Of a stretch of DNA of 34,476 nucleotides, positions 1-34,476 are shown one piece after another. The notes beneath the pieces were generated by a model. That model saw only the letters and a program-made list of their open reading frames with translations. It ran no database searches and was not told where the DNA came from. The stretch spans positions 1-34,476 of the forward strand of contig CACNWE010000016.1 in NCBI GenBank assembly GCA_902623995.1, read 5' to 3'. The translations under genes and the position numbers were made by a program. Origin of the DNA: an uncultured SAR116 cluster alpha proteobacterium (GTDB taxonomy: Bacteria > Pseudomonadota > Alphaproteobacteria > Puniceispirillales > Marisalimonadaceae). Each line of letters opens with the position of its first letter. The stretch's first letter is position 1.

Positions 1-12
1 TGGTTTTATAAT

Positions 13-1248
13 TTAAGCAGGTTGCATTTTTTGTTCTTTAATTGGTAAGTGTATTAAAGTTGAAAAAACAGATACTCCTATACCAATCCACCAAACTAGA
101 GTGTAGTCACCTGTAGCATCATATAGCTTTCCACCCATCCAGACACCAAGAAAACTTCCTAATTGATGTGATAAAAAAACAATTCCATAAAGTGTCCCCA
201 TGTAACGTAATCCATAAACATGCGCAATTAATCCACTAGTTAAAGGGACCGTAGCTAACCATAAAGATCCCATAAATAAAGAAAATAATATTACTGACAA
301 CGGTGTTATTGGAAGTATGATGAATATCAAACCAATGAATGCTCTGAGAGCATAGACAATAGCTAACAAGTATTTTTTTTGGTATCTCTGTCCTAACCAC
401 CCTGCATATATTGTTCCGAAGATATTACTAAACGCAATCAATGCTATCGCAAAAGCTCCTAAACTTGAAGTTGTAGAAACCCCGAAACTATGTAAAAGAC
501 TTGAAGGATTAATATTGCTGCACATTTCAGTAACCATGGCAGGAAAATGAGCTGTTAAAAATGCTAGTTGGTATCCACAAGCGAAAAAACCAAAAAAAAT
601 CATAGAAAAGTTAGGATCTTTAAAAGCATCTCCTAAGACTTTTTTTAAGCTTATTTCAATTTCTTTCTTTGAAGATAGAGGGGGAGATTTTAAAAAAGGA
701 ACTATAAATACAATAAAAATTATAGACATTGAAAAAATTATAAAAACTTGTTGCCAACTATATAAATTTAAAAGAGTTTGAGCGATTGGTGCTCCTATCA
801 TTTGACCAACTGAACCGGCAGCAGTAACTATTCCTAAGGCCATTGATCTATTTTTCTCACTCGAGGCTCTCCCAACAACAGCTAATATCATTCCCATTCC
901 TGTTCCAGCTATTCCAAAACCTATGATAAGCTCAAGGAACTGATGTGTTAGTGGGTTTTGTGCAATGGTAGATAACAGTAAGCCAATTACATAGCAAAAG
1001 GCTCCTACTACTATCATTTTTCTATCACCAAACTTTTCACCCAGAGCACCAAAAATAGGCGCACCGATACCCCAGCCAAGGTTTTGAATTGCAATTGCCA
1101 ATGAAAATTCCACTCTTAACCATTGAAATTCTTGTTCAATTGGTATTTGAAACACACCAAAGCTGCCTCTTATTCCAAAAGTAATAATTATTATTATGGA
1201 GCCAGCTATCAATACTGGAGTGATTAAAGAACTGTTATAACTTTTCAT
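13..1248 (-). CDS. MFS transporter, last gene of the thiamine operon
   Basis: A 411-residue polytopic inner-membrane protein with about 12 hydrophobic segments. The first half carries the loop 2-3 signature of the major facilitator superfamily (G70-E-K-F-G-D-R-K77), followed by the Gly-rich segment around residues 111-119. Length is normal for MFS. It starts at ATG 1248, only 21 bases after the stop of the upstream short-chain dehydrogenase gene, with no promoter or terminator visible between them, so it is most likely the fourth gene of the operon headed by the TPP riboswitch. The family label alone does not give the substrate (the sequence looks most like the MCT/OFA-type porters). The operon position makes a thiamine-related substrate (thiazole alcohol, HMP or a degradation product) an inference worth testing. 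No strong Shine-Dalgarno is visible, so translation may depend on coupling to the upstream gene. Confidence 0.85.
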   Translation of the reverse strand: MKSYNSSLITPVLIAGSIIIIITFGIRGSFGVFQIPIEQEFQWLRVEFSLAIAIQNLGWGIGAPIFGALGEKFGDRKMIVVGAFCYVIGLLLSTIAQNPLTHQFLELIIGFGIAGTGMGMILAVVGRASSEKNRSMALGIVTAAGSVGQMIGAPIAQTLLNLYSWQQVFIIFSMSIIFIVFIVPFLKSPPLSSKKEIEISLKKVLGDAFKDPNFSMIFFGFFACGYQLAFLTAHFPAMVTEMCSNINPSSLLHSFGVSTTSSLGAFAIALIAFSNIFGTIYAGWLGQRYQKKYLLAIVYALRAFIGLIFIILPITPLSVILFSLFMGSLWLATVPLTSGLIAHVYGLRYMGTLYGIVFLSHQLGSFLGVWMGGKLYDATGDYTLVWWIGIGVSVFSTLIHLPIKEQKMQPA

Positions 1249-1269
1249 AAATTAACTTGTTAAAGAATT

Positions 1270-2115
1270 CTATGTTAATGTCAAACCTTTGTTTTTGACT
1301 ATTCTCAAACTAATATCCCATAAAAGGTCAGCATCTTTTAGACTTTGTGCGAATATTGAAGGTTCCTTTATTTTGCTTTGATAAAAATATTTTCCAGTAA
1401 TATTTTTAACACTTTTGTCAGTAGCTAAAAATACTATTGTCTCAGCACCTTCTTCAACTGATATTGCAAAGAAATTCATGAGAAATTTTATGGCCAAACT
1501 AGCGAGACCACTATTGTTTTTTCCAAATTGAGTTTTAACAAAACCAGGATGAACACAATTAATAGTCATTTTATTTTGCTTGGTTAACTCGCTCAATTTT
1601 CTAGTAAATAATATATTACATAATTTTGATTTTTTATAAGCAATCCAACCGTTATAATTTGTTTTCATTTCCAAATTAGTAAAATCTAATTTCACACCTC
1701 TATGTGCACCGCTAGCTACATTAACTATTCTTCCTCCGGTTTTTATAACCTTATATTTTAATAACATATTTGTTAAAATGAAATATGACAGATGATTAAG
1801 TGCAAATGTTTTTTCTATTTTGTCTACACTCTCTTTTCTTGAAAAAAACAATGCACCAGCATTATTAATAAGAATATCAATTTTAAATTTTCTTAATTTA
1901 TCTGCTAACGATTTAATTTCTGAAATAGATGAAAGATCGCATTGTATAAAACTAATATTGTTGTTTGATGTCTCTTTTATTAAATTTCTGACTGATGTTT
2001 CACCTTTTAGTTTATTACTACCTATTAAAATTATTTTGTTTTTAATATCTTTACCTAAAACCTCAGCTGTTCTATAGCCAAGCCCACTCGTACCACCTGT
2101 AAGAACTATATTCAT
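1270..2115 (-). CDS. Short-chain dehydrogenase/reductase (retinol-dehydrogenase-like)
   Basis: A 281-residue NAD(P)-dependent oxidoreductase of the SDR superfamily. The nucleotide-binding motif TGGTSGLG is at residues 6-13, the structural NNAG at 84-87, a candidate catalytic Ser at 135 and the active-site Tyr160-x3-Lys164 in the sequence YKKSKLCN, which is typical of the eukaryotic RDH11/12-like and WW-oxidoreductase-like branch. The start ATG overlaps the thiE stop as ATGA (2112-2115), so translation is coupled to thiE. The substrate cannot be read from sequence. Its position between thiE and an MFS gene in a riboswitch operon suggests action on a thiamine-related alcohol or aldehyde, which is inference only. 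SDRs are not a standard part of thiamine operons. Confidence 0.85.
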   Translation of the reverse strand: MNIVLTGGTSGLGYRTAEVLGKDIKNKIILIGSNKLKGETSVRNLIKETSNNNISFIQCDLSSISEIKSLADKLRKFKIDILINNAGALFFSRKESVDKIEKTFALNHLSYFILTNMLLKYKVIKTGGRIVNVASGAHRGVKLDFTNLEMKTNYNGWIAYKKSKLCNILFTRKLSELTKQNKMTINCVHPGFVKTQFGKNNSGLASLAIKFLMNFFAISVEEGAETIVFLATDKSVKNITGKYFYQSKIKEPSIFAQSLKDADLLWDISLRIVKNKGLTLT

Positions 2116-2777
2116 TTATCTAAGCCTTTTATTATATTTTCTTTCAATTTATAAAAATTTTCTATTGGGTTATATTCATTCAATATTGCGGATATTACTG
2201 CTACACCAGAAACTCCTAGTCTAAACAAATCATTAATATCATCTAAAGAAATACCACCTATTGCAACAACAGGAAGTTCTGTCTTTTTAATGATTTCTCT
2301 TAATGTATTAGAACCCATTGGCAAAGATGCGTCATTTTTTGAACTGGTGGGGAATATTGGTCCAACACCGATATAATTTACACAATTAGGTATATTATCT
2401 AATTGATTTATGTTTGTAATAGATAATCCAATTTCAATATTTTGATCTATCATTTTTTTTGCTTCATTTGGTTTCATATCAGACTGTCCAAGATGAAGTA
2501 TATCAATTAAACCTTTGCACTTAGAAGCAACATTGACATTATCATTAATACAAAGCTTCATTTTAGTATTAGATGTTGCTGAACTAAGATCTCTTATAAG
2601 ATCTATGATCTCGTTATCATTTATTGATTTAGCTCTCAATTGAAAAACATCAAGACCATTTTCTGCTAGCTTACCAACTATTCTAACAAGTGCTTTATTT
2701 GGATTTTCACTTTTGTATATATGATTAGGAAGTAAATTTTCAGGGCCTGCAATAAAATAAGATTGAAGATTAGACAT
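2112..2777 (-). CDS. thiE: Thiamine-phosphate synthase
   Basis: A 221-residue TIM-barrel enzyme that joins HMP pyrophosphate to thiazole phosphate, giving thiamine monophosphate in the cytoplasm. Family motifs are in order: FQLRAK at 45-50, the IND..NVA segment near 77-84, HLGQSD at 95-100, GLSITN at 117-122, the phosphate-binding YIGVGPIFPTSSK at 135-147 and VAIGGI at 171-176. Length is normal for bacterial ThiE. The start ATG overlaps the end of thiM by 8 bases and the stop overlaps the next ATG, so it sits in the middle of a coupled operon. With thiM it forms a salvage pair. No thiD, thiC or thiG is present in this window, so the HMP-PP supply is encoded elsewhere or depends on uptake. Confidence 0.95.
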   Translation of the reverse strand: MSNLQSYFIAGPENLLPNHIYKSENPNKALVRIVGKLAENGLDVFQLRAKSINDNEIIDLIRDLSSATSNTKMKLCINDNVNVASKCKGLIDILHLGQSDMKPNEAKKMIDQNIEIGLSITNINQLDNIPNCVNYIGVGPIFPTSSKNDASLPMGSNTLREIIKKTELPVVAIGGISLDDINDLFRLGVSGVAVISAILNEYNPIENFYKLKENIIKGLDK

Positions 2778-3588
2778 TTTTAATTTTTACATTACTTATG
2801 ATTTCGTTTGAAGAAATATTATATAATTTGTCTAATAAGTTCATTCTTAGACTCCCCGGCCCTCTAGAAACTTTGCTTGCCATTTCTCCTGCCAAATCAT
2901 AAATTCCAATCATTGATGCAGTTGAAAGTAATTTATTTTCTCCAACTGCTATAGCTGCTCCAATTAAACAAGTTAATGCACAACCGGTTGCAGTAACTTT
3001 GGTCATCATCTCGTGTCCACCCTCAATAGTATAGGTAACATGACCATCAGTTACATAATCTATAGCTCCGGTAACTGCTACTATAATTTTATTTTTTTTA
3101 GCTATTGAAATTGCAGCACCCAGTGCGTCATTAGAGGTTGAAGTTGAGTCCACTCCTTTACCTCCCCCAGATAGTCCTGCCACAGCCATAATTTCTGATC
3201 CATTACCCCTTAATACTGTTGGTCTAAATTTAATAAGTTGCTCAACATTTTTATTTCTAAAGCCACTAGCACCAGCACCAACCGGATCTAAAACCCAAGG
3301 AATATTATTTTCGTTTGCGTGCTTCGCTGCTTCTAATGCACATTCTTGCCAGTATTGATCAAAGGTTCCTATATTAATTGTTAACGCACCGTTAATCGCT
3401 TTGCAAATTTGACTAAAATCTTTTGCTTCTTCTATAGCATGTGCCATTGCAGGAGATGCGCCAATTGAAAGCAAAGCATTTGCAGCAATATCCATAGAGA
3501 CAAAATTTGAAAAATTCCACACTAATGGACATTTATCTCTTATTTTTGTCAATAGATCTGAAGCATTTTTGGATAGTTCTTTAGACAT
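2770..3588 (-). CDS. thiM: Hydroxyethylthiazole kinase
   Basis: A 272-residue ribokinase-like enzyme that phosphorylates 4-methyl-5-(2-hydroxyethyl)thiazole with ATP, the salvage entry for the thiazole half of thiamine. Visible motifs are NFVSMDIAANALLSIGASP at 28-46, the VLDPVGAGAS loop at 99-108, RGNGSEI at 127-133 and the anion-hole/catalytic segment TATGCALT at 199-206 with Cys203. Length matches the family. The start ATG has a good Shine-Dalgarno (AAGGA about 7 bases upstream). It is the first gene after the TPP riboswitch, so its expression should fall when thiamine pyrophosphate is plentiful. The 71-base leader between aptamer and ATG has no convincing GC-rich terminator, so I favour control of translation. 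Confidence 0.95.
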   Translation of the reverse strand: MSKELSKNASDLLTKIRDKCPLVWNFSNFVSMDIAANALLSIGASPAMAHAIEEAKDFSQICKAINGALTINIGTFDQYWQECALEAAKHANENNIPWVLDPVGAGASGFRNKNVEQLIKFRPTVLRGNGSEIMAVAGLSGGGKGVDSTSTSNDALGAAISIAKKNKIIVAVTGAIDYVTDGHVTYTIEGGHEMMTKVTATGCALTCLIGAAIAVGENKLLSTASMIGIYDLAGEMASKVSRGPGSLRMNLLDKLYNISSNEIISNVKIKNV

Positions 3589-3659
3589 ATTATTTCCTTA
3601 CTTTAAATATTACTAGTTCACATTTTTACAGGGAATATGTTTTAAATTCTAAATTTAAA

Positions 3660-3741
3660 TTAGCAACTCCCTCCGCTGGTCTTAACCAGATCAGGTTTTA
3701 AGGGTTAATCTCTCAGCAAAAATTTTGCACCCCTGGCCTAA
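3660..3741 (-). promoter_or_regulatory. TPP riboswitch (THI element)
   Basis: Read on the minus strand, this stretch contains the conserved TPP aptamer blocks in the right order: GGGGTGC, then GCTGAGA, then ACCC, then ACCTGATCTGG, then a short TAAGACCAGC hairpin and GGAGGGA. P1 can close by pairing TTAG at the 5' end with CTAA at the 3' end. The P3 arm is short, giving an aptamer of about 82 nucleotides. It lies 71 bases upstream of thiM in the same orientation, the classical arrangement. The aptamer sequence is direct evidence; the regulatory mode (translational rather than terminator) is inferred from the lack of a strong terminator hairpin. Confidence 0.97.
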
Positions 3742-3852
3742 CTAGTTTAACATAATTATGTAAATTGCTTAATTCTTTTTATTTTTATTTTTATATGAAT
3801 TTGAATACATTTAGATAATTTATGGAAATAGCGAAATAATTCTAAATTCTTC

Positions 3853-5259
3853 ATGAGGGTTATTGTGGAAAGAAAATTATTAGCAGTTGTTGCTGCAGAT
3901 ATGGTCGGGTTTTCAAGATTAATTGAAGATGACGAAATTAATTTACTCTCAAGACAAAAAAATCAATTAAATACAATTATTAAACCAGAAATAGAAAATT
4001 ATAATGGTGAAATAATCAAGACAACTGGAGATGGGTTCTTAGCTATTTTTCCAAGTGCATTGGATGCTGTGCAAAGTAGTGTATCTATTCAAAATGGGAT
4101 TTCTGAAAATGAATTAGAGAAAACAAATGATAAGAAAATTAGATACAGAATTGGAATCCATGTTGGCGATGTGGTTATGGATGATGGAGATATTTTTGGT
4201 AATACAGTGAATATTGCAAGTAGATTAGAGTCAATAGCAGATGCAGGAAATATTTGTATTACAAATGATGTTTATCAAAGTATAAAAAGTTTGAAATCTT
4301 TAATCATAGAAAATATAGGAGAGCAATTCTTAAAAAATATTTCTCAAAAAGTTCAAGTATATAAAATAAATATTTTAGAAGATGATATAAAGCAAATTCA
4401 AGAAAATCATTTGTTAACTGAGGCAAATCAGGAAACAAGATTTTGTAGTTCATCTGATGGAACTATTATTGCTTATGCAAGCATTGGGAATGGACCACCA
4501 ATATTAAAAGCGCCTAATTTTATGAGTAGTCTAGAACATGATTGGAGAAATCCAGTTTGGACCCACATTTACAGGCATTTAGCAAAAGACCATACGTTTT
4601 ACAGGTTTGACCAAAGAGGCAATGGTGTTTCAGATCTTTACCCTGAAAATATAAATTTTGAGTGTTTTGTAGATGATATGCGTGCAGTAGTAGATGCAGC
4701 TAATATTGACAAATTCCCAATATTTGGAGTTTCGCAGGGATGTGCAGTTTCAATAGCTTATGCATATAATAATCCAGAGAAAGTTACTCATTTGATTCTG
4801 TCTGGAGGTTTTGCAAGAGGAAGAGCAAAAAGGGGAACGGCTGATTTTGATCAAAAAATTGAATTAGAAAAAAATATGATTTTAAATGGATGGGAAAATG
4901 AAAATCCTGCATTTAGACAGTTTTTTACATCCACTATGATACCAGATGGCACAAAAGAACAAATGGATGCATTTAATAATGTAATGAAAATTTCTACTTC
5001 TGCAGAAAATGCAGTTAGAATTCAATCCGCTAATGACCAAATAGACGTCTCAGAATTATTACCATTATTAGATATTCCAACTTTAATTTTTCATAATATA
5101 AATGATGCAAGAGTTCCAATTTCAGAAAGTAAATTTATGGCTGCTAATATAAAGAATTCTAAATTTGTTCCATTAAATGGAAACAATCATGTAATCCTTG
5201 AAGGTGATGAGGGTTGGTCTATATTTAAAGAGGAGTTAAAAAACTTCCTTAAACAATAA
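3853..5259 (+). CDS. Class III adenylate/guanylate cyclase fused to alpha/beta hydrolase
   Basis: A 468-residue two-domain protein. Residues 1-175 are a class III nucleotidyl cyclase with all key positions present: metal-binding Asp16 (AADMVGFSRL) and Asp60, base-recognising Lys56 (KTTGDG) and Asp113 (DIFG), and transition-state residues Asn120 and Arg124 (VNIASRLE). It should therefore be an active homodimeric cyclase. Residues 195-468 are an alpha/beta hydrolase with the DQRGNGVSD segment at 253-261, nucleophile elbow GVSQG with Ser294, candidate acid Asp418 and His446. No signal peptide or transmembrane helix is seen, so it is probably cytosolic. The start is uncertain: ATG 3853 lacks a clear Shine-Dalgarno, while GTG 3865 has GAGGG at 3855-3859. 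The gene leads an acyl-CoA dehydrogenase and a CoA ligase. Whether the hydrolase regulates the cyclase or is a catalytic partner is unknown. Confidence 0.9.
   Translation: MRVIVERKLLAVVAADMVGFSRLIEDDEINLLSRQKNQLNTIIKPEIENYNGEIIKTTGDGFLAIFPSALDAVQSSVSIQNGISENELEKTNDKKIRYRIGIHVGDVVMDDGDIFGNTVNIASRLESIADAGNICITNDVYQSIKSLKSLIIENIGEQFLKNISQKVQVYKINILEDDIKQIQENHLLTEANQETRFCSSSDGTIIAYASIGNGPPILKAPNFMSSLEHDWRNPVWTHIYRHLAKDHTFYRFDQRGNGVSDLYPENINFECFVDDMRAVVDAANIDKFPIFGVSQGCAVSIAYAYNNPEKVTHLILSGGFARGRAKRGTADFDQKIELEKNMILNGWENENPAFRQFFTSTMIPDGTKEQMDAFNNVMKISTSAENAVRIQSANDQIDVSELLPLLDIPTLIFHNINDARVPISESKFMAANIKNSKFVPLNGNNHVILEGDEGWSIFKEELKNFLKQ
3855..3859 (+). promoter_or_regulatory. Candidate ribosome binding site pointing to GTG start at 3865
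   Basis: GAGGG lies 5 bases before the in-frame GTG at 3865 and inside the first codons of the longer ATG-start version of the cyclase-hydrolase. It favours the GTG start, which would shorten the protein by four residues without touching any domain. Confidence 0.4.
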
Positions 5260-5288
5260 ACTAATTTTTTTACATAATAGGAAAAAAA

Positions 5289-6440
5289 ATGGATTTTAAT
5301 TTAACAGAAGAACAAATAGCTTTTCAAAACTCCGTTAGAAGTCTTGCAGAGAAATATTTAAAAGAGGGTAATCTTAGACGTGCTCATGATCCATTGTTTC
5401 CAAAAGATATTGCAAAGTTATTTTCTAAAAATGGTTTAATGGGGATAACACTTCCCGAGAAAGATGGAGGGCAGGGAGGTAAGTTAATGGATGCAGTTCT
5501 TGCAATAGAACAAGTTGCATTAATTTGTCCAAGAAGTGCAGACGTAATACAAGCAGGAAGTTTTGGTCCAATAAGAACTTTTGCAGAGTACGCAACTGAT
5601 TACCAAAAAGAAAAATATTTAAAAAAATTGTTAAATGGAGAAATGGTAATTGGTTTAGGTATGACTGAGCCTAATGCTGGATCAGCAGTAACTGATTTAA
5701 CAACTAAAGCTGTTAAAGATGGCAAAGGATTTAGAGTTTCTGGTAGTAAAGTATTTACAAGTAATTCTCCAGATGCAGATATTTTTTTGATTTATGTAAG
5801 ATATCATGAAGGAATAAATGGTATAGGTTCAGTAATAATGGATACATCAATGCCAGGTTTTTCTAAAGGCAAATCTTCAAAATATACTAATGGTGAAGAG
5901 TGGTGTGCTTTATATTTTGATAATGTTTATATTTCTGAAGAAAATGTTTTATTAGGACCTGGTGGATTTAAAAAACAAATTTCAGGATTTAATGCGGAAA
6001 GAATTGGAAACTCTGCTAGATCATTGGCACTTGGTGAGTTCGCTTTTAATGTCGCTAAAGAATATGCTGTAACAAGAGAACAATTCGGAAAGAAAATTTG
6101 TGAATTCCAAGGCATTCAATGGAAGTTTTCAGATATGAAAATTCAAATTGAAGCTGGAAGACTATTATTATACAGAGCTGCAATAAATGCAGATAGAGGG
6201 TTTCCCTCTTCTAAAGAAACATCAATTGCTAAAGCATTTTGTAATAAAGCGGGATTTGAAATAAGTAATGAGGCAATGCAGGTTATGGGTGGTACTGGGT
6301 ATTCACAAGAAACATTGGTTGAATATTGCTTCAGAAAATCTAGAGGATGGCAAATTGCAGGTGGATCAACTGAAATGATGAAAAATAGAATAGCCGAAGA
6401 TATCTTTGAAAGGAGATTTTCACAAAGGCTAAATAAATGA
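5289..6440 (+). CDS. Acyl-CoA dehydrogenase family protein
   Basis: A 383-residue FAD-dependent enzyme that introduces an alpha-beta double bond into an acyl-CoA. The family layout is clear: helical N-domain, the FAD/substrate segment MTEPNAGS at 125-132, a middle beta domain with GSKVFTSN at 152-159, and a C-terminal helical domain with REQFGKKI at 263-270 and QVMGGTGYSQE at 331-341. The medium/short-chain catalytic Glu position (YEGT in those enzymes) is occupied by Gly358 (IAGGST). The alternative catalytic Glu of the isovaleryl/long-chain type appears to be Glu237 (NAERIG). The ribosome binding site TAGGA precedes ATG 5289. It sits 29 bases after the cyclase-hydrolase and 10 bases before the CoA ligase, so the three look like an operon. 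The substrate chain is not predictable. Confidence 0.92.
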   Translation: MDFNLTEEQIAFQNSVRSLAEKYLKEGNLRRAHDPLFPKDIAKLFSKNGLMGITLPEKDGGQGGKLMDAVLAIEQVALICPRSADVIQAGSFGPIRTFAEYATDYQKEKYLKKLLNGEMVIGLGMTEPNAGSAVTDLTTKAVKDGKGFRVSGSKVFTSNSPDADIFLIYVRYHEGINGIGSVIMDTSMPGFSKGKSSKYTNGEEWCALYFDNVYISEENVLLGPGGFKKQISGFNAERIGNSARSLALGEFAFNVAKEYAVTREQFGKKICEFQGIQWKFSDMKIQIEAGRLLLYRAAINADRGFPSSKETSIAKAFCNKAGFEISNEAMQVMGGTGYSQETLVEYCFRKSRGWQIAGGSTEMMKNRIAEDIFERRFSQRLNK

Positions 6441-6450
6441 TCTTTTAATT

Positions 6451-8535
6451 ATGATAGATGTTTCTTTATTCCAATCTTTTTTAAAACCAAAATCAGTTGC
6501 AATAATAGGTGCTTCTGCTGACCCAAAAAAAACTAGTTCACGTGCACAAAGGTTTCTTGTATCGCATGGTTATAAAGGAAAAATATTTCCTGTAAATCCA
6601 AACAGGAGAAAAATTTTTGGATTAAAATGTTATCCAAATTTAAAATCAATTAATGAATATATTGATCATATCTTTATTGCTATTGATGGTAATAAAATTA
6701 TTGAAGTAATTAAAGATGCTATATCAAAAAAAGTTAGATGCGCTACAATTCTATCTGGAGGATTCAGTGAATCTGGGTATGAAGGTAATGATTTAGAAAA
6801 ACATGTTTTTAAAATAGCAAAAGAAGGTGATTTAAGAATATTAGGGCCAAATAGTATTGGTCTTATAAATATCTCAGATAATGTTATTTTAAGTGCAAAT
6901 GCTATGCTCGAATTACAAGATTTAAAGAACGGAAGTCTTAGTGTAATTTCCCATAGCGGGAGTCTTATTGGAGCCTTATTGGCTCACGGCCACTCGCGTG
7001 GTATAGGTTTTTCAAAGTTGGTTTCTGTTGGAAATGAGTCGGATCTCTCCGTTGGAGAAATTGGTAAAATGCTAGTTAATGATCCAAATACTCAAACCAT
7101 AATATTATTTTTAGAAACATTAAGAAACAGTGATGAAATAGCAGAGATGTCTAGAATGGCACATGCAGCTGGAAAACAAATTATCTGTTACAAACTTGGA
7201 AAGTCTGAATTAGGTAAAGAATTAGTCAAATCTCACACAGGAGCAATTGCAGGAAATGATGATGCATTCAATGCATTCATAAATCATCATGGTATTGCTA
7301 GAGTAGAAATTTTTGAAACATTAATTGAAATTCCTAATTTATTTAAAAATAAGAAAAAATCTAAATCTAAACGAGTAGGTATTATTACTACAACTGGTGG
7401 TGGAGGTGCTATGGTTGTAGAAAACTTATCAGGCAGTGATATTGAAATAATAGACCCTGGACTATCAATACAGAAATTTATGCAAGACAATAAAATTCCA
7501 TTTAACAACAATAAATTAGTTGATTTAACTATTGCTGGAACAAAACCTGAAATTGTTAGCGAAGTAATTAGTCTAATGATGAAAAATAAAAATATCGATT
7601 TAGTTGTGATGGTAGTTGGTTCCTCTGCTAAATTTAGACCAGAGCAAGCAGTTGAGCCTCTATTAAAATGGGCAAATTACCCAAAACCGTTAGCTGTGTA
7701 TATTGCCCCTGATGCTCCAGAAGCACTAAATTTATTACATCAAAATAATATTGCTTGTTTTAGAACGCCCGAGTCTTGTGCGGAGAGCGTGAAGACTTTT
7801 TTAAATACTAAAAATCCAGTCAAACCAATAATTTTAAAAAATGACTTAAGTGACATTTCAAAAAAATTAAAGAAAAACATATTCAAGAATTTATCTGAAG
7901 AAGAAGCATTAGAAATATTAAAAGATATAGGGATTGAAATTGTAGATTACAAAGTAAGTTCCAACGAAAAACAAGCAATAGAATACAGTTCCCAAATAGG
8001 TTTTCCTCTTGCAATGAAAGTTTTATCAAGTGAGATAATGCATAAAACAGAAACTGGAGGTGTTGAATTAAATATAAAAAATTTAGAAGAGGTGAAAATT
8101 AGTTTTAAAAAGTTATCAAATGTATTTCAGAAATTAAAAATAAATAGTAGTGAAAAAAAATTTATTATTCAAAAAATGGAAAAAGGAATTGCAGAAATAA
8201 TTTTAGGTTACAGAGTTGACGAATTAGTTGGACCAATTGTTGTAATAGGTTCAGGTGGTATTTTATCAGAGATATATAATGACAAATCAATAAGGATGGC
8301 ACCAGTTGATGTCACAGAGGCAAAAAAAATGATTAAGGAAGTTAAAAGTCTTGTGACTATAACTGGATATAGAGGACTTCCCGAAGTTGATATAAATATT
8401 ATTGCTACTGCAATAGTGAATATATCTAAATTTGCTTTAGTCAAAGAAATTAAAGAGGCTGAAATTAATCCAGTTATAGTAAAAAAAAATAATGAAGGAA
8501 TTGTAGCGGTAGACGGTCTAATTACTTTAAAATGA
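6451..8535 (+). CDS. ADP-forming acyl-CoA synthetase (acetate--CoA ligase family)
   Basis: A 694-residue single-chain NDP-forming CoA ligase that interconverts acyl-CoA and acid plus CoA with ATP, through a phosphohistidine. Domains in order: CoA-binding Rossmann domain (SVAIIGAS near 16-23), two succinyl-CoA-ligase-like domains (about 150-460) with the phospho-acceptor His262 in SHTGAIAG, and a C-terminal ATP-grasp_5 domain (about 480-690) with the HKTETGGVELN segment around His531. This alpha-beta fused order is normal for the bacterial family, which also includes the GNAT-linked Pat proteins, but no acetyltransferase domain is present here. Placed directly after an acyl-CoA dehydrogenase, it probably activates an acid for oxidation or recovers energy from its CoA thioester. 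The substrate is unknown. No convincing Shine-Dalgarno precedes ATG 6451. Confidence 0.92.
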   Translation: MIDVSLFQSFLKPKSVAIIGASADPKKTSSRAQRFLVSHGYKGKIFPVNPNRRKIFGLKCYPNLKSINEYIDHIFIAIDGNKIIEVIKDAISKKVRCATILSGGFSESGYEGNDLEKHVFKIAKEGDLRILGPNSIGLINISDNVILSANAMLELQDLKNGSLSVISHSGSLIGALLAHGHSRGIGFSKLVSVGNESDLSVGEIGKMLVNDPNTQTIILFLETLRNSDEIAEMSRMAHAAGKQIICYKLGKSELGKELVKSHTGAIAGNDDAFNAFINHHGIARVEIFETLIEIPNLFKNKKKSKSKRVGIITTTGGGGAMVVENLSGSDIEIIDPGLSIQKFMQDNKIPFNNNKLVDLTIAGTKPEIVSEVISLMMKNKNIDLVVMVVGSSAKFRPEQAVEPLLKWANYPKPLAVYIAPDAPEALNLLHQNNIACFRTPESCAESVKTFLNTKNPVKPIILKNDLSDISKKLKKNIFKNLSEEEALEILKDIGIEIVDYKVSSNEKQAIEYSSQIGFPLAMKVLSSEIMHKTETGGVELNIKNLEEVKISFKKLSNVFQKLKINSSEKKFIIQKMEKGIAEIILGYRVDELVGPIVVIGSGGILSEIYNDKSIRMAPVDVTEAKKMIKEVKSLVTITGYRGLPEVDINIIATAIVNISKFALVKEIKEAEINPVIVKKNNEGIVAVDGLITLK

Positions 8536-8573
8536 TATTTTTTTAAGCAATTACATCTAAAATTAAAAATATA

Positions 8574-8601
8574 TTTACATGTTAAAGAATTTTTTTATCA
8601 T
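8574..8601 (+). promoter_or_regulatory. Predicted sigma70-type promoter for the signalling module
   Basis: TTTACA (8574-8579) and TATCAT (8596-8601) are spaced by 16 bases, each one mismatch from consensus. They lie in the 89-base gap before the MBL hydrolase gene and would give a leader of about 17 bases. AT-rich sequence makes chance matches common, so this is a prediction only. Confidence 0.4.
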
Positions 8602-8624
8602 AGACTAATTACAATGAGTTTTGA

Positions 8625-9407
8625 ATGATTATAAATCATGGGGTAAGAGGATCAACACCAAATCCAAGTCAAAATTTTTTATTTTTTGGCGGTAATACTC
8701 CTTGTGTAGAAATTAAAACTCAAAAATATCAACTGATTTTTGATTGCGGTTCAGGGTTTTCAAAAGTTAATTTTTATAACGAACTTGAAACTATATTATT
8801 TATTTCGCATTTCCATCATGATCATATACAAGGATTAGCTTTTAATAATTATGATATTAACAATAGTAAAAAAATTACTATAACATCAGCTCATTCTAAC
8901 AAAACTGATACCTATAACAATTTAAGTGCTTATTATAGTAATCCTTATTTTCCCGTAAAGTTTATCGAAATTATTAATAGATTTAATTTTTTGGATTTTG
9001 AACAAGTTGTAAATAATTTTGAAGATTTAAATATCAATTCAATTGATCTCAATCATCCCGGAAATTGCTCTGGGTATAGCATTATAAGTAATAAAAAAAA
9101 GTTTTGTTATTTATTGGATAATGAATATGAAGATATTCAAGAAGAAAAATTAATTGATTTTTGTGATCAGTCAGAAACTATTATCTGGGATGGAATGTTC
9201 TTAGACAGTGAGCTTTTAGATAAAAAAGGTTGGGGGCATTCTAGCATTGAACAGGGCATTAATTTTTCAGATAAAATTGATGTCAAAAACTTCCTTATTT
9301 CGCATCATTCACCGTCTAGAGACGATAAAGAAATAAAAAATATAGAAAAAAAAATATTAAACAAGAAAGTAAAATTTGCATCTGAAAATGAGGTAATAGA
9401 GTTCTAA
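8625..9407 (+). CDS. Metallo-beta-lactamase-fold hydrolase
   Basis: A 260-residue MBL-fold protein. The N-terminus has the subfamily pattern RGSTP (8-12), GGNTPCVEI (22-30) and IFDCGSGF (38-45), and then the metal-binding HxHxDH motif as His62, His64, Asp66 and His67 followed by IQG. Later candidate ligands are the His in LNHPGNCSG, the Asp of LLDNEYED, the His in WGHSS and SHHSPSRDD. This branch contains uncharacterised hydrolases and is related to class II-type cyclic-nucleotide phosphodiesterases; a phosphodiesterase role is inference from the neighbours (cyclic-nucleotide-binding protein and cyclase). The stop overlaps the next start (TAATG). A five-codon reading frame (MSFE, 8614-8628) overlaps the start codon and may be a coupling leader or chance. 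No signal peptide, so cytosolic. Confidence 0.85.
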   Translation: MIINHGVRGSTPNPSQNFLFFGGNTPCVEIKTQKYQLIFDCGSGFSKVNFYNELETILFISHFHHDHIQGLAFNNYDINNSKKITITSAHSNKTDTYNNLSAYYSNPYFPVKFIEIINRFNFLDFEQVVNNFEDLNINSIDLNHPGNCSGYSIISNKKKFCYLLDNEYEDIQEEKLIDFCDQSETIIWDGMFLDSELLDKKGWGHSSIEQGINFSDKIDVKNFLISHHSPSRDDKEIKNIEKKILNKKVKFASENEVIEF

Positions 9408-9745
9408 TGGAAAAGACTAAGTATAATGAAAATCAAAGTGTTTTTAAAGTAGGAGAACTACCTGACAAAATGTATTTATTAGTCAAAGGTTCTGTAGGTA
9501 TTTTTCTTCCAACAAACGAAACTAAAAAACCTAATTTTATAATTCAAGAAAACGAACTTTTTGGTGAAATGGGTGTAATAGAAAACGAATTAAGGATGGC
9601 CACAGCAAGGTGTTTAGTAGAAAGTGAAATCATCTCAATTACCAAAGACGAATTTGATAAAAGAGTTAATGCTTCTGATGTATTTGTAAAAGGATGCTTA
9701 AAAGCATTGTCATACAGATTAAGGTCGGTTGAAAAAAAAATGTAA
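9407..9745 (+). CDS. Stand-alone cyclic-nucleotide-binding domain protein
   Basis: A 112-residue protein consisting only of a Crp/PKA-type cyclic-nucleotide-binding beta-barrel, with no DNA-binding helix-turn-helix and no other effector domain. The early strand pair shows the family pattern FKVGELPDKMYLLVKGSVGIF (13-33). The phosphate-binding cassette is intact in its key residues: FGEMGVI with Glu54 (ribose 2'-OH contact) and Arg63 in LRMATA (cyclic phosphate contact). It should therefore still bind cAMP or cGMP. The ATG overlaps the preceding stop by one base, and the giant histidine kinase begins 24 bases downstream. A single-domain sensor of this sort probably acts by protein-protein contact, possibly with the MBL hydrolase or the kinase; that is inference. 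Confidence 0.88.
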   Translation: MEKTKYNENQSVFKVGELPDKMYLLVKGSVGIFLPTNETKKPNFIIQENELFGEMGVIENELRMATARCLVESEIISITKDEFDKRVNASDVFVKGCLKALSYRLRSVEKKM

Positions 9746-9769
9746 GAAGAAGTTTGAGGAGTTTTATAA

Positions 9770-12700
9770 ATGGAAATTAATATCAAATTAGCTGAAAGTT
9801 TAATAGATGCATTTGATAGTGAAGAAACTGGTATAGTACTTTGGGATGCAAATGATAATATTGCTTACAGAAATAAAAATATTTCTGAAAGATTTATAAA
9901 GTTAAATATAGACTTTGAAGTTGGACAAAATTTTTTTGATAGAATTAAATTAATCAAAAAAAACAAGATAATTTCTTTAGAAGAAGTAAATATTCGTCAA
10001 AAAAACTACGTTACAGCAAAAAATACAGGAAAACCTCAACAATTTGTAATCAAAGGACCTACTGGTAGATGGGTGCAAATAAAAGACACTCCAACATCCG
10101 AAGGTAATATGTTAACATTAATGACTAATGTTACTGAAATTGTTGAGCAAGATCTTGAAAGAAAAAGATTAGCTAATGCAATAGAAAATGTACCCCTTAT
10201 AATACAATATTGGGATGAAAATGATAAATTAATTTTTGCAAATGCAAAGGCTGATGAATTACATGAACAATGGGAAGTTAATTGCAAATTTACAAAAGGT
10301 TTAGCATATGAAGATATGGTAAGAGCGCAGCTTTCAAGCTCAATATTTAAAATTCCTGAAGGAGAAACAATAGAAAGTGAAATAAAAAGAAGAAAAAATT
10401 ATAGAAAAAAAGTTTCGTCAAATTATAGGGAAGTTTATTTAGAAAATGGTAAAACTTGGTATGTAATTGATAAGAGATTAGATGATGGCTCTTTTTTAAG
10501 TATATTTAGTGAAATTACTGATATTAAAAATAAAGAAGCTCAATATAAACAATTAGCAGACGCATTAGATAATCTACCTATGCCAATGTTATTTTGGGAT
10601 AAAGAAGACAAATTAATTACATCAAATAAAAGATCTCGAGAATTTCAAGGAAAATGGAAAATAAAACTTGAAGATGGGATGTCATGGGAGTCAATGTTTA
10701 AAAAACAAATTAATGCAGGTGTCTATGTTATTCCAGAAAATAAAAGTATTAAAGATTTTACAAAGGAAAGATCAAATTTTAGAGCTGAATTAATTCAAGA
10801 TAGAAAAAGAGAAACACTTTTATCAGACGGCACTACTTTTTTTAGTAACGAAATACGTCTTGAAGATGGTTCAATGCTTAGTGTTTTTACAGACATTTCA
10901 GAGATAAAAGAACGTGAAAAATCACTAAAATTACTAAACGATGCTATTGAAATTATTCCTAATAATATGATGCTTTGGGACAAAAATAATAAATTAATAA
11001 TGGCTAATGCTAAAGCTAGAGATGACAATGCATCAAGAGGATTTAATCTAAAAAAAGGGGCATCACGATTAGAAATGGTCAAAAATGCCCTAAAAAAAGG
11101 TTTTTTGTCTGCGCCAAAAGGGGTTTCTCAAAAAGAATTTCTTGAAATGAGAAAAAAGCAATTTGAATCTTTAAAGAATCAGGAAGCTTATGAAGTGATT
11201 ATGAATAATAAATTTTATTTATTATCGTCATCTAGATTGCCAGATGGTTCAACGTTACAATTTGCAACTGATATAAATGATACAAAGAAACAAGAAGAAG
11301 AATTAGTAAGATTTAAAGATGGAATAGATCTATTACCAAACGGTTTAATGTTTTGGGATGCAGAGGATAATTTAATTGCTCATAATGCCAGTGCAGTTGC
11401 ATTCTTAAAAGATTTTAAATTTGATTTGAAAATTGGAAAATCAAGGGAAAAACTAAGAGAGCACATGATTTTAAATGGTTATGTTTCAGTACCTAAAGGT
11501 GTTAACAAAAAAGAAGTTTTTGAAAAATATAAAAAAGATTGGAAAAATTTAGTAGGCACAAGGACAAGGAGCAATAATTTTTCAAATGGAAAAACACTTC
11601 TTTTTACGGATACAAGATTACAAGATGGAAGTACTATTTCATTATGGACTGATATTACAGATTCTAGAAAACAAGAGGCAGAGCTTTTACGCTTGAAGGA
11701 TGGAATTGAAACACTTCCGAATGGTTTGATGTTTTGGGACGAAAATGATGATTTAATTGCCTTTAATAAAAGTTCACAAAAATTAACTGAATATTATGGT
11801 TTAAAACTCAAAATTGGAATGAATTTTAGCGAATTAAGAAAACACATGGTTCTAAATCACCAAAAACCACCCAAAGGAATAAGCATAAAACAACATTTTA
11901 AAAATAGAGAACAAGCATGGAAAAATCTAAAGGGGCAAAATATTAGAGAATCAAATTTTACAGATCATACTCTACATTTTACAGATACTAGATTAGAAGA
12001 TGGCAGTACAATTTGCCTATGGACAGATATAACCGATCTAAAAAAGCAAGAAAATGAGCTTTTAAGACTTAGAGATGCTATCGATATTTTGCCAAATGGT
12101 TTGTTTTTTTGGGATGAAAACAATAAATTAATAGCAACTAATAAATCTGCTATTGACCATTTAAAAGAATTTGGATTTGATTTGCGTCTAGGAGTTGACA
12201 GGTTTGATCATGTAAATCATCTGGTAGATCATAATTATAACGTTTTACAAAGTGGATTAGATAAAAAAACCCATATTAAACGTATGAAAGAAAGTTGGAA
12301 CAACTTTACTGGTCAACGAACAAGAGAAACAAAATTTTCAAACGGGTTATCTTTTCTTTTTACTGATACGAGACTAAATGATGGAAGTACAATCTCATTA
12401 TGGTCTGACATTACTAAAATAAGGCAAGTAGCAGACAGTCAAAAACAATTAATTGATGCAATTGATGTAATGCCTAACAGTATTTCTTTATGGAACAAAG
12501 ATAATAAATTGATAATGGCAAACAAGACATCAATTAATGACATGAAAAAACTGAATTTTGACTTAAAGCCGGGTATTTCAAGAATGTCGATGGTAAGAAA
12601 TGGCGTTAAACTTGGTTTATTTCCGATTCCAAAAGGAATTACCAGAAAAGCATTTTATAAAATGAAACAAAAAGAATATGAAGACTTAAAGGATGAAAAA

Positions 12701-15700
12701 AGAGATGAATTAGAACTAAATAATGGAAGCTTTGTTTTAAATATTACTAAAAGGCTACCCGATGGGGGAACTCTCCAAAATAGTATCAATATCACGGAAA
12801 TAAAAAAAGGAGAAAAATCATTAAAACAACTTCGTGATTCTATAGAAATTATACCGAATATGTTAATGTTGTGGGATAAAGATAATCATTTGATTATGGC
12901 AAATAAGGAAGCTAGAAACATACAAAAGAAAATGGGTTTTGATCTTAAACCTGGTGTCTCTAGGTGGGATATGTTGGATGCAGGTCTTAAATCTGGTTGT
13001 ATAGATACACCTGATGATACTTCACCAGCAGAGTGGATAAAAAACAGAAAAAAAGCAATGGTAAGTTTAACCACTCAAGAGAAGGTAGAAAGTGTTATAA
13101 ATCTTAAAAAGAAAAAGATAGTTATTTTAGGGACATCTACAAGACTTAATGATGGTGGAACATTACAAATTTGGACAGATATTTCAGAAATTAGAGAAAA
13201 AGAAAGACAAGTTGCTGAAAGTCAAAGAAAAGTAAGAGAAGCAGAAGAAAAAATATCTAATGCAATTAATAGTATGCCACACGGAATAACCATGTGGGAT
13301 AAAGATATGAAATTAGTGAGGATAAATGATTTCGGAAATAGAATCTGGAAAAAAGGTAAGATAAATTTGAAAGCGGGTTCTAGTTATGAAGATTACATGC
13401 GTCAATCAAAGAAAAATAAATTTCTAATTTTTGATAAAAAGTCTGATGAAATTGATTATTATAAAAATGCGGTAGAAAGAAGAAAAAAATTTAAAGGTGT
13501 TTTTACTACGGAAACACCTCCATTCTATGATGGATCAATTTGGCAATCAACTTCTACTAGACTACCTGATGGTGGAGTGTTTTCTATTTTGTCGAACATA
13601 ACTGACATTAAAAATAGGGAAGCTTCTTTGAAACAGCTAAGTGATGCAATAGAGGTCACACCAAATGCAATTTTACTTTGGGATAAAGATCATAAATTAG
13701 TTGTAGGTAATAAAACAGCAAGAGATGTTCAAAAAGATCTTAATTTTGACTTAAAACCTGGAATTTTAAGAAAAGACATGATTAATAACGTTGAAAAAAA
13801 AGGTTTAGTTGCTATTCCAGAAGGAATGTCAGCTGATGAATTTTATTCTCAAAGGAGAGTGGCTACAAAATCATCTAAAAACCACATGTATGAGTTGGCG
13901 TTTACAAATGGTACTACATGGTTAGTAAGTGATACAAAGTTACCTGATGGAGGTTTTTTGCAAGTTTATTCTGATATTTCAGAAATGAAAGAAAAAGATA
14001 AAGAAATAAAATTAGCACAAGATCAAATTAGAGAAACCGAAAAAAGAATGACCGATGCATTAAATAGCATGCCACATGGAATTTCTTTATGGAATAAAGA
14101 TGATACTTTAGCAATGAGAAATACACTGGCTTTTGATATTCATAAAGGAGCTGGCATAGATACTTATCAACCAGGTATTTCATATAAAGAACAAACAGAG
14201 GCGTGGGAAAAGTATGATTTTTTTGATTTTGATAACCAAGAACAAAAAAAGAAGTTTTTTAAATCAATTAAAGATAGCCGAAAAGATTTGAAAGGATCAA
14301 TGACAGTTGAAACCCCAAGATTTTATAATGGAACTTATTGGCAAGCTACATATAGACGTCTAGATGATGGTGGAGTTTTTACAATATTTTCTGATATAAC
14401 TGAACTTAAAACACGTGAAGAAGAATTAAATAAAACAATTAAGGAATTAGATATAGCAAGGGAAAAAGCAGATGCTGCCAACCAGACTAAAAGTCAATTT
14501 CTTGCAAACATGAGTCATGAATTAAGAACACCTTTAAATGCCATAATAGGTCTAACAGAGATGTTAAAAGAAGATGCTGCAGATGATGGCTTAGACGATT
14601 TTGAAGAGCCACTTGATAGAGTTTTTAATGCAGGTAAACATCTTTTAACACTAATAAACGATGTATTAGATTTATCAAAAATTGAAGCAGGAAGAGTTGA
14701 ATTATTTAATGAAACATTTGAGCTAAAACAAATTTTGGATGATGTTATTAAAACTTCATTACCATTAGCTCAAAAAAATGAAAATGAATTAATTATTGAT
14801 TATAAAACAGAGATTGATTTTGTTACTGCTGACCAAACTAGGGTTAAACAGGTTGTTTTGAATTTAATTTCTAATGCTTGCAAATTTACTGAAAAAGGTA
14901 AAATAACTGTTGGAGTAAACAAAATTTTACGTGAAGGTGGTGACCTAATTTCGATAGATGTAAGTGATACTGGTATTGGTATGTCAGACGAGCAAATGTC
15001 TAGATTGTTTAATTCATTTGTCCAGGCTGATAGTTCAACAACAAGAAAATATGGTGGAACAGGTTTAGGACTTACTATTTCAAAACAGCTTGCAATATTA
15101 ATGGGTGGTGATGTTATAGTAAATAGTGAGTTAGGAAAAGGTACAACTTTTACTGCAACATTTCTAGCAGACTTCATTGGTGCATCTGAAAGTGTAAAAA
15201 ATTTACAACAAAAAACTGGTTCTTTAATTGAAAATGTCATTACTTTGGAAAACAATACGGGAAAGACAATTTTAATAATTGACGATGACCCAACTGTAAG
15301 TGAATTAATGAAACGACAATTGTTAAAAGAAGGATATAAGGTAGTTATTGCACCAAATGGAAAAGATGGGATTAGCTTAGCACGTGATCTTAAACCTGAT
15401 GTTATTACTTTAGATATTCTGATGCCTGAAATGGACGGGTGGTCAGTTCTACGTACTTTAAAAGCTGACCCTGAAGTTTCTAATATTCCTGTAATTATGG
15501 CTTCAATATTAGATGAGAAAAATAAAGGATTTTCTTTGGGTGCTGCAGATTTTTTATCAAAACCTATCCAAAAAGAATATCTAATGAAATCAATAAGAAA
15601 TTTAATAGGTGATAAAGAAAATCTTAAAATTTGCCTTATTGAAGATGATGAAAGTTTAAGATTTACAGTTAAAGAAATTCTTGAAAAACAAAATGTTCAA

Positions 15701-16018
15701 ATTATTGAGGCAGAAAACGGCAAAGTTGGAATGAATATTTTACAGAATGAAGAAATAAAACCTGATTTAATTTTGTTAGATTTGATGATGCCGGTAATGA
15801 ATGGTTTTGAATTTTTAAAAGCTATAAGAGAAACTGAATTAAATTCAATTCCAATTTTAGTTTTGACTGGAGCAGAATTAAGTGAAGATGAAAAGAAATT
15901 CTTGTCAGGGGAAACACAAAGAATACTCGAAAAAAGTGAAGATACAATGTCTACAATCGTTAATGAGGTAAGTAATGTTATTAAGGCTTCTTCATTTAAA
16001 AATGGAGATAACAAATGA
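9770..16018 (+). CDS. Giant soluble hybrid histidine kinase: 12 PAS, HisKA, HATPase, two REC
   Basis: A 2082-residue cytosolic hybrid kinase with no transmembrane segment or signal peptide. Twelve PAS_7-like domains fill residues 10 to about 1550; their central Trp of the (L/F)W(D/N) motif falls at 25, 148, 276, 403, 529, 656, 781, 908, 1035, 1176, 1304 and 1441. Then come HisKA with phospho-acceptor His1583 (NMSHELRTP), an HATPase with N-box near Asn1698-1702 (NLISNACKF), G1 box Asp1733 (DTGIGM) and G2 box from Gly1762 (GGTGLGL), receiver 1 with Asp1882 (LDILMPEMDG, SKP lysine) and receiver 2 with Asp2004 (LDLMMPVMNG). All catalytic residues are present, so it should autophosphorylate. GAGGAG at 9756-9761 is a strong ribosome binding site. 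The stop overlaps the next ATG (ATGA). No Hpt domain is seen here. The signal sensed by the PAS domains is unknown. Confidence 0.95.
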   Translation: MEINIKLAESLIDAFDSEETGIVLWDANDNIAYRNKNISERFIKLNIDFEVGQNFFDRIKLIKKNKIISLEEVNIRQKNYVTAKNTGKPQQFVIKGPTGRWVQIKDTPTSEGNMLTLMTNVTEIVEQDLERKRLANAIENVPLIIQYWDENDKLIFANAKADELHEQWEVNCKFTKGLAYEDMVRAQLSSSIFKIPEGETIESEIKRRKNYRKKVSSNYREVYLENGKTWYVIDKRLDDGSFLSIFSEITDIKNKEAQYKQLADALDNLPMPMLFWDKEDKLITSNKRSREFQGKWKIKLEDGMSWESMFKKQINAGVYVIPENKSIKDFTKERSNFRAELIQDRKRETLLSDGTTFFSNEIRLEDGSMLSVFTDISEIKEREKSLKLLNDAIEIIPNNMMLWDKNNKLIMANAKARDDNASRGFNLKKGASRLEMVKNALKKGFLSAPKGVSQKEFLEMRKKQFESLKNQEAYEVIMNNKFYLLSSSRLPDGSTLQFATDINDTKKQEEELVRFKDGIDLLPNGLMFWDAEDNLIAHNASAVAFLKDFKFDLKIGKSREKLREHMILNGYVSVPKGVNKKEVFEKYKKDWKNLVGTRTRSNNFSNGKTLLFTDTRLQDGSTISLWTDITDSRKQEAELLRLKDGIETLPNGLMFWDENDDLIAFNKSSQKLTEYYGLKLKIGMNFSELRKHMVLNHQKPPKGISIKQHFKNREQAWKNLKGQNIRESNFTDHTLHFTDTRLEDGSTICLWTDITDLKKQENELLRLRDAIDILPNGLFFWDENNKLIATNKSAIDHLKEFGFDLRLGVDRFDHVNHLVDHNYNVLQSGLDKKTHIKRMKESWNNFTGQRTRETKFSNGLSFLFTDTRLNDGSTISLWSDITKIRQVADSQKQLIDAIDVMPNSISLWNKDNKLIMANKTSINDMKKLNFDLKPGISRMSMVRNGVKLGLFPIPKGITRKAFYKMKQKEYEDLKDEKRDELELNNGSFVLNITKRLPDGGTLQNSINITEIKKGEKSLKQLRDSIEIIPNMLMLWDKDNHLIMANKEARNIQKKMGFDLKPGVSRWDMLDAGLKSGCIDTPDDTSPAEWIKNRKKAMVSLTTQEKVESVINLKKKKIVILGTSTRLNDGGTLQIWTDISEIREKERQVAESQRKVREAEEKISNAINSMPHGITMWDKDMKLVRINDFGNRIWKKGKINLKAGSSYEDYMRQSKKNKFLIFDKKSDEIDYYKNAVERRKKFKGVFTTETPPFYDGSIWQSTSTRLPDGGVFSILSNITDIKNREASLKQLSDAIEVTPNAILLWDKDHKLVVGNKTARDVQKDLNFDLKPGILRKDMINNVEKKGLVAIPEGMSADEFYSQRRVATKSSKNHMYELAFTNGTTWLVSDTKLPDGGFLQVYSDISEMKEKDKEIKLAQDQIRETEKRMTDALNSMPHGISLWNKDDTLAMRNTLAFDIHKGAGIDTYQPGISYKEQTEAWEKYDFFDFDNQEQKKKFFKSIKDSRKDLKGSMTVETPRFYNGTYWQATYRRLDDGGVFTIFSDITELKTREEELNKTIKELDIAREKADAANQTKSQFLANMSHELRTPLNAIIGLTEMLKEDAADDGLDDFEEPLDRVFNAGKHLLTLINDVLDLSKIEAGRVELFNETFELKQILDDVIKTSLPLAQKNENELIIDYKTEIDFVTADQTRVKQVVLNLISNACKFTEKGKITVGVNKILREGGDLISIDVSDTGIGMSDEQMSRLFNSFVQADSSTTRKYGGTGLGLTISKQLAILMGGDVIVNSELGKGTTFTATFLADFIGASESVKNLQQKTGSLIENVITLENNTGKTILIIDDDPTVSELMKRQLLKEGYKVVIAPNGKDGISLARDLKPDVITLDILMPEMDGWSVLRTLKADPEVSNIPVIMASILDEKNKGFSLGAADFLSKPIQKEYLMKSIRNLIGDKENLKICLIEDDESLRFTVKEILEKQNVQIIEAENGKVGMNILQNEEIKPDLILLDLMMPVMNGFEFLKAIRETELNSIPILVLTGAELSEDEKKFLSGETQRILEKSEDTMSTIVNEVSNVIKASSFKNGDNK
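9797..14425 (+). repeat. Twelve-fold tandem PAS array inside the hybrid kinase gene
   Basis: Each unit begins with a helix of the form L-x-x-A-I-x-x-x-P-N, then (L/F)W(D/N)-K-D/E-x-x-L-I-x-x-N, and ends with R-L-x-D-G-x-x-L/I-x-x-x-(T/S)DI(T/S). Spacing of the marker Trp is 123, 128, 127, 126, 127, 125, 127, 127, 141, 128 and 137 residues. The two longer intervals contain charged coiled-coil linkers (before units 10 and 12). Units fall into groups by sequence: 3/4/8/9/11, 5/6/7 and 10/12; units 1 and 2 are the most divergent. Confidence 0.93.
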
Positions 16019-16389
16019 CAAAGATTTTATATGTAGAAGACAACGAAGACAATGTTTATATGTTATCAAGACGTTTAAAAAGGAAAGGTTTTGAAATAGT
16101 TATTGCTGTTGACGGAGAACAGGGTGTTGAAATGGCATCTTCAGAAAAACCAGATCTTATATTAATGGACTTAAGTTTGCCTAAAATGGATGGATGGACT
16201 GCAACCAAACACATTAAAAGTAATGATAAGCTTAAATCAATTCCTATAATTGCTCTATCAGCACATGCAATGGAAGAACATAAACAAAGAGCACTTGATA
16301 GTGGATGTAATGATTATGATACAAAACCAGTAGATATCGATAGGCTATTATCTAAAATATCAGAGCAATTAGGTACTAAAAATGATTAA
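16015..16389 (+). CDS. Single-domain response regulator (DivK-like receiver)
   Basis: A 124-residue stand-alone receiver domain. The acidic pair is Glu8-Asp9 (YVEDNEDN), the phospho-acceptor Asp52 (LMDLSLPKMDGW), the switch Ser82 (ALSAHA) and conserved Lys104 (TKPVD). The YVEDNEDN start and LSAHAM segment match the DivK/phosphorelay-type single receivers of alphaproteobacteria. There is no output domain, so it probably shuttles phosphate or acts by binding a partner. Its ATG overlaps the stop of the kinase gene as ATGA, with GGAG just upstream, and its own end overlaps the next gene by 8 bases. It should be a direct partner of the hybrid kinase. Confidence 0.93.
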   Translation: MTKILYVEDNEDNVYMLSRRLKRKGFEIVIAVDGEQGVEMASSEKPDLILMDLSLPKMDGWTATKHIKSNDKLKSIPIIALSAHAMEEHKQRALDSGCNDYDTKPVDIDRLLSKISEQLGTKND

Positions 16390-17422
16390 CAAAGAGGATG
16401 CAAATATACTAATTGTTGATGATATTGAAGATAATAGATATACGCTTGAAAGAAGATTAAAAAGAGATGGTTATAAAAATATCTTCCTAGCTGAGGGTGG
16501 TAAAACAGCTCTAGATATGGCTACGAAAAACAAATTTGATTTAATACTTTTAGATCTTATGATGCCAGATATGAGTGGTCTTGAGGTTCTTAAATATCTA
16601 AAAGGTGATCCTCTACAAAGATCTATTCCTGTCATTATGGTTACAGCTTCTGATGAAGTGGAAACGGCTGCAGAATGCATCATCAATGGTGCCGATGATT
16701 TCATTACTAAACCTTTCAATGGAACTTTGCTCAAAGCAAGAGTTGGAGCAAGTCTAGAGAAAAAAAGATTAAGAGACACTGAAGAAAGTTATTTAGATAG
16801 AGTTGAAACAGACAAAAAACGATCACAACAAATATTGAAAACTGTTATGCCTACCTCTGTAGCTAATGAACTTCAGTCATCTGGAAAAGTTAGGTCTAGA
16901 AGATATGATGACGTGGCAATTTTAATATGTGATTTAGTTGGCTTTACATCATTTTGTGAAAAAAATGACCCAGAATTAGTTGTTGAAACATTGCAGGGTC
17001 TTGTAGAAAATTTTGAAAAAGCCTTTGAAGATTTTGGCTTAGAGAAAATTAAAACAGTTGGAGATGCTATTGTTGCAGTTGCAGGGTTATCTTCACACGC
17101 CATTTCTCCTGTTAAATCTTGTGTAGATTGTTCTTACAAATTAAGGGAGATTGCAAATACGTCATCAATGCCTTGGAATCTCCACCTTGGAATACACTCT
17201 GGTTCTCTTGTTGCTGGAACAGTTGGGACAAAAACAGTGCAATTTGATATTTTGGGAAAAACAGTAAATATGGCATTTAATATATGTGATATGTCTGACT
17301 CAAATCAAATTCTTATTTCTAGCGATGCTTGGATGACAGCAAGAAATGAAATTAAAGTAAAATCAATTGGATTAAAAAGATTAAAGAGTGGCCAAGACAT
17401 TGAAATGTTAGAATGCGTTTAG
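16382..17422 (+). CDS. Response regulator with class III nucleotidyl cyclase output
   Basis: A 346-residue protein with an N-terminal receiver (acidic Asp13-Asp14, phospho-acceptor Asp58 in LLDLMMPDMSG, Lys in TKPFN), a charged helical linker at about 125-165 that includes the cyclase-transducing ILKTVMP segment, and a C-terminal class III cyclase domain (about 175-346). Metal Asp184 (ICDLVGFTSF) and Asp228, base-recognising Lys224 (KTVGDA) and Asp289 (FDILG) and Asn296 are present. The position of the catalytic Arg (N-x-A-x-R) holds Asn300 (VNMAFN), verified at the codon AAT 17279-17281. Activity may therefore be reduced or altered. The gene overlaps the preceding receiver by 8 bases and ends two bases before a convergent gene. 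It looks like the output of the phosphorelay, making cAMP or cGMP, or acting as a cyclase-like regulator. Confidence 0.92.
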   Translation: MINKEDANILIVDDIEDNRYTLERRLKRDGYKNIFLAEGGKTALDMATKNKFDLILLDLMMPDMSGLEVLKYLKGDPLQRSIPVIMVTASDEVETAAECIINGADDFITKPFNGTLLKARVGASLEKKRLRDTEESYLDRVETDKKRSQQILKTVMPTSVANELQSSGKVRSRRYDDVAILICDLVGFTSFCEKNDPELVVETLQGLVENFEKAFEDFGLEKIKTVGDAIVAVAGLSSHAISPVKSCVDCSYKLREIANTSSMPWNLHLGIHSGSLVAGTVGTKTVQFDILGKTVNMAFNICDMSDSNQILISSDAWMTARNEIKVKSIGLKRLKSGQDIEMLECV

Positions 17423-17424
17423 GT

Positions 17425-18240
17425 TCACCACTCGTTTTCAAATTCTCGTGAAAATGAAAACATTTTTAGAGGAGTAGCTTCTCCTCTAGGAATTTTGGCA
17501 ATGGGATTTAACTTAAATTCATCAATACCTCTAGCAAGCTGTGTTTCAAAAAAGGGCCAAATTTTTAAATCACCTTTAACATTAGTTGGTGAGAACCTCA
17601 TGGTTACTCCACATCTTCTTCTATCAGAGTTATTCGCTTCCGATCCGTGTAAAAGACCATCATTGTGCAGTGATATTTGTCCAGCTTTCAAATTAAGTGA
17701 AACTATCTTTGTTTCATCTAATTGATCAAATGATACTTCTTGGTCAAGAACTAAATTTTTGGCAGGATTTTTTTTGTGAACAAATCGTCCCATTTTATGA
17801 CTTCCAGAAACTACTTTCATTGCACCATTTTCTTCATCTGTATCAAAAACTGCAAGCCATACTGTGACTGCATTTGATGGATTTAATGGCCAATATTGAG
17901 CGTCTTGGTGCCATGGTACAACTGATCCATCTTTAGGCTCTTTACTAAAAAATTGGCCTCCCCATTGAACAAAATTAGGACCTAATAAATCTTCAACATA
18001 ATCTAAAATAGCTGGTGTTCTACATAGATCATGAAATTTTTTACTAGCTTTGTGCCACATGTTAGTCTTATTAATATCAATATCTTGAGGTAATTTAGAA
18101 CTTAGTTCATTATACCAATTATGTAAGTCATTAATTGCATTTTCTGAGAACACTGGAAGACCTGTTATGTATCCTTCTTTCATATATTGTTTTTTTTCTT
18201 CATCTGAAAGTCTTCTAGCTTTCTGATCAATTTCAAACAA
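17425..18240 (-). CDS. Phytanoyl-CoA dioxygenase (PhyH) family protein
   Basis: A 271-residue Fe(II)/2-oxoglutarate-dependent oxygenase of the PhyH family. The iron triad reads His111 and Asp113 (PWHQDAQYW) and distal His198 (GLLHGSEAN). A downstream Arg around 208-215 (RRRCGVTMRF) would hold 2-oxoglutarate. The N-terminal helix (LSDEEKKQYMKEGY) is typical. The start is TTG 18240, preceded by GGGAGGGA at good distance; the next ATG would cut into the conserved N-terminal helix. It begins three bases after the RraA-like gene stop, and transcription probably comes from the glucokinase side. Substrates in this family range from acyl-CoAs to ectoine and phosphonates, so no substrate is assigned. 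Confidence 0.9.
   Translation of the reverse strand: MFEIDQKARRLSDEEKKQYMKEGYITGLPVFSENAINDLHNWYNELSSKLPQDIDINKTNMWHKASKKFHDLCRTPAILDYVEDLLGPNFVQWGGQFFSKEPKDGSVVPWHQDAQYWPLNPSNAVTVWLAVFDTDEENGAMKVVSGSHKMGRFVHKKNPAKNLVLDQEVSFDQLDETKIVSLNLKAGQISLHNDGLLHGSEANNSDRRRCGVTMRFSPTNVKGDLKIWPFFETQLARGIDEFKLNPIAKIPRGEATPLKMFSFSREFENEW
17434..17467 (+). terminator. Possible terminator after the signalling module
   Basis: GTTTTCA (17434-17440) and TGAAAAC (17455-17461) can form a 7-bp stem, followed by five T (17463-17467), 12 bases after the cyclase stop and inside the 3' end of the convergent dioxygenase gene. The stem is AT-rich and weak. Confidence 0.3.
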
Positions 18241-18243
18241 AAT

Positions 18244-18963
18244 TCATCCCTCCCATTGTTCATTCGAAGCTTTTGACCATGCTTCTTTGAGTTTTTCAAT
18301 ATTAAAGTTCTCTTCTTTTGCTGCTTCAATTAGGTGTTTCTCTTTTTTAGTCATGTGATTAATAGCTTTTTTGATAATTGAAAGTGCTTTGTCTGGTATA
18401 ATAACTGCTCCATGCTGATCTGCATGAATTATTTCACCATCATTCACGTTAAGACCGTGGATATTAACTGATGATGCAAATTCAACAACGTGAACATAAG
18501 CATGACTTGGTCCAATCCCATTAGCTAAAACCTGATAATTTTTATCTATCGCGTCCAGATCTCTAAGTAACCCACTCGTTATTGTTCCTGCTAGTCCCAA
18601 GCCTTTATGTAATGCTACATTAACCTCACCCCAAAATGATCCTGTAGGATTTGGCCAATCAAGATCCTCGATTACACAGACAGGTGAAGCATCAGGATAT
18701 TCTTCAAATTTTTTACTTATATATTCATAATATTTTAATCGAATTGAAGTGGTTTCCTCAGGTGATAAAATAGGAGGATTAGAAGCTCTTATTTTTGCTG
18801 TTCTTGCTATTCCAACAATAGGCTCTAGTTTATTATTGGCTGAAATGAAGGGATATTTTGTATAACCATCTGCAGATCTAGATCCTCTATATATATCAAG
18901 TGCATTTGAGATCGTAGGTGTATCAAACTTCTTTAAAAAATCTATTAATTCATTATTTAACAT
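18244..18963 (-). CDS. RraA family protein (HMG/CHA aldolase-like)
   Basis: A 239-residue member of the RraA/4-hydroxy-4-methyl-2-oxoglutarate aldolase family. It has the GLGLAGTITSGLLRDLDAI stretch, which contains the G-x(~20)-R-D-x2-(D/E) pattern for pyruvate-enolate and metal binding, and the family C-terminal block NDGEIIHADQHGAVIIP. Full aldolase-type proteins of this size cleave 4-hydroxy-4-methyl-2-oxoglutarate or related 2-keto acids; shorter RraA proteins inhibit RNase E. Length and the intact RD motif favour an aldolase or decarboxylase role. GGAG precedes the ATG. It lies between glucokinase and a PhyH oxygenase on the same strand. The reaction in this organism is not certain. Confidence 0.85.
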   Translation of the reverse strand: MLNNELIDFLKKFDTPTISNALDIYRGSRSADGYTKYPFISANNKLEPIVGIARTAKIRASNPPILSPEETTSIRLKYYEYISKKFEEYPDASPVCVIEDLDWPNPTGSFWGEVNVALHKGLGLAGTITSGLLRDLDAIDKNYQVLANGIGPSHAYVHVVEFASSVNIHGLNVNDGEIIHADQHGAVIIPDKALSIIKKAINHMTKKEKHLIEAAKEENFNIEKLKEAWSKASNEQWEG

Positions 18964-19021
18964 AAATTTTACTCCTATTAATAATGTTAACTATTGAAAA
19001 TATTTTTAAAAGAAAAATTTA

Positions 19022-20035
19022 TTAATTGGATAAAATTTTCGACATGTAATGTGGATTGACTATCGCCTTTGACGCTCCTATTAGGCCATTATTATTATTT
19101 TCTGTTAGCCATATAGGTACTGTCTTAACATAATCATATCTTCTACCTTTATTTAAAAGATTCAATTCAAAATTACTTTTATTAAGAATAGTCTGTAATT
19201 TCGGAGTTATTCCACCAGCTATTACAACACCACTTTGTGCACCATTGATTAAAATAACACTAGAGATGATTGTGCCAAAAATACTAAAAAATAATTTTAT
19301 AGTCTCATAAGCTTTATATTCACCCCTTATAGCATTTTCACCAATAATTGGAGCCTTTAAATTTTGAGAAGGACTATTATTTTTAAAACAAATAAATTCG
19401 TATATTTCTTCAATACCAGAACCACTTACAATTCGCTCATTAGATACATGATCATATTTTTTTCTTAAATATTGAAGCAGTTCTATTTCAATATCAGAAT
19501 TTGGGGCAAAAGAAGAATGCCCACCTTCGCCTTCAATAGCTAAAGCATAATTATTAATATTTAAAAGAGTACAGACACCTAATCCAGTTCCAGGACCAGT
19601 AACAAGAAGTGGAGCATTTTTAATTGGAGTTCCACTTTTAATAGTTTTTAGATCATAATCATTTAGTAATTTATCGTTTATGGTTCTGTTTTCAGATATG
19701 TCTTTATAAAAAGATGCTAAGCTTAGACACTGAGCAACAAAATCATTAACAAAAATTAGCTTATTCAAATTAAAATATTTTAAAAAGTCTGATTGCTTAA
19801 AATTCCAGTGGTTATTTGTAAATTTAATATCATTTTTCTTTGTAGTACTAGCAACTGCAATTGACATATTTTCGATGTCTAAATTATTTTTTTGTTGATA
19901 ATGGTTTATAGCGTTATATATGTTTTCATAATCAGAACATTTTAAATAAGCAAAATTATTAAGATCGCTATTATTTTTTTCTTGGTAAGCAAATCTTGCA
20001 TTTGTTCCACCTATATCTGCGACTAATAATTTCAT
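19022..20035 (-). CDS. glk: Glucokinase
   Basis: A 337-residue ROK-unrelated, Glk-type (PF02685) glucokinase that phosphorylates glucose with ATP. Motifs: the phosphate-binding DIGGTNARF at 7-15, catalytic Asp98 in FVNDFVAQ, TGPGTGLGV at 146-154 and EGEGGHSSFAP at 168-178, which forms part of the glucose site; SNERIVSGSGIEEIY follows. Length is near the normal 320-340. It is the first gene of a three-gene minus-strand group (then RraA-like, then PhyH-like), with a 58-base gap after it. It is divergent from a secreted aldose dehydrogenase gene, with an 89-base shared upstream region, so both could be tuned to sugar supply; the sequence shows no recognised operator. Confidence 0.9.
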   Translation of the reverse strand: MKLLVADIGGTNARFAYQEKNNSDLNNFAYLKCSDYENIYNAINHYQQKNNLDIENMSIAVASTTKKNDIKFTNNHWNFKQSDFLKYFNLNKLIFVNDFVAQCLSLASFYKDISENRTINDKLLNDYDLKTIKSGTPIKNAPLLVTGPGTGLGVCTLLNINNYALAIEGEGGHSSFAPNSDIEIELLQYLRKKYDHVSNERIVSGSGIEEIYEFICFKNNSPSQNLKAPIIGENAIRGEYKAYETIKLFFSIFGTIISSVILINGAQSGVVIAGGITPKLQTILNKSNFELNLLNKGRRYDYVKTVPIWLTENNNNGLIGASKAIVNPHYMSKILSN

Positions 20036-20124
20036 GATATACTCTAAATATATTGTTCAATAATTTAAAATAGTCTGTAAATATAATTTTATAAACTATT
20101 TTCATAATCAAAGGGTCTAATTAA

Positions 20125-21195
20125 ATGAATTTTATTTTCTATGTTTTACTATTTACTTTATATCCATTTATAGTCCAATCCCAAATTAAACTAGAAAAAG
20201 TTACCCCTAAAATTTCAAATTTATGGGGTATAGCTATAATAAATAAAGATGAAATACTGGTAACACAACGTTCTGGTAATGTTTACAGATTAAATGTTTT
20301 TAATAAAAACATAATTAAAATTGAAGGCGCTCCTAAAGTCTATAATTCGGGTCAAGGTGGATTACTTGATATAGCGTTTGAAAAAGAGAACAATGTTCAA
20401 AGAGTTTATTTATGTCTTAGCAAAGTTATACCTAGCAATAAATCATCAACAGCTATCCATAGCTATAACTTAAAAAATAATAAACTAACTAATGAAAAAG
20501 TTATGTTTATATCAAATAAAATATCATCAAGTGGAAGACATTTTGGGTGCAGGCTTGCAATTAAAAATGAATTTATTTTTGCTACCTTAGGTGATAGAGG
20601 CACTAGAGAGGACAGTCAAAATAGTAAAAATCATTCAGGTTCTATTATCAAAATATTAAAAAATGGAAACAAATATAATAATAAAGCATTTACTAATTCA
20701 CTTCCTGAAATTTATTCTTTAGGACACCGAAATCCTCAAGGATTAAGCTTTGATTTAAAAAAAAATATCTTGTGGGCTCATGAACATGGACCACAAGGAG
20801 GAGATGAATTAAATATAGTATTAAAAGGAAAAAACTATGGTTGGCCAAAAGTCACTTTTGGTAAGGAATATGGTTCAGGTAGAAAGATTGGAATAGGAAC
20901 TTCACTTCCAGGTTATGAAGATCCTAAATATGTTTGGGTGCCTTCAATTGCTCCATCTGGGATGATTTTTTACGCAGGAAATATGTTTCCAGAATTTAAA
21001 AATAAAATTATTTTAGGATCTTTAAAATATAAAAGATTACACATTTTATCTTTAAAAGATGATAAAATTGTTGATGAACAAATTTTTTTAGAAAATAAGA
21101 TTGGAAGAATTCGTGATATAGAAGAAATATCAGATGGATCTTTAATAATTATAAACGATGAATATGATGGTTGTGTTTACAGGCTTTATAAATAA
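20125..21195 (+). CDS. Secreted PQQ-dependent aldose sugar dehydrogenase
   Basis: A 356-residue six-bladed beta-propeller of the glucose/sorbosone dehydrogenase family, related to soluble PQQ glucose dehydrogenase and E. coli YliI/Asd. A hydrophobic signal peptide occupies residues 1 to about 19, so it is exported to the periplasm. Family motifs are GQGGLLDIAF, GRHFGCRLAI, GHRNPQGLSFD at 200-210 and HEHGPQGGDELN at 219-230, then NYGWP. It should oxidise aldoses to lactones with PQQ as cofactor; no pqq biosynthesis gene is in the window, so PQQ would come from elsewhere. It stands divergent from glucokinase and 56 bases before a glutathione S-transferase gene. Confidence 0.9.
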   Translation: MNFIFYVLLFTLYPFIVQSQIKLEKVTPKISNLWGIAIINKDEILVTQRSGNVYRLNVFNKNIIKIEGAPKVYNSGQGGLLDIAFEKENNVQRVYLCLSKVIPSNKSSTAIHSYNLKNNKLTNEKVMFISNKISSSGRHFGCRLAIKNEFIFATLGDRGTREDSQNSKNHSGSIIKILKNGNKYNNKAFTNSLPEIYSLGHRNPQGLSFDLKKNILWAHEHGPQGGDELNIVLKGKNYGWPKVTFGKEYGSGRKIGIGTSLPGYEDPKYVWVPSIAPSGMIFYAGNMFPEFKNKIILGSLKYKRLHILSLKDDKIVDEQIFLENKIGRIRDIEEISDGSLIIINDEYDGCVYRLYK

Positions 21196-21251
21196 ATAAT
21201 AAATATGTTTTAGTTAACCAAAAAGCATAGTCATAACAAATGGAGAATTAG

Positions 21252-21944
21252 ATGATTAAATTTTATTACAATACAAGTCCAAATCCAATGAAAATAGCTT
21301 TGTGTTTAGAAGAGATGAATCTGCCATATGAAGCAATTCCGATAGATACAAGAAAAGGCGACCAACATTCAGATTCTTTCAAAGCAATTAATCCAAATGC
21401 TAAAGCGCCAGCAATTAAAGATGATGGGAATATTATTTTTGACAGTAATGCTATATTACTATATTTAGGGGAAAAATCTGGAAAATTTATAACTAAAAAT
21501 ACTCCTAAAAATAGAGCAGATCTTTTATCTTGGTTAATGTTTGTTGCTACAGGTATTGGTCCTTATTCAGGTCAATCAGTTCATTTTCAACACATGGCAC
21601 CACAAAAATTAGACTATGCAATTAATAGATATCTTTTTGAAGCTGAGAGACATTATAATATTCTTGATGATCGTTTATCCAATAATCAATATATGTTGGG
21701 TGATACTTATACCATAGTTGATATGTGTGTTTGGGGCTGGGCACGTATGCTACCTAAAGTTATAGGTGAGGGTGAGTTAGAAAAAAGAACAAATTTAAAT
21801 AGATTGATGACAGAGATTAATAATAGAGAAGCTACAAAAAGAGCACTGAATATTACAAATACAAACAATCACAGTTTTAAGGTTGAAATAGATGCAGAAG
21901 CAAGTAAACATCTATTTCCTTCAAATGAAAGGCTTAAAAACTGA
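21252..21944 (+). CDS. Glutathione S-transferase family protein
   Basis: A 230-residue GST of the Nu/Ure2p-like type. The N-terminal thioredoxin domain shows YNTSPNPMKIALCLEEMNLPYE (6-27), with the TSPN segment where the activating Ser/Thr is expected, then NPNAKAPAIKDDG with the cis-Pro region and the glutathione-contacting FDSNAILLYLGE. The C-terminal helical domain has the NQYMLGDTYTIVDMCVWGW segment, matching the N-capping/hydrophobic-staple region of the family. GGAG lies about 6 bases before ATG 21252. The gene ends exactly where the convergent methyltransferase stop begins. The electrophilic substrate is unknown. Confidence 0.9.
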   Translation: MIKFYYNTSPNPMKIALCLEEMNLPYEAIPIDTRKGDQHSDSFKAINPNAKAPAIKDDGNIIFDSNAILLYLGEKSGKFITKNTPKNRADLLSWLMFVATGIGPYSGQSVHFQHMAPQKLDYAINRYLFEAERHYNILDDRLSNNQYMLGDTYTIVDMCVWGWARMLPKVIGEGELEKRTNLNRLMTEINNREATKRALNITNTNNHSFKVEIDAEASKHLFPSNERLKN

Positions 21945-23009
21945 TTAAGGTCTGATTTCAAAAACAGAATTCAGAGGATGATCAGTTTCAATTCTCTTTA
22001 CTGTTTTGAAACCAACTAAATCACAATATTCTTTAACTTTTGCCTCTGGCAAGCCAACAGTTCCAAGACCAGCGCCATTGTTTGCAAGTGAAGTAGTCAT
22101 ACAAAAATGCAAACTCATAGCGTACATGAAAGGCACCATTGGTCCTTCGTTGTCAGCAGGATCATCTTCGCACTTAATGTCCATGAGAACAAATATACCG
22201 TCATCCTTAACAGCTTTTCTGATTGTTTTCATTCCCTCTAATGGATCAATCATATCGTGAATAAGATCAAAACAGGCAACAAAATCAAATTTTTCAGTTA
22301 ATGGATTAGATACATCCCACTGCATAAATTTTAAATTATTCTTAACCCCAGCATCTAAAGCAATTTTTTTAGCTCTTTCAATATTAGGTTCAAATAAATC
22401 AAAACCAAAAAACTGACTTTTGGGAAATTTCTTCGCCATCTCTACTGTTGATCTTCCTGAACCACAACCAAAGTCAGCAAATGTCACAGAACCTGTTTCT
22501 AATCTTGATTTCAGCTCTGGCATTTTATCAACCCAATCTGTTACCAGAAAATGCCTATATCTAGTACATCCTGTTTGATCGATACCGTTCCAAAAACCTT
22601 TGTCAATTTTATCATAATTAATGCCACCCCCATTTTTAAAAGAATTTAAAAGTTCGTGGTAGGGTAATAATGAGCTATTTAATATTTCAATAAGACCTTT
22701 TTGTGAAAATTTTCCTCCCTCTTCAACAAGTACTGGAATAAATTCTTTATTTAAGGATATCTTTCTGCTTACCTTATCAAAATCAAGGTATCCTAGTGAA
22801 AACATTCCTAGACCCCATTCTCTAAGATATCTCTCATCGAGGTTCATCCTGTCAGCTAATTCCTGGCTAGTAGCTGGTCCGTTTTTGGCAAGGTCCTCAA
22901 AAATTCCTAAATCAACACCTATAGCACAAAGGCGAATTCCTACAGCGCCTCTTGCATCACCAACTATTTTTTTTATTAAGTCTTTTTGAGGTAAGTTATT
23001 GTCATCCAT
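21945..23009 (-). CDS. Class I SAM-dependent methyltransferase with N-terminal winged-helix domain
   Basis: A 354-residue enzyme. Residues about 15-100 form a winged-helix dimerisation domain (GIRLCAIGVDLGIFEDL, then ATSQELADRMNLDERYLREW), as in O-methyltransferases and the Rv2258c-like group. SAM motif I is FADFGCGSG at 177-185, followed by the acidic end of beta-2 (FFGFDLFEP), then motif II-like DFVACFDLIHDM and motif III-like DDGIFVLMDIK. GGAGAAA gives a good ribosome binding site for ATG 23009. The small molecule methylated is unknown. No same-strand partner is close, so it is probably transcribed alone from the 158-base gap it shares with the repeat protein gene. Confidence 0.88.
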   Translation of the reverse strand: MDDNNLPQKDLIKKIVGDARGAVGIRLCAIGVDLGIFEDLAKNGPATSQELADRMNLDERYLREWGLGMFSLGYLDFDKVSRKISLNKEFIPVLVEEGGKFSQKGLIEILNSSLLPYHELLNSFKNGGGINYDKIDKGFWNGIDQTGCTRYRHFLVTDWVDKMPELKSRLETGSVTFADFGCGSGRSTVEMAKKFPKSQFFGFDLFEPNIERAKKIALDAGVKNNLKFMQWDVSNPLTEKFDFVACFDLIHDMIDPLEGMKTIRKAVKDDGIFVLMDIKCEDDPADNEGPMVPFMYAMSLHFCMTTSLANNGAGLGTVGLPEAKVKEYCDLVGFKTVKRIETDHPLNSVFEIRP

Positions 23010-23080
23010 TAATTTTCTCCTTCATTCAAAAATTATATAAATTAAATAAAATTTGTAAATTCAGATATTTGGTACGTTTT

Positions 23081-23108
23081 TTGAAACAAATATAGATCTT
23101 TTAATAAT
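23081..23108 (+). promoter_or_regulatory. Weak predicted promoter for the repeat protein gene
   Basis: TTGAAA (23081-23086) and AATAAT (23103-23108) with a 16-base spacer, about 60 bases before ATG 23168. The region is almost pure A/T, so the match carries little weight. Confidence 0.25.
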
Positions 23109-23167
23109 TTGTATTTTAAAAATATTTAATTACTATTTTAGGATAATATTAATATTAGGAAAAGCTA

Positions 23168-24166
23168 ATGCGAGATTGGGATACAAGAATAAATACTCTT
23201 AAATCTGATATTCAAGCTGCGCGTGAAAAGTATGTTATTCCTTTCATGAAAGCTAAACCTAAACCTGCTCCTCCTCAAAAAGAAGTATCTCAAACTCCTT
23301 CTCAAACTCCTGAAGAAAATAAAGTTGAAACTTCAGCGGAAGCTACAACTGAAAAATTATATGAGAATAAAGACCCAACATCTTCTCTTGATTTAATAGA
23401 TAAAACTAATGAAGCAAGAAATGAAACTAACTTAGGTTTAACAGAAGAGATAACAAATAAAATTGATAGTGCATTGGAACAAACTAAGCCTGAAGAAGAG
23501 GCTCCAACAGTTAATGTAGAAGAAGCTGTTGCGTCTGCGGAAGAAGCTCCAACAGGTAATGTTGAAGAAGCTGTTGCGTCTGCAGAAGAGGCTCCAACAG
23601 TCAATGTTGAAGAAGCTGTTGCGTCTGCAGAAGAAGCTCCAATAGTTAATGTTGAAGAAGCAATTGCATCTATAGAAGAGGCTCCAACAGTCAATGTTGA
23701 AGAAGCTGTTTCATCTGGAGAAGAAGCTCCAACAGCTAATGTTGAAGAAGCTGTTGCTTCTGCAGAAGAGGCTCCAAAAGTCAATGTTGAAGAAGCTGTT
23801 TCATCTGGAGAAGAAGCTCCAACAGCTAATGTTGAAGAAGCTGTTGCGTCTGCAGAAGAGGTTCAAAAATTAGAAGAAATAAAAGTTAATGATGAAAATA
23901 TAGAAGAAAAAGAGGATGGCTTTGATAAAAACCAAAATCAAAAATCTGAGCTTGAGCTTCTAGAGGAAAGAGATGAGAACAGTCTCACCGAAGAAGAAGA
24001 AGATAGAATGTATGAATTAAGAAGGTTAAGAGCACAAAAGAGAATTAATGATGAAGTGAGAGAAGATGAACAAGCAGAATTCAAAAAAGCTGACGAAGAA
24101 ATTGCTCATTTAAAAACATTGTTAAAGCCTAAGAAGAAAAAGTTACCAAAGGGATATGTAGAATAA
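23168..24166 (+). CDS. Acidic protein with eight 15-residue tandem repeats
   Basis: A 332-residue protein I do not recognise. Residues 1-30 (MRDWDTRINTLKSDIQAARE and on) look like an amphipathic helix, followed by a Pro/Lys-rich stretch. Residues 110-229 are eight copies of a 15-residue unit, consensus EEAPTVNVEEAVASA, which is very acidic and without aromatic residues. The remaining C-terminal 100 residues are highly charged and predicted helical (LELLEERDENSLTEEEEDRMYELRRLRAQKR is the most coil-like part), ending in a Lys-rich tail (KPKKKKLPKGY). There is no signal peptide or membrane segment, so it is probably cytosolic, perhaps a scaffold or spacer. AGGA 7 bases before ATG 23168 supports the start. 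It ends 8 bases before a convergent thermonuclease. Confidence 0.8.
   Translation: MRDWDTRINTLKSDIQAAREKYVIPFMKAKPKPAPPQKEVSQTPSQTPEENKVETSAEATTEKLYENKDPTSSLDLIDKTNEARNETNLGLTEEITNKIDSALEQTKPEEEAPTVNVEEAVASAEEAPTGNVEEAVASAEEAPTVNVEEAVASAEEAPIVNVEEAIASIEEAPTVNVEEAVSSGEEAPTANVEEAVASAEEAPKVNVEEAVSSGEEAPTANVEEAVASAEEVQKLEEIKVNDENIEEKEDGFDKNQNQKSELELLEERDENSLTEEEEDRMYELRRLRAQKRINDEVREDEQAEFKKADEEIAHLKTLLKPKKKKLPKGYVE
23495..23854 (+). repeat. Eight tandem 45-bp coding repeats
   Basis: Eight in-frame 45-bp units with no indels, each starting GAAGA(G/A)GCTCC. The unit endings run SA, SA, SA, SI, SG, SA, SG, SA. Units 5-6 and 7-8 match each other over 90 bp with only two visible base differences, which indicates a recent 90-bp duplication. 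Confidence 0.97.
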
Positions 24167-24174
24167 GAATAGAT

Positions 24175-24657
24175 TTATCTAACTTTTTTATTCTTCAGTC
24201 TTCGCCATTTCCAAGGCGCTATAAAATCTCCTGACCACATTCCAGCCTTGTTTGATTTGGCAATGACTTCGTCCTTTACATATTTTTTTGAGTATTTTCT
24301 ATAAGCGAGTGCCCATCCTTTTTTAACCATTAATGAATTAATATCTTTTCCATCAACATAACATATCGAAATAGATCTTTTGTACCTATCTTTTGTTTTT
24401 TTTATGCATGAAACCTTTCTTGAGCCAATTATTTTTTTAAGTTCTAAAGTTGCTTTAACTCCACATGAATAAGATTGTCCATTATTATTAGTACAAGTTT
24501 GTTTAATTTCTGGTGTATCAATACCATAAAATCTAATTTTTTCGGAGTTAAGTATAATTGTATCGCCATCAATTATTTTTAGAGACGATCCAGCATTTAC
24601 AACTGTAGAAATAGAAAAAGTATTTATTAATAAAACTAAAAAATATATCTTAAGCAT
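24175..24657 (-). CDS. Secreted thermonuclease (staphylococcal nuclease homologue)
   Basis: A 160-residue SNase-family protein. A signal peptide fills residues 1 to about 22 (cleavage after VVNA), so it acts outside the cytoplasm. The OB-fold carries the catalytic set: IDGDTI at 29-34 with calcium-binding Asp32, Arg42 (IRFYGIDTPE), Asp47, Glu50 and Arg94 (DRYKRSI), equivalent to Arg35, Asp40, Glu43 and Arg87 of staphylococcal nuclease. An extra Cys-containing loop (QTCTNNNGQSYSCG) sits after the TPE motif, as in many proteobacterial members, and may form a disulfide. It should cleave DNA and RNA with calcium, perhaps for nucleotide scavenging. It is not clearly in an operon. Confidence 0.92.
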   Translation of the reverse strand: MLKIYFLVLLINTFSISTVVNAGSSLKIIDGDTIILNSEKIRFYGIDTPEIKQTCTNNNGQSYSCGVKATLELKKIIGSRKVSCIKKTKDRYKRSISICYVDGKDINSLMVKKGWALAYRKYSKKYVKDEVIAKSNKAGMWSGDFIAPWKWRRLKNKKVR

Positions 24658-24746
24658 TTAAAAAAATCTTTATTTAAAATTACTTTTGTTTTCCAGTACA
24701 ATGAGTTGTTATCAATACACTATTTTCTTTCAAAAGTTACATATAT

Positions 24747-25181
24747 TCAACTTATATTCATATTTGTTCCTGCCAAAGAACTAATTGTTCCTGAAACAGG
24801 AATCATTGATCTTACTTGTAATGCCCAAATTCCGTCTCTATTAGTAGAAATCCAAACTCCTTTAGCTGATCCATAACTTTTTTTATTTATTAACCTTCTA
24901 TTAAACTGTACTTCACATTGAAGAGTCTTATTTGTCTCGTTAATAATTTTACATTTATCTAAAGTTGAAAAATTCCAATTTTCAACTTTAATCATTGTGT
25001 CAAGTTGTACTTTTAATGATTTCCAAAAATCTTCACCATTTTTATAAACAACTGGTTCATTCCCATTAGAGTGAACATAATGGGGAAAATGTAAGTTTTT
25101 TATAATTTTAATTTTTTCTGCTGTATTAAAAGCATCAATAAATTTATAAAGACAGGTAACTCCTGGATGTTCATTTTTCAT
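24747..25181 (-). CDS. Small NTF2/SnoaL-like protein, function unknown
   Basis: A 144-residue soluble protein that resembles the NTF2/SnoaL-like fold: an N-terminal helix (TCLYKFIDAFNTAEKIKII), a short HFPHYVHSNG segment where these proteins often have an active-site loop, then alternating strands ending in GVWISTNRDGIWALQVRS. It has no signal peptide and no catalytic signature I can name. The start has AAGGA 7 bases upstream. It lies 46 bases downstream of the EamA transporter gene and may be transcribed with it. The fold assignment is tentative. Confidence 0.65.
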   Translation of the reverse strand: MKNEHPGVTCLYKFIDAFNTAEKIKIIKNLHFPHYVHSNGNEPVVYKNGEDFWKSLKVQLDTMIKVENWNFSTLDKCKIINETNKTLQCEVQFNRRLINKKSYGSAKGVWISTNRDGIWALQVRSMIPVSGTISSLAGTNMNIS

Positions 25182-25227
25182 TTATGTTCCTTTAAGCCGT
25201 TGTTTAATAAATTTAGTTTAAAAAAAA

Positions 25228-26175
25228 TTATCTTCTTAATGGAGTGTCTAAATTTACTTCTTGAACCTTTTTTTGTTCTCTTAAAAAAATATAAACACCA
25301 GCACTCATTACAATAATTACTCCTATAATAGTTCTGATAGTCGGTATATCGTCAAATAAAAAATATCCAATAATTATTGACCAAATTATTAATGAATATT
25401 CAAATATAGATGTAATTGAAGTTGAATAATTACTGTATGCTTTAAAAACACATGTAAACGCAATTGAAGCTAAAATACCCATTAAAACAATATACTTAAA
25501 AGTATAATCAAAATTACTAAACCATTCTCTAAAAATAAATTTAATTGTTGGGTCATCAAATTTATCAAATTGACCTGAGCCAAAAACAAAATACATTATG
25601 AAGCATAAAATTATGGTTATAATGTAAAAGTAAAACAATTGAGTATATGTGTCATCTTTATCGGATGTAATTTTAGTGATAGTCATCGACAAAGCATAAA
25701 AAAGTGCGCATAAAAGTGGTAATAAATTTTTAAAATCAAAATCAGATAAGTTTGGATTTAGTATAATATAAACACCAATAAACCCAAAAAAAATTGCTAA
25801 CCATCTTCTGTAACCAATAGTTTCATTTAAAAGAGTTCTAGCAAAAATTGACATAAAAAAAGGAGTTGAAAAATACAAGGCAGTTGCTACAGCTAGAGAT
25901 AAATACGTTAATGATATAAAGAACATGCTAAAAGCTAAAAAATGAAGAATTACTCTTATCAATGACAAAACAGGGTAGCGAGTAATAAATATTATTTTTT
26001 TTTTATAAATCAGTAGAAATACAGCAGATAATGTTGCTGCAATGAAGGTTCGTCCAAAATAAATTTCATATAATGAGACTTTTTGAAAGATAAATTTTAA
26101 TATGGAATCATGAACAGAAAATGTTGCCATAGCAACTATGATATAGAATATTCCAATAGTATTGTTAGTACTCAT
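25228..26175 (-). CDS. EamA/DMT-family transporter
   Basis: A 315-residue membrane protein with about ten hydrophobic helices in two related halves, the layout of the drug/metabolite (EamA) superfamily. The first half contains the EIYFGRTFIAATLSAVFLL helix and ALYFSTPFFMSIFARTLLNETIGYRRW, and the second has the matching SITSIFEYSLIIWSIIIGYFLFDDIPTIRTIIGVIIVMSAGVYIF region in pieces; the E-x-x-x-x-R-W segment is a DMT hallmark. Length is normal. Substrate is unknown (amino acids, metabolites or nucleosides in the family). It starts 29 bases after the ung stop on the same strand. Confidence 0.9.
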   Translation of the reverse strand: MSTNNTIGIFYIIVAMATFSVHDSILKFIFQKVSLYEIYFGRTFIAATLSAVFLLIYKKKIIFITRYPVLSLIRVILHFLAFSMFFISLTYLSLAVATALYFSTPFFMSIFARTLLNETIGYRRWLAIFFGFIGVYIILNPNLSDFDFKNLLPLLCALFYALSMTITKITSDKDDTYTQLFYFYIITIILCFIMYFVFGSGQFDKFDDPTIKFIFREWFSNFDYTFKYIVLMGILASIAFTCVFKAYSNYSTSITSIFEYSLIIWSIIIGYFLFDDIPTIRTIIGVIIVMSAGVYIFLREQKKVQEVNLDTPLRR

Positions 26176-26204
26176 AAAATTGTTACCATTTCAATCCTAA
26201 AAGT

Positions 26205-26879
26205 TTATAACTGCCAATCTATAGGTTCAATATTTTTTTGTTTAAGATAATGATTTGTTTTTGAAAAAGGTTTAGAACCAAAAAACCCATTATGAGCGGA
26301 AAATGGTGACGGGTGAGCACTTTTAAGAAGTAAGTGATTGTTTTTATCAATAAAATTACACTTTTCTTGAGCTTTTCTTCCCCATAAGATAAATACGACA
26401 TTATTTCTTTTTTCATTAATCACTTTTAAAACTGTATCTGTAAAATTTTCCCATCCCTTACCTTGGTGTGAGCCAGGCATGCCTTTTTCAACAGTTAAAC
26501 TATTGTTAAGCATCAAAACGCCCTGATGAGCCCAATTTTGTAAATCACCATTTTGTGGAGAAGTTATTCGAAGGTCATCAAATAATTCTTTAAAAATATT
26601 TTGAAGAGAGGGTGGAATTTTTTTAAATTTTTCTACTGAAAAGCTTAACCCATTTGCTTGACCTTCTCCGTGATAAGGATCTTGTCCAACAATTACAACT
26701 TTAACTTTATTAAGAGGGGTTAAATTGAAAGCGTTGAAAATTTTATTCATAGGTGGATAGATTTTTTTACCTAACAAAATTTGTTGCTTAAGAAATGATC
26801 TAAGATCTAACATATATTGAGCAGTGAATTCCTCGTTTAGTTCAATTTTCCAACTTTCATGTATTTTTGCGTTAGACAA
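26205..26879 (-). CDS. ung: Uracil-DNA glycosylase, family 1
   Basis: A 224-residue UDG that removes uracil from DNA to begin base-excision repair. The catalytic water-activating motif GQDPYHGEGQANGLSFS starts at 65 with Asp67, and the minor-groove loop HPSPFSAHNGFFG has His189. The SLTVEKGMPGSHQGKGWENFTD region and VFILWG strand are also in place. The start must be TTG 26879: no ATG occurs before the conserved HESWK...EEF N-terminal helix. Length fits the compact bacterial Ung. In AT-rich genomes removal of deaminated cytosine is expected to matter, but here it is a normal housekeeping gene. Confidence 0.97.
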   Translation of the reverse strand: MSNAKIHESWKIELNEEFTAQYMLDLRSFLKQQILLGKKIYPPMNKIFNAFNLTPLNKVKVVIVGQDPYHGEGQANGLSFSVEKFKKIPPSLQNIFKELFDDLRITSPQNGDLQNWAHQGVLMLNNSLTVEKGMPGSHQGKGWENFTDTVLKVINEKRNNVVFILWGRKAQEKCNFIDKNNHLLLKSAHPSPFSAHNGFFGSKPFSKTNHYLKQKNIEPIDWQL

Positions 26880-26922
26880 TTTGTAGTGCTATCCAATTTT
26901 AAATTTTGCTTATTTTTATATG

Positions 26923-27825
26923 TTATCTTATATGCCAATCTTCATTAAGTGGTCTAGCGCTATTAAGTTCGCCATAGCCAGCTCCAGTAGTCCCAGTTGG
27001 TTTTGGTCCAAAATATCTAGGATCTCTCAATTCATTATGAGGTTGAAATCGAATATCACAAGTTAAGCGTATTTTTTTATCATTAGCATAATTTTCAAAA
27101 GTGCCATGAACAGTATACATCCCAAAAATAAGTACGTCTCCTGGATTAAATTGAGTAGTTAAAATTTTTGTATTTCTCTCTTGAGCAAAAGTTATGGGGT
27201 TAGTGTCTATTGTAGCTTTCATATGTTTGTGAATGTCCACGTCAAATCCTTTATATTTGGTTTTAATATCTGAAAATTTGTGAGACCCTTCAATAATAAA
27301 TAAAGGACCTTTATCCATAGTTATATCTGTAAAAACAAGCCAACATGTGAGTACCTTTTGAGTTTTTCTTGTGAAAAAACCTGCATCACAATGCATATGG
27401 GTGAATTTTCCTCCCGATACTGCTCTTAAAAATATAAAATCAAAGCCAATTGAAGAAATGCCAAATATTCTGGAAAAAACACTTTTTAAATTATTTCCAT
27501 TTGTAATTTTTCTTAATGATTTTGTATTACTTACGTTTTCCCAAAAAACTCCTCTGTTTTTATGTAATTCATCTCTTTTTGATCTGCCTGACCAAATGCC
27601 TTCAGTAAATGGATCCTCTAGCTCATCTACATTTTTTAATTTTTCAAAAATATCATTTCGAGCTTTAGTAATATCATTTTTTTCAATAACGTTTCTTAAA
27701 AAGAGATAACCATTATCATTTAGTGATTGTCTTAATTTTTCATCAGTTGCATTTTTAAGATTAGTGTCTTTTAATTCACCTAAAAGTGAATTAGGTACAT
27801 TTACCCCATTAATTAGAGCGTCCAT
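26923..27825 (-). CDS. Phytanoyl-CoA dioxygenase (PhyH) family protein, second copy type
   Basis: A 300-residue Fe(II)/2-oxoglutarate oxygenase, clearly different from the PhyH-like protein at 17425-18240. Counted from ATG 27825, the iron ligands are His145 and Asp147 (THMHCDAGFF) and His240 (YTVHGTFEN), with a 2-oxoglutarate Arg near 253-259 (KKIRLTCDIRF). The GPLFIIEGSHKFSD segment is typical. A TTG in the same frame at 27834 is unlikely to be used because the AAGG at 27835-27838 would touch it, while it is 9 bases from the ATG. It is divergent from the enolase-superfamily gene and shares a 144-base upstream gap with it, so co-regulation with that catabolic set is plausible. Confidence 0.88.
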   Translation of the reverse strand: MDALINGVNVPNSLLGELKDTNLKNATDEKLRQSLNDNGYLFLRNVIEKNDITKARNDIFEKLKNVDELEDPFTEGIWSGRSKRDELHKNRGVFWENVSNTKSLRKITNGNNLKSVFSRIFGISSIGFDFIFLRAVSGGKFTHMHCDAGFFTRKTQKVLTCWLVFTDITMDKGPLFIIEGSHKFSDIKTKYKGFDVDIHKHMKATIDTNPITFAQERNTKILTTQFNPGDVLIFGMYTVHGTFENYANDKKIRLTCDIRFQPHNELRDPRYFGPKPTGTTGAGYGELNSARPLNEDWHIR

Positions 27826-27834
27826 TGAAATCAA

Positions 27835-27838
27835 CCTT
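27835..27838 (-). promoter_or_regulatory. Ribosome binding site that fixes the PhyH-2 start
   Basis: AAGG on the minus strand, 9 bases from ATG 27825 and immediately adjacent to the in-frame TTG 27834, so the ATG is the start. Confidence 0.65.
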
Positions 27839-27912
27839 ACATAAGCAACTATTTTTCTGATTTAATCTATCAACTAAATATTACTGTGTCATTTATATTA
27901 GTTATTTTTACC

Positions 27913-27942
27913 TTGAGTTTTTAATTTTAATAAAGCTATCAT
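27913..27942 (+). promoter_or_regulatory. Predicted promoter for the enolase-cupin-MmgE genes
   Basis: TTGAGT (27913-27918), 18-base spacer, TATCAT (27937-27942); a perfect TATAAT follows at 27943-27948 but without a well-placed -35. It would give a leader of about 20 bases to the TTG start at 27970. Confidence 0.35.
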
Positions 27943-27969
27943 TATAATAAAATAATATTAGAGAAATCA

Positions 27970-29040
27970 TTGATAGTAAGTTCTATAAAAACAAAATTAA
28001 TATCTGTACCATTTTCTGATCCTCCTCAAACAGGCTTTTTAACACTTGAAAAGATAGATCTCTTAATTGTTCAGGTGGAAACAAAAGACGGGGTTATTGG
28101 AACTGGTCATCTTCATCCTTTAGCAGGCGGGTTAAAAACTTTGGAAATGTGTATAAATGAAATGTTAAAACCACTTATTATCGGTGAAAGTATAGATAAT
28201 ATTGAAGCCTTATGGAATAAAATGTGGAATGCTACTTTCATACAAGGAAGGATGGGAATAACTGTAATGGCAATGTCAGCACTAGATATTGCTTTATGGG
28301 ATTGTTATGGAAGAACAAAAGAAATGCCTCTCTGGAAAATATGGAAAGGAAATCAAAAACCTTTACCGGTTTATGGATCAGGTTGTTACAGAGGCCTAGG
28401 TCATGATGGTATGATACAAAAAGCAAAAAAATATGTTGGGCAAGGATTTAAGTCTATAAAAATGCAGGTTGCACATTGTTTTACTAATGACGAAGACATT
28501 GTCAATGTAAGGGATATGAGAGACGAACTGGGTAAAGATATTGGAATTATGATTGATGTTAATCAAGGTTGGACGGTAGAAGAAACTATTAAAGTATGCC
28601 CAAAGATTGAAAGTTATGAACCTGAGTGGCTTGAGGAACCAATTATGGCAGACGATTTTAATGGTTATGATAAAGTATGTAATTCAACATCAATTCCAAT
28701 AGTAACCGGTGAAAATAATTTTACGCATCATGATTTATTACCATTAATAAGAGGGAAAAAAATACCAATTTTACAACCAGACATAATGCGAGGAGGTTAT
28801 ACAAATTTGATTTATAGCTCAAAACTAGCAAATAAATTTGGAATTACAATTGCACCGCATATGTTTCCAGAACTTTCAATACATATTGTTGCCTCTATTC
28901 AAAACCCTTCATGGCTTGAGTATATGGGCTGGTATGATCATCTTTGGAAAGAGCCACTTCTTCCGAAAAATGGAACATTGACACCGACGTCACGTCATGG
29001 CCATGGTATGGATTTTAAAACAGAAATTGGCATTTCTTAA
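27970..29040 (+). CDS. Mandelate racemase/muconate lactonizing enzyme family protein
   Basis: A 356-residue enolase-superfamily enzyme of the mandelate racemase subgroup. After the capping domain, the barrel shows metal ligands Asp196 (IDVNQGW), Glu222 (WLEEP) and Glu248 (VTGENN), then Asp271 (QPDIMRGG), His297 (APHMFPELSIH) and Glu317 (WLEYMG), so the His/Asp dyad is intact. The beta-2 motif K-x-K reads Lys164-Met-Gln166, so the second Lys is missing. Acid-sugar dehydratases are the commonest function in this subgroup; the substrate is unknown. The start is TTG 27970, since an in-frame stop lies just upstream (27958-27960) and no earlier ATG exists; the ribosome binding site is weak (AGAGA). 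It is followed by a cupin and MmgE/PrpD on the same strand. Confidence 0.9.
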   Translation: MIVSSIKTKLISVPFSDPPQTGFLTLEKIDLLIVQVETKDGVIGTGHLHPLAGGLKTLEMCINEMLKPLIIGESIDNIEALWNKMWNATFIQGRMGITVMAMSALDIALWDCYGRTKEMPLWKIWKGNQKPLPVYGSGCYRGLGHDGMIQKAKKYVGQGFKSIKMQVAHCFTNDEDIVNVRDMRDELGKDIGIMIDVNQGWTVEETIKVCPKIESYEPEWLEEPIMADDFNGYDKVCNSTSIPIVTGENNFTHHDLLPLIRGKKIPILQPDIMRGGYTNLIYSSKLANKFGITIAPHMFPELSIHIVASIQNPSWLEYMGWYDHLWKEPLLPKNGTLTPTSRHGHGMDFKTEIGIS

Positions 29041-29100
29041 TTAAAGTAATTTTTTGATATATTATAGAAATTGAAGTTTAATAAGAATTATTTATTTGAG

Positions 29101-29105
29101 AGAGG
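29101..29105 (+). promoter_or_regulatory. Ribosome binding site that fixes the cupin start
   Basis: AGAGG, 5 bases before ATG 29111. It overrules the in-frame TTG at 29096, which lies upstream of the site itself. Confidence 0.7.
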
Positions 29106-29110
29106 CAAGA

Positions 29111-29488
29111 ATGAAATTTAAAATTACAAGGGCTAAAGAAAACAAATTTGAATCTGGATTACGTGGTTTTTTTTCATATAAGAATTTAGGTATTGAAGAA
29201 GCAACCTCTGGTGATTTTGGAGCCAATGTTATTAAAGCTATAGAAGGTAAACATGCTAATGGGGAATGGCATTATCATAAATTGAAATTTCAGATGGTTT
29301 ATATTTTAAAAGGCAGTGTAGAGTTTGAATATGAAGGTGAGGGAACGTTCACTTTGAACGAGGGTGATGTAGTTTATCAGCCGCCAGAGATTCATCATAG
29401 AGAAATCAAGCACTCTGATGACCTTGAATTGATAGAAATAACAAGTCCTGCTGAGTTTGAAACTATCTCTTTATCCAAAAAGAATTAA
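29111..29488 (+). CDS. Cupin-domain protein
   Basis: A 125-residue single-cupin protein. Motif 1 reads GEWHYHKLKFQMVYILKG (51-68), giving metal ligands His54 and His56, with Gln61 where most cupins have Glu. Motif 2 reads GDVVYQPPEIHH (85-96) with His95 or His96 as third ligand. Such proteins are small enzymes (isomerases, dioxygenases, lyases) or sugar-binding proteins. The start at ATG 29111 is set by AGAGG. The stop TAA is immediately followed by the MmgE/PrpD start, and the enolase-like gene is 70 bases upstream, so it probably takes part in the same pathway. Confidence 0.88.
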   Translation: MKFKITRAKENKFESGLRGFFSYKNLGIEEATSGDFGANVIKAIEGKHANGEWHYHKLKFQMVYILKGSVEFEYEGEGTFTLNEGDVVYQPPEIHHREIKHSDDLELIEITSPAEFETISLSKKN

Positions 29489-30880
29489 TTGACTGAATCA
29501 ATAATGGCTGAAGAGGTTGCAGAAATTTTCTCTAAACATATTTTTTCGTCAAAATATGAAGATTTAAGTGAAAAAACAATTAAACAATTAAAGGTTTTTT
29601 TATTAGATACTATTGGTGTTGGAATTGCTGGAAGTACAGGTTCAAAATTAAACGAACTTAAGAAAATTGCACACACATGGTCTAAGGGTAAAAATTGTAC
29701 AGTGCTTGGAACATGGGATAAGTATTCAAGAGACGCCTCAACACTTATTAACGCATATCAAATACACTGTCTTGAATTTGACTGTATTCATGAAGGAGCA
29801 GTTGTTCACCCTATGGCAGCTATTTTAAGTTCTTTACTCGCTCATTGTGAAGAAATTAATAATTTAGGGCACCACACAAATGGGAAAGAATTTTTAATAT
29901 CTTTAGCATTAGGTGTTGATATTGCTTCATTTTTAGGTATTTGCGCTCGGGGGGAATTAAAATTTTTTAGACCTGCCACAGCAAGTGGTTTTGGTGCTGT
30001 TGCTGCTTTATCAAAAATACAAAAATTTTCTATGGAGGAAATTCATAATGCTTTGGGTATTATGTATTCTCAAACATGTGGAAATATGCAATCCCATGTT
30101 GAGGGTGTACCAATTCTAGGACTTCAAGTTGGTTTTAATGCAAAAGCAGCTTTAGCTTCTATGGATCTTACAAAAGCAGGTTTTCCAGGACCTAAAAGAG
30201 TTTTTAATGGAGAACATGGTTACTTTAAATTAATAGAAAATGATGACTATGATATTTTATATCTTCAAGAGAATATCGGAAAACTTTGGATGGTTAATCA
30301 ATTAGCTCATAAACCTTTTCCAAGCGGAAGACTAACTCATGGGTTAGTTCACGCTATAAAAGATTTAAAATTAAAACATGGGTTAAATAAAGACGACATT
30401 GAATCAATTGAATGTTTTGTTCCGCCTGGAGTTTACAAATTAGTAGCAAGACCAATAATTGATAATCTTACAACGAATTATTCAAAGTTATGTGCTAAAT
30501 TTGTTGGTGCTAGTTTCATGATAAATGATCATTTGAATATTGAAACTTTTACAGAAAAAAAATATCTAAATAATAAAGATACATTAAATTTTGCTAAAAA
30601 AATTACAATGATTAAGAATGACAAACTAGATCAAAAAGTCCTTACTCCACAAAAATTTATCATTACACTTGTAAATAACAGCAAATTTGAAATTAATATT
30701 GACCACGTTTATGGTCACCCAAAAGCACCATTATCCGAGAAAGAATATTTAGAAAAATTTTCAAAATGTTGTTTTTCCTCAACCAATAAGGTTGATCAAA
30801 ATCAAGTAAATAGAATGCTAGATTTTATATTTGATTTAGAAAATAAAGAAAATGTAATAGATTTTTTCAAAACAATTTAA
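29489..30880 (+). CDS. MmgE/PrpD family protein
   Basis: A 463-residue protein of the family that includes 2-methylcitrate dehydratase PrpD, cis-aconitate decarboxylase and iminodisuccinate epimerase. Family features are the LLDTIGVGIAGSTG helix at the start, HCLEFDCIHEGAVVHPMAAILSS (the active-site region, normally DD-x-H), the ATASGFGAVAAL segment, and the GPKRVFNGEHGYF region, then HKPFPSGRLTHGLVHA. The normal Asp-Asp before the active-site His is Phe-Asp here (EFDCIHEG). It is not accompanied by prpB or prpC, so methylcitrate metabolism is unlikely. Start TTG 29489 directly abuts the cupin stop; ATG 29504 is equally possible. Its stop shares TTAA with the convergent amidase gene. Confidence 0.88.
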   Translation: MTESIMAEEVAEIFSKHIFSSKYEDLSEKTIKQLKVFLLDTIGVGIAGSTGSKLNELKKIAHTWSKGKNCTVLGTWDKYSRDASTLINAYQIHCLEFDCIHEGAVVHPMAAILSSLLAHCEEINNLGHHTNGKEFLISLALGVDIASFLGICARGELKFFRPATASGFGAVAALSKIQKFSMEEIHNALGIMYSQTCGNMQSHVEGVPILGLQVGFNAKAALASMDLTKAGFPGPKRVFNGEHGYFKLIENDDYDILYLQENIGKLWMVNQLAHKPFPSGRLTHGLVHAIKDLKLKHGLNKDDIESIECFVPPGVYKLVARPIIDNLTTNYSKLCAKFVGASFMINDHLNIETFTEKKYLNNKDTLNFAKKITMIKNDKLDQKVLTPQKFIITLVNNSKFEINIDHVYGHPKAPLSEKEYLEKFSKCCFSSTNKVDQNQVNRMLDFIFDLENKENVIDFFKTI

Positions 30881-32139
30881 TTTTTATTTAAACTAGCTAA
30901 TTTTTCTACCATTTTAAATAATACAGAGGTACCTTTGGAGATATCTGATATTTCCGCATATTCCTCGGGACAATGACTTAAACCGTCCATACATGGTACA
31001 AAAATCATAGAGGCAGGTGCAACTCTTGATAAATGAGCTGTATCATGACCAGCGCCGCTATCCATTATAATATTTGAGAAGCCATATTCATCAGAAGATA
31101 TTTTAAATAACTTTACTAATTCTTTATCCATTTCCACATAAGGAGCAAAAGCAATGTTTTTCATTTGAATTTTACATGGACCTTTTTGATTCATTGTTTC
31201 AATTTGTTTTTCTAATTCCTTAATATATTGATCTCTTGAGCTTTTACTGGAAGCTCTTAGATCAATTGTCATTTCAACTTTACCTGGAATAATTGCTGCA
31301 GCATTCGGGTGAACATTAATTTTACCAATAGTTGAAACAAAATGTTGATTACTTTCTTTTGCTAACCTTGAAGCTAACTTATTCACAAACGTTATTATTT
31401 CTGAAGAAGTAACAAGAGCATCAGCTCTTTGATCCATTAAAATAGTTCCACTATGACCAGATTGACCATTTACTTCTACACTAAACCTAGAAATACTTGG
31501 AATAGATCTTACAATGCCTATATCTATGTTTTTTTGCTCTAAAACTTTACCTTGTTCAATATGTAATTCTAAACATGCGATAATGTTTTCAATCATAGAA
31601 AATGGTTTAGTAAGTGATTTTGAGTTTCCACCAATCTTATCTATTTCGTCTTTCAGAATGTTTCCTGATGAGTTGCTCCTAGACAGGATTTCTTCATTTA
31701 AAGCTCCTATCATACCTCGTGTTCCAATGCATGAAATACTCCAATCATTTAATTCTTCTCCAAGGTAATCATATACTGCAAGATTAAAAGGTAAGTTGAT
31801 ATCATTTTCCTTAATATGTTTTACTACACATAATGCAGCTACAACCCCAGCAATCCCGTCAAATCTTCCTCCTGAGGGTACTGTGTCAATATGTGATCCT
31901 ATAATAACCACTTTCTCAGTATTAGTTTTTGATTTTAAAAGTCCAATCAAGTTTCCAGCGTCATCTGTAGACACTATCAATCCAAGTTTCTGATATTCAT
32001 TTTTTAACCATGATCTTGCTTCATAAAACTTTTTACTAAAGACAATTCTTGTATATGGATTGTCTTGATCGGTTATTTTTTCTAAATCATCAATTTTCTG
32101 CTTAATGAATGAAATGTTAGATTGAGTACTAAAGTCCAT
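30877..32139 (-). CDS. Zn-dependent M20 amidase/hydantoinase-carbamoylase family protein
   Basis: A 420-residue enzyme of the M20 subfamily that holds N-carbamoyl-L-amino-acid hydrolases, allantoate amidohydrolase and ureidoglycine-type enzymes. Metal and catalytic residues are visible: His83 (GSHIDTVPSGGRFDG), Asp94, Glu128/Glu129 (YLGEELNDW), His193 (LHIEQGKVLE) and His389 (GLSHCPEEY). The dimerisation domain carries VNGQSGHSGT. DSGAGHDTAHLSRVAP holds the substrate-binding His. Ribosome binding site AGGA precedes ATG 32139. It should release an amine, ammonia or carbamate from an N-substituted amino acid. It may form an operon with the aldehyde dehydrogenase gene 57 bases upstream. Confidence 0.9.
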   Translation of the reverse strand: MDFSTQSNISFIKQKIDDLEKITDQDNPYTRIVFSKKFYEARSWLKNEYQKLGLIVSTDDAGNLIGLLKSKTNTEKVVIIGSHIDTVPSGGRFDGIAGVVAALCVVKHIKENDINLPFNLAVYDYLGEELNDWSISCIGTRGMIGALNEEILSRSNSSGNILKDEIDKIGGNSKSLTKPFSMIENIIACLELHIEQGKVLEQKNIDIGIVRSIPSISRFSVEVNGQSGHSGTILMDQRADALVTSSEIITFVNKLASRLAKESNQHFVSTIGKINVHPNAAAIIPGKVEMTIDLRASSKSSRDQYIKELEKQIETMNQKGPCKIQMKNIAFAPYVEMDKELVKLFKISSDEYGFSNIIMDSGAGHDTAHLSRVAPASMIFVPCMDGLSHCPEEYAEISDISKGTSVLFKMVEKLASLNKN

Positions 32140-32196
32140 TATTATTTATTCCTGTTGAGCAAATATTAAATTATCAAAATATTTAAAAATTTAAAT

Positions 32197-33672
32197 TTAT
32201 CTAATAATAAATGGATTTAAAACTGAAGTTTTTTCTGCAATCCATATAGATTTTGTTTGTAAAAATTCTTTAATGGACTCTTGCCCACTTTCTCTTCCTC
32301 TGCCTGATCTTTTATAACCACCAAACGGAGACATAAAACTAACAGCTCTATAAGTATTTACCCACACTGTACCTGCTCTCAAGGCATCTGACATTCTAAG
32401 AGCTCTTCCAATGTCATTAGTCCACACTCCGGCAGCTAATCCAAAAATCACATCATTTCCAATTTTTGTAGCCTCTTCTTCGTCTTTAAAACGAATTATA
32501 GATAATACCGGTCCAAAAACTTCTTCTTGAGCTATTCTCATATCATTATTAACGTCAGTAAAAATTGTTGGTTCTACAAATCTATTACCTTTTACATCTG
32601 TGCCAGAATATGCTTTACCACCTAAAAGACACTTTGCTCCCTCAGATTTTGCAATATCAATGTAGCTCATTATTTTTTCAAATTGCGGTTTAGTTGTTAC
32701 AGGGCCAACATGAGTGTCTAAAGACATAGGGTCTCCAATTTTTGCCTCACTCGCAACCTTTACAAGTCTTTCAACAAACTTTTCATAAATTGAATCTTGA
32801 ACTAAAAGTCGAGATCCAGCTATACATGTTTGGCCTGTTGCAGCAAATATTCCTGAAATCACACCCATAATGGCAGCCTCAAAATCAGCATCCTCAAAAA
32901 CAATATTAGGTGATTTTCCACCTAACTCTAAAGATACAGGCATTATCTTTTTTGCGGCAGTTTCATAAATTTTCTGTCCAGAAATATCTGATCCTGTAAA
33001 TGCAATTTTTGAAATATTTTTATGTTCGACAAGTGGTTGTCCGACTTCAATACCCATGCCTGTAACGCAATTAACAACACCGTCAGGAAAACCTGCTTCT
33101 GATATTAATTTCATAAACTCTAAAGTAGAAGCTGATGTAAATTCGGAAGGTTTAACCACAGCAGTATTGCCAGCTGCAAGTGCAGGAGCAAGTTTCCAAG
33201 ATAAAAGTAATAAAGGTGAATTCCATGCCGTTATCATACCAACAACACCAAATGGCTCATATTTTGTAAAGTTGAAAATACCAGGTTTGTCTGACGGTAA
33301 CACTGCTCCTTCAACTTTATCAGCTAGTCCGCCAAAATATCTATACCATTCTGCAAGATATTTAGTTTGTGCGCCCATTTCTGCTATAAGTTTTCCGTTA
33401 TCTTGAACTTCAATTTCTCCTAATTTCTGAGCATCTCGCTCTACAAGTTCTGCTAATCGAACTAATAATTTACCTCTTTCAGTTGGTTTTGTTTTAGACC
33501 AATTGTTTTCAAATACCTCTTTTGCTACATTCACAGCAGCATCAACATCATAGGCATCACCTTTTGCAACCTCAGCCCATTTTTCACATGTGTATGGATT
33601 CTCAGTTTCAAAATATTCACCACCATTTGGCAACATTTCTTTTCCATTAACAAAATGGTTGTATTTTTTCAT
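32197..33672 (-). CDS. NAD(P)-dependent aldehyde dehydrogenase
   Basis: A 491-residue member of the aldehyde dehydrogenase superfamily that oxidises an aldehyde to an acid. Counted from ATG 33672, key residues are Asn151 (AWNSP), Lys174-related cofactor segment (VVKPSEFTS), Glu249 (LELGGKSPN) and nucleophile Cys283 (GQTCIAGSR), with the FGPVLS and FGGYKRSGRGRESG blocks near the C-terminus. The GxGRE-type end resembles betaine aldehyde or gamma-aminobutyraldehyde dehydrogenases, but the substrate cannot be fixed. The longer version from TTG 33678 is ruled out because the GAGG at 33681-33684 would be only two bases away. A 163-base upstream gap probably holds its promoter. Confidence 0.95.
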   Translation of the reverse strand: MKKYNHFVNGKEMLPNGGEYFETENPYTCEKWAEVAKGDAYDVDAAVNVAKEVFENNWSKTKPTERGKLLVRLAELVERDAQKLGEIEVQDNGKLIAEMGAQTKYLAEWYRYFGGLADKVEGAVLPSDKPGIFNFTKYEPFGVVGMITAWNSPLLLLSWKLAPALAAGNTAVVKPSEFTSASTLEFMKLISEAGFPDGVVNCVTGMGIEVGQPLVEHKNISKIAFTGSDISGQKIYETAAKKIMPVSLELGGKSPNIVFEDADFEAAIMGVISGIFAATGQTCIAGSRLLVQDSIYEKFVERLVKVASEAKIGDPMSLDTHVGPVTTKPQFEKIMSYIDIAKSEGAKCLLGGKAYSGTDVKGNRFVEPTIFTDVNNDMRIAQEEVFGPVLSIIRFKDEEEATKIGNDVIFGLAAGVWTNDIGRALRMSDALRAGTVWVNTYRAVSFMSPFGGYKRSGRGRESGQESIKEFLQTKSIWIAEKTSVLNPFIIR

Positions 33673-33680
33673 ATGCAATA

Positions 33681-33684
33681 CCTC
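33681..33684 (-). promoter_or_regulatory. Ribosome binding site that fixes the aldehyde dehydrogenase start
   Basis: GAGG on the minus strand, 8 bases from ATG 33672 and too close to the in-frame TTG 33678. Confidence 0.75.
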
Positions 33685-33707
33685 TTTTAGTTTCTTTAAG
33701 TTATATA

Positions 33708-33770
33708 TTTCAAAATTTATTTAAACACTTTTGAAGACGTAGTTGAATATATAATTATACAATTTTGAAA
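33708..33770. promoter_or_regulatory. Inverted repeat in the aldehyde dehydrogenase upstream region
   Basis: TTTCAAAATT (33708-33717) and its exact complement AATTTTGAAA (33761-33770) flank 43 bases upstream of the aldehyde dehydrogenase start. Minus-strand TATAAT occurs between the arms. It could be a pair of regulator sites; AT-richness makes chance possible. Confidence 0.25.
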
Positions 33771-33835
33771 TAAATAATCATAGATACATACGAATTCGAT
33801 AATATAAATTAAAAATTAATATATTTATCTATTGT

Positions 33836-34476
33836 TTAAAACTTGAGTAGAAAATTCTCTAACAAGTAAAAATAATCGATTAAATCTTTATTAATAATTT
33901 TCTCATTCGACTTATGACCTTCTGAACCTGAACCAGGACCAATGTTTATAATATTAATATTATCATCTGCAAAATATCTTCCATCACTTACGCCAATAGA
34001 AGATAAAAACTCAAGTTTTTTGCCTGTGATCAAGCGCTTTGATTTTGATAGTTCTTTTAAATAGATATTAGATTTGTTTGACTTGAATGGATTTGTACCT
34101 GTTATAAATTTTATTTTAGCTGATTTATCTATTTTGAGTATAAAGCTTTTAATTTCATTAAATGCTTTTTTTACATTCTCTTTGTGCGTAATTCTTCTAT
34201 CTATAACAACTTTAGTCTTATAGGGTACTACGTTCACATTTTCTCCACCCGTTACAATACCTACATTTAGCGTTGATATTTGATTTCCAACATTATATTT
34301 TTTCAAATTTTTTTTAAATTCATTATTTAATTTGTTGATAATCCTCGCTGATTTATCAATTGCATTAATCCCTTTGTGTGGTTCACCTGCATGTGCGGTT
34401 TTACCAAAAACTTCAATTTCTAACCAAAAAACACCTCTTTCTTCTATAATCACATTATTATTAGTTGGGGCTCCTA
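33836..34476 (-). CDS. M20 family peptidase (ArgE/DapE-like), 5' end cut by the window edge
   Basis: The C-terminal 213 or so residues of an M20 metallopeptidase. The reading frame stays open to the right edge of the window: upstream of the GTG at 34451-34453 it reads GAPTNNNVIIEERGVFWLEI, the family's usual approach to the dimerisation domain, so that GTG is internal and the true start is outside. Visible features are the dimerisation-domain His in GKTAHAGEPHKG, the GGENVNVVP strand and KTKVVIDRR, SDGRYFADD, and the C-terminal metal-binding His in GPGSGSEGHKSNE. The family deacylates N-acyl amino acids (acetylornithine, succinyl-diaminopimelate and others). It lies 164 bases upstream of the aldehyde dehydrogenase gene, same strand. 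Confidence 0.88.
   Translation of the reverse strand, partial: GAPTNNNVIIEERGVFWLEIEVFGKTAHAGEPHKGINAIDKSARIINKLNNEFKKNLKKYNVGNQISTLNVGIVTGGENVNVVPYKTKVVIDRRITHKENVKKAFNEIKSFILKIDKSAKIKFITGTNPFKSNKSNIYLKELSKSKRLITGKKLEFLSSIGVSDGRYFADDNINIINIGPGSGSEGHKSNEKIINKDLIDYFYLLENFLLKF

What the first reader, a model, noticed from the sequence alone, without database searches (positions are those of the whole stretch)
8625..17422. Five-gene module linking a PAS-array phosphorelay to cyclic-nucleotide synthesis, binding and possibly breakdown
Seen directly: MBL hydrolase, lone cyclic-nucleotide-binding domain, 12-PAS hybrid kinase, lone receiver and receiver-cyclase run on one strand with overlaps at three junctions (TAATG, ATGA, 8 bases) and a 24-base gap at the fourth. 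Known: class III cyclases make cAMP/cGMP, the binding domain keeps Glu54/Arg63 of its cassette, and some MBL-fold enzymes are class II phosphodiesterases. Inference: a self-contained circuit in which the kinase controls the cyclase through Asp58, the lone binding domain reads the nucleotide, and the MBL enzyme removes it. There is no DNA-binding output and no Hpt domain, so the target is not transcription by these proteins themselves.
Basis: partly seen in the sequence, partly recalled or inferred. Interest (0 to 1): 0.75.

Follow-up and report, generated by a model that had tools for sequence, protein, structure and literature searches.

The report
Reshuffled sensor array feeding cyclic-nucleotide locus
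In the ocean bacterium group SAR116, a giant sensor protein whose sensing modules are swapped between strains sits in front of a strongly conserved signalling chain and beside a gene pair that probably breaks down cyclic nucleotides on demand, but the chain's own 'cyclase' has lost a residue normally needed to make them.

Summary
In detail: five same-strand genes, stated junctions, 12 PAS units. The locus is two modules. (1) MBL-CNB pair: in 65 of 80 related loci a lone CNB lies beside this MBL; of 47 loci outside the window's family, 46 have an adjacent CNB, a class III cyclase within 6 kb, or both; of 15 control loci of the wider MBL family, none has a CNB and 1 a cyclase. Best reading: a split, cyclic-nucleotide-stimulated phosphodiesterase working like Dictyostelium GbpA/GbpB. 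(2) A kinase/receiver/receiver-cyclase trio, found in other alphaproteobacteria without the pair, and absent from 5 of 33 family loci that keep the pair. The trio's cyclase has Asn for the transition-state Arg in 30 of 30 family loci read (Arg in 10 of 10 outside homologues), yet is very conserved; it may make little cAMP. An Arg-bearing cyclase lies upstream (3853-5259). Unexpected: the PAS array is a recombining mosaic of 6-12 cassettes. Of 42 genome pairs with close flanks (mean dS < 0.3), 40 have a terminal PAS unit at dS > 0.7; 67 reciprocal triples speak against simple rate variation. All activities are untested.

The parts
3853..5259 (+). Arg-bearing class III cyclase fused to an alpha/beta hydrolase (468 aa), first gene of the same-strand run
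   Evidence: PF00211 + PF00561; VNIASRL keeps the Arg (sequence); the adenine-specifying Lys is not kept (EIIKTTGD; role recalled). Found upstream of the MBL in 19 of 33 family loci: 18 at about 3.31-3.39 kb, including trio-less L186, and L187 at 45 bp; 5 of the 14 without it hold under 5 kb upstream
8625..9407 (+). MBL-fold hydrolase of the RNase Z / atypical class-II phosphodiesterase group
   Evidence: PF12706; SHFHHDH and invariant H62 H64 D66 H67 H144 D165 H205 H227 in 32 aligned sequences; AlphaFold pLDDT 94.6; Foldseek: ELAC1, YhfI, BA1088, RNase Z
9407..9745 (+). Lone cyclic-nucleotide-binding domain, 112 aa, likely regulatory partner of the MBL
   Evidence: PF00027; E54 and R63 invariant in 39 of 39; Bd1971 among the best PDB matches; median dN/dS 0.015 in 52 usable pairs
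9770..16018 (+). Probably soluble hybrid histidine kinase: 12 PAS units, HisKA, HATPase_c, two receivers
   Evidence: H-box ANMSHELRTPLN; maximum hydropathy 1.43 over 19 residues
9791..14395 (+). PAS cassette array (12 units, residues 8-1542); recombining mosaic, 6-12 units in relatives
16015..16389 (+). Lone receiver, 124 aa
   Evidence: PF00072; 59-66% identical to the lone receivers of the trios in L149, L151, L155, L157
16382..17422 (+). Receiver-class III cyclase homologue with transition-state Arg replaced by Asn
   Evidence: PF00072 + PF00211; aligned to AC8 C2; AFNICD in 30 of 30 family loci
17279..17281 (+). Codon AAT of Asn300, at the position of the transition-state Arg

Best explanation
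Two signalling modules have been joined. Module 1 (MBL + CNB) is a two-chain phosphodiesterase: the CNB binds a cyclic nucleotide and switches on the MBL enzyme, which hydrolyses cyclic nucleotides, so the pair caps their level. Module 2 (PAS-array kinase, lone receiver, receiver-cyclase) is an alphaproteobacterial phosphorelay: PAS cassettes read internal ligands or redox state, the kinase phosphorylates its own receivers, the lone receiver and Asp58 of the cyclase. In this SAR116 family the cyclase has lost its transition-state Arg, so it probably acts mainly as a phosphorylation-controlled nucleotide-binding regulator or a very weak cyclase, while Arg-bearing cyclases (one at 3853-5259) supply the nucleotide. 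Homologous recombination swaps PAS cassettes and blocks of them between strains, changing the input while the output protein sequences stay conserved. Shown: gene structure, conservation, residue loss, mosaicism, gene-context association. Inferred: all activities, the MBL-CNB contact, the phosphotransfer route and the selective reason for the mosaicism.
For: Pair: 65 of 80 loci have a lone CNB within 150 bp on the same strand; 25 of 47 non-family loci have at least one class III cyclase within 6 kb (40 in 469 kb, 0.85 per 10 kb, against 0.043 per 10 kb in the window's genome) (the 80 are the best of 117 relatives found). The nearby cyclases have several different architectures. Control: 15 loci of the wider MBL family, no CNB and 1 cyclase. 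The CNB label is clustered on the MBL tree, 4 changes against 19.9 when shuffled. MBL: motif and fold of atypical class-II phosphodiesterases (PMC9293780 passages). MBL + downstream CNBs activated by cyclic nucleotide: GbpA/GbpB (PMC11988041 passages). Trio in other orders with Arg. Cyclase: Asn in 30 of 30 loci, in L089-L091 and in 24 of 25 in the named collection, the 25th (L191) having N bases there; median dN/dS 0.024; its catalytic domain diverged most on the family stem (36% family-to-outside against 52% outside-to-outside), the lone receiver least (61% against 62%). In L188 the pair lies downstream of the trio instead of upstream, still adjacent. Mosaic.
Against: No activity is measured. 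The window's MBL scores RNase Z models better than the phosphodiesterase model and misses every curated NCBIfam cut-off listed. The nearest Foldseek hits include tRNase Z and PhnP. No MBL-CNB fusion was found in the 5 long-ORF candidates checked. The class III enzyme Ma1120 naturally lacks the Asn of the Asn-Arg pair and is active (PMC4215837 passages), so loss of one of the two residues does not prove loss of activity. The gene-context counts are not phylogenetically independent, and several control loci were picked for long reading frames, not at random. Cyclase association is weaker where a CNB is present: 11 of 32 paired non-family loci against 14 of 15 unpaired. The CNB label needs at least 2 changes on the tree, so one origin of the pair is not shown. 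The Arg-bearing upstream cyclase is missing from 9 of the 28 family loci that hold 5 kb or more upstream. Synonymous divergence is raised in the cyclase too (median 0.63), not only in the array.
Confidence: 0.5

Rival explanations
1. One reading: the kinase phosphorylates Asp58, the receiver-cyclase makes cAMP, the CNB reads it and the MBL removes it, all within the five genes.
For: Five-gene order in 22 of 28 fetched family loci; both metal Asp, the Lys/Asp adenine pair and the Asn of the cyclase are kept and the domain is under strong constraint; pair and trio adjacent in two different arrangements.
Against: Transition-state Arg absent in 30 of 30; pair without the trio beside it in 5 of 33 family loci with continuing flank and in all 32 paired loci outside the family; G030, rated 100% complete, keeps the pair but gives no match to the trio cyclase at E <= 1e-20.
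Confidence: 0.25
2. The MBL is an RNA- or other phosphodiester-processing enzyme (RNase Z-like or PhnP-like) whose activity is gated by the CNB, so cyclic nucleotides are the signal, not the substrate.
For: Best NCBIfam scores are RNase Z models, matched by 17 of 17 members against 14 of 17 for the phosphodiesterase model; top Foldseek hit is tRNase Z ELAC1; CNB partner conserved.
Confidence: 0.2
3. The PAS array varies only because some PAS units are fast-evolving, without recombination.
For: PAS units have higher median dN/dS (0.23 first, 0.29 last) than the other parts measured (0.015-0.18).
Against: Synonymous divergence jumps from under 0.2 to over 1 inside single proteins, and the same units are near-identical in one comparison and unrelated-looking in another; 67 reciprocal triples with 14 of 19 genomes as centre, and copy number differs in 20 of 42 close pairs.
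Confidence: 0.04

Closest known systems
Dictyostelium GbpA/GbpB (class IIb phosphodiesterases)
   Same: MBL-fold catalytic part followed by cyclic-nucleotide-binding domains; nucleotide binding activates hydrolysis (PMC11988041, passages read)
   Different: One chain with two CNBs there; here two overlapping genes with one CNB; activity not tested here; no direct sequence comparison with GbpA/GbpB was made
Atypical class-II phosphodiesterases (Rv1339, YhfI, CpdA of Corynebacterium)
   Same: PF12706 MBL fold close to RNase Z, motif [T/S]HXHXDH (PMC9293780, passages read); YhfI among the top Foldseek hits
   Different: 16-18% identity to YhfI; own GVRGS...YGGNT and DNE/WDGM/WGHSS motifs; paired with a CNB
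Alphaproteobacterial hybrid kinase / lone receiver / receiver-cyclase trio
   Same: Same gene order and similar receiver lengths in L149, L151, L155, L157
   Different: The 10 of 10 outside cyclase homologues keep Arg, and these four loci show no MBL or CNB of this kind in the fetched stretches; the window's cyclase has Asn
Rhs-type genes and other conserved-core, exchangeable-tip genes
   Same: Conserved part next to a displaced, variable part (PMC2935791, abstract start in a search listing only)
   Different: Here a cytosolic sensor array, exchanged as single units or blocks within the coding sequence, with a conserved kinase output

Membership tests
Atypical class-II cyclic nucleotide phosphodiesterase | MBL fold, PF12706 | tested here: met
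   Window 36.4 bits against a cut-off of 27; 17 of 17 A2 members match at E <= 0.01; fold match to YhfI
Atypical class-II cyclic nucleotide phosphodiesterase | [T/S]HXHXDH motif | tested here: met
   SHFHHDH at residues 61-67; H62, H64, D66 and H67 invariant and S61 nearly invariant in 32 sequences; motif definition from PMC9293780
Atypical class-II cyclic nucleotide phosphodiesterase | Score over the curated NCBIfam model NF041851 | tested here: not met
   21.6 bits against a cut-off of 400
Atypical class-II cyclic nucleotide phosphodiesterase | Hydrolysis of cAMP or cGMP | not testable with these tools
   needs purified protein
GbpA/GbpB-type phosphodiesterase | MBL and CNBs on one chain | tested here: not met
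   two genes overlapping by one base
GbpA/GbpB-type phosphodiesterase | Cyclic nucleotide activates hydrolysis | not testable with these tools
   no assay
Active class III nucleotide cyclase | PF00211 domain, two metal-binding Asp, Lys/Asp adenine pair | tested here: met
   D184, D228, K222, D289 invariant in 10 sequences; role labels of individual residues recalled, alignment to AC8
Active class III nucleotide cyclase | Asn-Arg transition-state pair | tested here: not met
   Asn296 present, Arg replaced by Asn300; AFNICD in 30 of 30 loci
Cyclic-nucleotide-binding domain | Phosphate-binding cassette Glu and Arg | tested here: met
   E54 and R63 invariant in 39 of 39
Hybrid histidine kinase / receiver / receiver-cyclase trio | H-box, HATPase_c, receivers, gene order | tested here: met
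RNase Z | Score over curated RNase Z models | tested here: not met
   74.7 bits against 292.95 for TIGR02651

The most novel reading that the evidence does not exclude
SAR116 populations keep a shared pool of PAS sensor cassettes that homologous recombination shuffles within one giant soluble kinase, like a combinatorial receptor locus under diversifying or balancing selection, while the output chain stays conserved in sequence. That output ends in a pseudo-cyclase that, when phosphorylated, regulates a split cyclic-nucleotide-activated phosphodiesterase instead of making the nucleotide itself.
Probability: 0.25. Interest if true: 0.8.

Novelty: new variant of a known kind. Interest (0 to 1): 0.6.

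Why it matters
If right, it would show that a free-living ocean bacterium diversifies an intracellular sensor by cassette exchange, a strategy better known (recalled) for surface antigens and toxins, and that the input of a two-component system can evolve by recombination while its output stays fixed. It would also give bacteria a split version of the cyclic-nucleotide-activated MBL phosphodiesterase known from Dictyostelium, and a two-gene marker for cyclic nucleotide signalling in marine alphaproteobacteria (SAR116 and Rhodobacteraceae).

Tried and rejected
Self-contained five-gene circuit: rejected as stated, because the two modules separate. MBL-CNB fusion as a Rosetta stone: the five long-ORF MBL candidates fetched (L248-L252) carried no CNB. 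AlphaFold of the receiver-cyclase: pLDDT 64.8, with residues 275-308 (Asn300 included) under 50, so not used. A complex of MBL and CNB was not predicted: the tool folds single chains. Assembly error or amplification chimera as the cause of the mosaic: not excluded gene by gene, but the same cassettes recur in separate assemblies, the differences between alleles reach synonymous divergence over 1, and units within one protein are only 28% identical at the median, so assembly collapse is unlikely. The cyclase density comparison mixes genomes and thresholds and is not independent by descent. Paper searches that found nothing on this: SAR116 + PAS domain, 0 papers; cyclic nucleotide-binding domain + metallo-beta-lactamase + adenylate cyclase + operon, 0 papers; two searches on PAS arrays or mosaic kinases returned no paper whose title or abstract start concerns such an array. 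PMC2447327 was searched for the Arg question and gave nothing useful. Rows left out: L094 (split kinase and MBL frames) from the 19-genome comparison; L087-L091 (other genera) from the close-pair test; L086, L092, L093, L096 have no kinase. L072's kinase is read in two frames and was used as found (main piece only). Family loci in the named collection (L168-L200) were assigned by MBL identity of 48% or more, not by a taxonomy look-up.
Full report
What is there. The window is contig C16 of a 2.08 Mb genome. Its nearest named relatives are SAR116 genomes, among them SCGC AAA015-N04 and AAA536-G10. A profile from the window's own units finds 12 PAS units. No 19-residue window of the kinase is more hydrophobic than 1.43, so it is probably soluble. 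The same-strand run is longer than reported: a class III cyclase fused to an alpha/beta hydrolase (3853-5259), an acyl-CoA dehydrogenase-like gene (5289-6440) and an acyl-CoA synthetase-like gene (6451-8535) precede the MBL (the last two names are recalled from sequence, not searched).

Conservation. In 101 genomes (the window's and 100 relatives) the MBL is found in 52, the CNB in 51 (some are paralogues or fragments) and a trio-type cyclase (over 300 bits) in 36, all of the window's family. Of 28 family loci fetched, out of 32 other family genomes with an MBL, 22 have all five genes in order (L072 with the kinase in two frames), 4 have the pair without the trio (L086, L092, L093, L096), 1 has broken frames (L094) and 1 is cut (L095). 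L086 comes from G030, rated 100% complete, which has no match to the trio cyclase at E <= 1e-20. In the named collection, which returned the best 80 of 117 relatives, 33 loci belong to the family by MBL identity; 25 of them have a trio cyclase, 3 are cut by contig ends and 5 have continuing sequence without it. In L188 the order is kinase, receiver, receiver-cyclase, MBL, CNB, so the two modules are adjacent in two different arrangements. In G052 and G056 the trio cyclase lies on another contig than the pair. None of the 47 loci outside the family shows the trio cyclase.

The pair. Of the 80 loci, 65 have a lone CNB within 150 bp on the same strand: 33 of 33 in the family and 32 of 47 outside, including records titled Rhodobacteraceae. 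Of the 47 outside loci, 25 have a class III cyclase within 6 kb, 40 cyclases in 469 kb, or 0.85 per 10 kb; the window's genome as a whole has 0.043 per 10 kb, and in the 43 genomes of the order's other families one search counts 102 matches (another model and threshold). Of the 15 outside loci without an adjacent CNB, 14 have a cyclase nearby (L222 does not); of the 32 with a CNB, 11 do; so 46 of 47 have one or the other. Nine neighbouring cyclases examined include AC-TPR, Fer2-AC, HAMP-AC, GAF-PAS-AC and short AC proteins. As a control, 15 loci of the wider MBL family from other orders, some chosen for long frames, have no CNB and one cyclase. On an MBL tree of 64 rows the pair label needs 4 changes, against 19.9 when shuffled, within a branch of 54 rows supported at 100/100 that excludes the 10 control rows; the program warns of long branches there. 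Two of those control MBLs are fused to a receiver domain (L158, L159). The MBL model (pLDDT 94.6) is nearest to ELAC1, YhfI, BA1088 and RNase Z; Apyc1 and yeast PDE1 are further down. Its SHFHHDH motif fits the [T/S]HXHXDH of atypical class-II phosphodiesterases (PMC9293780, passages). A cyclic-nucleotide-activated MBL phosphodiesterase with CNBs downstream of the MBL is known: Dictyostelium GbpA/GbpB (PMC11988041, passages). I therefore read the pair as a split version of that design. Substrate, contact and activation are inference.

The trio. Kinase, 122-125 aa receiver and 347-357 aa receiver-cyclase occur in the same order in L149, L151, L155 and L157 from other orders. In 10 of 10 outside homologues (from 9 of the 385 class genomes searched) the cyclase has Arg in VNxAxR. 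In 30 of 30 family loci (of 36 found; the window included) it reads AFNICD, with Asn in place of Arg; L089-L091 agree, and so do 24 of 25 in the named collection, the 25th (L191) having N bases there. Alignment to the C2 half of mammalian AC8 (VNLASRM) places the change. Most class III cyclases have an Asn-Arg transition-state pair, and a 1997 study by Yan and colleagues, seen only as a cited title, calls both residues essential; but Ma1120 lacks the Asn and still works (PMC4215837, passages). On the family's stem the catalytic domain diverged most (36% to outside trios, which are 52% identical to each other); the cyclase's own receiver (53 against 65) and the kinase receivers (42 against 51) diverged less, the kinase core (53 against 58) and the lone receiver (61 against 62) least (3 family and 4 outside trios). 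Within the window's subclade the cyclase is now among the most constrained parts (median dN/dS 0.024; CNB 0.015, lone receiver 0.032, kinase core 0.052, MBL 0.117). This looks like changed function rather than decay. An Arg-bearing cyclase-hydrolase lies upstream in 19 of 33 family loci, also in the trio-less L186, and 45 bp from the MBL in L187; 9 loci with 5 kb or more upstream lack it.

The array. Unit number ranges from 6 to 12 in the family and within the window's genus. Clustering at 65% identity gives strings such as window EILGaAJBNCFM, L075 EILGaAJBNCUM, L072 EILGAJBNCFO, L069 KHGAPQBDTFO, L070 KHGAPQBDCFM, L073 EVNCFS. L069 and L070 share units 1-8 at 97-100% but differ in units 9-11 (48-77%); L069 and L077 share units 9-11 at dS 0.02 or less but differ in units 3-6 (47-77%). 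L082 and L070 share units 2-8 at dS 0.13-0.29, about the level of their flanks (0.39 and 0.29), while their MBL, CNB, kinase core, receiver and cyclase are at 0.87-2.15: there the rest of the locus, not the middle of the array, is the divergent part. Against L069, the window has flank, MBL and cyclase dS of 0.01-0.14 but CNB, first and last PAS units of 0.86-1.13, with kinase core and receiver between (0.28-0.29). Of 171 pairs among 19 genomes, 42 are close (mean dS of the two flanks under 0.3); the first unit exceeds dS 0.7 in 28, the last in 34, at least one in 40 (saturated values counted as high). 29 of 171 pairs (15 of the 42) have both a unit at 95% or more and one at 65% or less; there are 67 reciprocal triples with 14 of 19 genomes as centre; copy number differs in 20 of the 42. 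Median dS over 66 pairs of the window's subclade is 0.28 in the upstream flank, 0.50 MBL, 1.10 CNB, 1.21 and 1.17 for the first and last PAS units, 0.60 kinase core, 0.40 receiver, 0.63 cyclase and 0.30 in the downstream flank: the locus as a whole is raised, with the peak at the CNB and array. This is best explained by recombination that replaces cassettes and blocks; why it is favoured is not known. The other genes of these genomes were not scanned, so I cannot say whether this is the most variable locus.

Verdict. Observation confirmed; interpretation partly supported; the neighbourhood is real but modular. Novelty lies in the recombining PAS array and in the conserved Arg-less cyclase joined to a probable split phosphodiesterase; each part belongs to a known kind.

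Noticed in passing
23168-24166 (repeat 23490-23859): ORF of 332 aa with 8.2 copies of a 45-base repeat (EEAPTVNVEEAVASA-like), 86% matches; function unknown.
   Followed up: no
3853-8535: Cyclase-hydrolase, acyl-CoA dehydrogenase-like and acyl-CoA synthetase-like genes (last two names recalled) run into the MBL on the same strand with short gaps; may be co-transcribed with the five genes.
   Followed up: partly
L158 3111-4337; L159 5628-6878: Receiver-MBL fusions in other alphaproteobacteria: the wider MBL family also serves as output of response regulators.
   Followed up: no
L191, L227, L230, L242: Contigs titled Pelagibacteraceae, SAR324, Gammaproteobacteria and Euryarchaeota carry close relatives of the SAR116/Rhodobacteraceae MBL; probably misbinned metagenome contigs.
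   Followed up: no
9407-9745: The CNB is 94-100% identical in protein within the window's subclade but has high synonymous divergence (median dS 1.10), as if exchanged together with the PAS array.
   Followed up: partly
L155 4408-10392: A 1994-aa kinase with the same trio in another alphaproteobacterial family: long sensor regions may have arisen more than once.
   Followed up: no
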